Below are positions 1 through 48,641 of a DNA stretch of 48,641 bases, piece after piece; within the stretch, counting starts at the first letter, position 1, and the number at the start of each line of letters is the position of its first letter. Made by a program: the position numbers and the translations under genes. This DNA comes from Bacteroidales bacterium (GTDB taxonomy: Bacteria; Bacteroidota; Bacteroidia; Bacteroidales; F082). The stretch is taken from the NCBI GenBank assembly GCA_017381865.1, contig JAFOBJ010000039.1, positions 1 to 48,641 of the forward strand, written 5' to 3'. The notes beneath the pieces were generated by a model. The model did no database searches. It was not told the DNA's origin and was given only the letters and a program-made list of their open reading frames with translations.

Positions 1-1049
1 ACTTGCAACAATATAAAGGCACCGTCATTGCTGTAACCCACGACCGTTACTTCCTCGACCACGTCGCAGGCTGGATTCTCGAACTCGACCGTGGCGAAGG
101 CATCCCATGGAAAGGCAACTACTCATCATGGCTCGACCAGAAGACAGCACGCATGGCGATGGAAGAGAAATCTGAAAGCAAACGCCGCAAGACTTTGGAA
201 CGCGAGCTCGAATGGGTCAGAATGGCACCAAAAGCACGTCATGCAAAAGGTAAAGCTCGTCTCGCTTCTTACGAAAAACTTCTTAACGAAGATGTAAAAG
301 AAAAAGAAGAAAAACTCGAAATCTATATCCCTAACGGCGACCGCCTCGGAAATAAAGTCATCGAAGCTAAGAACATCACCAAAGCCTACGGCGATAAGCT
401 GTTATTCGAAAACCTCAGCTTCAGTCTCCCACCAGCAGGCATCGTCGGCGTCATCGGACCTAACGGCGCTGGTAAGACAACATTGTTCCGTCTCATCATG
501 GGATTGGAAAAACCAGACTCAGGCGAGTTTGAAGTAGGCGAAACAGTGAAGACAGGCTACGTCGACCAACAACACGCCGACATCGACCCTGAAAAGACAG
601 TGTGGGAAGTCATCTCTGGCGGCAACGAATTGATTCAACTTGGCAAACGCACCATGAACTCAAGAGCTTACGTTTCTCGTTTCAATTTCGGTGGCAACGA
701 CCAACAGAAGAAAGCCGGCGTCTTGTCGGGCGGTGAACGTAACAGAATGCACTTGGCGTTGACATTAAAACAAGAAGCCAACGTACTTCTCCTCGACGAA
801 CCTACCAACGACATCGACGTCAACACATTGCGTGCTTTGGAAGAAGGTTTGGAAAACTTCGCCGGTTGCGCCGTCGTCATCTCTCACGACCGCTGGTTCT
901 TGGATAGAATTGCAACACACATCCTCGCTTTCGAAGGCGATTCGCAGGTTTATTTCTTCGAAGGAAGCTATTCAGAATATGAAGAAAACAAGATTAAACG
1001 TCTTGGCAACGCAGCACCTAAGAAGTTTAAATATAAGAAATTGATGTAA
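1..1049 (+). CDS. ettA: EttA-like ABC-F translational ATPase (3' part only)
   Basis: The gene is cut by the left window edge; about 349 C-terminal codons are present and the true start lies upstream. The visible part begins at the end of the first ABC domain (VTHDRYFLDHV, the switch-histidine region). It continues through the basic inter-domain linker that ABC-F proteins insert toward P-site tRNA (roughly residues 45-90, rich in K/R/E). It then has a complete second ABC domain: Walker A GPNGAGKTT, signature LSGGERNR, Walker B VLLLDEPTNDID and H-loop ISHDRWFLDR. Family knowledge: EttA is a soluble ribosome-binding ATPase that gates the first elongation step according to energy status. The linker and the overall match favour EttA over antibiotic-resistance ABC-Fs. 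An imperfect inverted word array follows the stop and probably ends transcription. Confidence 0.93.
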   Translation, partial: LQQYKGTVIAVTHDRYFLDHVAGWILELDRGEGIPWKGNYSSWLDQKTARMAMEEKSESKRRKTLERELEWVRMAPKARHAKGKARLASYEKLLNEDVKEKEEKLEIYIPNGDRLGNKVIEAKNITKAYGDKLLFENLSFSLPPAGIVGVIGPNGAGKTTLFRLIMGLEKPDSGEFEVGETVKTGYVDQQHADIDPEKTVWEVISGGNELIQLGKRTMNSRAYVSRFNFGGNDQQKKAGVLSGGERNRMHLALTLKQEANVLLLDEPTNDIDVNTLRALEEGLENFAGCAVVISHDRWFLDRIATHILAFEGDSQVYFFEGSYSEYEENKIKRLGNAAPKKFKYKKLM

Positions 1050-1060
1050 TTTTAATAGCA

Positions 1061-1122
1061 TTGAGCTATGGGTTATGAGTTGTGAGCAAAAAATAAAAAG
1101 CTCATGGCTCAAAGCTCAAGGC
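1061..1122. terminator. Inverted low-complexity array after ettA
   Basis: Left-arm words of the TGAGC type (1061-1087) face right-arm words of the GCTCA type (1100-1122) across an A-rich loop. The arms pair imperfectly as TTGAGC/GCTCAA and TGAGC/GCTCA. The placement, straight after a stop codon, is like the other gene-end arrays in this window. A role in termination is inferred; there is no clean U tract. Confidence 0.45.
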
Positions 1123-1135
1123 TAAAAAATGATCT

Positions 1136-1603
1136 ATGAAAGTAAATATCCCAAAATTAAAAGTACTTTTCTTCATCTTTTTTATCGTATTGTTTTCATC
1201 ATGCGACCCTGGTTTTCATGATGTTTATATTATGAAAAATGAATTACTGAAAGAAGTTAAAGTCGTTTTTTCACTAAATGGCGTGAAAGACACTACATAT
1301 ATCGGTCCCGATGTGGATCGTATAGTAATGGTAAAAGATGGAATGGGTCATTCTGAATTTTCTTTCAATGATGAGTATATCCATGATATGCCTGTTATCA
1401 TCTTTGATGAAGATGTTATATATAAAGCTGATACAACAACCGACTGGGATTTGATCAAAGGTTTTGAAAAAACAATGTTCAAAAAATCTTGTTGGGAAAT
1501 TCTATCAACTATTGATAAAAAAGGATATGAAGAGTATGAGGTTCTATACAGAATCACTGAAGAAGATTATGAGAACGCTCTTATCCTAAACGGAAATAAA
1601 TAA
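1136..1603 (+). CDS. Small predicted lipoprotein, unknown function
   Basis: 155 residues that I do not recognise. The N-terminus has a positively charged start, a hydrophobic stretch (residues 8-20, rich in F, I, L and V) and a Cys at residue 23 in LFSSCD. This looks like a signal peptidase II lipobox, so an outer- or inner-membrane lipoprotein is likely. The rest is a soluble domain rich in D, E, K and Y with no motif I can name. It lies between ettA and thiL on the same strand, separated from each by word-repeat spacers, so it is probably its own transcription unit. The start is ATG with no Shine-Dalgarno sequence, as usual in this phylum. Base composition is AT-richer than ettA or thiL. 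Confidence 0.7.
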   Translation: MKVNIPKLKVLFFIFFIVLFSSCDPGFHDVYIMKNELLKEVKVVFSLNGVKDTTYIGPDVDRIVMVKDGMGHSEFSFNDEYIHDMPVIIFDEDVIYKADTTTDWDLIKGFEKTMFKKSCWEILSTIDKKGYEEYEVLYRITEEDYENALILNGNK

Positions 1604-1659
1604 TTAAAAAACAGGACAAAGTCGGTAGTCTGTTGACTGTTGTCCGTTGACTAAAAAAT

Positions 1660-2697
1660 ATGGAAAACGAAAAAATAGAATTAACAGAATTGTCAGAACT
1701 CGGTGAATTCGGTCTCATCGACAGACTGACTAAAGACATCAAGACATATAACAAATCGACAGTTAAAGGCATTGGCGACGACGCTGCTGTCATCGACCAT
1801 AAAAGCGAGCAGACATTGATTTCTACCGATGTCTTGATTGAAGGCGTTCACTTCGACATGACATATATGCCTTTGAAACACTTAGGTTATAAAGCCGCTG
1901 TAGTGAACTTCTCCGACATCTACGCCATGAACGGAACTCCTACTCAGATAGTAGTCGGAATGGGAATCTCAAGCAAATTCTCAGTCGAAGCCGTTGAAGA
2001 AATATTCGCCGGCATCAAGTTAGCCTGCGACACTTACAAAGTCGACTTAGTCGGCGGCGACACCACAGCAAGCAAGTCGGGACTTTTCATCTCTATAACA
2101 GTCATAGGCAAGGCAAAGAAAGACAGCATCGTTTATCGCGATGGTGCTAAAGCCAACGACCTTTTATGCGTCAGCGGAACCCTCGGCGCAGCCTATACCG
2201 GACTTCTCATTTTAGAAAGAGAGAAAGCCGCTTTCATGGCTGACCCTAACGTACAGCCAGAACTCTACGGCTACGATTACATCCTCGAAAGACAGCTCAA
2301 ACCTGAAGCTCGTAAAGACATCGTTGCTAGACTCAAAGAGTTAGAGATAAAGCCAACAGCGATGATAGACATATCAGATGGTTTAGCATCAGAGATTTTA
2401 CATCTTTGCAAAGACTCTAAAGTAGGTTGCCGCGTCTTTGAAGACCGCATTCCAATGCATCAGAAAGCCATCGACGTCGCTAAGGAATTCGACATCGTCC
2501 CTTGCGTAGCAGCACTCAACGGCGGCGAAGACTACGAGCTTCTCTTCACCGTAAAACAAGAAGATTACGATAAAGTCAAAGACATGGAAGACGTGAGAAT
2601 CATCGGCTTCATGACACCAGACACCAACGTTGCTGAACTCATCACAACCGACGAACATGTAATCCCAATCGAAGCACAAGGATTTAAACATTTTTAA
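1660..2697 (+). CDS. thiL: Thiamine-monophosphate kinase ThiL
   Basis: 345 residues, the usual length. ThiL phosphorylates thiamine monophosphate to the cofactor thiamine diphosphate with ATP. The N-terminus has the family pattern ELGEFGLIDRL followed by GIGDDAAVI, the acidic metal-binding loop. Further on come STDVLIEGVHFD, the helix NFSDIYAMNGTP, VGGDTTAS and the C-terminal IDISDGLASEI and GGEDYELLFTV, all typical of the PurM/ThiL fold. The start is the ATG directly after the word-repeat spacer at 1620-1657. uvrC follows 85 bases later on the same strand, beyond an inverted word array. No thiamine biosynthesis genes or riboswitch are nearby, so this looks like a stand-alone housekeeping copy. 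Confidence 0.96.
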   Translation: MENEKIELTELSELGEFGLIDRLTKDIKTYNKSTVKGIGDDAAVIDHKSEQTLISTDVLIEGVHFDMTYMPLKHLGYKAAVVNFSDIYAMNGTPTQIVVGMGISSKFSVEAVEEIFAGIKLACDTYKVDLVGGDTTASKSGLFISITVIGKAKKDSIVYRDGAKANDLLCVSGTLGAAYTGLLILEREKAAFMADPNVQPELYGYDYILERQLKPEARKDIVARLKELEIKPTAMIDISDGLASEILHLCKDSKVGCRVFEDRIPMHQKAIDVAKEFDIVPCVAALNGGEDYELLFTVKQEDYDKVKDMEDVRIIGFMTPDTNVAELITTDEHVIPIEAQGFKHF

Positions 2698-2708
2698 GAT
2701 ATGAGCAT

Positions 2709-2750
2709 TGAGCTATGAGCATTGAGCAGAAGCTCACAACTCATAGCTCA
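2709..2750. terminator. Inverted word repeat between thiL and uvrC
   Basis: TGAGCTATGAG (2709-2719) pairs with CTCATAGCTCA (2740-2750), with a further GAGC/GCTC pair inside at 2724-2727 and 2732-2735. The words are the same TGAGC type as after ettA. It is probably a transcription terminator for thiL; there is no strong T run. Confidence 0.5.
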
Positions 2751-2782
2751 CAGCCCATTGCATCATCAATTTATAGAATTAA

Positions 2783-4588
2783 ATGATTTCCGACAAAATA
2801 AAATCCATCCTCAAAACCATCCCCACCGATCCGGGAGTGTATCGTTATTATGACGATAAAGGAGAGATTATTTATGTCGGAAAAGCCAAAAACCTAAAAC
2901 GCAGGGTATCGAGTTATTTCAACAAAAACCAAAGCGGCAAGGTCAAAGTGCTTGTCAGTCGCATCGCCGACATCAAGTTCATCGTGGTCGACAACGAGAT
3001 GGAAGCGCTTCTTCTCGAAAACAATATGATTAAGCAATACAAGCCACGTTACAACATCATGTTGAAAGACGACAAGACATATCCTTGGATTTGTGTCAAG
3101 AACGAGAGATTTCCGCGCGTATATCTTACAAGGAAAAAAGTCAACGACGGCTCCATCTATTTCGGACCTTATCCGTCAGTGATGACAGCGAGAACGCTGC
3201 TCGAAATGTTGCGTCAGCTCTACCCTATCAGAAACTGCAAATTAATTTTAAAAGAAGAAAACATCGCCAACGGACATTATCGTCCTTGCCTTGAATATCA
3301 CATCGGCAACTGCAAAGCACCATGCGACGGCAGCATCAGCGAAAAAGATTATCGTGAGATGATTCAGAATATAAAACGAGTCATCAAAGGTAACATCCAA
3401 GAAGTGCTGAAAGACATGAAAGCGCAGATGATGGACCACGCCTCGCGATTAGAATTCGAGCAGGCGCAAGTCATAAAAGACAAATACGATATACTCGAGA
3501 ACTACCACGCAAAATCCGTCGTGTGCAGCAACAGTCTCTTCGACATGGAAGTATTCTCTTACGAAGACGCAGGTAATTCATTCTATGTCAACTACATGAA
3601 AATCGTCGAAGGTGCTATAATACAGTCACATTCTTTTGAGTTGAAGAGAAAACTCGATGAGAGCGTAGAAGAACTGCTGTCAATGGCTATCGTTGAAATT
3701 CGTCAGATGATGGATAGTCATAACATAAAGGAAATCATTGTTCCGACTGAGTTAGACATAAAACTAGAAGGCGTCAAGTTCACCATTCCGCAGCGAGGAG
3801 AGAAACTCGACATTTTGGAATTGTCGCAGCGTAACGCCAAACAATATCGTCTTGACACGGAGAAGCTTCGCACTTTAGTCGACCCAGAACGACATACGAA
3901 GAGAATCTTGAATCAGATGAAAGACGACCTGAATCTGCCGGTGTTGCCTGAAGTGATTGAATGTTTCGACAACTCCAATTTCCAGGGCGACTATGCCGTT
4001 GCCGCGATGACGCAGTTTGTCAATGCGAAACCCAACAAGAGCGGCTACCGTCATTTTAACATCAAGACCGTTGAAGGTCCGAACGACTTCGCCTCTATGG
4101 AAGAGATTATCTACAGAAGATACAAACGCCTTTTGGACGAAGAGCAGCGACTTCCCGACTTGATTGTCGTTGACGGCGGCAAAGGACAATTGTCGTCAGC
4201 CGTTAAGATTTTGCAGCAGCTAGGATTATTCGGAAAAATAAGCATCATCGGCATTGCGGAAAAATTAGAGGAGATATATTTCCCTGGCGACAGCATACCT
4301 TTATATATAGACAAACGCTCCGAGACATTAAAGGTGATACAACACATCCGCGACGAAGCCCACAGATTCGGCATCACACATCACAGAAAGAAATTCGAGA
4401 AAGGATTCCTTCATTCCGAGTTGAACGACATCAAAGGCATAGGCAAACAGACAGCCGAGAAACTGATGTTAGAATTGAAATCCGTCAAGAACATCAAGGA
4501 AGCAAGTTTGGAGACATTGGAAAACATCATCGGCAAGGCAAAGGCGAAGATAGTATGGGAATATTTTAATAAAAAATCCGCAGAATAA
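2783..4588 (+). CDS. uvrC: Excinuclease ABC subunit C (UvrC)
   Basis: 601 residues, full length. UvrC makes both incisions around a UvrAB-bound lesion in nucleotide excision repair. The N-terminal GIY-YIG nuclease is clear: GVYRYYDDKGEIIYVGKAKN with the following RRVSSYF. The four-Cys region of many UvrCs is visible as C-K-L (near residue 153), C-L-E-Y, C-K-A-P and C-D-G. A UVR helix (LEFEQAQVIKDKYDIL) follows. The RNase H-like C-terminal nuclease has ECFDNSNFQG, VVDGGKGQL, RDEAHRFGITHHRK and a final helix-hairpin-helix (LNDIKGIGKQTAEKLM). ATG start. An AT-rich gap with a degenerate unit of the CACGAA repeat family (about 4592-4620) follows. Confidence 0.97.
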   Translation: MISDKIKSILKTIPTDPGVYRYYDDKGEIIYVGKAKNLKRRVSSYFNKNQSGKVKVLVSRIADIKFIVVDNEMEALLLENNMIKQYKPRYNIMLKDDKTYPWICVKNERFPRVYLTRKKVNDGSIYFGPYPSVMTARTLLEMLRQLYPIRNCKLILKEENIANGHYRPCLEYHIGNCKAPCDGSISEKDYREMIQNIKRVIKGNIQEVLKDMKAQMMDHASRLEFEQAQVIKDKYDILENYHAKSVVCSNSLFDMEVFSYEDAGNSFYVNYMKIVEGAIIQSHSFELKRKLDESVEELLSMAIVEIRQMMDSHNIKEIIVPTELDIKLEGVKFTIPQRGEKLDILELSQRNAKQYRLDTEKLRTLVDPERHTKRILNQMKDDLNLPVLPEVIECFDNSNFQGDYAVAAMTQFVNAKPNKSGYRHFNIKTVEGPNDFASMEEIIYRRYKRLLDEEQRLPDLIVVDGGKGQLSSAVKILQQLGLFGKISIIGIAEKLEEIYFPGDSIPLYIDKRSETLKVIQHIRDEAHRFGITHHRKKFEKGFLHSELNDIKGIGKQTAEKLMLELKSVKNIKEASLETLENIIGKAKAKIVWEYFNKKSAE

Positions 4589-4646
4589 TTATCCACGAAA
4601 TAACACGAATGAAACACCAATTCAAACTAACGACACGGTAAATGTG

Positions 4647-5162
4647 TTATTTTAAATGTCTTATTATTTCTCTTAATGTTTTTTTGAAACGGATAATCGG
4701 ATCGATGAAATAAATATTGTCATCTTCTCCCAACAAAACATTATCGCCAGAAATATCGGTTATTGATACGAATTCATTGCCATATGAATAATTATCTTCT
4801 GGCAACAAACCACGTTCAGCCAGTGAATCAACAACTTGAGTCTTGGTTGGCTGACGATATGACATAATGAAATCCTGTGACAAAACAATACGAACATCGC
4901 CTATGTCATCGCTGATGCCTTCTAATGTATAAGCAGTTTCAGGAAAAAGCAGATTATGTACAAGATGTTCAAAAGCGGCGTCTTCAGCTTGTACTCCTGT
5001 TTTCAATGCCGCTTTGGCATATGGGTCTTTAAACTTTATAACTTTACCTGCTTTCGCATCAATATAAACCACACTCTCTCCTGTACGTTTCTCAACCTTG
5101 CCTGTAAGATTTTTTGATGTTTCAATTGGAACGAACAGACCATGTTGCTTTGCTATGTTCAC
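4647..5162 (-). CDS. Small kinase-like protein of mobile-element (polyvalent) type, copy 1
   Basis: 171 residues from a GTG start that I chose because it overlaps the TGA of the preceding small ORF as GTGA. The frame stays open upstream to 5372, but that part reads as biased R/S/D-rich sequence and lies over the better-looking small ORF. A protein-kinase core is visible: a beta-3-like Lys (GKVIKF, K43), the helix motif LLFPETAYTLEGI, a catalytic loop ITDISGDNVL (D136, N141) and a metal Asp in IYFIDPI (D154). The HRD His is absent. This layout matches the small kinase domains described in polyvalent proteins of phages and conjugative elements. That placement is from memory and the substrate is unknown. 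Its paralogue lies at 5928-6503. Confidence 0.68.
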   Translation of the reverse strand: MNIAKQHGLFVPIETSKNLTGKVEKRTGESVVYIDAKAGKVIKFKDPYAKAALKTGVQAEDAAFEHLVHNLLFPETAYTLEGISDDIGDVRIVLSQDFIMSYRQPTKTQVVDSLAERGLLPEDNYSYGNEFVSITDISGDNVLLGEDDNIYFIDPIIRFKKTLREIIRHLK

Positions 5163-5359
5163 CAGCCTTTCGGATTCTTGGTTGCGTCGAGTTCTCTCGC
5201 TATAATCTGAATATGCCCGATATGAAGTGTCCAGCCCCTCTTCAAACACTCGTAAATCGCTTCTGTCGCTAACGCTCTGTGTCTTTCTGGCTGTGTCATC
5301 AAAAATTCTTGAGCAGTCATACTGCCGTCCTCCATTAGAATATTGTCCAAATTCATCAT
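5159..5359 (-). CDS. Small protein translationally coupled to kinase copy 1
   Basis: 66 residues (ATG at 5359; a second ATG follows directly). Composition is that of a real soluble helical protein: MTAQEFLMTQPERHRALATE, then EAIYECLKRGWTLHIGHIQII and a short basic tail ending GW. The family is not recognised. The stop TGA overlaps the GTG start of the kinase-like gene by 4 bases, the classic arrangement for coupled translation. A promoter-like element (TACTTTTG on the - strand, 5390-5397) sits about 30 bases upstream of the ATG. The second kinase copy is preceded by a small ORF in the same relative frame, which argues against coincidence, although the two small proteins do not obviously resemble each other. 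Confidence 0.6.
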   Translation of the reverse strand: MMNLDNILMEDGSMTAQEFLMTQPERHRALATEAIYECLKRGWTLHIGHIQIIARELDATKNPKGW

Positions 5360-5389
5360 AATTCATATACAATTATCCATTTATTATTA

Positions 5390-5397
5390 CAAAAGTA
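5390..5397 (-). promoter_or_regulatory. Candidate -7 element for module copy 1
   Basis: The - strand reads TACTTTTG, matching TAnnTTTG of Bacteroides-type promoters, about 30 bases before the small-ORF start. No convincing TTTG is seen at the -33 distance. Confidence 0.4.
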
Positions 5398-5473
5398 TTG
5401 AATATATTTTTGCATGAATCATAGTTCTATCAAAAAAGATTTCAACAATATATAATTTAGTAAATATTACATC

Positions 5474-5655
5474 TATATTTGCAATTAAAATTAGGGGTGT
5501 CTCAGACGTTACGGACGTTGTGTGCAGAGTTCTTTAGAGCATTGACACGTTGGGAAACGCCCTTATCAGACATCTCCGTGAGGCTGAAACGCTGCGGTTT
5601 GAAGGATGTCGCAACATCTTGCATGGATCGCGCAATTCTGCAAGATGTTTTTTTG
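5474..5655 (+). ncRNA. Structured leader or small RNA with terminator hairpin
   Basis: A -7-like TATATTTG (5474-5481) is followed by about 165 bases that are GC-richer than the surroundings. The stretch ends in a perfect 11-bp stem, AACATCTTGCA (5613-5623) with TGCAAGATGTT (5639-5649), followed by seven Ts (5648-5654). That is a textbook intrinsic terminator on the + strand. A competing hairpin, GATGT (5605-5609) with ACATC (5614-5618), uses the same left-arm bases, so terminator and anti-terminator forms are mutually exclusive. The 80-residue ORF at 5696 starts 42 bases downstream. It could be an attenuator for that ORF or a stand-alone small RNA. I do not recognise the family, and a weak ORF across it has no protein-like character. 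Confidence 0.45.
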
Positions 5656-5695
5656 TCGGTTGACTGAAGATTGTTGAATCATAGTTTTTATAGAT

Positions 5696-5938
5696 ATGAC
5701 AGAGAGTGTAGAAAAACAAGAACTAAGGAGCATATTAATAGGATTATTACTTGAACTTGGCGAAAAAGAAATTAACATATACATACATATGGCTATAATA
5801 GTAGCATATCGTATAGAACAGGAAATGGTAAATTGGATTGCGACATTTAAAGACAATGCAGACGCGTTGACATTAGAAGCATTTAAAAAACATCTCAATG
5901 AATTGGTCAATGAAGCTGACTTAGGAATCAGTAGTTAA
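5696..5938 (+). CDS. Small hypothetical protein
   Basis: 80 residues with ATG start. Acidic and mostly helical in appearance, with an amphipathic or hydrophobic central stretch (INIYIHMAIIVAYRI) and a helical C-terminal half (NADALTLEAFKKHLNELVNE). Not recognised. It lies between the two kinase modules on the opposite strand, and its last 11 bases overlap the end of kinase copy 2, tail to tail. It is preceded by the terminator-bearing leader at 5474-5655. Codon content looks normal for the window, but the length and lack of a known family keep the call modest. Confidence 0.5.
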   Translation: MTESVEKQELRSILIGLLLELGEKEINIYIHMAIIVAYRIEQEMVNWIATFKDNADALTLEAFKKHLNELVNEADLGISS

Positions 5939-6503
5939 TCGCTTTAAATTCAGCGTCAACAATATAAATGTCGCCATCAATGTCTTTTAGCACATTGCGA
6001 GGTCGCAAGTCAGAAATGAGAATCTCGCCATTGCAATAAGAATATTCTTTAACCTTTTGAAATCCGAGCAGTTTCATATATTCTTCGATATCTTCAGTAG
6101 TCGCATTGTCTGGATTGCATACAGCTCTCTGGCGTATGACAGGATAAACGCTTCTTCCTTCAAAACCTGTAAATCCATATAGTTCGTATGCTGTTTCTGG
6201 GAATGTCTGATTATGTATGGACAATCGTTCAAATAAAGAAACGATATTACCACTATTCATCAGATTATTAACCTTATAGACATAACCTTCAGGTGAAAAA
6301 TAAGTATCATTTTCATTTCCGCTGGGACCTTGCGCTCCGAGTTTGAAAACGTCTGATAAGGAAATCCAGATGTCGTTTTCTTTGGCGTAGCGTTCCGCCT
6401 TGCTTGATTCTATTTCTTGTTCGGATGCAGATGGTTGGATTCTGCCATCAGTTGTTTGGCTCGTTCTGCCGCCTTCTCGCAATCGAATGGCAGCTTCTTC
6501 CAT
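5928..6503 (-). CDS. Small kinase-like protein of mobile-element (polyvalent) type, copy 2
   Basis: The frame is open from 6596. I chose the internal ATG at 6503 (191 residues). A start near the small ORF stop would be a non-standard ATA (ATAG junction at about 6410-6413), which may be a decayed ATG. The kinase core matches copy 1: K in GYVYKVN, FPETAYELYGF, catalytic loop ISDLRPRNVL (Asp and Asn kept, HRD His missing) and metal Asp in IYIVDAE. Over the core the two copies share order and spacing but modest identity, so the duplication is old or they came from different donors. The first 31 codons of this call overlap the small ORF in another frame and may not be translated. Confidence 0.62.
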   Translation of the reverse strand: MEEAAIRLREGGRTSQTTDGRIQPSASEQEIESSKAERYAKENDIWISLSDVFKLGAQGPSGNENDTYFSPEGYVYKVNNLMNSGNIVSLFERLSIHNQTFPETAYELYGFTGFEGRSVYPVIRQRAVCNPDNATTEDIEEYMKLLGFQKVKEYSYCNGEILISDLRPRNVLKDIDGDIYIVDAEFKAINY

Positions 6504-6604
6504 TCTTCCATTTTGCGGAGTTTGCGTTCTGTCGTCATCCTGTGAAATTCGTTCAGATATTTCATTTTGTCGTCCTTTTGTTTTACCTTGGCACATGTTT
6601 TCAA
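6410..6604 (-). CDS. Small protein overlapping kinase copy 2
   Basis: 64 residues from a TTG that overlaps the TGA of the upstream gene remnant (TTGA). An ATG at 6565 would give 51 residues. It is highly charged and helical: MTTERKLRKMEEWKKLPFDC, then EKAAERAKQLMAESNHLHP, ending in TAG. Not recognised. The following kinase frame sits one base back (-1) relative to this ORF, exactly as in copy 1. The stop/start junctions (TTGA upstream, ATAG downstream) suggest a chain of coupled genes. Sequence similarity to the copy-1 small protein is not evident. Confidence 0.5.
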   Translation of the reverse strand: MKTCAKVKQKDDKMKYLNEFHRMTTERKLRKMEEWKKLPFDCEKAAERAKQLMAESNHLHPNKK

Positions 6605-6738
6605 ATGATAAGTATCGGTTTCTCTATAGTTTTACTTTTGTCTTCAAATGGAGCATCATACCATAAATCGAAGTCAGAAGAAAGTTTATCTCTCAATGAC
6701 TTTGCCAATCTTAAACCTCGTCTGTGATAGTCTCTATT
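6601..6738 (-). pseudogene. 3' remnant of an unknown gene upstream of module copy 2
   Basis: 45 codons with good protein character and a proper TGA end: RRGLRLAKSLRDKLSSDFDL, then WYDAPFEDKSKTIEKPILII. There is no ATG, and an in-frame TAA precedes it at 6739-6741. Reading the same frame further upstream gives more plausible residues (LDIDW) broken by stops. It looks like the tail of a decayed gene that once led the operon, or a frameshifted one. The stop overlaps the TTG start of the next small ORF. Function unknown. Confidence 0.45.
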
Positions 6739-6851
6739 TTAAAAGAATCGACTGATGATTTCTCACCAATCGATATCAAGTTGCCACACAGCGAGTTATG
6801 AATTCATCCTACTCCCTACGTCCGCAACGTACTCTGGCGCAAGCTTATCTG

Positions 6852-6859
6852 CAAAGGTA
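6852..6859 (-). promoter_or_regulatory. Candidate -7 element for module copy 2 operon
   Basis: The - strand reads TACCTTTG followed by C, the preferred Bacteroides -7 form. It lies about 115 bases upstream of the gene remnant and points into it. The -33 region is T-rich but not a clear TTTG. Confidence 0.5.
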
Positions 6860-6953
6860 AAAAAATAGGTTTCAGAAAACTCTCATTTTTATATTTTGTT
6901 GAAATCTTTTCTGAAAAAATAAAGTTAGTGCTTATTCAGGACTATCTTTCAAT

Positions 6954-7175
6954 CCACTAATATTTAACCAATTTATTTCGTGATGGTTTCGTGAATTTTC
7001 GTGGATGATAATAACTTTCCACTAATCCGCACTAATATTTAACTAAATTCTTTCGTGAAGGTTTAGTGTTGTTTTCGTGGATGATAATAACTTTCCACTA
7101 ATCCGCACGAATTTTTCACTAATTTATTTCGTGATGGTTTCGTGAATTTTCGTGGATGATAAATTTTCGTGGAAA
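6954..7175. repeat. Tandem array, CCACTAAT/TTTCGTGG family (about 3 units)
   Basis: Units begin with CCAC at 6954, 7019 and 7095 (spacing 65 and 76). Each has the order CCACTAAT, CGCACTAAT or its variant, TTTCGTGA, TTTAGTG or TTTTCGTGG, then GATGATAATAA. The pattern and length match the 73-75 bp array at 26187-27203, so both belong to one dispersed family. No gene is embedded here. The array ends about 40 bases before the tRNA 3' end. The stretch from 6739 to 6953 holds the promoter-like element and otherwise nothing I can name. Confidence 0.75.
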
Positions 7176-7214
7176 ACAAAAAACCTCGATAATCAACGAC
7201 TACCGAGGTTTCTG

Positions 7215-7288
7215 TGCTCCCACCTGGACTTGAACCAGGGACCAACTGATTATGAGTCAGCTACTCTAACCGACTGAGCTATAGGAGC
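7215..7288 (-). tRNA. tRNA with CAU anticodon (elongator Met or Ile2)
   Basis: 74 nt reading 5' GCTCCTA on the - strand. The acceptor GCTCCTA/TGGGAGC has one G-U pair, the D-stem is GCTC/GAGT, and the anticodon loop CTCATAA gives CAU. The T-arm CCTGG TTCAAGT CCAGG is canonical and the discriminator is A; CCA is not encoded. It lacks the three G-C pairs of initiator tRNA. Elongator tRNA-Met and lysidine-modified tRNA-Ile2 cannot be separated by eye. Confidence 0.95.
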
Positions 7289-7315
7289 AAGGCGAACAAA
7301 TGTTCATTCCTTTGT

Positions 7316-7333
7316 TTTGCGAGTGCAAAGTTA
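7316..7333 (-). promoter_or_regulatory. tRNA promoter -7 with shared start-site element
   Basis: The - strand reads TAACTTTG (7326-7333) running into CTTTGCACTCGCAAA (7316-7330). The same 15 bases follow the promoter of the tRNA-Thr gene at 26034-26048. The transcript would start about 30 bases before the tRNA. Confidence 0.65.
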
Positions 7334-7417
7334 CAAAATTGTTGCTAATTTCATAACAAAATTTCAAAAAAAATTGAAAAATTTTTCTTTGTATCTAAAA
7401 ACCTTCACAAAACCATT

Positions 7418-8407
7418 TCAACCAACTGAATTATAATAATTTACAACTTCATCCAAGATAGAAAAGACTTCTTCAATCGTTCTCACTTCCATCAATCGTA
7501 ACTTAAATTGCTTGAAATTTATGAAGCCTTTGAAATAAAGTCCCCAGTGTTTTCGCATTTCCATCACGGCATAAAACTCGTCTTTCTTATAATTCAAAGA
7601 ATCTGACAGATGCGCCTTTGCAACACGAACTCTCTCCTCAACAGTTGGTGCTGGCAATATCTCGCCAGTTTTTAAATAATGTTTTATCTCTCTGAAAATC
7701 CACGGATTGCCGTATGTTGCACGTCCTATCATAAGTCCATCAACGCCAAAGTTATCCAAGAAATATTTCGCTGAAGGTCCGTCAATGACATCGCCATTTC
7801 CAATAATCGGAATCGTCATGCGAGGATTATTCTTCACCTCTCCTATCAAAGTCCAGTCTGCCGGCTCGCCCCATTTTGTTGTACGCAGTCTTCCATGAAT
7901 CGTCAATGCCTGAATTCCAACATCTTGCAATCGTTCTGCTATATCGACAATCTCCTTATGTTCGCTATCATAACCAAGTCGCGTCTTCACCGTAACTGGT
8001 TTTTTCACCGCTTTCACAACGGCTTCTGTGATAGCTACCATCTTAGGAATATCGTTCATGATACCAGAACCAGCTCCCTTCGAAGCGACTTTCTTAACAG
8101 GACAACCAAAGTTAATGTCAATAATATCAGGATTATAACGCTCAGCATAACGAGCCGCTTCCACCATAGGACCGACACTGTTACCAAAAATCTGAACTCC
8201 AAAAGGACGCTCGCCTTCTACAAAACCCAACTTCCTCACGCTCTTCACCGCATCACGAATCAAGCCGTCAGAAGAAATAAATTCCGAATAAACTATATCT
8301 GCGCCTTGTTCCTTGCACGCATGACGAAACGGAGGGTCAGTGACGCCTTCCATCGGCGCCAACAACAATGGAACATGGTCGAATTCTATATCTGCTATCT
8401 TAAACAT
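7418..8407 (-). CDS. dusB: tRNA-dihydrouridine synthase (DusB type)
   Basis: 329 residues from the ATG at 8407; a TTG three codons earlier is also in frame but less likely. Dus enzymes reduce uridines in tRNA D-loops using FMN and NADPH. Visible motifs: LAPMEGVTDPPFRHACKEQG at the FMN site, the catalytic Cys in DINFGCPVKKV followed by GAGSGIM, KTRLGYD, LTIHGRLRTT, PIIGNGDV and DGLMIGRATYGNPWIF. The KV-x-KGAGSG pattern after the Cys is typical of DusB. It stands alone, transcribed away from the CPBP gene at 8495. In several bacteria dusB neighbours fis, but not here. Confidence 0.93.
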   Translation of the reverse strand: MFKIADIEFDHVPLLLAPMEGVTDPPFRHACKEQGADIVYSEFISSDGLIRDAVKSVRKLGFVEGERPFGVQIFGNSVGPMVEAARYAERYNPDIIDINFGCPVKKVASKGAGSGIMNDIPKMVAITEAVVKAVKKPVTVKTRLGYDSEHKEIVDIAERLQDVGIQALTIHGRLRTTKWGEPADWTLIGEVKNNPRMTIPIIGNGDVIDGPSAKYFLDNFGVDGLMIGRATYGNPWIFREIKHYLKTGEILPAPTVEERVRVAKAHLSDSLNYKKDEFYAVMEMRKHWGLYFKGFINFKQFKLRLMEVRTIEEVFSILDEVVNYYNSVG

Positions 8408-8468
8408 AACTGACAAAAATCTTAATTTTTATTATGCAAAAATAAGCATTTCATATTATCAAAAATAT

Positions 8469-8476
8469 TAAATTTG
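8469..8476 (+). promoter_or_regulatory. -7 element of the CPBP gene
   Basis: TAAATTTG followed by C, 18 bases before the ATG at 8495. It lies over an upstream in-frame TTG, which makes the ATG the better start. Confidence 0.55.
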
Positions 8477-8494
8477 CAAATAAATCTGAACAAT

Positions 8495-9379
8495 ATGCAA
8501 CACCCTATCATTAAGAAAACTACAAAGTTAGAAAGAATATTCTTACTAATGGCTTTAATTATTATCGGCTTGATTTTAGGAACCGTGATTGGTTTCGCAT
8601 ACGTCTTCATAACCAAAAGCAATCCTAATGACTTGAACGCTCTCAGATTCATGCAGATTAGCAGCCAAATTTTCACTTTCGTACTTCCACCTATAATATA
8701 TGCGCTCTTAGTGAAAGAAAAACCTACCAATGACTTGGGATTAAAGAAATCAAAAATCTTATGGGTCCTAATTGGCATTGCGATGATTTTCCTCATCATG
8801 CCACTCAACAGCGTCTTTGCCGAATGGAACGCCAACTTGACACTCCCTGACTCTATGAGCAGAATAGAATACCTAATGAAACAGATGCAAGAAGCTGCAA
8901 CTGAGATGATTGAGAAATTCGTAAACGTCGACACTGTAGGAGGCTTAATTCTTAACCTCTTCATGATTGCAGGATTAGCCGCTCTTGGAGAAGAACTGCT
9001 TTTTAGATCTATAATACAAACTTCCTTAATAAAAATTTGCAAAAACGCACATATAGGAATCCTAATTGCTTCAGCAATATTTTCATTCATCCACTTCGAA
9101 TTCTACGGCTTCGTTCCTCGACTCATACTAGGAATGTTGCTCGGTTATATGTTCTATTTTTCAGGCAGCATCTGGATTCCAATGCTGATGCATTTCCTAA
9201 ACAACGGCACAGTTGTATTGGTTTATTTCCTTAATAACAAAGGCATTACGAATATTGATGTCGACACTTTCGGTCAAACAAGTATTCCTATTTTAATAAT
9301 CAGCATCGTTGTTATGATTGTTTTATTCATATTCTCGATAAAATATTCAGATAAAGAACGAACAATTACAGGTTGTTGA
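8495..9379 (+). CDS. CPBP-family intramembrane metalloprotease
   Basis: 294 residues from the ATG at 8495, chosen because the earlier TTG at 8474 sits inside the promoter element. This is a polytopic membrane protein with the three CPBP (Abi/Rce1-like) motifs in order: EELLFR (EExxxR), FSFIHFEFYGFVPRL (FxxxH) and HFLNN (HxxxN), which should bind zinc within the membrane. Related proteins process prenylated or bacteriocin-type peptides, but the substrate here cannot be told. The gtrA-like gene follows after 13 bases on the same strand, so the two are probably co-transcribed. Confidence 0.9.
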   Translation: MQHPIIKKTTKLERIFLLMALIIIGLILGTVIGFAYVFITKSNPNDLNALRFMQISSQIFTFVLPPIIYALLVKEKPTNDLGLKKSKILWVLIGIAMIFLIMPLNSVFAEWNANLTLPDSMSRIEYLMKQMQEAATEMIEKFVNVDTVGGLILNLFMIAGLAALGEELLFRSIIQTSLIKICKNAHIGILIASAIFSFIHFEFYGFVPRLILGMLLGYMFYFSGSIWIPMLMHFLNNGTVVLVYFLNNKGITNIDVDTFGQTSIPILIISIVVMIVLFIFSIKYSDKERTITGC

Positions 9380-9392
9380 CTTTTTATAAAAT

Positions 9393-9794
9393 ATGAAATC
9401 ATTATTTGTCATAGATAAGTTATTATTATCCAAGCTATTAAAATTCGGAATCGTGGGATGTTCCGGAATGATTATAGATTTTGGAATGACTTATCTATGC
9501 AAAGAAATCTTAAAAATCAACAAATTTATCAGCAACGGAATTGGATTTATCCTCGCAGCTACTTCAAATTATTTTCTCAACAGAAACTGGACTTTCAACA
9601 GTCAAACAGAAGATATAGGAACGCAATACTTTCAATTTATGATTGTATCAGCCATAGGTTTGGGAATCAACTCTTTAACCTTATATCTTTTAAATGAAAA
9701 ACTAAAATGGAACTTTTATTTCAGCAAACTTATAGCGATAGGAATCACTACAATCTGGAATTTCTTCGCTAATTTATTATTTACTTTTGCGTAA
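9393..9794 (+). CDS. GtrA-like membrane protein
   Basis: 133 residues, four predicted membrane helices, matching the GtrA/DPMS family. The N-terminal pattern LLKFGIVGCSGMIIDFGMTY and the middle SNYFLNRNWTFNS (family N-x-x-x-N-R-x-W-T-F) are clear, ending WNFFANLLFTF. Family members are proposed to flip undecaprenyl-phosphate-linked sugars for O-antigen or wall decoration, or to assist glycosyltransferases. Next to an O-antigen ligase-like gene (convergent, 6 bases away) this suggests surface polysaccharide work, but they are not in one operon. Confidence 0.88.
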   Translation: MKSLFVIDKLLLSKLLKFGIVGCSGMIIDFGMTYLCKEILKINKFISNGIGFILAATSNYFLNRNWTFNSQTEDIGTQYFQFMIVSAIGLGINSLTLYLLNEKLKWNFYFSKLIAIGITTIWNFFANLLFTFA

Positions 9795-9800
9795 GTTTAG

Positions 9801-11474
9801 TTAAGGTTTAAATTCCTGATTTAGAGTCGTATATTCCTCATCTTCACTTTTCGCAAATACCAGCAACGAACCGAAATAAGCGAATAAGGTTGCTCCTACT
9901 TGCGTTTCCAAAGTATCATCAGTAAACATAGAAAATGCGACTATAAATAAAAACACAATATACAAATAGTTACGATTTCTCTTATCCGCAAAAAGAGGGT
10001 AAACCATTGAGAATAAGAACCATAACAAGCCAATAGCACCAAAAGCCACCATTATTGCAAGATATTGGTTATGACTCCTAAGACGATATTCTGGTCTTAA
10101 TTTTGAATTCGTATCCTCGTAATAATCTTCAAAAGCTTTAGAAATACCTGTTCCAACGCCAAAAACTGGATTGTCTTTTATGATTCCAAACGATGCTTTT
10201 ATATACTCAACACGTTGAAACACAGAACTTCCGTTAGCATCACCGCTTCTTTCATAATTACGATATGCTATCATAACTTTCATAATTCTAGTCCTAAAAC
10301 CTGGATTTTCTATGTAGTTATAATTAGCAACACCATTTTCAATATTTTTTATATCATTTTCTGAAAGTTGCCCAACGCCCTCTGCATCTTTTCTTAAATC
10401 TTTTGATGTAAGATAACGAACTAAAGCATGATAACCATCGTCCCATTCGCTGTTAATTTTTTTAACACTTCGCTTATTCCAAGCATCTAACATCTCATTT
10501 TTTGAAATATACAAGCCTACATACCTCGCATCTTCTACGCCAAAATTAATGGTATCAAAAACATAAGGATTTCCTAATTTCGTATGCGTATCTAATTGAG
10601 AAACATCTATCTTAGCTGGATTCATATAGTCTTTAACGACCTTATATGGAAGGTATACAACAACACTTGCCACTACTACAATCACTACTACCATACAAAT
10701 TTTAACATTTGTTTTTGTACTTTTGAAAACAAAATACATTATCAGCACAAAACATAATGCCGCTATAACCAAAAGACTGGTAAATGACTCCAAAATCGTT
10801 ATCTGCCACAAAAACCAAATTATCAGAAAAACCATAACCGATTTTATTAACAGACTGTAATTCTTCTTAACTAAATAATATCCCAATATAAATATTGAAA
10901 AAACAATACATAATGATAATCTGATATAATTTATAAAAGGAGAAAGTTCTCTTACATCAACAAAGTCACGACGAATGAATTTTATTGTTCCTAAGATAGT
11001 TACGAAAAAAACGGAACCAATAAAAAACCATAAAACCGTGTCAAACTGCTTACGATTCAATGGTTTCATCGATGAAATCACCAACGGAGCTATCAAAAGT
11101 GGCAACTTGATTCTCAAGTCTTTCAATGCACATTGATAATCAGAAGTATATATCAATCCTATAAGATGCATAACATAAACTGACGCCATCACAACAGCGA
11201 CTTTGTTATGCAAAAAATCTGTAAAACGTGTTTTTATATTATACCAAATACCTTTGAAAGAGAATGCTATACGAGATAAAATCCTTGCTATAAAAGGTTT
11301 TTCAGAATACATTTTATTGATAGAACGCATATCCAGACCTAGCAAAAACCACAGCACCAAAAGATAGAATAACGAAACGCTCAATGCAAATTTTGATGTC
11401 GTAAGAGTGACACCTACCAATATCAATCCTACTAAATAAAAATATGTTCCCGTTTTACCGTATTCTACTTTCAT
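9801..11474 (-). CDS. O-antigen ligase / polymerase family membrane protein
   Basis: 557 residues with about ten or more hydrophobic helices and two larger soluble loops (about residues 290-420 and 430-480). The C-terminal region carries the Wzy/WaaL signature: DNPVFGVGTGISKAFEDYY followed by RLRSHNQYLAIMVAFGAIG, where the His of SHNQYL is the conserved residue of O-antigen ligases. The likely role is joining or polymerising lipid-linked surface glycan at the periplasmic face. In T9SS bacteria a WaaL-type enzyme also makes the A-LPS used as cargo anchor; whether this is that enzyme is inference. ATG start; the S41 protease gene lies 37 bases upstream on the same strand. Confidence 0.82.
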   Translation of the reverse strand: MKVEYGKTGTYFYLVGLILVGVTLTTSKFALSVSLFYLLVLWFLLGLDMRSINKMYSEKPFIARILSRIAFSFKGIWYNIKTRFTDFLHNKVAVVMASVYVMHLIGLIYTSDYQCALKDLRIKLPLLIAPLVISSMKPLNRKQFDTVLWFFIGSVFFVTILGTIKFIRRDFVDVRELSPFINYIRLSLCIVFSIFILGYYLVKKNYSLLIKSVMVFLIIWFLWQITILESFTSLLVIAALCFVLIMYFVFKSTKTNVKICMVVVIVVVASVVVYLPYKVVKDYMNPAKIDVSQLDTHTKLGNPYVFDTINFGVEDARYVGLYISKNEMLDAWNKRSVKKINSEWDDGYHALVRYLTSKDLRKDAEGVGQLSENDIKNIENGVANYNYIENPGFRTRIMKVMIAYRNYERSGDANGSSVFQRVEYIKASFGIIKDNPVFGVGTGISKAFEDYYEDTNSKLRPEYRLRSHNQYLAIMVAFGAIGLLWFLFSMVYPLFADKRNRNYLYIVFLFIVAFSMFTDDTLETQVGATLFAYFGSLLVFAKSEDEEYTTLNQEFKP

Positions 11475-11511
11475 AATTACCAGCTAGGCGGTCAGCATCT
11501 TTAGATATAAA

Positions 11512-13167
11512 TCAATTTATTCCTTTAAGGATATTCTCGTATTCGTTTTGTCCGTTTGTATTAAGAAGAATCTCAATTGCACGGTTCAGTTCAATATCAT
11601 CTTTCAAAGTCGAGACAATCTTTCCTTTTTGGAAATAATAACGACCTATCAACTCCATCTTGAGAATCTCTGATATTTCTTTTCTCTTGTTAATCAAATC
11701 GTTATCTTTGTGACTCTTCAACTCGTTTTCCAATATATCAAGCTGTTCCTTAATATTGTCGTAATAGCCTTCAGATTTAGCTGTCTTCACCAATTCCTCA
11801 AAGTCTTTCTCGCTTTCTGAAGTATATTTAAATTCCTGACCTTCAACAAATTCAACAAAGTCATTATAAATTTCATCTGTTATCACAAACTCCTCTGGAG
11901 CGGCTATTGACTTATGTTCTCTATAGAATTTGTTTGCATATTTAAATATGATATTCTGAGCATAAAGATGTGCTGTTATTGTAGAAAGCATTTCTGGTTC
12001 TATCTTCACATCTGGCTGAATTCCATGACCTTCGTAAACGATTCTTCCATTTGCAGTCTTAAATTGAGGACCGAGAGTATCGTTCTTTAACAAAGTATCG
12101 TTCTTTGCTTTTTTAGAATAATCTATTTCTTGGATACAACGTTTACTTGGAATATAATATTTAGAAACCGTCACTTTCATCTGAGCATTATACGACATAG
12201 GTAAAATATTCTGTACCAATCCCTTACCAAAAGTTCTTTGACCTACAATCACGCCTCTATCGAAGTCTTGTATAGAACCAGAAACGATTTCACTAGCCGA
12301 TGCGCTACCTTCATTGACCAAAATGGCGAGTGGAATTTCAGTATCTTCAGCTTCATGTTTTGTATAATAGTTTCTATTTTGCTCAGAAGTCTTGCCTTTT
12401 GTATAAACCACAAGTTTATTTTTAGGAACGAAGATATTCACGATGTCGACGGCTTCGTTGAGCAATCCGCCGCCATTTCCTCTGAGGTCGATGATAAGTC
12501 CCTTGAGTTCGTTTTGCGACTTCATTTCTAAAAACGCCTCCTTGAGCTCTTTAGCAGCGTCTTTAGTAAATTGATTAAGAATAATATAGCCTATACCACC
12601 TTCCAAAACTGCATAGTAAGGAATATTGTCAATCTTGATTTTCTCGCGTGTCAGTGTCTTGGTTATGACATTCTTTTCACCTTCGCGTCTGAGTTTAAGC
12701 GTAAGTTGAGAACCTGGCTGACCTTTAAGAAGTTCGCTCACTTCACTGACGGTTTTCTTCTCTGTGTTGACGCCGTTTATTTCAATAATCGCATCGCCTG
12801 GAAGCAAACCTGCTTTATGTGCTGGGAAGTTTTCGTAAGGTTCTGAGATATGAACATTATCATCGTAATAATTTATAATAGAACCAATTCCGCCATATTC
12901 TCCCATTGTGAGAAGTCGAACGTCTTCAATCTCAGACTCTGGAATAAATACCGTATAAGGATCTAATTCTCTTAGCATTGCATGAATAGCGATTTCATTA
13001 AGCTCGGCTGGATTTATCTCATCGACATAATTCATATTAAGATATTTCAGCACATTATTATATATGTCAATGCTTTTAGAAATCTCAAAATTGTTTTGCT
13101 TTTCCTGAGAAAATGTTACCAAAGGTAAAAGCATCAATACAAAAAATAAAACTCTTAATCTATTCAT
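11512..13167 (-). CDS. S41-family C-terminal processing peptidase
   Basis: 551 residues. A signal peptide (residues 1-20, LFFVLMLLPLVTFSQ) places it in the periplasm. A tail-specific protease N-domain comes first, then a PDZ domain (about 85-160, YGGIGSIINYY to GDAIIEINGVN). The catalytic domain has LKGLIIDLRGNGGGLLNEAV, the nucleophile Ser of NEGSASASEI (S290) and the general-base Lys of RTFGKGLVQ (K315), 25 residues apart as in CtpA/Prc. The charged C-terminal 150 residues are helical. It likely degrades or trims envelope proteins. It sits downstream of yidD-rnpA-hemD with a repeat-filled gap of about 120 bases, so it probably has its own promoter. Confidence 0.92.
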   Translation of the reverse strand: MNRLRVLFFVLMLLPLVTFSQEKQNNFEISKSIDIYNNVLKYLNMNYVDEINPAELNEIAIHAMLRELDPYTVFIPESEIEDVRLLTMGEYGGIGSIINYYDDNVHISEPYENFPAHKAGLLPGDAIIEINGVNTEKKTVSEVSELLKGQPGSQLTLKLRREGEKNVITKTLTREKIKIDNIPYYAVLEGGIGYIILNQFTKDAAKELKEAFLEMKSQNELKGLIIDLRGNGGGLLNEAVDIVNIFVPKNKLVVYTKGKTSEQNRNYYTKHEAEDTEIPLAILVNEGSASASEIVSGSIQDFDRGVIVGQRTFGKGLVQNILPMSYNAQMKVTVSKYYIPSKRCIQEIDYSKKAKNDTLLKNDTLGPQFKTANGRIVYEGHGIQPDVKIEPEMLSTITAHLYAQNIIFKYANKFYREHKSIAAPEEFVITDEIYNDFVEFVEGQEFKYTSESEKDFEELVKTAKSEGYYDNIKEQLDILENELKSHKDNDLINKRKEISEILKMELIGRYYFQKGKIVSTLKDDIELNRAIEILLNTNGQNEYENILKGIN

Positions 13168-13205
13168 AATATTTTTTTATTTCAAACTAACTTACATCAC
13201 AAATT

Positions 13206-13275
13206 AGACGCCACATGCGACATTCTGAGACGCCACAGGGGTGACATTCTGAGACGCCACAGGGGTGACGTCTCT
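13206..13275. repeat. Three-unit tandem repeat AGACGCCACAGGGGTGACATTC
   Basis: Units start at 13206, 13228 and 13252 (22, 24 and 24 bases). The last ends GTGACGTCTCT, so GAGACG...CGTCTC forms a hairpin. The same GAGACG...CGTCTC hairpin recurs at 16722-16765 and 42303-42325. It may serve as terminator between yidD and the S41 gene. Confidence 0.7.
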
Positions 13276-13286
13276 ACTATTATTTA

Positions 13287-13523
13287 TTATGGGACCGGAT
13301 CATAACCGCTCCCGCCCCAAGGATTACATGACAATATTCTTTTAAAGGTAAGCCAGCCGCCTTTTATTGCTCCATATTTCTTTATTGCCTCGATGCCATA
13401 ATGGGAGCATGTAGGTGTGTATCTGCAGTTTCTTCCTATGAAAGGTGATAATGTAACTTGATAAATGCGAATTAGCAATATCAAGAATTTAGCCGGCAGT
13501 TGTGTTATTGTTTTTATCATCAT
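13287..13523 (-). CDS. yidD: Membrane protein insertion efficiency factor YidD
   Basis: 78 residues, the usual size. Family pattern: [20 protein letters not shown], then [20 protein letters not shown] and [18 protein letters not shown], with the three conserved Cys. It is a small amphipathic inner-membrane-associated protein that aids YidC-dependent insertion. Its start lies inside rnpA (35-base overlap), a common rnpA-yidD arrangement, indicating coupled expression. A second ATG follows immediately. The gene ends just before the tandem repeat at 13206-13275. Confidence 0.95.
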
Positions 13524-13908
13524 GCAGAAAATAATTATTATTTAAACGCAAAGATAATTGTTTTATTTTCTTTTCAATATCTTCATAAGGCAAAATTACT
13601 GTTGCCGTATAAACAAGCGCAACGTCGAAAGTGATTTTTTGTTTCTCACAATTAACAATCAATTTAGATTTGTTTCTGCGCCATGCCTCACGGACGAGTC
13701 GTTTCACCCTATTTCGTTTGACTGCGTGATGAAATCTTTTCTTTGATACAGAAACGAGGAAACGAGGTATTGTTGGCTCTTCTTCCGAACTATGTGCGTA
13801 GACAACAACACGAAAAGGGTAAAAGTTAAATCCTTTACCCTTATCGAATAATAGTTGTATAGCTTTCTTCTTGTATAAACGCTGTTCTTTCGGAAGGCCT
13901 TCGTTCAT
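13489..13908 (-). CDS. rnpA: Ribonuclease P protein component RnpA
   Basis: 139 residues from the ATG at 13908 (a TTG one codon earlier is in frame). RnpA is the protein cofactor of the tRNA 5'-processing ribozyme. The signature basic helix [20 protein letters not shown] (RNRxKRxxRE) and the central [11 protein letters not shown] are clear. It starts 5 bases after the hemD stop and overlaps yidD, so hemD-rnpA-yidD are one operon. rpmH, the usual rnpA neighbour in other phyla, is absent, as is typical for Bacteroidota. Confidence 0.95.
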
Positions 13909-13913
13909 CAATA

Positions 13914-14678
13914 TTATTTTTTCTTAGCTTTCTTAATCTCGTTATTTATAAACTCTTCTATCGCCATATTCATTGATGGACACGATGGCGTTGGTGCGCT
14001 GAAGTTCAATGTAAAACCTGCGTCGGTGATAGCCTTGCATGTTGATTGACCGAATCCGCCTATTGCAACATTCTCATCTTGAACAAAATTAGGGAAGTTC
14101 TCTTTTAAAGAATCAATACCTGCTGGACTGAAGAACACTAACATATCGTATTTTGCAATATCAACATGTGACAAATCGGCTGATACTGTGCGGAAAACAA
14201 CAGCTTTTGTATAATCCAACTTAGCTTCTGTCAACATCCCGTCATGGTCTTCTGTTGTAACTAAATTTGAACTTGGCAAGAAAAATTTCTCTTCCTTATG
14301 TTTTTTCATTGTTCCAACAAGCTCAGCGAAAGTTGGCTCATGGAATATCTTTCTTTTTCTATATTGAACGTAATGCTGAAGATACTGTGCTGTTGTCTCT
14401 GATACACAGAAATATTTCAAATCTTCTGGTATGGTGTAACGCATTTCTTTTGCGATACGGAAAAAATGATCTATAGTGTTGCGACTTGTTAAAATTACTG
14501 CGGTAAAATCATTAAATTTGACTTTCTCTTGTCTCAAATCACTTGCTGAAACGCCTTCTAGTTTTATGAATTTTTCAAATTCGATGTTAACATTATACTT
14601 CTTGATTATAGCTTCGTACGGAGTTTTTGCAACATCAGCAGGTTTTGGTTGCGACAAAAGGATTGATTTTATCTTCAT
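13914..14678 (-). CDS. hemD: Uroporphyrinogen-III synthase family protein HemD
   Basis: 254 residues. HemD closes hydroxymethylbilane into uroporphyrinogen III. The two-lobed HemD fold is suggested by ILLSQPKP at the N-terminus, AVILTSRNTIDHFF, YFCVSETTAQYL, the mid hinge FLPSSNLVTTEDHDGML, the C-terminal FFSPAGIDSLKENFP and AIGGFGQSTCKAITDAGF. In Bacteroidota this gene typically sits between a DUF4271 gene and rnpA, as here. No other haem genes are in the window. ATG start; 66 bases separate it from the DUF4271 gene. Confidence 0.88.
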   Translation of the reverse strand: MKIKSILLSQPKPADVAKTPYEAIIKKYNVNIEFEKFIKLEGVSASDLRQEKVKFNDFTAVILTSRNTIDHFFRIAKEMRYTIPEDLKYFCVSETTAQYLQHYVQYRKRKIFHEPTFAELVGTMKKHKEEKFFLPSSNLVTTEDHDGMLTEAKLDYTKAVVFRTVSADLSHVDIAKYDMLVFFSPAGIDSLKENFPNFVQDENVAIGGFGQSTCKAITDAGFTLNFSAPTPSCPSMNMAIEEFINNEIKKAKKK

Positions 14679-14744
14679 CTACAATTTTTTTAATCTTTTA
14701 CTAATTACAAAATCTATCTTACCAACAAAATGATTAACAAGATA

Positions 14745-15536
14745 TTACAGAACAATTGCTATCATTTTAGATATAACCAAAATGGGTAAAATTTCGATTG
14801 TGCAAAGATACAAAAAAATATTTACAAAATTTAATTTTGACAACATTCGTACCTCTATTAATAATTTTATCAAGGTTGCGAAGAAAAACAAGCCTAATAT
14901 TACCAATGTCAAAATCAAGAATATTTTGTAAGGATGGAAGAACAAAAGTAGAATTATCGGTATAAAAATCAGGTTGCCTGACGCCATTGCTGAAGTGTGA
15001 AATGCGAAATGCAAATGTATCAGCGCATCTGTTTTGAACAGCCAGCTATAGAACGACATTGCGAGATAATCAAAGACAAACACCGCCGCAACGCATGTCG
15101 CAATGTCTATGAAAAAATCCAGATTATCATGCAAAATACGATTTCCTCCATAAACGATGAATATTTTCTGAACGAACAAGGAAAGTAGCAAAATGAATGA
15201 AATTATGGTTGAAAAAGAAGCGATGTTAAACAAAGAAGGATTTTCGCGCATCGTTCTGTCGCCACCATTTTGAAACGGCATTGATATAACAGATGAAAAA
15301 TGCTGCTGCGACATGAATTTGTTTAAGACCATAAAAATCAGCACTATAAATAATATCACAAAATTCCAAGTCGCGCTAACATAAGTGACTTCCCTTTCTA
15401 TCGGGCCTTCGTATCGACAAGATGTCGTTGTAACGAACTTAAAATTTTCATAAAAATTATTAACAATGCTGTCGTTTTGAAAAACGGTTTCAGGCATTTC
15501 TATCACATCTTCAATATGATAATTATTAGTTTTCAA
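14745..15536 (-). CDS. DUF4271 membrane protein
   Basis: 263 residues from the TTG at 15536. The frame opens at a TTG at 15572, but that codon lies inside a -7 promoter element, so a downstream start is more likely; an ATG about 14 codons further on is also possible. It is polytopic: a soluble N-terminal segment, then about six hydrophobic helices (for example WNFVILFIVLIFMVLNKFM and FIPIILLLFFHPYKIFLIL). This is the conserved membrane protein that precedes hemD and rnpA in many Bacteroidota. Function unknown. Start uncertainty is the main weakness. Confidence 0.75.
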   Translation of the reverse strand: MKTNNYHIEDVIEMPETVFQNDSIVNNFYENFKFVTTTSCRYEGPIEREVTYVSATWNFVILFIVLIFMVLNKFMSQQHFSSVISMPFQNGGDRTMRENPSLFNIASFSTIISFILLLSLFVQKIFIVYGGNRILHDNLDFFIDIATCVAAVFVFDYLAMSFYSWLFKTDALIHLHFAFHTSAMASGNLIFIPIILLLFFHPYKIFLILTLVILGLFFFATLIKLLIEVRMLSKLNFVNIFLYLCTIEILPILVISKMIAIVL

Positions 15537-15569
15537 CTCTAAACTTTCTGTTTTAAAAATTATTCGTTG

Positions 15570-15577
15570 CAAATTTA
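15570..15577 (-). promoter_or_regulatory. -7 element for the DUF4271-hemD-rnpA-yidD operon
   Basis: The - strand reads TAAATTTG followed by C. It is divergent from the pta promoter about 65 bases away. Confidence 0.5.
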
Positions 15578-15615
15578 CATCTTTGTTTTTTTCTTAACAA
15601 ATATTTGTATTTTTT

Positions 15616-15647
15616 TTTGAAATTTTGGAAATAGATTATTACCTTTG
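15616..15647 (+). promoter_or_regulatory. Promoter of pta
   Basis: TTTG (15616-15619), 20 bases, TACCTTTG (15640-15647): a full match to the Bacteroides sigma consensus. The leader to the pta ATG is about 30 bases. An in-frame TTG at 15625 falls inside the promoter and is therefore not the start. Confidence 0.8.
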
Positions 15648-15684
15648 TAGTCTTAAAGAATTTAAATTTAAAACATTAAATATC

Positions 15685-16683
15685 ATGGATCTTATAGAAC
15701 AAATAAAACAAAACGCACGCGAAAACAGACAACGCATCGTGCTTCCAGAAGGTGACGAAGAAAGAACAATCAAAGCTGCCGACCAACTTATCGCTGACGG
15801 CATCGCTGACGTAATTCTCATCGGACCTGCACAGAAAATCAAAGATATGGCTGCAGAATTCGGTTTAAGCAACATCGAAAAAGCTACTATCGTCGACCCA
15901 ACAAACAATCCTGACAGAGATAAATATGCTAACTTGCTTTTCGAACTTCGCAAGAGCAAAGGCATGACAATAGAAGAAGCTCAAAAATATGCTGAAAACT
16001 TCATGTATCTCGGTGTTTTGATGCTCAAAGCCGGTGATGCTGACGGTTTGGTAAGCGGCGCTCGTAGCACAACAGGCGACATGCTCCGCCCTGCATTGCA
16101 AATCATCAAGACTGCTCCTGGTGTTTCTTGCGTTTCTGGCGCATTCATCATGTTCTTACCTAATGACAAATACGGAACAGACGGCAAAATAGTTTGCGCC
16201 GACTGCGCTGTAACTCCAGTTCCAACAGCAGAACAACTCGCAGAAATCGCTGTATGTACAGCCGACACTGCAAAGAACATCGCTAAAATCGACCCTAAAG
16301 TCGCTATGTTGAGCTTCTCAACAAAAGGCTCTGCAAAACACGAAGACGTCGACAAAGTCATCAAGGCTACTGAATTAGCAAAACAAATGCGTCCTGACAT
16401 CTGCATCGACGGCGAATTACAAGCTGACGCTGCTATTGTTCCTTCAGTTGGCGCAAGCAAAGCTCCTAACAGCGAAGTAGCTGGTAAAGCTAACACATTG
16501 GTATTCCCAAGATTAGAAGTAGGTAACATCGCTTACAAACTCGTTCAACGTCTCGCTGGCGCAGAAGCTGTAGGTCCAGTTCTCCAAGGCTTCGCTAAAC
16601 CATGTAACGACTTGAGCCGCGGCTGTTCAATCGACGATATCTACAAACTCGTAGCTATCACATGTAACCAAGCAATCGCTTAG
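15685..16683 (+). CDS. pta: Phosphate acetyltransferase (short form)
   Basis: 332 residues from the ATG at 15685, the single-domain form without the N-terminal DRTGG region. It converts acetyl-CoA and phosphate to acetyl phosphate. Family sequence is evident: IVLPEGDEERTIKAADQLI, the middle DADGLVSGARSTTGDMLRPA, KIDPKVAMLSFSTKGS, GELQADAAIVP and the tail NTLVFPRLEVGNIAYKLVQR. The stop is TAG, so TAG works as a stop in this genome. ackA follows after 112 bases and completes the acetate pathway with substrate-level ATP. Codon use is strongly biased to C-ending and A-ending codons, as expected for high expression. Confidence 0.96.
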   Translation: MDLIEQIKQNARENRQRIVLPEGDEERTIKAADQLIADGIADVILIGPAQKIKDMAAEFGLSNIEKATIVDPTNNPDRDKYANLLFELRKSKGMTIEEAQKYAENFMYLGVLMLKAGDADGLVSGARSTTGDMLRPALQIIKTAPGVSCVSGAFIMFLPNDKYGTDGKIVCADCAVTPVPTAEQLAEIAVCTADTAKNIAKIDPKVAMLSFSTKGSAKHEDVDKVIKATELAKQMRPDICIDGELQADAAIVPSVGASKAPNSEVAGKANTLVFPRLEVGNIAYKLVQRLAGAEAVGPVLQGFAKPCNDLSRGCSIDDIYKLVAITCNQAIA

Positions 16684-16721
16684 AAGAATTCATAATTCAT
16701 AATGCATAATTCATAATTGTA

Positions 16722-16765
16722 GAGACGCGTCAATGCAACTACAATAACACACATTGACACGTCTC
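16722..16765. repeat. GAGACG...CGTCTC hairpin between pta and ackA
   Basis: GAGACGCGTCAATG (16722-16735) pairs with CATTGACACGTCTC (16752-16765), 13 of 14 positions matching. A T-rich run follows on the + strand. It is related to elements at 13206-13275 and 42303-42325. It may attenuate pta read-through; ackA would then need its own start site. An AATTCATAATTC word array precedes it (16686-16717). Confidence 0.6.
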
Positions 16766-16795
16766 TCTTTTCAAATAATAATAACACATAATCAA

Positions 16796-18001
16796 ATGAA
16801 AGTTTTAGTTTTAAACTGCGGCAGCTCATCAATTAAATATCAACTTTTTGACATTGATGACAATGGCCACAACGTTTTGGCAAAAGGTATCCTCGAGCGT
16901 ATCGGTCTCGAAATGGGAGAATTTACACATAAATGGAACGGTGAAAAACATTACGAACAACTTCCTATTCCAAACCACACTGTTGGTATCAGCATCGTTC
17001 TTAACGCATTGCTCGACGAAAATCACGGCGTAATCAAGTCATTAGACGAAATCGGCGCAGTTGGTCATCGTTTGGTTCACGGCGGCGAAAAATTCACCAA
17101 GAGCGTCCTCATCGACGACAGCGTCATGGAACTCATGGAAGAACTCATTGACCTCGCTCCTCTCCACAACCCAGCATGTATGGCAGGCGTGAAAGCTGTT
17201 ACAGAATTGCTTCCTAACGTAAAACAAGGCGGCTGCTTCGACACAGCATTCCACTCAACAATGAAACCTGAGGCTTACCTCTACCCTATTCCTTACGAAT
17301 ATTACGAAAAATACCGCGTACGTCGCTACGGATTCCACGGAACAAGCCACAGATTCGTCGCTGAAAACGCAGCTAAATTCTTAGGCAAAGACTGGAAAGA
17401 CCAAAAAATCATCACTTGCCACTTGGGCAGCGGTGCTTCTATAGCAGCAGTAGAAAACGGAAAATCTGTCGACACATCAATGGGTTTCACTCCTGTTGAA
17501 GGTCTTATGATGGGTAGCCGCACTGGCGACCTCGACCTCGGCGTTTTCATGTACATCGCTGAAAAAGAAGGCTACGACCTCAAACAAATGAACACTCTCG
17601 TCAACAAAAAATCAGGCCTCATCGGCATCACAGGCGACAAACAAGACATGCGCGACGTCAACGCAGGCCGTGAAGCTGGCGACGAACGCGCAACATACGC
17701 ATTCAACATGTTCAAACACCGCGTCAAGAAATATATCGGTGCTTACGCAGCTGTCATGAACGGCGTCGACATCATCGTTATGACTGGCGGCATCGGCGAA
17801 AACGCTTGGTTCATGAGAGGTCCAATCTTACAAGATATGGAATATCTCGGAGTTAAGATTGACATAGATGTCAATAAAGGCTTGATGGGCGAAGCTCGCG
17901 TCATCTCAACACCAGATTCTAAAGTAACAGTCGTTGTATTCCCAACAGACGAAGAATACATGATTGCTAAAGATACATACGACATTGTTAAAAGTCTATG
18001 A
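16796..18001 (+). CDS. ackA: Acetate kinase
   Basis: 401 residues from the ATG at 16796, the usual length. It transfers phosphate from acetyl phosphate to ADP. ASKHA-fold motifs are all present: MKVLVLNCGSSSIKYQLFD (phosphate 1), GHRLVHGGEKF, CFDTAFHSTM, YGFHGTSHRFV, CHLGSGASIAA with SVDTSMGFTPVEGLMMGSRT, MTGGIGENA and the terminal DEEYMIAKDT. It forms a functional pair with pta just upstream. It ends at a clear intrinsic terminator (18021-18054). Codon bias resembles pta. Confidence 0.98.
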   Translation: MKVLVLNCGSSSIKYQLFDIDDNGHNVLAKGILERIGLEMGEFTHKWNGEKHYEQLPIPNHTVGISIVLNALLDENHGVIKSLDEIGAVGHRLVHGGEKFTKSVLIDDSVMELMEELIDLAPLHNPACMAGVKAVTELLPNVKQGGCFDTAFHSTMKPEAYLYPIPYEYYEKYRVRRYGFHGTSHRFVAENAAKFLGKDWKDQKIITCHLGSGASIAAVENGKSVDTSMGFTPVEGLMMGSRTGDLDLGVFMYIAEKEGYDLKQMNTLVNKKSGLIGITGDKQDMRDVNAGREAGDERATYAFNMFKHRVKKYIGAYAAVMNGVDIIVMTGGIGENAWFMRGPILQDMEYLGVKIDIDVNKGLMGEARVISTPDSKVTVVVFPTDEEYMIAKDTYDIVKSL

Positions 18002-18020
18002 GTCTATAAGTCTATAAGTT

Positions 18021-18054
18021 AAGGGAGCTACTAACACTTAGTAACTCCCTTTTT
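18021..18054 (+). terminator. Intrinsic terminator of ackA
   Basis: AAGGGAGCTACTAA (18021-18034) pairs with TTAGTAACTCCCTT (18038-18051) with one mismatch and a 3-base loop, followed by T's. AGTCTATA and GACTTAT word arrays flank it on both sides. Confidence 0.8.
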
Positions 18055-18108
18055 ACTTATCAACTTACTGACTCATTGACTTATCGACTTATTGACTAAT
18101 CGACTTCA

Positions 18109-19185
18109 TTAACTAACAGTCACCACTTCCACTGGCTGCGAATTAGGCTCATCTAATTTTTGATATTGATATTTAACCTTACCAAAGTCAATATCTTTCA
18201 AGTCAATCATTCTGATATTGTTATTGTCAAAAGTCTTGTAATAAACGACCTTGTTTGTCAAGTCGATGACTGAAGTCCATTGTGTTGCGCTTGGCAAGTC
18301 AGGAATTTCGTTCTTTGGGAAATTCATTCCGATTGGAATATCAAAGTTATTCAAGATATGAAAGCATTGAAGCATTGTCTGACGAGCTGTTGGCAACATA
18401 GGAGCTGTACTTTTGAAGAAAGCGGCTCTCACGAAACGTGAAGGAGGTGTGAAATCGCCAGGTAATCCAAGGAATCCGTTGCCGTGACCTATAGGATTTA
18501 CCATAAAATCTGCCATTTTATGCGCTGGAGGATTTATTGGAGTAAGGTTGATGTAATTACTCAAATTACTCAAATGCCATTTAAAACCAGGAGCGTTTGT
18601 CAAGACACCGATAGGATTGTCGTAGATATGAGGCACGCCCTCCTCAATTTCCAATACGATTTGTTTGCCGGACTTATCGCCTATTCTCCAGTGGATAGCT
18701 TCTTCGGCTCCATTGCCGCCCATAAGTGAAACGACACGCACCTTATTAATATTAGCCTTCACTTCATCGACAGTTGCGAATTGAGACAAAATCCACGACA
18801 CAAGTTGCAAGTCTGCAATAGTCGTAGAATTATATTTCTCATCATAAAGCACATAACTGCCGAAGTTAGGGAAATAGAACAGTCCGGCCGACAAGCCTGC
18901 TTCGTTGAGACCTTCCGCAATAAATTCTTTCTCATGGACAGCAAGTCCGATATAACCATACTTCGACTTAAACGTCATTCCATTCTGACCTTTCGGAGTG
19001 AAGGAAGTCTGATTGAAATTACGAGGAACGACGACATACATACTATTAAGATTTGTACCAGCCCACTCTATCGTTCGAGCTTGGAAATACGAGCCGTCGG
19101 CGGAAAACATTGAGATTCCGGTACATGCCTCCGCCTTAAAATGCCAGGCGAAAAGCAAACATGCGATGACAAATAATTTTTTCAT
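18109..19185 (-). CDS. Choloylglycine hydrolase-family (linear amide C-N) hydrolase
   Basis: 358 residues. A signal peptide (MKKLFVIACLLFAWHFKAEA) ends just before Cys21, so cleavage would expose the N-terminal nucleophile Cys of CTGISMFSADG, as Ntn-hydrolases of this family need. Other family residues are Arg in FQARTIEWAG (Glu where many bile-salt hydrolases have Asp), Asn in VLTNAPGFKWHLSNLSNYI and Arg in SRFVRAAF. The substrate may be a bile salt, penicillin V or an N-acyl signal; the RTIEW form leans to the Gram-negative penicillin-acylase-like group, but that is inference. The location is periplasmic or exported. It is monocistronic, convergent with ackA. Confidence 0.88.
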   Translation of the reverse strand: MKKLFVIACLLFAWHFKAEACTGISMFSADGSYFQARTIEWAGTNLNSMYVVVPRNFNQTSFTPKGQNGMTFKSKYGYIGLAVHEKEFIAEGLNEAGLSAGLFYFPNFGSYVLYDEKYNSTTIADLQLVSWILSQFATVDEVKANINKVRVVSLMGGNGAEEAIHWRIGDKSGKQIVLEIEEGVPHIYDNPIGVLTNAPGFKWHLSNLSNYINLTPINPPAHKMADFMVNPIGHGNGFLGLPGDFTPPSRFVRAAFFKSTAPMLPTARQTMLQCFHILNNFDIPIGMNFPKNEIPDLPSATQWTSVIDLTNKVVYYKTFDNNNIRMIDLKDIDFGKVKYQYQKLDEPNSQPVEVVTVS

Positions 19186-19303
19186 AATCTTTATTGTTTT
19201 TAGTAAAGCTTAAACAAAAGAGATTATGAAAGGTTCAAAGGGAACTATAAACTATGAACTAAGAGCTAAGAACTAAGAACTAAGAGCTAAGAACTGCAAT
19301 AAA

Positions 19304-19336
19304 AAAGAGAGTCCCTAGATTATAGGAACTCTCTTT
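19304..19336 (-). terminator. Intrinsic terminator of the T9SS cargo gene
   Basis: AAAGAGAGTCCCTA (19304-19317) pairs with TAGGAACTCTCTTT (19323-19336). On the - strand the single non-Watson-Crick pair is a G-U, and the stem runs into a T run. It lies 38 bases after the stop at 19375. CTACAAG-type and CTAAGAA-type word arrays flank it. Confidence 0.8.
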
Positions 19337-19374
19337 CTCTTGTTGTCTTGTAGTCTTGTTGACTTGTAGACTTT

Positions 19375-21309
19375 TTATTTAACGACTAATTTTTCAACTT
19401 TACGATTTCCGTTTTGTTCAACAGAGATGAAGTAAACACCTCTTTCAAGATCTTCAATATTTATTGCTGAAACAGCATTTGAAATCTCGACTTCTTTAAC
19501 ACAGCGACCTGTTAAGTCGATGATGCTTACTTGAGCGTTTGTGTTCAATGTTGTTTCAACGAAGATTGTTGAAGTAGCTGGATTTGGATGGATATTTACG
19601 GCAGCATACATTTCTTCAACACCATCGCCACCCAATGTAACGACGTATGTTTCTTTTGCATTCCATTCGTCAGTAGCGTTTTTAGCAACTACTAAAAATA
19701 CATATTCTGTATCTTTCAATAAACCTTCGAAAGTAAGTTCTTGCTCTGTTGTATAAGCTTTACCGTCAGCTTTCAACGCATCTGTCAATTCGCTAAGTAC
19801 AGCTTGGCTAAATGCTTCTTCTGTGTAAATGCCAACATGATATTCTGTTGTATTTGCATCTGGAGTAAAAACTGCCTTGATTGTTGTTTCTGTTATTTCA
19901 TTAGCATCAACGATGACATTTGCATCTGGAGTTTCATCTTCTGTGTATTTGATGTTTAATCTAGTAAGATAAATCTTTGTATAGTCACCAGGACCTGCTT
20001 CAGCTGGATCATCGAAAGCAGCTATACCAGCTACGATAAGTTTATCATCACCTTGGAATGCCATTGTGTATGTATTGATTTCTTCTTGTTCTTCATATAC
20101 TTTTGGCAATGGAACGATACCTGATCCTGCAAAAGATTCGTTAAGTTGACCATTAGGATCGAGGTTGTATACATAACCGCGATAAGATTCTGTAGCAATA
20201 TTACGAGAATAAATAGTTCCAAAAATCTGTCCGTCTGGAGCAGCTAAAATTGAGTAACAATTATTTATACAGCCATCACCTTGGAATGGTTCGAATTTAG
20301 CAAAGCCATTAGTAGCGAATGTTGTGTCGATTGTACCATCTGTATTAACGCGTGTTATGAAAGACTCATATCTTGGCATTTCTGGAGTGTTTGAATACAA
20401 CTCGTTATGACCTGCAACCAAATATTTACCGTCAGGTTGAACTGCTAATGAAAGAGCGAACTCAGCATATTCACCTGCATAAAGATACGACACACCATTT
20501 TCACCGAAAGTTTCATCCATTGTACCATTTGATTTAAGTCTGATTAGATGCGACCAAATAAACAAACCTTCATCTGCACTACCAAGTCTTTTATCTCCGC
20601 AAAGAATGATTTTGCCATTGTCCAAAGCTTTAATATCGAATGCATAAGAGTGAGCTGCTGGGTCTGAATCTAATTCGACATACGCTGTACCATCAACACC
20701 AAAAGTAGCATCGAGTAAACCTTTTTTTGTAAAACGTCTTACTATGATTTCATCATTATAATAACCAGCAACTAAAATGCGACCTTTCTTGTCAATATCG
20801 ATACCTTCGTAAATGAGACCACATTGGTCTAATTCTGTGACCACCCATCCGCCTTCACCGAACTCTTCATATTCAAAACCGTTTTCATCTAAGCATAAAA
20901 TGAAACCGGCTGTAAGTCCATTGTATGCATAACCTGCAAGATAAAGAAGACCTTCTTTTGACAAAACTGCATCATAAGGACAACTTTTATAAATAAGCGG
21001 ATCCACTTTCAAGTAAACAATACCGCCTTCACCGTATGTTTCATCCAATGTACCGTCAACATTATGACGAGAGACATAAATAGCATAGTTATATCCGTCA
21101 GTACGAGATTCACCTATTGTTAAAATCTTGCCATCTTCTTGTACCAAGATTTTATATACATAATCAAAATAGCTAAACTCATTTATTTTTGATGGATGGA
21201 ATAAGAATGTACCATCTGTACCAAAACTGGTGTCGATTTCACCTAAATCCTGAGCAAAAGTGTTCAAAGCAAATAAGCATAAAAATGCCAATGTAAATAA
21301 TTTCTTCAT
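19375..21309 (-). CDS. Secreted delta-60 repeat protein with T9SS sorting domain
   Basis: 644 residues. Signal peptide MKKLFTLAFLCLFALNTFAQ, then about seven or eight delta-60 type repeats (pattern G-x-x-D-x-x-FG-x-x-G, for example LGEIDTSFGTDGTF, NGTMDETFGENGV and DGTIDTTFATNGF), which should build a beta-propeller-like solenoid. A fibronectin-III-like segment (about 465-560) follows. The last 75 residues form a type A T9SS C-terminal domain: VNIHPNPATSTIFVET, VSIIDLTGRCVKEVEI, LERGVYFISVEQNG and KVEKLVVK. It is exported through the Sec system and then through the SprA pore, and probably anchored to the cell surface. The exact role is unknown. Confidence 0.9.
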   Translation of the reverse strand: MKKLFTLAFLCLFALNTFAQDLGEIDTSFGTDGTFLFHPSKINEFSYFDYVYKILVQEDGKILTIGESRTDGYNYAIYVSRHNVDGTLDETYGEGGIVYLKVDPLIYKSCPYDAVLSKEGLLYLAGYAYNGLTAGFILCLDENGFEYEEFGEGGWVVTELDQCGLIYEGIDIDKKGRILVAGYYNDEIIVRRFTKKGLLDATFGVDGTAYVELDSDPAAHSYAFDIKALDNGKIILCGDKRLGSADEGLFIWSHLIRLKSNGTMDETFGENGVSYLYAGEYAEFALSLAVQPDGKYLVAGHNELYSNTPEMPRYESFITRVNTDGTIDTTFATNGFAKFEPFQGDGCINNCYSILAAPDGQIFGTIYSRNIATESYRGYVYNLDPNGQLNESFAGSGIVPLPKVYEEQEEINTYTMAFQGDDKLIVAGIAAFDDPAEAGPGDYTKIYLTRLNIKYTEDETPDANVIVDANEITETTIKAVFTPDANTTEYHVGIYTEEAFSQAVLSELTDALKADGKAYTTEQELTFEGLLKDTEYVFLVVAKNATDEWNAKETYVVTLGGDGVEEMYAAVNIHPNPATSTIFVETTLNTNAQVSIIDLTGRCVKEVEISNAVSAINIEDLERGVYFISVEQNGNRKVEKLVVK

Positions 21310-21448
21310 AGTTTTATAATTTTAGTGAGTATTTTTATTTTAATGGGTACAAATTTAATAAATTTCATCAAATAATTCAATGTTATTTTTTATTTTTTTC
21401 TTACAAAATAGCACATTAAAATTAGGCATATTTCACAATAAAAATAAT

Positions 21449-21456
21449 TATCTTTG
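21449..21456 (+). promoter_or_regulatory. -7 element of the yqaE-queA unit
   Basis: TATCTTTG followed by CA, 20 bases before the ATG at 21477. The upstream 35 bases are AT-rich. Confidence 0.6.
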
Positions 21457-21476
21457 CAAGCATAAAATCAAGCATT

Positions 21477-21629
21477 ATGTCATTACTAAGAGTCATATTA
21501 TCAATATTATTCCCTCCTCTAGCAGTCATCGACAGAGGTTGCGGTTCTTTGTTAATCGTTTTTTTATTAACACTTTGCGGATGGGTTCCTGGCGTTATTG
21601 CCGCTTTAGTAATATTGAATAAAAATTAA
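21477..21629 (+). CDS. YqaE/Pmp3-family small membrane protein
   Basis: A 50-residue gene that is easy to miss by length filters. It reads MSLLRVILSILFPPLAVIDR, GCGSLLIVFLLTLCGWVPGV, IAALVILNKN. This is the Pmp3/YqaE pattern: two membrane helices with the conserved FPPxAV and L-x-L-G-W-x-P-G-x-I-A motifs. Family members are stress-linked proteolipids thought to affect membrane potential. It starts 20 bases after a good -7 element, and its stop is 3 bases before the queA ATG, so the two are one transcript. Confidence 0.88.
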   Translation: MSLLRVILSILFPPLAVIDRGCGSLLIVFLLTLCGWVPGVIAALVILNKN

Positions 21630-21632
21630 CAA

Positions 21633-22946
21633 ATGATGATAAAAGAGGTTCAGAACATTTCCATTGAGGATTACAATTATCCACTTCCTGACGAACGCAT
21701 CGCAAAATATCCTTTAGCAGAACGCGACGCTTCTAAATTATTGGTTTTAAAAAACGGAGACATAATATCGTCTAATTTTAAAAACATCAGTGACTTTTTG
21801 CCTAAAGATTCCTTATTAATATTTAATGAGACAAAAGTCGTCAGAGCGCGCCTTCAGTTCACCAAGGAAAGTGGAGCTGCCATTGAAATATTCTGCCTCG
21901 AACCTATCACCGGCAACGGCGATTACCAACTCGCATTCAGCAGTTCATCACCTTCAAGATGGCGTTGTCTCGTCGGAAACTCTCGCAGATGGAAAAACGA
22001 TAAGTTAGCGATGGAAGTCGACGTAAGACTACAAGACCACAAGACTACAAGACTACAAGAAGCCAATGGTCAACAGCCAATGGTCAACAGCCAATGGTCA
22101 ACAGTCAATGGTCAAAAAGCCACACTTTATGCGGAGCGTTTAGAAAAAAACGATAATTATTCCGTAGTGGAGTTTTCTTGGGAGCCTGCAGAATTGAGTT
22201 TCGCCGAAATATTAGAAGCAGCCGGAGAGATTCCATTGCCTCCATATTTGCACCGCGAAGCTGAAGCTTCTGACAGAGAACGTTATCAGACGGTCTTCGC
22301 TAAACATGAAGGTTCCGTAGCCGCTCCTACCGCAGGGCTGCATTTCACAAACGAATTAATCGAAAAGCTAAAACACGACGGCGTCGCTTTTGAAGAAGTG
22401 ACATTACATGTGGGCGCAGGAACATTCCGCCCTGTATCGTCAGAAAAAATCGGAGAACACGAGATGCACTCCGAGACAATCGCCGTCAGAAAATCCTGCA
22501 TCAAAAACCTGATAAAAAACAACGACAAGACAATCATTCCAGTCGGAACCACAAGCATGAGAACCATCGAATCGTTGTATTGGATGGGAGTTATGCTTAT
22601 AGAAGAAGGTCTTGAAGAACGTAACATACATCTAAATCAATGGTTTCCATATAAAGAAAGAGAAACCTTGCCATCGGCAGAAGAATCTCTTTCAGCAATA
22701 TTAAAATATATGGAAATGTATCATACGGATGTCTTCCACGCAAGTACAGCATTGATGATTGCGCCTTCGTGTAAAATCAACATCGCAAAAGCGCTCATCA
22801 CGAATTTTCATCAGCCTAAAAGCACCTTATTATTATTAGTGTCAGCTTTGATTGGCGACAAATGGAAAGACGTCTACCAATACGCCCTCGACAACGATTT
22901 CAGATTTTTAAGCTACGGCGACAGCTGCCTTTTTGTCAATGCATAA
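21633..22946 (+). CDS. queA: S-adenosylmethionine:tRNA ribosyltransferase-isomerase QueA with in-frame repeat insertion
   Basis: 437 residues. QueA adds the epoxycyclopentane moiety from SAM to preQ1 in tRNA. Family motifs: YPLPDERIAKYPLAERDASK, LLIFNETKVVRARL, PLPPYLHREAEASDRERYQT, VAAPTAGLHFTNELIEKL, LHVGAGTFRPV and ITNFHQPKSTLLLLVSALIG. Residues 132-163 do not belong to the fold: they are encoded by short tandem words (22026-22122) and give the Q/N/S/T-rich stretch around QPMVNSQWSTVNGQ. Without them the protein would be about 405 residues. The insertion falls in a loop region between LAMEVDVRL and ATLYAERL, and the frame is kept. The stop codon lies in an AATTCATAA word array. Confidence 0.93.
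   Translation: MMIKEVQNISIEDYNYPLPDERIAKYPLAERDASKLLVLKNGDIISSNFKNISDFLPKDSLLIFNETKVVRARLQFTKESGAAIEIFCLEPITGNGDYQLAFSSSSPSRWRCLVGNSRRWKNDKLAMEVDVRLQDHKTTRLQEANGQQPMVNSQWSTVNGQKATLYAERLEKNDNYSVVEFSWEPAELSFAEILEAAGEIPLPPYLHREAEASDRERYQTVFAKHEGSVAAPTAGLHFTNELIEKLKHDGVAFEEVTLHVGAGTFRPVSSEKIGEHEMHSETIAVRKSCIKNLIKNNDKTIIPVGTTSMRTIESLYWMGVMLIEEGLEERNIHLNQWFPYKERETLPSAEESLSAILKYMEMYHTDVFHASTALMIAPSCKINIAKALITNFHQPKSTLLLLVSALIGDKWKDVYQYALDNDFRFLSYGDSCLFVNA
22026..22122. repeat. Low-complexity word repeats inside queA
   Basis: First come four or more 8-base units of the type AAGACTAC (22026-22060). Then come three copies of AGCCAATGGTCAAC and one variant (22061-22116), period 14. The 16-base word AGCCAATGGTCAACAG is identical to an arm of the hairpin at 23842-23857, and the CTACAAG words match the intergenic array at about 19340-19370 on the other strand. 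The total stays a multiple of three. Confidence 0.9.
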
Positions 22947-23012
22947 TTCATAATTCACAATTCATAATCACCTTAAATTATGCATTATGAATTATGAATT
23001 ATGAATTATTTC
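22940..23012. terminator. Inverted AATTCATAA word array between queA and the regulator
   Basis: Left words ATTCATAATTC (22942-22969) face right words AATTATGAATTATG (22976-23010). They form a long AT-only dyad between convergent genes and probably act as a bidirectional terminator. The array runs into both genes: it supplies the queA stop and the last codons of the response regulator (IIHNS). Confidence 0.6.
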
Positions 23013-23726
23013 AACAGGTTCTGTAACGACCAATCTGAATCCGACTCCGTGAACTGTTAAGATTTTCACATTAGGGTCTGATTTAAGGTATTTTCTTAAA
23101 CGAGCGATAAACACATCCATGGAGCGACCGATGAAATAGTCGTTGTTTCCCCATATCATTTTCAGGACCTTTTTACGAGTAACGAGGTCGTTTTTATTGT
23201 CGTACAGCACTTTAAGCAAAGCAGCTTCTTTTCTTGTAAGTGGCTGTTCTTTTCCGTCGAGGATAAGGAGCATATTTTTTGCGTCGAAGACGAAGCGTCC
23301 GATGTTAATTTTTTCACCCGAAAGCGTGTAAGTGAACGGATCTTTTTTCTCCACGCGACGCATCACCGCCTTGATTCTCAAAAGCAACTCTTCATTAGTA
23401 AAAGGTTTTGTTAGATAATCATCGACGCCATATTCAAAATCTTTTAGAATATTAACTAACAGACCTTTAGAAGTAAGAAAAATCATTGGCACATCTGGAT
23501 TCAAAATCCTAATCTGAGCAGCCAACGCAAAACCATCGATACCTGTCATCTCAATGTCGAGAATACAGACATCAATGTCATATTTTTTAAAAAAGTCTAA
23601 GCCCTCAATACTTTTTTTCGCAGCATATACTTTATAATCAACAGCATTTAGGCTTTCACTTATGGAATTACGCAAATCGACATCTTCTTCGACGAGTAAA
23701 ACTGAAGTTTTATTATGTGTTTTCAT
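22992..23726 (-). CDS. OmpR-family response regulator (RprY-like)
   Basis: 244 residues. The receiver domain (about 8-122) has LLVEEDVDLRN acidic residues, the phospho-acceptor D57 in VCILDIEMTGIDG, T in FLTSKG and K in YLTKPF. The winged-helix effector (about 135-235) has the OmpR pattern LTRKEAALLKVLYDN, VTRKKVLKMIWG, SMDVFIARLRKYLK and ILTVHGVGFRLV. Sequence style and the unusual ILDIEM loop recall Bacteroides RprY; that is from memory, so no symbol is given. No histidine kinase is adjacent, so it is an orphan here. The final residues EIIHNS are encoded by the word-repeat array. Confidence 0.9.
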   Translation of the reverse strand: MKTHNKTSVLLVEEDVDLRNSISESLNAVDYKVYAAKKSIEGLDFFKKYDIDVCILDIEMTGIDGFALAAQIRILNPDVPMIFLTSKGLLVNILKDFEYGVDDYLTKPFTNEELLLRIKAVMRRVEKKDPFTYTLSGEKINIGRFVFDAKNMLLILDGKEQPLTRKEAALLKVLYDNKNDLVTRKKVLKMIWGNNDYFIGRSMDVFIARLRKYLKSDPNVKILTVHGVGFRLVVTEPVEIIHNS

Positions 23727-23798
23727 AATTTGTTGTTTTATAACAATAAACTAACAAAAAAGAAAATTGTTTAACGCACCATTATATTTTTTTAACTA

Positions 23799-23855
23799 TT
23801 GACCATTGGCTTTTGGCTGTTGAACTAAGGCTATTGAACTAAAGCCAATGGTCAA
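23799..23855 (-). terminator. Perfect 15-bp inverted repeat after the polyprenyl synthase
   Basis: TTGACCATTGGCTTT (23799-23813) is the exact reverse complement of AAAGCCAATGGTCAA (23841-23855), with a 27-base loop that itself contains the words TTGAACTAA. It lies just past the stop of the - strand gene at 23860. Its arm word is repeated inside queA. Confidence 0.7.
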
Positions 23856-23859
23856 CAGT

Positions 23860-24834
23860 TTATTTATTCCTTGTATATAAATACGCTGCGTAATCTCTTA
23901 AAACTTGTTTTCTTTCCTCTGCAACATTAACATTATCAAGGTTTTTCAAAGAATCTTCGTAATATTTTGTCATTAAATCTGTGACGACACCTCTAACATT
24001 ATATTTATCGTAGATATTCAATACTGTTTGTATTTTGTTTTCATCACGGCCTTTAGGCATTGCAAAAAGTTGACGAAGAACATTTTTATCTTCTTCCGAA
24101 GCAAGTTCTAAAGCCTTGAGATACAAATATGTTTTCTTATTATCAGCGATATCGCCGCCTGTCATCTTACCAAAGACTTTAACATCGCCATAACAGTCGA
24201 AGATGTCATCTTGAAGTTGGAATGCCATTCCTAAATTAATTCCGAAGTCGTAGATAGCTTTTTGATTGTTATCGTCTGCGTTTGCTACTATCGCACCTAT
24301 TTTCAAAACAGAACCAAGAAGCACTGCTGTTTTAAGACGAATCATTTCAAGATAAGCATCAAGGCTTACATTTTCCTGAGTTTCAAAATTAAGGTCAAAT
24401 TGCTGTCCCTCACACACTTCCAAAGCCACTTTGCAAAGTTCAGCGAAAACATCATAAGAATATTCTTTTTTCATCGACAAGACATATTGAAACGCCTTGA
24501 TTAACATTGTGTCACCCGAAAGCAACGCGATGTCTGAATTCCATTTATGATAAATAGTCTCCATTCCGCGACGCAAAGGAGCTTGGTCCATAATATCATC
24601 ATGAACCAAAGTGAAGTTATGGAAAATCTCTGCAGCAACAGCAGGAACCATACAATCGTCAATGTTACCGCCAAAAAGTTCGCACGCAAGAAGACACAAA
24701 GTCGGTCTCATTCTCTTTCCTCCTTGATGGAGAATATATTTTATAGGAGCATACAATTCTTCTGGATTTCCACTAAAACTTTGATTTTCAATATAATCAT
24801 TGACTAATTTTTGTATTTGTTCAACGTTTGCCAT
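23860..24834 (-). CDS. Polyprenyl (E-isoprenyl) diphosphate synthase
   Basis: 324 residues. A chain-elongating trans-prenyltransferase: the first Asp-rich motif HDDIMDQAPLRRG (D79-D83) and the second QLQDDIFDCYGD (D209-D213) are intact, with GGKRMRPTL (substrate binding) and GQQFDLNFE between. It makes a C15-C40 allylic diphosphate for quinones or undecaprenyl precursors; product length cannot be read by eye. ATG start, no close operon partner, and a perfect hairpin just downstream. The upstream 100 bases are very AT-rich and shared with the divergent secreted protein at 24941. Confidence 0.93.
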   Translation of the reverse strand: MANVEQIQKLVNDYIENQSFSGNPEELYAPIKYILHQGGKRMRPTLCLLACELFGGNIDDCMVPAVAAEIFHNFTLVHDDIMDQAPLRRGMETIYHKWNSDIALLSGDTMLIKAFQYVLSMKKEYSYDVFAELCKVALEVCEGQQFDLNFETQENVSLDAYLEMIRLKTAVLLGSVLKIGAIVANADDNNQKAIYDFGINLGMAFQLQDDIFDCYGDVKVFGKMTGGDIADNKKTYLYLKALELASEEDKNVLRQLFAMPKGRDENKIQTVLNIYDKYNVRGVVTDLMTKYYEDSLKNLDNVNVAEERKQVLRDYAAYLYTRNK

Positions 24835-24940
24835 AGCACTTTTAAATTATAAATTAGAATTTCAAAAATACAATTTTTTAAGGTATTAATAATAAAAAAA
24901 TGGTGTGAAATTTGTAATATTTTTTTTAAAATTATAAACG

Positions 24941-25990
24941 ATGAAAGTATTAAAATCCATAATTATCAGCATTGCCCTATTTATTAATTATAGTGCGAAC
25001 GCACAAGTCGTAAACATTTCCGAACTTGACCAAACAATTGACAAATTAATTCCAAAAGCCAAGAAAAACAAACTGAACGAGAAACAAACAATTTCGTTGA
25101 TGCAGTCATATCATCTGGCAAACGAACAAGACTTCAAAAGAATCATGGAACTAAAAACCTCTGGACAGCCAAACATTTGGATTGAGATTTACCACAAATC
25201 CGTTTCTATTAACGAAAGACAAAAGAAAGTTGAGGTTCTGCCTGACAAGGTTAAAAATGCCATAAATTTCAAGTCATTGAACCTTGACAACGAAATAGCC
25301 AATGCCAGAGAAAAGGCAGAATTATATATATGTGCAAAAACAAATTTATTGTTAAAAAACATTAACGAAGAAAACATCAAAGAAGCCAACACACTTATAA
25401 ATCAACTTTGTAAGATCAATCCTCAAAGCAAAAACATTGACGATTTAATGTTAAAATCAATCGTCATGCAATCGAATCAAATTCTTTTTAAAGTCATAAG
25501 TCCGATAGAATTATACATTCCACAAGAGTGGAGCGAAACAATTTTGGGATTCGATACCAATAGCATTTACGGCATTCCTTTCGATGTAATTCAAGACAAA
25601 GACAAAAAATACGATTTGATGATTCGTATCATGATTGACGAAAAGACAGTATCACCAGAAAGAATCGAGACAGTTACTTTTGAAGAGAAAAAAGATAATT
25701 TCAGAGCAGTTATCACAGATAAAACCATGACAAAATCTGCGACATTTAAAGGCAAAATTCAAATTATTGACGTAAAAAATGACGAAATTTTGATAAACAC
25801 GCCTTATGATGTAACCTCTACATTCCGTCATCAGTACGCAGAAGTGAGCGGAGACAGCTCTGCATGTTCAGAATACACTCTTCAACTTTTAAAGCAGGAA
25901 GTCATTGATTTTCCGAGCGATGAATTACTTTTAAAAGACGTCTCAAAGAAACTAAACATTCTTCTAAAAGATCATTTTTTAAAAAATTAA
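24941..25990 (+). CDS. Secreted protein of unknown function
   Basis: 349 residues. The signal peptide (MKVLKSIIISIALFINYSANA) suggests the periplasm. The N-terminal half is helical and charged (QTIDKLIPKAKKNKLNEKQT, later NEEDIKEAN-like helices with C130 and C155). The C-terminal half looks beta-rich (YDLMIRIMIDEKTVSPERIE, FKGKIQIIDVKNDEIL, YDVTSTFRHQYAEVSGD) and ends with a helical tail. I do not recognise the family. No lipobox and no T9SS sorting domain. It is followed directly by the tRNA-Thr promoter. Confidence 0.75.
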   Translation: MKVLKSIIISIALFINYSANAQVVNISELDQTIDKLIPKAKKNKLNEKQTISLMQSYHLANEQDFKRIMELKTSGQPNIWIEIYHKSVSINERQKKVEVLPDKVKNAINFKSLNLDNEIANAREKAELYICAKTNLLLKNINEENIKEANTLINQLCKINPQSKNIDDLMLKSIVMQSNQILFKVISPIELYIPQEWSETILGFDTNSIYGIPFDVIQDKDKKYDLMIRIMIDEKTVSPERIETVTFEEKKDNFRAVITDKTMTKSATFKGKIQIIDVKNDEILINTPYDVTSTFRHQYAEVSGDSSACSEYTLQLLKQEVIDFPSDELLLKDVSKKLNILLKDHFLKN

Positions 25991-26007
25991 AAAAAAATTA
26001 AAAAATG

Positions 26008-26048
26008 TTTGGTGATTAAAAAAAATGTTGTATCTTTGCACTCGCAAA
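26008..26048 (+). promoter_or_regulatory. Promoter of the tRNA-Thr gene with shared start-site element
   Basis: TTTG (26008-26011), 19 bases, TATCTTTG (26031-26038): a perfect Bacteroides-type promoter. The start-site region CTTTGCACTCGCAAA (26034-26048) is identical to that of the tRNA at 7215-7288. Confidence 0.85.
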
Positions 26049-26064
26049 CGACAAGGTATTGCAT

Positions 26065-26136
26065 GCCGGCGTAGCTCAGCGGTAGAGCACGTGATTTGTA
26101 ATCTCGGGGTCGGGGGTCCAAATCCCTCCGCCGGCT
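26065..26136 (+). tRNA. tRNA-Thr (anticodon UGU), with two unusual positions
   Basis: 72 nt. The acceptor GCCGGCG/CGCCGGC is perfect, the D-stem is GCTC/GAGC, and the anticodon loop TTTGTAA gives UGU (Thr). The discriminator is T; CCA is not encoded. Two oddities: the anticodon stem CGTGA/TCTCG has a U-U mismatch at 29-41, and the T-loop reads TCCAAAT, so the nearly universal U55 is C. The T-stem GGGGG/CCCTC holds one G-U. The promoter and terminator are excellent, so it is transcribed; whether it is fully functional is open. Confidence 0.85.
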
Positions 26137-26140
26137 CAAC

Positions 26141-26173
26141 AAAAGAGGACGAAAAATTCGTCCTCTTTTTTTT
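26141..26173 (+). terminator. Intrinsic terminator of tRNA-Thr
   Basis: AAAAGAGGACGAA (26141-26153) pairs perfectly with TTCGTCCTCTTTT (26157-26169) across a 3-A loop and runs into T's up to 26173. Confidence 0.92.
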
Positions 26174-26186
26174 ATTACAACATCAT

Positions 26187-26318
26187 CCACGAAATCACAC
26201 TAATCTTCACGAAACATTTTAGTGACATTTAGTGCAATTTCGTGGATGGTTTATTTTTTCCACGAAACCACACTAATCTTCACGAAAAAACATTTTAGTG
26301 ACGTTTAGTGCAGTTCGA
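26187..26318. repeat. CCACGAAA tandem array, left part (2 units)
   Basis: Units begin with CCACGAAA at 26187 and 26260 (73 bases apart). Unit layout: CCACGAAAC, CACACTAATC, TTCACGAAA, TTTTAGTGACATTTAGTG, TTTCGTGG, then a T-rich spacer. TTTCGTGGA and TCCACGAAA of neighbouring units form a 9-bp inverted repeat. The second unit decays into the end of the GxxExxY gene. Confidence 0.85.
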
Positions 26319-26326
26319 GGACAAAT

Positions 26327-26704
26327 TTAGAAGTTAACATATCTCTTCCATTCCAGTTCATCTTCATGACCAAAATTAACCAATAATCCCAACGGATACT
26401 TCGTGATATGCAAGTAATTCAACAATTGAGAAACTTCTTTACTAGTCACATTATCCAAAGCCTTCAGCTCCACTATAATATCATCATAGCAGACAAAATC
26501 CGCAATATATTTCTTCCGCAGTTTTTGACCTTTATAATATACTACCAGTTCCTTTTCTCTCTCAAAAGGAATACCCCGTAACTTAAACTCTATTTCTAAT
26601 GCTTCTTGATAAATAGGCTCCGAAAGCCCACAAGACAATTCTTTGTAGACATCAAAACATGCTCCCATGATGTCATAAACCTCATTTTTATAAATCAGAC
26701 TCAT
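26327..26704 (-). CDS. GxxExxY-family protein (PD-(D/E)XK-like)
   Basis: 125 residues from the ATG at 26704; the frame is open further up, but that extension is translated from repeat DNA. The naming motif is GLSEPIY (G26, E29, Y32). The nuclease-like core reads IPFEREKELVVYYKGQKL, then YIADFVCYDDIIVELKALDN, where D-x-x-V-x-x...E-x-K resembles the PD-(D/E)XK active site (D in IADFV, E-L-K in IIVELKAL). The end is LLVNFG. Function unproven; a nuclease or nucleic-acid-related role is inferred from the fold. The gene is the only unique DNA inside a tandem array present on both sides, suggesting that gene and repeats spread together. Confidence 0.88.
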   Translation of the reverse strand: MSLIYKNEVYDIMGACFDVYKELSCGLSEPIYQEALEIEFKLRGIPFEREKELVVYYKGQKLRKKYIADFVCYDDIIVELKALDNVTSKEVSQLLNYLHITKYPLGLLVNFGHEDELEWKRYVNF

Positions 26705-26719
26705 ATCTTTTGGTTTTTT

Positions 26720-27203
26720 CCACGAAACTTTGGCGCGATTTCGAGGACGGTTTACTTTTTTTCCACGAAACCACACTAATCTTCACGAAAAAATTTCAGC
26801 GACATTTAGTGCAATTTCGTGGATGGTTTATTTTTTTCCACGAAACCACACTAATCTTCACGAAAAAATTTCAGTGACATTTAGTGCAATTTCGAGGACG
26901 GTTTACTTTTTTCCACGAAACCACACTAATCTTCACGAAAAAAATTTCAGTGACATTTAGTGCAATTTCGTGGATGGTTTATTTTTTCCACGAAACCACA
27001 CTAATCTTCACGAAACATTTTAGTGATATTTAGTGCAATTTCGTGGATGGTTTATTTTTTCCACAAAACCACACTAATCTTCACGAAAAAATTTCAGTGA
27101 CATTTAGTGCAATTTCGTGGATGGTTTATTTTTTCCACAAAACCACACTAATCTTCACGAAAAACATTTTAGTGACATTTAGTGCAATTTCGTGGATGGT
27201 TTT
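26720..27203. repeat. CCACGAAA tandem array, right part (partial plus 6 units)
   Basis: A short partial unit starts at 26720, then full units at 26763, 26838, 26913, 26988, 27061 and 27135 (spacing 75, 75, 75, 73, 74). Units differ by a few substitutions (CGTGGATGG or CGAGGACGG, TTCAGTGAC or TTTAGTGAC, CCACGAAA or CCACAAAA). The last ends right at the stop codon of the phosphofructokinase gene. Translated frames through the array are only repeat products. No spacers, so this is not a CRISPR. Confidence 0.92.
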
Positions 27204-28420
27204 TACCAGTTAAGGATTTTCTTGAAATCAAAATCTTCTGGATTTGCAACGTATTTCTTAGCAGCTTCGTAATCGGCTGGTGTGATATATTGCAAACAAT
27301 CGCGGAATACAAGCTTCGCCTTTGGACCTTCCATATTAACAAGACGAGGTTTTACCTTACCATTTTCATCTTCTACATCTTTGAGATACAATGGTTTAAC
27401 TTCGCCTTTATTATCAGATGTCACCATAGCACCAGAAACGCCTTCATCGAACAATTGTTTTACGCCGTAACCCAACATGCTGCAGTAGAATAAATCAAAT
27501 GCACCTGGATCAACGCAACGAACTTCGTAACCGATTTCCACTGGACGGCTCTTGATTGAGAGGCCCAATTCAGCAATACGTTTTTGTAATAAAGTATTGA
27601 ATATATGAGCTTTACTTACGTTACCGAGTTCTGGGTGACCATGATCGTCATATGTGAAATTAACGCCAGAGTTAGCGATTTCTTCATCTGTCATAAAATG
27701 GAAAACACCTTCGCTGATGATAGCGACGCCGTAACCGATGCCCAATATCTTACGTTTGATCATCGCACTGATAACGAGGTTAAGGATACGATCGAAAGTG
27801 ACTTCTGTTTTATTAAACATTTCAGGAATGATAATCATTGGATAGTGACAAGCTGCACCCATACCGAAAGCGAGGTGACCAGCCTCACGACCCATTGCTG
27901 AAACGAGGAACCAGTTGCCGCTAGTGCGAGCATCTTCATAAACTGTTTGAGAAATTCTCACGCCAGCTTCTTTTGCTGAATAATAACCGAATGTTGGAGT
28001 ACCTTCTGGAAGTGGAAGGTCATTGTCGATAGTCTTTGGAACGTGAATATTTTGAATTTTTACATTATTGGCAGCCAAGAATTTAGAGATACGATTTGCT
28101 GTTGAAGCTGTATCATCGCCACCGATTGTAACTAAAAGTTTCACATTATTTTTAACGAAGAAATCTGTATTGAACTCTTCATCTTTTGGTTTATAACGAC
28201 TCATTTGCAAAGCTGAGCCACCCATTCTTTGAATCAAATCAGCGTAAGCGAAATCCATTTCAATCATCTTAGGATTTGGCTTGAATAAATTTTTATAACC
28301 TTCGTGAAGACCAATAACACGATAACCGTCTTTCAAAAAAGTTTTTGCAACAGTACTGACAACAGTGTTAATGCCAGGAGCCGGACCACCACCGGCGAGA
28401 ATAACTATTGATGGATTCAT
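27203..28420 (-). CDS. pfp: 6-phosphofructokinase, pyrophosphate-dependent type
   Basis: 405 residues. It phosphorylates fructose 6-phosphate. The phosphoryl-donor site reads IGGDDTAST (residues 99-107) with Asp where ATP enzymes have Gly (GGDGS), and the next motif is VPKTIDNDLP with Lys where ATP enzymes have Gly (PGTIDND). Both changes are the accepted signs of PPi use. Also present: LAGGGPAPGINTV at the N-terminus, MGREAGHLAFGMG and IGYEVRCVDPGAFD. PPi-linked glycolysis is reversible and saves ATP, fitting the fermentative genes nearby. The stop codon abuts the tandem array. A TACCTTTG promoter lies about 40 bases upstream. Confidence 0.93.
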   Translation of the reverse strand: MNPSIVILAGGGPAPGINTVVSTVAKTFLKDGYRVIGLHEGYKNLFKPNPKMIEMDFAYADLIQRMGGSALQMSRYKPKDEEFNTDFFVKNNVKLLVTIGGDDTASTANRISKFLAANNVKIQNIHVPKTIDNDLPLPEGTPTFGYYSAKEAGVRISQTVYEDARTSGNWFLVSAMGREAGHLAFGMGAACHYPMIIIPEMFNKTEVTFDRILNLVISAMIKRKILGIGYGVAIISEGVFHFMTDEEIANSGVNFTYDDHGHPELGNVSKAHIFNTLLQKRIAELGLSIKSRPVEIGYEVRCVDPGAFDLFYCSMLGYGVKQLFDEGVSGAMVTSDNKGEVKPLYLKDVEDENGKVKPRLVNMEGPKAKLVFRDCLQYITPADYEAAKKYVANPEDFDFKKILNW

Positions 28421-28461
28421 ACAAATATTTTGTTAATTTATTTAAGTTATTTTAGTTTTTG

Positions 28462-28469
28462 CAAAGGTA
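28462..28469 (-). promoter_or_regulatory. -7 element of the phosphofructokinase gene
   Basis: The - strand reads TACCTTTG followed by C, about 41 bases before the ATG at 28420. Confidence 0.6.
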
Positions 28470-28509
28470 AAAATATTATCAAAACGAAGCAAAAAATCAT
28501 CAAAAATAT

Positions 28510-28541
28510 ATTGTTTTTTACGCTTAAAAACCGTATTTTTG
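28510..28541 (+). promoter_or_regulatory. Promoter of ruvA-sprA
   Basis: ATTG (28510-28513), 20 bases, TATTTTTG (28534-28541), a near match to the Bacteroides consensus, 54 bases before the ruvA ATG. Confidence 0.6.
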
Positions 28542-28594
28542 TCGATTATTAATTACCAATTCTTGCTTTAAAGAATTGAGTTCAAAACAAAGAT

Positions 28595-29179
28595 ATGTAT
28601 AGTTTTATTTCAGGCAAGATAGTTGACAAAAATCCTGCTTATGTAGTTATTGATAATCAGGGAATTGGATATTTAATTAATATAACATTAAATACATTTA
28701 CTTCAATTGGAGAACAAGCTGAAGTAAGACTATATGTACACTTGGCGATTAGGGAAGACGCACACGTTTTATACGGTTTTTACACCGAAGAAGAACGTTC
28801 TTTATTCCTGCAACTCATAACAGTATCTGGCGTAGGTTGCAACACTGCCAGACTGATATTGTCATCACTGACAGTTCGCGAGACTGTCGAGGCCATCGCC
28901 AACAACAATATCAAGGCCATTCAAAGCGTCAAAGGCATTGGCGCAAAAACAGCTCAGAGAATAATCGTCGACCTTCACGACAAGGTCGCAAAACTTAACA
29001 TAGCAGAAGGAGAAAAAACGCCTTTTGGATACAATACATTGAAAGAAGAGGCGTTATCTGCATTGATGGTTTTAGGCTTCAACAGAACAAGTACCGAAAA
29101 AGCTTTGGACAAACTCTTGTCACAAATGGAAAATCCAAATGTGGAACAACTTATCAAAGAAGCTTTAAGACTGCTTTAA
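28595..29179 (+). CDS. ruvA: Holliday junction branch-migration protein RuvA
   Basis: 194 residues. The RuvA tetramer binds the four-way junction and loads RuvB. The N-terminal OB domain (MYSFISGKIVDKNPAYVVID to HVLYGFYTEEER), two helix-hairpin-helix motifs (LITVSGVGCNTARLIL, IQSVKGIGAKTAQRIIVDL) and the flexible linker to a C-terminal RuvB-binding domain (LKEEALSALMVLGFNRTSTE) are all visible. sprA starts 18 bases after the stop, so both are likely one transcript; ruvA next to sprA is a familiar arrangement in Bacteroidota. Confidence 0.96.
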   Translation: MYSFISGKIVDKNPAYVVIDNQGIGYLINITLNTFTSIGEQAEVRLYVHLAIREDAHVLYGFYTEEERSLFLQLITVSGVGCNTARLILSSLTVRETVEAIANNNIKAIQSVKGIGAKTAQRIIVDLHDKVAKLNIAEGEKTPFGYNTLKEEALSALMVLGFNRTSTEKALDKLLSQMENPNVEQLIKEALRLL

Positions 29180-29197
29180 GTTATTGGTTTTTAATTT

Positions 29198-32100
29198 ATG
29201 AGAAAGTATATCATTAAAAATATCAAACATATTTTTACGCTCGTTTTATTATTAAGCGTAATTATGCCTTTATCGTTAAAGGCGCAGACCAACGACAGTG
29301 TACAGCTGGTCTACCCTATCCCGTATGACGACGGTAACCCTACAAATTACGACAACAACAAGTCGGGACTTTTCTTACAAGACCCAGACAACGTAACTCG
29401 CGAAATAATTTACGACCCAGCAACTGGAAAATATACTTTCTACAGCAAAATAGGCGACTTCATGTACAAAGATCCTTACAGCATGGATCAGAAGCAATAT
29501 CTTGATTATTATAACAAAAAATCAACAAAAGATTATTGGAAAGAACGCCGCGAAGCTGTAAGCAGCACATCTGGAAACGGAAATCAACTCATTCCAACAA
29601 TTTTCGTCGGAGGAAAAGCTTTCGACAAAATATTCGGAAGCAACACCATCGACATCAAATTGCAAGGTTCTGCAGATGTGACATTCGGTCTTAAACACCA
29701 ACGCAGAAACGACCCTTCTCTAACAATAAGCCAACAGAGAACCACTAACTTCGACTTTGACGAAAGCATTCAGTTGAGCGCAGCTGCAAAAATCGGCGAA
29801 AAAATTGAATTCAAACTCAACTATAACACTGAGACACAATTTACTTTCGACAATAAATTCACTTTAAAATACGAAGGTGACGAAGACGACATCATCCAAC
29901 TCATTGAAGCTGGTAACGTTAGCATGCCTCTTCAAAGTTCTTTGATAACAGGTACACAATCATTGTTCGGTCTTAAAACCAAATTACAATTTGGAAAGAC
30001 AAGCGTCACTTCCGTAATTTCTTATCAAGAAAGTGAAACACAAAACATCTCCGTCAGCGGTGGCGCACTCACTAACGAATATGTAATAGAATGTCTTGAT
30101 TATGAAGAAAACAGGCACTTCTTCCTTAGCCAATATTTTAGAGACAATTACGAAAAAGCATTAGAAAACTTACCTCTTGTCACATCCGACATCAATATCA
30201 ATAAAATCGAAGTTTGGATTACAAATACGACTTCAAATTACGAAAACAGCCGTAACATAGTAGCGTTCACCGACTTAGGTGAAGGTGAAGCAGAATGGAT
30301 TTACAATAATGAAAAAATACAGCCTTCTAATGCAATAGGAGCAAAATATCCAGACAACACAGTAAATACATTACTTAACAACATGGATTACAATTCTTTA
30401 AGATCCTTAAACTCTGTAACTTCATATTTAACTACAGAAGGCTACACATCAGGCAAGGATTTTGAGAAATTACAAAAAGCAAGAAAATTAAATCCTTCTG
30501 AATATGTCCTCAACAGCAAATTAGGTTTCATCACATTGAATATCAATTTAAATGCGAACCAAACATTGGCTGTCGCTTACCAATATACAGTCATCGGACA
30601 AGACAAAGTTTATCAAGTCGGTGAATTTTCAGACCAAAGCATAACAGACCCTAATTTATTAGTAACCAAGTTATTAAAGAGTACAACAATAGACACCAAG
30701 ATGCCAATGTGGGATCTTATGATGAAAAACGTTTATAACATCAGAGCTTATCAAGTAAGTCAAAACGATTTCATCATGAACATTTTGTATTTAGGTAACA
30801 GCAACGGTGTTTCTACAGGATATTTCGCTGATGCAAAAGGAGATGCGAAAGGACAATCGCTGCTTCACCTGATGAATTTGGATAACTTAAATTCGCAGAA
30901 CAATCCAGTAGAAGGCGGCGACGGACTTTTCGACTTCATCAATGGAGCCACGACAAATGGCGGTACAATCAACGCCTCTACCGGACGTATCTATTTCCCT
31001 GTTCTTGAACCATTTGGAAGTCATATCAGAAAGATTTTCGAAGACGAACCAGCACTTGCCGACAAATACGCCTTCGATTCATTGTATAGTCTCACCAAGA
31101 CTTCAGCTGAACAATACACAGAGAAAAATAAATTCAGATTAGAAGGACACTACACTTCATCATCTGGAAGTGAAATCAATTTGAATGCACTTAACGTACA
31201 GCCAGGTTCTGTCAACGTAAGTGCTGGTGGCGTGCCTCTCGTAGAAAATGTCGATTATACTGTCGACTACACTCTCGGACGCGTCACAATCCTGAACGAA
31301 GCCTTGTTAAATTCAGGAACCAACATTAACATTTCAATGGAAAACAATACCGCAATCTCAACCATGAAAAAAACATTCATGGGAGCCAGAGTCGAACACG
31401 AAATCAACCCTGACTTCTAGATTGGCGGTACGATTTTACATCTCACAGAAAGAGCTTATACAACAAAAGTCAATTATAACGACGAACCATTATCAAATAC
31501 AATCTACGGTTTCGACTTTAATTATCGAACTGATTCTCAATTATTAACAGATCTTATCGACAAACTTCCATTCATTGAAACAAAACAAAAGTCAAGGATT
31601 TCGATATATGGAGAAGTCGCACAATTCATTCAAGGCATCAATAAAGAAAATGGTCAGACAGGAACATCATATATTGATGATTTTGAAGGATCTAAGTCAA
31701 CAATAGACCTACGTCAATGGTCAACATGGCGTCTTGCAAGTACGCCTCAACATCAACACACATTATTCCCAGAGGCATATTCCACAATGGGATTGGATTA
31801 CGGCAAAAACCGTTCTAAATTAGCATGGTACACCATCGACCAATCTGTATTTTACGAACGTCGTAGTAACATTTTGCCATCTAACATCACCAACGACGAG
31901 TTATCTGACCACAGAGTAAGACAAGTTCTAGAAACAGAAATTTTCCCTAACAGAGACATACAAGCAGGTGTTTCTACAAACGTATCTATCTTAAATTTAG
32001 CATATTATCCTAACATAAGAGGACCTTACAATTACGATACTGAGAACGTCAACTTCGATGGAACATTCTCAAATCCAGAAGACAGATGGGGCGGTATCAT

Positions 32101-35100
32101 GAGAGCCATTGAATCGTCAGACTTCAACGCTACGAATGTGGAATACATCGAGTTCTGGATGATGGACCCATTCTTTGAAGGACAAGACCAAAGCAATGTC
32201 GGTAAATTGTACATCAACTTGGGTGATGTTTCGGAAGACATCTTACGCGACGGAAGAAAATCTTACGAAAACGGATTACCAACATCCGAAACAATAGTAA
32301 ATGTAGACACCACATCATGGGGCCGCGTGCCATCGCTACAAGCATTGGTAGATGCTTTCGACTCAAACCCACAATCACGTCAATATCAAGACATTGGATA
32401 TGATGGTTTGTCAAACGATGACGAACGTGTTTTCTTCAGCAATTATCTTGACATTTTAAAAGAAAAATTATCTGCTAATGCATATGCTGAAATAAGTAAC
32501 GACCCATCATCTGATGATTATCACCACTTTAGAGGTACAGATTACGATTCAGATTCTAAATATAGCAGCATTTTAGAACGCTATAAAAAATATAACGGCA
32601 ACGAAGGCAACTCACCTTCTGAAGCTCAATACACTGAAAATTATACCACAAACAACTCGACTCGTCCTGATGTTGAAGACATCAACGATGACAATACTCT
32701 CAGTGAATCAGAGAATTACTACCAATACGAAATCGAGCTCGATCCTAACAAAATGTTAAGAGCGGGACAAAACAGAATTGCCGATATTCGTACGTCGAGC
32801 GTCACAACCATAAATGGTGAAAACAAAGAAATCAAATGGTATCAATTCCGCATACCTATCAGAGAGCCAGACAAAGTCATTGGTAACATCGAAGGCTTCT
32901 CGTCAATACGCTTCATGAGAATTTTCATGAAAGGCTTCAAGAGCGACATCATAATTCGTTTCGCCACATTAGATCTCGTAAGAGGCGAATGGCGCACATA
33001 CACGCAATCGATACAAGCACCTGGCGAATACATGGCTGGCGACCAAACAAACCATACTTTGTTCGAACAATCAGCTGTCAACCTCGAAGAAAACAGCAAT
33101 CGTGAACCAGTGCCTTACGTCATTCCTCCAGGAATCTATCAAGAAGTCTACACAGGAACACTTTCGACAATACGCCAAAATGAACAAGCCTTACAGTTAT
33201 CTGTGGAAAATCTTGTAGATGGTGACGCACGAGCAGTTTATAAATCAACAAGTTTCGACTTCAGATATTACAAGAAACTTCGTATGTTCATCCATGCTGA
33301 AAAAATGCACGAATATGATAATATTGAAGACGGCGACCTCACAGTATTCCTGCGTTTTGGTTCCGACTTAACCGATAACTATTACGAATATGAAGTGCCT
33401 CTGAAGTTTACAGATTGGTACACTTCATCAACAGACGATTTTGCCATTTGGCCAGAAGAAAATAACGTAGAGATTGATTTTGAAGAACTTATTGAAGTCA
33501 AAAACAACCGTAATAGGTCTATTGGCATCAACAATGTTCAATCGAACCGCATTTACAGCGAGCAATCTGGCAACAAGAAAATAAAAGTTTTGGGTAATCC
33601 TACCATCAGCGAAGTCAGAAGCATGATGATTGGTATCAGAAATCCTCTCAACAAGAACGAAATAAGCGAAGACAAGAGTGCTATTGTTTGGATTAACGAA
33701 TTAAGGCTCACCGACTTAAACAACCAAGGCGGCTGGGCAGCAACAGGTCGTATCGAAGCCACATTAGCCGATTTAGGTAGAGTAACAGCCTCAGGTTCTT
33801 ACAACTCTTCCGGCTACGGCGCATTAGAGACCAAAGTCACTGATTCTGAAATGGAAGCAAATGGATATTACAATGTTTCCACCGACATTGACTTAGGCAA
33901 ATTCATGGCCCCTCAAAAAACAGGCATCACTGTGCCTATCCATTACGACCACAATCAAACGACAATAACACCAGAATATAATCCTTTCGACCCAGACGTT
34001 AAATTTAAAAACGCCTTAGAAATAATTGAAGATCAAGCTGGAAGAGACTCTCTCAAGACAGCGGCAAAAGACATTGTCAAACAAACCAACTTCAACGTAA
34101 CCAATTTAAGGAAGAACCGCGTCGGCAAGAAAAAACCACATTTCTGGGACATTGAAAACTTCAATGCATCTTACGCATACACGAAACAAGAGCAAAGAAG
34201 CAGCGACATTGAATACGCCATCGATAAGAGCTACAGAGGCGGACTCAACTACACCTACTCCACTAATGCGAAAAACGTTCAGCCTTTCGCAAAAGCAAAA
34301 TGGGCATCATCACCTTACTTGCAGTTAATCAAAGACTTCAACTTCTATTATATGCCAAAGAGCTTCTCATTCTCAACTGAAATGTTCAGACAATATCAAG
34401 AACAAAAATTGAGAAACAAAAGCTCTGGTGATGTCATCATCAGACCGACATATGCTAAAAACTGGGATTGGAATCGTACATACGACTTCAGATACGACAT
34501 CACTAAAGCATTGAATTTCACATATAACGCATCTGCAAACGCTTATATCTACGAACCTGCAGGCATGCCAGAAAGAGAAACAGCAGAATGGAATGCCAAC
34601 AGAGATACCATCAAAAACGAAATCTTCGGATTAGGCTCTATATCTAGTTTCAACCAAACATCGAAACTTAATTATAATATACCTATTAATAAATTGCCTT
34701 TCCTCGACTGGGTGACATCTAATGCCAGCTACACTGGAACATACCGTTGGACCGCATCATCTCGCGCAACTCAAAGCATCATGGGTAACATAAGCGAAAA
34801 TGAATCAAGTCTGCAACTCACTGCCAATGCCGATTTATCGAAGCTATATAATAAGGTGCCTTATTTCAAAAAAATAACCACACCTAAACGTAACAGCCGT
34901 AACAACAATCGTCAACCTAAGAAAGAAGAAGCCGTTGCCGACAGCACAAATAAAACTCCAAAGAAAAACTATGCTAAGTTGGTCGGTGACAATATGGTAA
35001 GAGTATTGTTAAGCGTCAAAAAAGTTTCATTCTCATTCTCACAAAGTAGCGGCGTTTCATTGCCAGGCTATATGTATGAACCTGATTATATCGGACTTAA

Positions 35101-36355
35101 CTCAATAACAGGCGCACCTGGATTCGGATTTATCATAGGAAGAAACGACGACATCTTGAACAAAGCTATAAATGGAGGATGGCTCACAACAGACACCACC
35201 TTCAACCAAGCTTATTCTGAAAGATTTAACGAAACTTACAACTATAAAGTTACGCTCGAGCCTTTCCAAGACATCAAGATAGACATCAACGGTAACAGAA
35301 GCTATGTGGAAAACCTCTCAGAATATTTCAGAGCCGACGCTAATGGAATGTTCCATATCTACACACCGACAAATGGAGGTAATTTCAGCATATCTCATTT
35401 AATGACAGCCACTTCGTTTAAAAATGGCGATGAGTTATTCGAAAAATTACTCAGCAACAGACAAGACATCGCTATGCGTTTGGCAAACGAAAATCCTGAC
35501 TGGGTAGAAATGGGAAGCCCTATGGTTTACGACTCCTTGGGCAACGGATATTTCCCTTACGGCTACGGCGCAAATTCACAAGAAGTCCTCATCTATTCAT
35601 TCTTGGCTACTTACTCAGGACAAAACGCCAACGACGTGCAACTCAATATGTTCAGAAAATTCGCTCTTCCTAACTGGTCGGTGAATTTCTCTGGCTTGTC
35701 AAAAATACCTGCACTGAAGAAAATATTCAAAACCATTAACATAACACATTCTTATAAGTCAACATATTCCATCTCATCTTGGGCAACAAATCTCAATTAT
35801 TCAGAAAACAACTCAATGATGATGTATGAAGGAACCAATTTAAGAGTACCGAAATACGATATGGCACAAATGGTTGTTTCTGAACAATATGCACCATTGA
35901 TTGGTATTAAGTTGTCATTCAAGAACAACTTATCGCCATCGTTTGACTTCAAGAAAAGCAGAACTGTTACCATCAGTTTCATCAACAATCAACTCACTGA
36001 GTCAGAAGGAAGAGAAATCGTCATCGGATGCGGTTACACATTCAAAGACCTCGGTTTCACATTCGCATCAGCCAGTGGCGCATCTACAAAGACAAGCAAC
36101 GATTTAACAATGAAGCTAGACATCGGTTTCAGAAAAGACAAGACAACTTTGAGAAGCATCGATGAAAACTACAGTCAGATTTCTTCAGGTCAAAACAAAA
36201 TCAATATCTATTTGACCGCCGACTATGACTTCAGCACTCGTCTTGGCATGCAGGCATTCTTCAGACACGACATGACTGACCCATTTATCGCTAATTCTTA
36301 CAAAACATCTAACACCTTTGCAGGCGTAACATTAAGATTTAGTCTATCCCAATAA
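29198..36355 (+). CDS. sprA: SprA/Sov-type T9SS outer-membrane translocon, interrupted by in-frame TAG
   Basis: 2386 codons including the stop, the size expected for SprA (about 2400). SprA is the giant 36-strand barrel through which T9SS cargo leaves the cell. A signal peptide (about residues 1-29) is followed by the typical VYPIPYDDGNPTNY start, long beta-rich sequence with Tyr/Asn/Phe-rich strands, and a C-terminal barrel strand ending TFAGVTLRFSLS. Codon 741 is TAG (31418-31420), in HEINPDF-stop-IGGTILHL. Downstream, the same frame continues without other stops through conserved sequence (TERAYTTKVNYNDEP, YIDDFEGSKSTIDL, LYINLGDVSED). TAG ends pta and other genes here, so it is not globally recoded. 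The stop may be a real nonsense mutation, a leaky stop or an assembly error; if real and unsuppressed, secretion should fail. Confidence 0.9.
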
Positions 36356-36395
36356 TTTTTTTTGAAATAAATAAAAATCATAAGAATAAAAATTG

Positions 36396-36403
36396 TATTT
36401 TTG
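36396..36403 (+). promoter_or_regulatory. -7 element of gcvH
   Basis: TATTTTTG followed by GC, 46 bases upstream of the gcvH ATG. Confidence 0.5.
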
Positions 36404-36449
36404 GCACAATAAAAACAAAAGTAATTATTCAATTTAAAATAAAAGAACA

Positions 36450-36827
36450 ATGAACATCCCAGCAGAATTAAAGTATTCAAAGGATCACGAATGGATCCGC
36501 TTAGAAGGTGAAACAGCTTATGTAGGTATTACAGATTTCGCACAACACGAATTAGGTGACATCGTTTTCGTTGACATCGACACAGTTGATGAAACACTCG
36601 AAGGCGAAGAAACATTCGGTACAATCGAAGCTGTTAAAACATCTTCAGAATTGTTAATGCCAGTAGCTGGTACAGTTATCGAGTTCAACGAAGCTCTCGC
36701 TGACGCTCCTGAAACAGTTAACAACGATCCTTACGGCGAAGGCTGGATCATCAAAGTTCAAGTAGCTAACCCTGCTGACCTCGATGGTTTATTAGACGCT
36801 GAAGCTTACAAAGAATTAATCGGCTAA
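36450..36827 (+). CDS. gcvH: Glycine cleavage system H protein
   Basis: 125 residues. A lipoyl carrier shuttling the aminomethyl group between P, T and L proteins. The lipoyl-lysine hairpin is [15 protein letters not shown] (K63). The start [13 protein letters not shown] and the end [14 protein letters not shown] are standard. P, T and L genes are not in the window. It is followed by a VanZ-like gene and tonB in the same orientation, an order often seen in Bacteroidota. High-expression codon bias (GAA, GTT, GCT, AAC). Confidence 0.97.
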
Positions 36828-36909
36828 TAAAATAGCTATCAGTTTTTAGCTATCAGCCATCAGTAATTTACTGAATGATAAAAAACTGAATGCTGAAAAT
36901 TTAGACATT

Positions 36910-37335
36910 GTGAAACGATTGTTGGAAAATTTCTATCCAGGACTCATTTGCGCAGCCGCAATAATGGTGCTTATGGGACTGCCAGGAAAATATTTCCCGA
37001 CAATCGTTTCTTTTTGGGACTGGCTCAGCACAGATAAAATAGTCCACCTATTGTTGTTTGCAGTATTCGCCTTTGTCTCATTATGGGGATACCGACATCT
37101 CTTCTTCAATATCAATTATCCTCACAGAAAAAAATTATTTCTCATAATATCTTTAATATCAATTTTATACGGAGGTCTGACAGAACTACTGCAAAAATAT
37201 CTTTTTATAAATAGATACGGCAGTATTTACGACTTTATCGCAGACTCAATCGGATGTTTCATCGGAATATTACTTTTTTACTTTTTAGTTCAAAAAAAAT
37301 TAAAAAATTTAAAAAAATCAGAGGATAATATTTAA
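36910..37335 (+). CDS. VanZ-like membrane protein
   Basis: 141 residues from a GTG start. Four membrane helices with VanZ-family pattern: a short first helix (GLICAAAIMVLMGLPGK), STDKIVHLLLFAVFAFVSLW (conserved D-K-x-x-H), LIISLISILYGGLTELLQKY (conserved G-x-x-x-E-x-x-Q) and YDFIADSIGCFIGILLFYF (D-x-x-x-N/D-x-x-G). Function unknown apart from a link of VanZ itself to low-level teicoplanin resistance. TATCAG and CTGAA word arrays fill the 82 bases between gcvH and this gene. Confidence 0.85.
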   Translation: MKRLLENFYPGLICAAAIMVLMGLPGKYFPTIVSFWDWLSTDKIVHLLLFAVFAFVSLWGYRHLFFNINYPHRKKLFLIISLISILYGGLTELLQKYLFINRYGSIYDFIADSIGCFIGILLFYFLVQKKLKNLKKSEDNI

Positions 37336-37344
37336 TAAATTTAT

Positions 37345-37352
37345 TAACTTTG
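37345..37352 (+). promoter_or_regulatory. -7 element of tonB
   Basis: TAACTTTG followed by TG, 45 bases before the tonB ATG. Confidence 0.5.
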
Positions 37353-37396
37353 TGGCGCAATAAATCTTTTGAGTTTTAACTAGAAAAAATAATAAA

Positions 37397-38080
37397 ATGG
37401 AAATTAAAAAATCACCTAAAGCAGATCTTGAAAGCAAAAAGCTTACATTTGCCTTGATAGGTCTGGTTGTGACATTATTTATTGTGTGGCGTGTATTTGA
37501 ATACAAGAGCTACGACCAACAAACATTCGACGATTTACAACAAACCGTTGAAGTTATAGAAGAAGAAATGGTTGAAATTACAAAACAAGAACAACCAAAA
37601 ATTCAACCTCCAGCACCAAAACCACAGGTTACACAAATTCAAATCGTTGAAGACGATGTTGAAGTAGAAGACGTTGAAATCGATGCTGAAGTTGACCAAG
37701 ACGAAGTCATTGAAGAATACGAATTCACTCCACCAGAGATTGAAGAAGAAGAAATCGTTGAAGCAGAAATCTTCAAAGTAGTAGAAGAAATGCCTGAATT
37801 CCCAGGTGGCGCTGCTAAAATGATGGAATTCATCCAAAAGAACATCAAATATCCTATGATGGCTCGTGAAAGCGACATCCAAGGTCGTGTATTCGTTAAC
37901 TTCGTTGTCGAACCAGATGGTTCAATCACTAACGTAACAGTTATGCGTGGTATCGGCGGTGGCTGCGACGAAGAAGCTCTTCGCGTTGTTCAAAGCATGC
38001 CAAACTGGAAACCTGGTAAACAACGTGGTAGCGCTGTACGTTGTTCATTCACAGTGCCTATCATCTTCAAATTACAATAG
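37397..38080 (+). CDS. tonB: Energy transducer TonB
   Basis: 227 residues. One N-terminal membrane helix (LTFALIGLVVTLFIVWRVF), a periplasmic spacer unusually rich in Glu, Asp and Val with a short Pro/Lys part (PKIQPPAPKPQV), and a C-terminal TonB domain (EEMPEFPGGAAKMMEFIQKN, IKYPMMARESDIQGRVFVNF, GIGGGCDEEALRVVQSMPNW, GKQRGSAVRCSFTVPIIF). It couples the ExbBD proton-driven motor to outer-membrane receptors. exbB and exbD are not adjacent. The acidic spacer replaces the usual Pro-Lys-rich rod, a common variant in Bacteroidota. A strong intrinsic terminator follows. Confidence 0.94.
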   Translation: MEIKKSPKADLESKKLTFALIGLVVTLFIVWRVFEYKSYDQQTFDDLQQTVEVIEEEMVEITKQEQPKIQPPAPKPQVTQIQIVEDDVEVEDVEIDAEVDQDEVIEEYEFTPPEIEEEEIVEAEIFKVVEEMPEFPGGAAKMMEFIQKNIKYPMMARESDIQGRVFVNFVVEPDGSITNVTVMRGIGGGCDEEALRVVQSMPNWKPGKQRGSAVRCSFTVPIIFKLQ

Positions 38081-38102
38081 TAAAAAACTCAAACATCATA
38101 CT

Positions 38103-38132
38103 AAAGAGCTGCTTAAAACAGCTCTTTTTTTT
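38103..38132 (+). terminator. Intrinsic terminator of tonB
   Basis: AAAGAGCTG (38103-38111) pairs with CAGCTCTTT (38119-38127) across a 7-base loop, then a T run. Confidence 0.9.
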
Positions 38133-38178
38133 GTACATAAAAATTCATGAGCGACCTATTTACTATCTAAAAAAAATG

Positions 38179-38186
38179 TAAATTTG
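38179..38186 (+). promoter_or_regulatory. -7 element directly before the LytTR gene
   Basis: TAAATTTG with only CAATC between it and the ATG at 38192. If this is the promoter, the mRNA would be nearly leaderless. Confidence 0.45.
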
Positions 38187-38191
38187 CAATC

Positions 38192-39106
38192 ATGACAAAT
38201 CAAGAAAAAAAGAAATACACATTACGCTTTGGCAATAAAGATTTGCCATCCTTTTTAGTAACAAAAGAAAATACAAGAAGACTTATCTTCTTCACAACAG
38301 TATATTCCCTGATATTCATCAACTTATTCCGACCTTTCAATTCTGAAACTTGGATATCAGGAATCAATTCTTTCAACTACTTTCTCTACTCTTCTCTCAT
38401 GGTACTCATCGGCTTGATTCTCATATCAATAAGTCGTATGATAATGTATTTTTTCGTAAAGAAAATATCAATAGGTTATCTTGAATACATAATATGGATC
38501 TTCGGAGAAATAGCGATACTCGCTGGATTTTACATTTTTATAGCTCATAAAGTCGGATTTATAGACAACTATATTCAAGAAAATACAGAACTTGTATACT
38601 GGGAAGCCATTTTTGAAATATTCAGAAAAGCAATAGCTAACACCACCTGGATGTTACTTATACCTTACATAATTTCATTCCTTTTCCTCTATAACGAACA
38701 CTTAATCAAGAAAATAGCTATTCAACAGAATAATGATAAAGAGAAAAATATAATTCAATTTAAAGACGAAAAAGACGAAGTGCGCTTCACTATAGCATCG
38801 GAAAAAGTCATTTTCATCGAGTCATCTGACAATTACTGCGTAATAAAATATCTTAACAACGATAAAGTATCAGATTTTATCTTGAGAAATTCACTGAAAA
38901 AATTATCAGTCGAACTCCAAGACACTTCCATCCAACGTTGTCACAGATCGTATATGATTAACTTTGAACACGTTGCATCATTGAAAAAAGACAATAGCGA
39001 AATAAGTTTTGAGTTCGACATTCCTAACATCAAAGAAATACCAATTTCCAAATCTTATAATGAGAAAATTATGGAGTTGTTTGTTATACATTCAAAACAA
39101 AAATAA
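38192..39106 (+). CDS. Membrane-anchored LytTR DNA-binding regulator
   Basis: 304 residues. Four membrane helices (about 30-180: LIFFTTVYSLIFINLF, YSSLMVLIGLILISISRMIM, IIWIFGEIAILAGFYIFIAH, TWMLLIPYIISFLFLY), then a short linker and a C-terminal LytTR domain (about 200-300): KVIFIESSDNYCVIKYL, VSDFILRNSLKKLSVEL, IQRCHRSYMINFEHVASLKK, IPISKSYNEKIMELF. LytTR domains bind direct-repeat sites with beta strands; no receiver domain is present, so sensing probably runs through the membrane part. The TPR gene starts 8 bases after the stop, so they form an operon and may act together. Confidence 0.92.
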   Translation: MTNQEKKKYTLRFGNKDLPSFLVTKENTRRLIFFTTVYSLIFINLFRPFNSETWISGINSFNYFLYSSLMVLIGLILISISRMIMYFFVKKISIGYLEYIIWIFGEIAILAGFYIFIAHKVGFIDNYIQENTELVYWEAIFEIFRKAIANTTWMLLIPYIISFLFLYNEHLIKKIAIQQNNDKEKNIIQFKDEKDEVRFTIASEKVIFIESSDNYCVIKYLNNDKVSDFILRNSLKKLSVELQDTSIQRCHRSYMINFEHVASLKKDNSEISFEFDIPNIKEIPISKSYNEKIMELFVIHSKQK

Positions 39107-39113
39107 TTTCTCA

Positions 39114-41099
39114 ATGAATCGCCTACGTTATTTAATATTAACAATATTTCTATTATTAGGATTCGATTCGTTTTCTCAACTAAATCATAAACATTTCATA
39201 TTGATGGGACGCATCGACCTTTCGGAAGAAAACTATTCCGATGCGATGTACAACTTCAACAAAGCCATCATTGCCAAGCCAAACGATTTTGAAGGCTATT
39301 TTCTCAGAGGCATCGCAAAATACAGCCTTAACGACTATATCGGAGCTGTCAATGATTTCAGTAAAACATTGGAAATCCATCCGTTATATGTGAGAGCCTA
39401 TCTTTACAGAGGCATTGCCAACGACCGACTTGGCAACTACGCCGATGCAAAAAAAGATTATACACGAGCCATCTCATTAGACCCTTATGACGCTGAGTTA
39501 CACATCGCTATGGGTTCAACGAAGCTTCATCTCAATGAATTTGAAAGCGCTGTAGCTAGTTTCGACACTGCAATTATTATACATCCTGATAATGCCAACG
39601 CTTACATTAACAGAGGTATCGCAAAAAGATACCTAGAACGCCTCGACGACGCAATCGCCGACCTTGACAAAGCCGTGTATTACGACTTTTTTAATGTTGA
39701 AGCTCTGGTGCGACGCGGCATCATACAAATGGAACGAGAACAATATCAAGATGCTTTGCTCGATTTCAACAACGCTCTGAAAATGGATAACAATAATCCG
39801 ATAATTTTCTTTAACAGAGGAACCGCTTTTCTCAACATTGGCGACACTATCTCCGCTTTGAAAGACTACGAGCGCGTTAACAATCTCGATGAACGTAACG
39901 CCTTGACTTATTTCAACAGAGGAATTATTTATGCTCAACTCGAAGAAAACGACATCGCACTGGCTCTTTTTAATAAAGTAGTGGAAATCAATCCGAAAAA
40001 CATTTATGGTTACTTCAATCGTGGCATTCTGCATTATAAAATGAATGAATTCGACGATGCCGAAAACGACTTTTCTAAAGTAATAGAACTATTTCCCGAC
40101 TACGTCGACGCTTGGGTCAACAGATCGATTGTGAGATATGAAAAAGGCGACAGCAAAGGCGCTGAAGCCGACAGATTTAAATCAAAAGAAATAATCGAAC
40201 TTATAAGTAACAACAAAAACGTAGATTCGCTATATAATATATATTCTAATTCAATAGGTTACGATAAAATAATCGCCTTCGACTCCGACTTTACCAACGG
40301 CGATAAAGGAGGAAAACTTGCTCAATTCTCGTCCGTCGATATTAAACCCTTCGACAACTTCATAATCGGCGTTGACGAATTTAATTCTAAAGACAAAAAT
40401 AAAAAAGACAAACGTCATTTTGTCGATGCAACATTAAGTCAAATAAATGAAAATAAACAACTTAATGGCCTACGTCTTGTCTATCTGCAAAAAGAATTCT
40501 CCGACGAAAGTTACCAGTCACTTCTTAATGATTCTATCATTGAAACTATTGATGATGAGAATCTTAGAACATTTTTATCTGCTTTATTGAATTATGAAAT
40601 TCACAATTACCAACATGCGGAAAACAATCTTTATTATCTGATTGACAATAAGATATATTACACTTACGCTGCCATTAACATTTCCTCCATACAAAAAGAC
40701 AAGGCTGAATTGATTTTGGCAAATCAAAATTATAATGATCCAGTAAGCATAAATACGAAAAAGACGACTGAAAAAAGAAAAATCAACAAACCGATAAAGC
40801 CTGATTATCAACAAGCTTTAAATACTTTAACCGAGCTTTCAAACAACAATAAAACCAATCCTTTCATTTGGTATAATTTAGGAAACATCCATCTACAAAT
40901 GCAGGAATTCCACAAAGCTATTGATGACTATTCTCTTGCGATAAAATATGAGAAGAATCTAGCTGAAGCCTATTATAACAGAGGTCTTACTCTGCTTTTT
41001 TTGGGAGAGAAAGACCTCGCTAATAGTGATTTAAGTAAAGCCGGCGAATTAGGAATAAAAGAAGCCTACGCCGTAATTAAAAGATTCATCAACAATTAA
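39114..41099 (+). CDS. Secreted TPR-repeat protein
   Basis: 661 residues from the ATG at 39114, chosen because it gives a clean signal peptide (MNRLRYLILTIFLLLGFDSFS) and follows the LytTR stop; the frame is open upstream inside the LytTR gene but that part is not protein-like. About nine tetratricopeptide repeats in residues 25-365 (for example AMYNFNKAIIAKPNDFEGYF, AVNDFSKTLEIHPLYVRAYL, AIADLDKAVYYDFFNVEALV), a non-TPR middle, and two more repeats near the end (FIWYNLGNIHLQMQEFHKAI, AEAYYNRGLTLLFLGEKDLA). It is a protein-interaction scaffold in the periplasm. Its 3' end overlaps hydF by 4 bases, tail to tail. Confidence 0.9.
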   Translation: MNRLRYLILTIFLLLGFDSFSQLNHKHFILMGRIDLSEENYSDAMYNFNKAIIAKPNDFEGYFLRGIAKYSLNDYIGAVNDFSKTLEIHPLYVRAYLYRGIANDRLGNYADAKKDYTRAISLDPYDAELHIAMGSTKLHLNEFESAVASFDTAIIIHPDNANAYINRGIAKRYLERLDDAIADLDKAVYYDFFNVEALVRRGIIQMEREQYQDALLDFNNALKMDNNNPIIFFNRGTAFLNIGDTISALKDYERVNNLDERNALTYFNRGIIYAQLEENDIALALFNKVVEINPKNIYGYFNRGILHYKMNEFDDAENDFSKVIELFPDYVDAWVNRSIVRYEKGDSKGAEADRFKSKEIIELISNNKNVDSLYNIYSNSIGYDKIIAFDSDFTNGDKGGKLAQFSSVDIKPFDNFIIGVDEFNSKDKNKKDKRHFVDATLSQINENKQLNGLRLVYLQKEFSDESYQSLLNDSIIETIDDENLRTFLSALLNYEIHNYQHAENNLYYLIDNKIYYTYAAINISSIQKDKAELILANQNYNDPVSINTKKTTEKRKINKPIKPDYQQALNTLTELSNNNKTNPFIWYNLGNIHLQMQEFHKAIDDYSLAIKYEKNLAEAYYNRGLTLLFLGEKDLANSDLSKAGELGIKEAYAVIKRFINN

Positions 41100-42277
41100 A
41101 TCGTCACCTTATTTAATATGTCTGTCAATGCAGCTATTGCGATTCCGTAATTCGTAATCGGAATATTTTGTGCTTTTGCTCTTCTCACTCTCGACAAGAC
41201 ATGACGGCGTGTAAACATACATGCTCCGCAATGAATAATGAGGTCGTATTGGCTCAAATCTTCAGGGAAATCGTTGCCAGAAACAATATCAATTTGTAAT
41301 TCCTCACCGAATTTCTTGCGTAACATTCGTGGCAATTTTACCCTTCCAATATCTTCATTTTGAGGAATATGCGAACAAGCCTCTGCTATCAATACTTTTC
41401 CGTTTTTTTGCAACGCCATCAAAGCATCTGCGCCTTCCTTAAAAGTATCGATGTCGCCTTTATGACGAGCCATCAAGACTGAAAATGAAGTCAGTTTCGT
41501 TTCTTTTGGTGTCAATGGCTGCACTTGAGCAAACACCTGAGAGTCGGTGATTATCAATGCAGGCGGAGTCTTGAGATTTTCCAGCATCTGCGGAAGTTCT
41601 TCAGGAGCGCAACACAAAGCAAGTGCGTGCTTGTCGAGAAGGTTTCTTAATGTAACCACCTGAGGCTGAATAAGTCTTCCCTTTGGAGCCGAAGCGTCTT
41701 GCGGCATAACAAGTACAACCACGTCGCCAGCTTTAACTAAAGAATATGTTATGTCGTCGAGATTGTCGTCTTTACTATAAAGCGATGCCATCTTAGCCAA
41801 CAAGACATCTATTCCTTTTCCATTCAATGCTGAAATCGGCAACACCTCTTGTCCTAAAATATGAGACCAAGCATCAGAGTCAGTGTCAGTGTCAGTGTCA
41901 GCATCACATTTAGTCAAGACGAATATCGTTGGAATTTCGGCTTTCTTGAAGAAGTCGCGCCATTCTATTTCGAAAGATGCGTCGTCGGGTTTTCCTGTGA
42001 CGAGTATTATCGCCATATCGACTTGCTGTGATGCGCGTTTTGTTCTTTCATTGCGCATATTTCCGAGTTCACCTATGTCGTCGAAGCCAGCGGTGTCGGC
42101 TATGACAGTAGCTCCTATGCCTGGCAACTCTATATTTTTCCAGACGGTGTCGGTTGTCGTTCCAGCCACATCAGAAACGATAGACACATCCTGACCTGTG
42201 AGTGCGTTTAACAATGTCGATTTTCCGGCATTACGTCTGCCGAAGATTCCTATATGATAACGGTTTGAACGTTGCAT
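41096..42277 (-). CDS. hydF: [FeFe]-hydrogenase H-cluster maturation GTPase HydF
   Basis: 393 residues. HydF is the scaffold on which the 2Fe subcluster is assembled before transfer to the hydrogenase. GTPase motifs: G1 GRRNAGKST, G2/G3 around DVAGTTTD and DTAGFDD, G4 TKCD (122-125). The C-terminal cluster domain has Cys and His ligands in EACSHIPQNED and HCGACMFTRR. Directly after TKCD, residues 126-136 (ADTDTDTDSDA) are encoded by GTCAGT-type word repeats (41874-41904), an in-frame low-complexity insertion next to the nucleotide-binding loop. It is the last gene of the hydE-hydG-hydF operon. Confidence 0.96.
   Translation of the reverse strand: MQRSNRYHIGIFGRRNAGKSTLLNALTGQDVSIVSDVAGTTTDTVWKNIELPGIGATVIADTAGFDDIGELGNMRNERTKRASQQVDMAIILVTGKPDDASFEIEWRDFFKKAEIPTIFVLTKCDADTDTDTDSDAWSHILGQEVLPISALNGKGIDVLLAKMASLYSKDDNLDDITYSLVKAGDVVVLVMPQDASAPKGRLIQPQVVTLRNLLDKHALALCCAPEELPQMLENLKTPPALIITDSQVFAQVQPLTPKETKLTSFSVLMARHKGDIDTFKEGADALMALQKNGKVLIAEACSHIPQNEDIGRVKLPRMLRKKFGEELQIDIVSGNDFPEDLSQYDLIIHCGACMFTRRHVLSRVRRAKAQNIPITNYGIAIAALTDILNKVTI
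41874..41904. repeat. Low-complexity word repeat inside hydF
   Basis: Hexamer units CAGTGT with a CAGAGT variant. On the coding strand they include GACACTGACACTGA and ACTGACTCTGA, both also found in the intergenic array at 45282-45345. They encode alternating Asp and Thr/Ser after the GTPase G4 motif. Confidence 0.85.
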
Positions 42278-42302
42278 TTTTACAATTTACAATTTATAAA
42301 TT

Positions 42303-42325
42303 GAGACGCCACAGAGTGACGTCTC
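42303..42325. repeat. GAGACG...CGTCTC hairpin between hydG and hydF
   Basis: GAGACGCCAC (42303-42312) pairs with GTGACGTCTC (42316-42325), 9 of 10 positions, loop AGA. Same family as 13206-13275 and 16722-16765. Read from the - strand the odd pair is G-U, so the hairpin is stronger in the operon's own RNA. Confidence 0.65.
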
Positions 42326-42335
42326 TACATTTTTA

Positions 42336-43754
42336 TTAAAATCTAAAATCTCTTTCGCCGTGGTCGATTGCGTCCAAATATTTCGCTGCTGTTGCGCGGG
42401 CTTTTTCATTTGGAATCGTTTGTAACAAACGTTGTATCATCGCCTTAGCTTTTTCTTTCACTTCTGGAGAAGCGTAGTCGTTGGTATATTCTTTCAATGT
42501 AATCAAGGCGTTTGGCAGACAACAGTTTGCGATTTGTCCGCTCTTGAGCAGCGACATGAAACGGTCGCCTGTTCTTCCCTCGCGGTAACATGCTGTGCAG
42601 AAGCTTGGGATATGGTCGAGGTCGAGGAGCCAACCGACGACTTCATCGAGAGTACGATGGTCGGCGACATCGAATTGTGCTGAGTTTTCGCTTTCTGTTT
42701 CAGGAACGACATAACCGCCGACACTAGTGCGCGAGCCTCCGCTGATTTGAGAGATACCGAGTTCCAAGAGGCGAGCGCGGCTCTTCTCACTTTCACGAGT
42801 AGAGATAATCATACCAGTATAAGGAACAGCGATTCTTATGATAGCGACGATTCTGTAGAAAATATCGTCTGGCACTGCATTCTTGAAATCTGCAGTGTCG
42901 ATATCGTCTGCCATACATAATCTTGGAACGCTAATAGTATGAGGACCAACGCCGTAAGTAGCTTCGAGGTGTTCGGCGTGCATAAGCAATCCGACGAAGT
43001 CGTAACGATATGTCTCCAATCCGAACAAAACGCCGATGCCGACATCATCAATACCCCCTTGCATTGCACGGTCCATAGCCTCAGTGTGGTAAGCGTAGTT
43101 GCTCTTTGGTCCTGTTGGATGCAAAGCCTCGTAATTTTCTTTGTTGTATGTCTCTTGGAACAAGATGTAAGTTCCGATACCAGCATCGCGTAACTTCTGA
43201 TAATTCTCGACTGTCGTTGCAGCGATATTGACGTTGACACGACGGATTGCGCCATTCTTATGTTTTATGCTATAGATAGTCTTGATACTTTCCAAGATAT
43301 ATTCGATAGGATTTTCCACTGGATGTTCGCCAGCTTCGAGAGCGAGACGTTTGTGACCCATATCTTGCAAAGCGATGACTTCCTGACGGATTTCTTCTTG
43401 TGATAATTTCTTACGACGTATGTTCTTGTTTTTAAGATGATAAGGACAATATACACAGCCGTTTACGCAATAGTTAGAGAGATAAAGCGGAGCAAACATC
43501 ACAATTCTGTTGCCATAGAATTTATGTTTTATCTCACGAGCGATGTCGTAAATCTCGTTGATGATTTCTTGGTCGTTGCATTCAAGAAGAAGAGCAGCTT
43601 CTCTGTGAGAGATGCCTTTACATTCACGAGCTTTTTGAAGTATAGATTTGACTAATTCAATATTATTGCTGTTTTCGCGGGCATAAGCCATCGTTTCGCG
43701 AATCTCGGAATCGCTGATGAATTCCTCTGCTATCTGTGATTTGATATTATACAT
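42336..43754 (-). CDS. hydG: [FeFe]-hydrogenase maturase HydG
   Basis: 472 residues. A radical SAM tyrosine lyase that makes CO and cyanide for the H-cluster. The N-terminal radical SAM cluster is NYCVNGCVYCPYH (C96, C100, C103), the barrel contains ALEAGEHPVE, INIAATTV-like and GIGVLFGLETYRYDF segments, and the C-terminal auxiliary cluster is CTACYREGRTGDRFM with downstream NCCLPNALITLKEY. All residues expected for a working HydG are visible. It lies 35 bases downstream of hydE and 58 upstream of hydF on the same strand. Confidence 0.97.
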   Translation of the reverse strand: MYNIKSQIAEEFISDSEIRETMAYARENSNNIELVKSILQKARECKGISHREAALLLECNDQEIINEIYDIAREIKHKFYGNRIVMFAPLYLSNYCVNGCVYCPYHLKNKNIRRKKLSQEEIRQEVIALQDMGHKRLALEAGEHPVENPIEYILESIKTIYSIKHKNGAIRRVNVNIAATTVENYQKLRDAGIGTYILFQETYNKENYEALHPTGPKSNYAYHTEAMDRAMQGGIDDVGIGVLFGLETYRYDFVGLLMHAEHLEATYGVGPHTISVPRLCMADDIDTADFKNAVPDDIFYRIVAIIRIAVPYTGMIISTRESEKSRARLLELGISQISGGSRTSVGGYVVPETESENSAQFDVADHRTLDEVVGWLLDLDHIPSFCTACYREGRTGDRFMSLLKSGQIANCCLPNALITLKEYTNDYASPEVKEKAKAMIQRLLQTIPNEKARATAAKYLDAIDHGERDFRF

Positions 43755-43789
43755 GATATGTTGTTTTATTGATTATTCATTCTTAATTG

Positions 43790-44839
43790 TTAATTCTTAA
43801 AATCCCCTCTGGCATAACTGATATGATAGCCAATGGCATTAAGTCTGTCTTCTAATTGTTGCATCTGCTGTGCCGATTCGGCGCCGGTGCTTTTTTTATT
43901 GTCGTATATTGAATATTTCTTGCGTTGTTCCACTGGAGATATGTTAGGCATCACCACGTTAGCTCCTGCGAGTATGGCGCGTTCCATTCCGTCGGGACAC
44001 AATGTCGCGAGTGCGGTGGTGGCAGGAAGCAACACATTAGGGAAACGCAGTCTCAAAAGTGAAAGCATGAGTATTGTCTTGTCGGCGCTGCCTGGATTCT
44101 GCTTCTCGAAAGGAGTGTCGGTAGCTGGAAGGAAAGGCCCGATGCCAATCATCTGCGGCTGCAGTTCTTCCAGGAAACGTATGTCTTCATAGAGATGTTC
44201 GTCGGTCTGTCCAGGGCTTCCTATCATCATGCCGCTGCCCGTTTGAAAGCCGAGGCGTTTTAAATTGAAGAGGCACTCTCTCCTATTTGCCGAACTCATC
44301 ATCTCTGGATGCAGCTGCGAGTAATGCTCATCGTTGCGTGTCTCATGGCGTAATAGAAACCTGTTCGCTCCCGCTTCCTTGAAGGCCGTGTACGCCTCCG
44401 CGCTGCGCTCGCCGACAGATAAGGTAATCGCCTTGTCAGGATAAGCGGCTCGTATCGTTTTCACCACGTCGGTCACCCATTCGTCGGTTTGGCGAGGGTC
44501 TTCGCCGCCTTGCATAACGAAAGTGTTGAACCCGAGCCTGTCGGCTTCCTTGCAACATTCCATAATTTCTTCTTTCGTCAAACGATAACGCTGCGCATTT
44601 CTGTTTGAAGCACGGATACCGCAGTAATAACAATTATTTTTACAATAGGAACTTATCTCAAGAAGGGCTCTGACAAAAACGCCCTTGCCATAATGAGCGA
44701 CAGCGACTTCCTGGGCTTTGGAACGAAGATATTCTCGCTCATCTGTGTTTAACGAAGAAAGTAAAACCATCCACTCTTCTCGATTCAAAACATCTCCACG
44801 ATGCAGACAATCTATTATGTCATAGTTAGTTCTTTCCAT
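43790..44839 (-). CDS. hydE: [FeFe]-hydrogenase maturase HydE
   Basis: 349 residues. A radical SAM enzyme acting with HydG and HydF on the azadithiolate-bridged 2Fe cluster. The [4Fe-4S] motif is EISSYCKNNCYYCGIRASN (C66, C70, C73). The barrel shows TFVMQGGEDPRQTDEW, RFLLRHETRNDEHYSQLHPE, GSGMMIGSPGQTDEHLYEDI and LPATTALATLCPDG. The second surface Cys cluster of some HydEs is not obvious, and that site is known to be dispensable. It is the first gene of the hydEGF operon, with a good -7 element 18 bases upstream. The hydrogenase is outside the window. Confidence 0.96.
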   Translation of the reverse strand: MERTNYDIIDCLHRGDVLNREEWMVLLSSLNTDEREYLRSKAQEVAVAHYGKGVFVRALLEISSYCKNNCYYCGIRASNRNAQRYRLTKEEIMECCKEADRLGFNTFVMQGGEDPRQTDEWVTDVVKTIRAAYPDKAITLSVGERSAEAYTAFKEAGANRFLLRHETRNDEHYSQLHPEMMSSANRRECLFNLKRLGFQTGSGMMIGSPGQTDEHLYEDIRFLEELQPQMIGIGPFLPATDTPFEKQNPGSADKTILMLSLLRLRFPNVLLPATTALATLCPDGMERAILAGANVVMPNISPVEQRKKYSIYDNKKSTGAESAQQMQQLEDRLNAIGYHISYARGDFKN

Positions 44840-44856
44840 AGTAATTTTAGTTAATG

Positions 44857-44864
44857 CAAAGATA
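44857..44864 (-). promoter_or_regulatory. -7 element of the hydEGF operon
   Basis: The - strand reads TATCTTTG followed by CA, 17 bases before the hydE ATG. Confidence 0.6.
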
Positions 44865-44954
44865 ATAAAAGTCTACGGATAATGGACAACGGGCGACAGA
44901 TTTTTTTTAAAATAACTCCTGACTACAAACTTCCAATTCCTAAATAAAAAAATG

Positions 44955-44962
44955 TATCTTTG
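44955..44962 (+). promoter_or_regulatory. -7 element of the DivIC-like gene
   Basis: TATCTTTG followed by CA. It covers an in-frame TTG at 44960, so translation should start at the ATG at 44978. Confidence 0.6.
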
Positions 44963-44977
44963 CAAAAAATTACCATC

Positions 44978-45274
44978 ATGATATTCAAAGAAATCTTAAA
45001 GAAATTTAACAATAAATATATCATTGCAACACTGATATTTGCGGTGATAATAATTTTTGTAGACCAATACAACTTATTCTTTCAGCTAAAAAATTTCAAG
45101 AAATTGAAAAAAGCTAAAAACCAAATAGAATATTACGAAACTGAAATAAAAAACCAACAAGAAGTTTTAGACAATCTTCATAAAGACTCTGCTTTAATGG
45201 AACGCATAGCTCGCGAAAAATATATGATGAAACGCGACAACGAAGTGATTTACATTATTGAAGCGAAAGAGTAA
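44978..45274 (+). CDS. Septum formation initiator (DivIC/FtsB-like)
   Basis: 98 residues from the ATG at 44978. A basic cytoplasmic N-terminus, one membrane helix (YIIATLIFAVIIIFVDQYNL), then a coiled coil (LKNFKKLKKAKNQIEYYETE to LDNLHKDSALMERIAREKYM), the layout of DivIC/FtsB proteins of the division septum complex. The end MKRDNEVIYIIE, with preceding AREKY, is the conserved family tail. No eno gene, a frequent neighbour, is visible here. A long CTCTGAA/CACTGA word array follows. Confidence 0.85.
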   Translation: MIFKEILKKFNNKYIIATLIFAVIIIFVDQYNLFFQLKNFKKLKKAKNQIEYYETEIKNQQEVLDNLHKDSALMERIAREKYMMKRDNEVIYIIEAKE

Positions 45275-45281
45275 ATTTTGA

Positions 45282-45405
45282 ACACTGACTCTGAACTCTG
45301 ACTCTGAACTCTGACTCTGAACTCTGACACTGACACTGAACTATTAACTATAAACTATTAACTATTAACTTATAATTATGCATTGTGAATTATGAATTAT
45401 GAATT
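45282..45405. repeat. Word-repeat array between the DivIC-like and acyltransferase genes
   Basis: Three word families in series: ACTCTGAACTCTG units (45282-45341), CTATTAACTATAAA units (45341-45371) and AATTATGAATTATG units (45371-45405). The last runs into the acyltransferase coding region, where it encodes the first residues MNYEF. The first shares 14- and 11-base words with the insertion in hydF. Confidence 0.85.
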
Positions 45406-46399
45406 TACCTCACGAGTACATTATTTAGACTCTTTGAGAATTATCGCCACCTTGGGGGTAATTTGTATTCATGTCTCAAGCAAAGAAATTTATTCAAACT
45501 TAGCTTCATACAATTGGTATTTATCAGTAATTTTTGATGGTCTCGTCCGTTGGTCTGTTCCAATTTTTGTCATGATCAGCGGAACATTGTTTCTTAACCC
45601 TTCAAAACAAATATCACATAAAGACATTATCACTAAAAATATTTTACGTTTACTAGTTGCTTACCTATCTTGGTGGATTTTCTATTCTGTCCTGGTAACA
45701 GCATGGCATTTCGTCTTCGACAACACATTTGCCCTCACATTGACACCGCATTATCACCTTTGGTTTCTGCCAATGATGATAGGAATATATTTTCTCATCC
45801 CTGTCCTAAGAAAAATATCAACAGACAAAAAAATTACGCTTTATTGCCTAACAATCTGGTTTATCTACATCTCTGGAAGTTTCATATTCATCAATGAAAT
45901 ACCACAAATAAGCGAACTTTTCAGCATAAATATCATCATTGGATTTTCTGGATATTTCCTTTTAGGACATTTCATTTCCACTTATACATTATCTAAAAGA
46001 CAGATAAAAACAATCTACATACTAGGTATTTTAGGACTAGTCATAACTGTTGCAGGATGCATATTATCTTCCTTACATTCTAAACAAACCGACCTTATAT
46101 TTTTTGAATATCTAAGCCCTCATACCATATTAGCTTCAACTGCATTATTTGTGTTCATTAAAGAAAAATCAAATGGCATTTCCTTGAAAAAGATAAAATT
46201 CATTAACTACATCAGAAAAGACTTATTTGGGATATATCTGCTCCACCCTATATTTATATTGATTTTCAATCATGATATTTTCAGAAACCTCTGCAATCAT
46301 ATCATAACTATTCCTGCAGTCATCACTATGATTTTCATATTTAGCTTATACACATCTAAGTTATTAAGGCTAACTCCTTTAAGGAAAATCATAGAATAA
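45392..46399 (+). CDS. Acyltransferase-3 family membrane protein
   Basis: 335 residues, about ten membrane helices. It matches acyltransferase family 3: the N-terminal active-site region HYLDSLRIIATLGVICIHVS (conserved R and H), FDGLVRWSVPIFVMISGTLF, then HLWFLPMMIGIYFLIPVLRK and later YLLHPIFILIF. Such enzymes O-acetylate or succinylate surface sugars, for example LPS or exopolysaccharide. The ATG lies inside an AATTATGAATTATG word array, so the first five residues are repeat-encoded; no better start is visible before the conserved region. Confidence 0.87.
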   Translation: MNYEFTSRVHYLDSLRIIATLGVICIHVSSKEIYSNLASYNWYLSVIFDGLVRWSVPIFVMISGTLFLNPSKQISHKDIITKNILRLLVAYLSWWIFYSVLVTAWHFVFDNTFALTLTPHYHLWFLPMMIGIYFLIPVLRKISTDKKITLYCLTIWFIYISGSFIFINEIPQISELFSINIIIGFSGYFLLGHFISTYTLSKRQIKTIYILGILGLVITVAGCILSSLHSKQTDLIFFEYLSPHTILASTALFVFIKEKSNGISLKKIKFINYIRKDLFGIYLLHPIFILIFNHDIFRNLCNHIITIPAVITMIFIFSLYTSKLLRLTPLRKIIE

Positions 46400-46435
46400 A
46401 AATACATAACAAAATTATTGTCTTTTAAATCAATC

Positions 46436-47545
46436 ATGAAAAAACTCTTATTACCTCTATTAATCCTCATCTCATTTTTATCTTCTTGCGATAAAAAAGA
46501 TAATTTCAACGGTTACACTCGTACTGTGGTTTATCGTCCTGGCGATTATGATTCGAAATATTATCGTATTCCAACATTGATAACCGCAAAAGACGGCAGC
46601 CTAGTCATCTTCACCGACAAGCGCAAAGAAAACGAGACCGACTTGCCAGAAGACATCGACGTAATCTGCAACTACAGCACCGATGGCGGATTGACATGGA
46701 GCGAGCCTTACACCATCGCAAAAGGCTTCGGATATATGGAAGGTTACGGCGACTGCGCTGTGGCTCATACCAACGACGACAACGGACTCATCGCCATCTT
46801 CGTCGGAGGACAAGGCTTCTGGAACTCGACGCCATCAAATCCAAACAGAACATACAAATCAATAAGTTACGACAACGGACGCACTTGGACCGAACCTGAA
46901 GACATCACACATTTTATCTTCGGTCACGAATGCGACGACAGCATAAGAAGAAAATGGCGCGCTTCGTTCTGCGCTTCTGGCAACGGACTTCTAACTTCCA
47001 ACGGCAGAATCATGTTCGTCGCTTGCGTAAGAGAAACTTCAGCTTTTTCAGCAAATAATTACGTTGTTTATTCCGACGACAACGGCGCGACATGGAACGT
47101 TTCAGAACGCGCTTCTATCGGCGGCGACGAAGCTAAAGTCGTAGAACTCAACAATGGCGACATATTGATGAGTATCCGCACTTCTGGCAAAAGATGGTAT
47201 AACATATCTCACGACGGCGGCGTCACATGGAACGAAACACATTACGTCTGGGACGACCTCGTCGGTCCTGCCTGCAACGGCGACATCATACGATATGACG
47301 AAAACACATTATTACATAGTCTCCCAACTGGCAACTCACGCCGCGATGTGGCAATATACATTTCCAACGACGAAGGCAAGACATGGAACGAAGGAAAAAT
47401 CATGGTTCCAAGATTCTCAGCATATTCTTCAATGTGCGTTTTGCCAGACAAGACAATCGGTTTTTATGTAGAAGAAAGAGAAGTCGACACAACAAGCTAC
47501 GAAATGGTGTTTTATAGATTCCCTATTGATTCAGTTAGGAATTAG
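46436..47545 (+). CDS. Sialidase-family (BNR/Asp-box) lipoprotein
   Basis: 369 residues from the ATG at 46436, which gives a clean lipoprotein signal (LISFLSSC, C18). A six-bladed exo-sialidase propeller is indicated by the first-blade Arg motif YYRIPTLI (R44), ILDKRKEN-like and DLPEDIDVI with the expected Asp, and five Asp boxes: STDGGLTW, SYDNGRTW, SDDNGATW, SHDGGVTW and SNDEGKTW. A further Arg lies in ILMSIRTSG. It probably releases terminal sialic acid or a related sugar from host glycans at the cell surface; activity on other sugars is possible. No NanA-type catabolic genes are in the window. Monocistronic. Confidence 0.88.
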   Translation: MKKLLLPLLILISFLSSCDKKDNFNGYTRTVVYRPGDYDSKYYRIPTLITAKDGSLVIFTDKRKENETDLPEDIDVICNYSTDGGLTWSEPYTIAKGFGYMEGYGDCAVAHTNDDNGLIAIFVGGQGFWNSTPSNPNRTYKSISYDNGRTWTEPEDITHFIFGHECDDSIRRKWRASFCASGNGLLTSNGRIMFVACVRETSAFSANNYVVYSDDNGATWNVSERASIGGDEAKVVELNNGDILMSIRTSGKRWYNISHDGGVTWNETHYVWDDLVGPACNGDIIRYDENTLLHSLPTGNSRRDVAIYISNDEGKTWNEGKIMVPRFSAYSSMCVLPDKTIGFYVEEREVDTTSYEMVFYRFPIDSVRN

Positions 47546-47586
47546 GAGTGGTTTTAAAAAAAACTGTTGACCATTGACTTTTGACT

Positions 47587-47618
47587 ATTGACTTTTTTGA
47601 AAAAACGCATTATCTTTG
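47587..47618 (+). promoter_or_regulatory. Promoter of the Cys-rich lipoprotein
   Basis: ATTG (47587-47590), 20 bases, TATCTTTG (47611-47618), close to consensus; leader about 27 bases. A TTGACTATTGAC word array overlaps the -33 region. Confidence 0.6.
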
Positions 47619-47650
47619 TTGGGTATTTTAAAACTTAAATTTGAAAAACT

Positions 47651-48055
47651 ATGAAAAAACTCTTTTTAGTATTAGGATTAGTTACAGTATTATTAGCAAG
47701 TTGCTGTAACAACAATCAACAAGGTGCAAAATGCAACAAAGCTGATCAAAAATGTGAACAAAAATGCGACAAACCTTGCGATAAACCATGTGAAAAGGCT
47801 CAAGCTTGTGAACAAAAATGTGACAAACCTTGTGATAAACCTTGCGAAAAAGCCCAAGCTTGTGAACAAAAATGTGACAAGCCTTGTGATAAACCTTGTG
47901 ATAAAGCTCAAGCCTGTGAACAAAAATGCGACAAACCTTGCGACAAACCATGTGAAAAGGCTCAAGCTTGCGAAAAAGCACAAAATTGCGAAGTTAAAGC
48001 AGAATGCAATCATCAACACCAACATCAACATGAAGGTTGCAACCATCAACATTAA
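47651..48055 (+). CDS. Cys-repeat, His-tailed lipoprotein (probable metal binder)
   Basis: 134 residues. Strong lipobox LLASC (C18). The mature part of 117 residues has 23 Cys, about one in five. Four near-perfect 18-residue units of the form CEQKCDKPCDKPCEKAQA (residues 35-106) put Cys at spacings of 4, 4, 4 and 6; the rest is Lys, Asp, Glu, Gln and Ala. The tail is CNHQHQHQHEGCNHQH. Such thiol and imidazole density suggests binding of soft or borderline metals (Cu, Zn, Cd, Ag) at the envelope. I know no named family that fits; short Cys repeats of this kind are often left as hypothetical. It has its own promoter and terminator. Tandem copies may vary in number between strains. Confidence 0.82.
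   Translation: MKKLFLVLGLVTVLLASCCNNNQQGAKCNKADQKCEQKCDKPCDKPCEKAQACEQKCDKPCDKPCEKAQACEQKCDKPCDKPCDKAQACEQKCDKPCDKPCEKAQACEKAQNCEVKAECNHQHQHQHEGCNHQH
47753..47968 (+). repeat. Four 54-bp coding repeats in the Cys-rich lipoprotein
   Basis: Units start at 47753, 47807, 47861 and 47915. They encode the same 18 residues with mostly silent third-base differences (TGT/TGC, CCT/CCA, AAG/AAA), and one E-to-D change in unit 3. The silent differences mean the repeat is old and held by selection on protein sequence. Confidence 0.88.
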
Positions 48056-48110
48056 TCAAAAATAAATTTCATTTGTCATAAAACAATTCATCATTTGAAG
48101 TTTTATATAG

Positions 48111-48135
48111 AAAGCGGATTCGTTCCGCTTTTTTG
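48111..48135 (+). terminator. Intrinsic terminator of the Cys-rich lipoprotein
   Basis: AAAGCGGA (48111-48118) pairs with TCCGCTTT (48124-48131) across a 5-base loop, followed by T's. Confidence 0.88.
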
Positions 48136-48154
48136 TTAAATAAATAATTCAGTT

Positions 48155-48188
48155 TTTGCTTTTCGTGTATAAAAAAAAATTAAATTTG
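48155..48188 (+). promoter_or_regulatory. Candidate promoter of the PFOR gene
   Basis: TTTG (48155-48158), 22 bases, TAAATTTG (48181-48188); spacing slightly long. The ATG follows after 55 bases. Confidence 0.5.
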
Positions 48189-48204
48189 CGTGTTAAAAAA
48201 GTGA

Positions 48205-48641
<437 letters not shown>

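Follow-up and report, generated by a model that had tools for sequence, protein, structure and literature searches.

The family closest to the kinases studied here, Kinase-PolyVal (PF18762), was described by Iyer et al. (2017; PMC5512222), who proposed that polyvalent kinases modify host proteins, named truncation soon after the metal-binding Asp as a family feature, and reported stand-alone versions from Bacteroidetes. Our kinases belong to this family but carry a nested partner gene, of which the available parts of that paper make no mention: the terms "overlapping", "frameshift" and "alternative frame" are absent from its main text, and "nested", in the passage concerned, refers to a hairpin fold. 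HipBST likewise sets the gene of a small protein beside that of a shortened kinase, and there HipS neutralises HipT (PMC6581861, in part); however, HipS has a gene of its own, which lies upstream with an overlap of 1 nt, and is homologous to the HipA N-terminus, whereas the small gene analysed here, S, is nested and found no family match in any library searched. Only Kinase-PolyVal, and no HipA-type kinase model, scored above cut-off for our kinases, and six ORFs scanned from the region gave no match to a HipB-like HTH. In Bacillus subtilis, comS is a small functional gene that overlaps, in a distinct frame, the srfAB gene of a very large operon, and frame-silent stop mutations separate the two (PMC12915044, in part). 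Whereas comS is a single case that is co-transcribed with its host operon, the nesting of S persists in five kinase clades, on chromosomes as well as in phages, and phage copies of S often have a promoter-like box of their own. Same-strand overlap with one gene wholly inside another is likewise known from phiX174 E in D (reviewed in PMC8227390, in part), but the present type pairs a kinase with a nested partner and occurs in both giant ORFs and stand-alone genes.

The window, a stretch of 48,641 nucleotides from a Bacteroidales genome (contig JAFOBJ010000039.1), encodes two such kinases on the minus strand: copy 1 at 4647..5366 (239 aa from ATG 5366, with TTG 5372 as a possible alternative start; kinase domain at about 5183-4683) and copy 2 at 5928..6596 (222 aa from ATG 6596; domain at about 6410-5943). 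The original prediction, made from the letters of this DNA, took both for polyvalent-type kinases, and the library search agrees: PF18762 matched copies 1 and 2 with E-values of 1.2e-28 and 3.4e-31 (100.5 and 108.8 bits against a gathering cut-off of 27 bits; Pfam), and by these scores both are genuine Kinase-PolyVal members. Alignment read by eye also confirmed the predicted residues, in that both copies keep the beta-3 Lys, the catalytic Asp and Asn, and the metal-binding Asp; compared for the family's insert between the phosphotransfer-site His and Asp, both lack a His at the HRD place. All 12 aligned proteins stop within about 35 residues of the invariant metal-binding Asp (D214) and have thus lost the C-terminal kinase subdomain, and E95 (the Glu before strand 2) and Q156 (the Gln ending the N-terminal subdomain) are invariant in 12/12 rows, the strand positions being inferred. 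Further searches yielded little: a copy 1 kinase profile found only PDB matches of E 0.027 or worse, which we judged to be chance, PADLOC models gave no convincing match for either copy, and tblastn returned nothing for copy 2 or locus L080 in phage and plasmid record collections, or for locus L046 in the phage collection.

Within each kinase gene lies a second gene, in the +1 frame and over the segment preceding the kinase domain: S1 (5159..5359, minus strand, 66 aa), whose ATG is 7 nt downstream of the copy 1 kinase ATG, and S2 (6410..6565, minus strand, 51 aa), whose conserved start, ATG 6565, is 31 nt downstream of the copy 2 kinase ATG. The two small ORFs (5359-5159 and 6604-6410, minus strand), the kinase ORFs, the relative frame common to both copies, and the letters GTGA (copy 1) and ATAG (copy 2) had all been recognised from the start; the prediction placed the small ORF upstream of the kinase, however, and in both copies the kinase frame begins earlier and stays open through it. 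Also abandoned is a TTGA overlap between the copy 2 small ORF and an upstream remnant: since S2 aligns with its relatives from ATG 6565, the TTG is not a conserved start, and, among the loci compared, the remnant (LAKSLRDKL...) matches none but those taken from the contig of the window itself. Relatives in phages and prophages usually have, as their kinase frame, a giant polyvalent ORF; it passes through the small ORF and, in the phage loci, usually begins hundreds to thousands of codons upstream. Neither Pfam, NCBIfam nor PHROG holds a convincing relative of S; the best matches of S1 in PDB (E 0.013, T4 endonuclease V, 29 positions, from a profile) and PADLOC (0.022) were judged to be chance. 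The S1 and S2 profiles bear no resemblance to each other, so the two proteins may do different things. From sequence comparison, S1 and S2 are almost certainly real nested genes.

The nested frame carries clear marks of selection. We compared positions within clades A (17 loci), B (22), C (9) and D (20), hand-sorted from 121 profile hits of which many are redundant (the distant phage loci L047-L052, L054, L057, L061, L062, L066 and L070 were left out), and within clade E, for which 8 loci remained of an initial 10 once L004 and L126 had been removed, and whose members were chosen by an S motif. At fourfold sites of the kinase frame, 7-18% of comparisons differ in the overlap versus 56-67% in the kinase domain: 278/3028 versus 3836/6865 in clade A, 700/4144 versus 7462/11866 in B, 37/209 versus 661/992 in C, 191/2601 versus 5450/8222 in D, and 14/159 versus 99/161 in E (control from 5/8 sequences), the pair counts not being independent. 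The kinase wobble position, which is position 2 of S, varies far less in the overlap than in the control in clades A-D and is the least variable overlap position in C and D, while in each of the four clades variation peaks at position 3 of S; such +1-frame periodicity is in keeping with protein coding and not with RNA structure. Synonymous resampling in four clades gave the same picture, with an observed +1 identity of 0.48-0.70 against 0.18-0.28 under the null (z 31-82) and a +1 frame open in 17/17, 21/21, 9/9 and 19/19 sequences against null means of 2.8, 4.0, 1.8 and 7.1. The outer frame shows uneven selection inside the overlap: variation at S-frame fourfold sites, set against controls of 0.56-0.67, indicates clear constraint in clades A (0.232) and B (0.247), weak constraint in D, the clade of copy 1 (0.460), and near neutrality in C, that of copy 2 (0.590). 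Both frames are open across the whole overlap in relatives except L083, L120, L121 and L009, which have kinase-frame stops, and in the last three S is open despite them. Among 314 +1 ORFs from 33 giant ORFs, linked for clustering only if they were more identical in the nested frame than in frame 0, S1 and S2 formed the only clusters found in at least three loci.

S and the kinase travel together. An S ORF is present with all 68 intact kinases checked, giant and stand-alone together, in clades A-E (the two window copies and L117 being excluded, and L108, cut by a contig end, covering 0.80 of the S profile). An uninterrupted S ORF is also kept in 17 of the 21 loci whose kinase is broken or missing, although the shortness of S makes such retention partly expected. 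This count derives from 29 non-intact rows, minus L034 and L117 (a single place, cut by a contig end), the distant giant ORFs L066-L070 with partial matches, and the duplicates L131-L133, plus L116, whose 5' part is missing, and L120, which has a stop in its kinase but was scored intact by the script; L120 is among the 17 that retain S, there without the usual ATG. L141, with no hit of either kind, stands outside the count, and a search of eight distant phage kinase loci with the S profile gave no hit. The two copies in the window had been read as a duplicated module, but the kinase tree, in which bootstrap support is not fully settled, places copy 1 in clade D and copy 2 in clade C, so that local duplication was rejected, and their small proteins are unlike.

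Promoter-like boxes accompany many of these genes. The Bacteroidota -7 consensus TAnnTTTG (PMC7366714) is present in the 50 nt that precede the nested start at 20 of 30 loci, versus 0.34 expected, and is absent from the other 10; because it occurs in two phases of frame 0, it does not simply reflect peptide conservation. A -33 element at 19-nt spacing was read by eye in only three loci. Two of the 32 loci listed, L072 and L074, are not among the 30: in each, the S ORF has merged with an upstream ORF, which a box precedes by about 170-180 nt. In stand-alone genes of clades A and B, the box precedes the kinase ATG and not S directly, a placement read without a background rate from a listing in which the kinase ATG is misassigned for L009 and L029. 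Within the window, a candidate -7 box, TACTTTTG (5390..5397, minus strand), precedes kinase copy 1 and S1, and the nearest -7-like box upstream of copy 2, TACCTTTG (6852..6859, minus strand), lies nearly 290 nt from the S2 start, making its role there unsure.

At the level of sequence, the nesting, the selection on S, the box enrichment, and the existence of S and kinase as one unit are established. To account for them, we propose that each locus is a cassette that would yield two proteins from one DNA stretch, with frame 0 encoding a minimal polyvalent-type kinase and frame +1 encoding S: in phages the cassette would be embedded in a giant polyvalent ORF, often with a promoter-like box just upstream of S, and in bacterial genomes it would also exist as a stand-alone promoter-kinase-S unit. 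The kinase may modify host proteins, and S, presumably made separately through an internal promoter or internal initiation, would bind and restrain it; as an antitoxin or immunity protein encoded in cis, S would guard the producer or lysogen without having to be delivered itself. We judge the chances that this explanation is correct as a whole to be even; that S acts as a kinase inhibitor is a tentative reading that falls short of even chances. The earlier idea of a compact two-protein unit, possibly toxin/antitoxin-like, in which the kinase has a conserved small partner, thus holds up, although its architecture of consecutive genes gives way to nesting.

The pairing with the kinase in five clades does not tell the sign of regulation, and S could instead be a positive cofactor, an activating subunit or substrate adaptor; yet S outlives the kinase in broken loci and often has its own promoter-like box in phage ORFs, features that fit protection better, and we consider a cofactor quite unlikely. 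S might also be a phage protein with a job of its own, for example in early host takeover or regulation, that merely rides in the linker before the kinase domain, as could be argued from the dissimilarity of S1 and S2, from L086, in which S1 is retained while the kinase domain has been replaced, and from other nested ORFs (S3, S4), which several ORFs carry at a distance from the kinase. Against such an independent role, S accompanies the kinase in stand-alone bacterial copies as it does in giant ORFs, and DNA homology to phage ORFs starts at or near the S start; we regard this role as unlikely.

Rather less room is left for the original proposal that the small protein is made first and the kinase is then translated by coupling at a conserved stop/start junction. 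Only 3 of 66 loci have a start codon no more than 3 nt from the small-ORF stop, namely the GTGA junctions of copy 1 and L083 and a TTG at the stop in L085, and the remaining 63 have none. Copy 2 has no ATG, GTG or TTG in the kinase frame at its junction: kinase-frame starts before the S2 stop lie at 6596, 6503 and 6482, and the next, 6260, is already within the kinase domain. Moreover, homologues start in the long upstream frame, the very outcome that had been named beforehand as refuting the prediction, with a kinase-frame ATG 85 nt before the small ATG in 11 of the 12 clade A loci listed, and the N-terminal frame upstream of S is conserved in clades A and B. Coupling as a general rule is therefore very improbable, and the GTG junction of copy 1 may serve as a secondary kinase start. 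Finally, the +1 ORF might be an artefact, open through kinase-frame codon bias or within DNA constrained for RNA structure. Synonymous shuffles do yield, on average and among the rows listed, about 1 to 9 +1 ORFs of at least 45 aa per outer ORF, so that length alone is not significant and was rejected as evidence; but the resampling scores, the substitution periodicity, and the open S frames opposite kinase-frame stops leave an artefact scarcely credible.

A domain family named in 2017 thus has a conserved second gene within its own coding sequence, one that a gene caller retaining only the longer frame would miss and that no library searched names. Because S is kept by selection in five clades, it is the natural first candidate for tests against polyvalent kinases, and it offers a direct handle on their function. 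More broadly, and as a doubtful generalization, the giant polyvalent genes of Bacteroidota phages might hold out-of-frame genes (S1, S2, and probably S3 and S4) in their linkers, fired by internal promoters, and those adjoining kinases might encode immunity proteins in cis, which the lysogen or producing cell would make outside the delivered polyprotein; if true, this would be colicin-immunity logic compressed into one DNA stretch. It is now a testable question whether giant phage proteins regularly have further genes in their linkers, and for this S3 and S4, known from small sets, are a lead only: the S3 position pattern over its whole set is weak (0.592, 0.518, 0.599), and in the pairs L079/L095 and L072/L078 nested identity is well above that of frame 0.

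Kinase copies 1 and 2 (minus strand, 5366-4647 and 6596-5928) are both intact ORFs matching Pfam PF18762 (Kinase-PolyVal), and in each the uninterrupted kinase frame spans a small +1-frame ORF: S1 in copy 1 (5359-5159, minus strand, 66 aa) and S2 in copy 2 (6565-6410, minus strand, 51 aa counted from a conserved ATG). Length is no evidence for a gene here, +1 ORFs of this size being frequent in shuffled outer (kinase-frame) ORFs; by comparison of relatives, it is conservation, unlike length, that marks the nested ORF as one. In clade D, the kinase group of copy 1 (20 sequences, copy 1 included), pairwise differences at kinase-frame positions 1, 2 and 3 are 0.405, 0.288 and 0.231 within the overlap and 0.293, 0.229 and 0.637 in the kinase domain behind it, the most conserved overlap position being the kinase wobble position. 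Wobble-position differences in clades A, B and C (17, 22 and 9 sequences, the last including copy 2) are 0.212, 0.189 and 0.341 in the overlap versus 0.522, 0.567 and 0.593 in the kinase domain. The clearest sign of this suppression comes from fourfold sites. It recurs in clade E, whose eight loci comprise two from the window's own family, five from different families in its class and one related at phylum level only: 14/159 in the overlap versus 99/161 in the control, the latter from five of the eight sequences. When codons were randomised with the kinase protein kept fixed, +1 identity in clades A, B, C and D was 0.276, 0.266, 0.177 and 0.220, versus 0.704, 0.679, 0.480 and 0.631 observed. 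Nominal p-values are overstated because the compared pairs have common ancestry; wobble suppression in the overlap runs in the same direction in all five clades. Among 314 +1 ORFs (at least 35 aa) in 33 giant ORFs, the very long polyvalent-protein frames of phages and prophages, only S1 and S2 formed clusters across at least three loci when links required nested identity above frame-0 (kinase-frame) identity; the S1 cluster was also linked to two segments of S4, a further nested candidate. Nested genes of the comS kind are already known, as are overlapping genes in general; among the papers listed by the open-access literature searches, none came up as reporting a nested gene in the Kinase-PolyVal family.

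In giant ORFs, the outer frame over S (the nested gene of either type) must be translated through. S-frame fourfold sites, which would be free to vary if S alone mattered, differ by 0.232 in clade A, 0.247 in B, 0.460 in D and 0.590 in C versus 0.56-0.67 in controls, indicating that outer-frame constraint over S is strong in A and B and weak to near neutral in D and C. Clades A and B also conserve the N-terminal part of the kinase ahead of S, and an ATG lies 85 nt ahead of the S ATG in 11 of the 12 clade A loci printed. In clade C, to which copy 2 belongs, the stretch of outer frame that spans S resembles a linker.

The original prediction treated the two loci as a duplicated module, which the tree contradicts: copy 1 groups with L072 (support 100/84) within clade D and copy 2 with L117, L022 and L023 (98/86) within clade C, and the S1 and S2 profiles bear no resemblance. 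These placements suggest that the two cassettes arrived independently. As for the proposed stop/start junctions, the reported letters are present but copy 2 lacks a start codon there, and a start within 3 nt of the small-ORF stop occurs in 3 of 66 loci (window copy 1, L083 and L085). Copy 1 resembles L087 (73%) and L072 (72%) over 689 nt of DNA from 5350, within the first S1 codons, and copy 2 resembles L117 (77%) over 448 nt from 6583, just ahead of the S2 ATG; because similarity begins at or near the S start in both copies, S and kinase occur as a single unit.

With the window's own genome included, PF18762 is present in 43 of 149 family genomes and 12 of 395 phylum genomes; 11 of the 149 hold a relative of S2 with an E of at most 0.01, and S1 is rare, occurring in three of the 99 genomes of the genus and in one of the 395 of the phylum. 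Titled genome records hold 14 S1 loci, 12 of them under Bacteroidota titles, and 11 viral loci carry S1. A kinase-alignment scan of viral sequences returned 28 loci; the viral kinase usually lies inside an ORF well over 1000 and often over 2000 codons long, with the small ORF also inside it and bordering the front of the kinase domain. A copy-2 type in G107, a genome of the window's genus, lies in a frame of 1239 codons that the contig end cuts.

TAnnTTTG has been published as the -7 element in sigma-ABfr promoters (PMC7366714). Of 30 loci, 20 carry this box in the 50 nt ahead of the nested start, against the 0.34 predicted by its frequency in the remainder of those ORFs. Boxes near S occupy two phases of the outer frame, and in L046, L080 and L081 that box is the sole one in 7.3-9.4 kb; by this motif count, promoter-like boxes for S are common in phages. 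A -33 element at 19-nt spacing was read in L075, L078 and L080 only. Stand-alone genes (kinases outside a giant ORF) have a box no more than 80 nt from the kinase ATG in 17/17 cases in clade A and 17/21 in clade B, counts that carry no background and include one misassigned ATG in each clade. Copy 1 has a candidate box, TACTTTTG (5397-5390, minus strand), and the nearest box to S2 in copy 2 is nearly 290 nt away. The 2.6-Mb contig L080 holds a Bacteroidota-type polyvalent ORF and its -7 box although it bears the title Staphylococcus sp. MAG; the contig's label or binning is doubtful.

The substitution patterns show a nested frame under strong selection in the same stretch of DNA as the kinase. 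The kinase would act on host proteins, as proposed for polyvalent kinases by Iyer et al. (2017; PMC5512222), and S would restrain it. As to the sign of the S effect, kinase decay offers the best evidence, suggestive in strength. S is uninterrupted in 68/68 intact kinases of clades A-E (one cut by a contig end), and of the 21 loci whose kinase is broken or absent, 17 still carry an uninterrupted frame that covers at least 80% of the S profile (L003, L005, L035, L039, L040, L042, L086, L106, L120, L121, L124, L125, L126, L127, L129, L137 and L140); L039 and L040 probably reflect a single event, and in L120 the usual S ATG has been lost. The remaining four comprise L138, with a partial S, and L116, L128 and L139, without S. 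S makes up about a quarter of the cassette, and by crude arithmetic the chance of its being spared in 17/17 is roughly 0.01; the decay evidence is therefore suggestive, not proof. That S is a bystander without a kinase-directed role is a less likely reading, and that it is a cofactor of the kinase slightly less likely still.

Restraint of the kinase by S remains our preferred reading. Further nested candidates occur in the giant ORFs. S3, a third +1 family with the motif A..[YFW]C[LM] (L044:2550-2765, L045:4648-4863, L073:3710-3931, L077:5921-6151, L079:5837-6088, L095:5798-5998 and others), is placed shortly ahead of S in part of these ORFs and roughly 1.8 kb behind S in the rest. The S3 of L073 comes after a TAnnTTTG box and ahead of S1, with which it shares a frame, resembling a nested operon. 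S4, a fourth +1 segment (L072:3806-3990, L074:3755-3990, L078:6821-7030, L082:5132-5266), is joined in frame with S1 in L072 and L074 and separate in L078. A +2-frame ORF of 412 codons inside the giant ORF of L077 (1734-2969) exceeds all those in 200 synonymous shuffles and may be a composition effect.

Around the window pair, the flanking genes are, from their translations, presumably uvrC-like and tRNA-dihydrouridine synthase-like. A tRNA-Met adjoins the pair, neighboured by degenerate tandem repeats of ~75-76 nt each (6955-7182). An 80-aa protein-like ORF (5696-5938, plus strand) converges with copy 2, and has one relative among 98 other genus genomes, in G107, also home of a close copy-2 relative. 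A 31-nt inverted repeat (87% complementary) has its arms at 5425-5455 and 6889-6919, upstream of the copy 1 and copy 2 boxes. The nested ATG lies exactly 7 nt from the kinase ATG in three stand-alone copies, which represent two clades: window copy 1 (5366/5359), L115 and L114.
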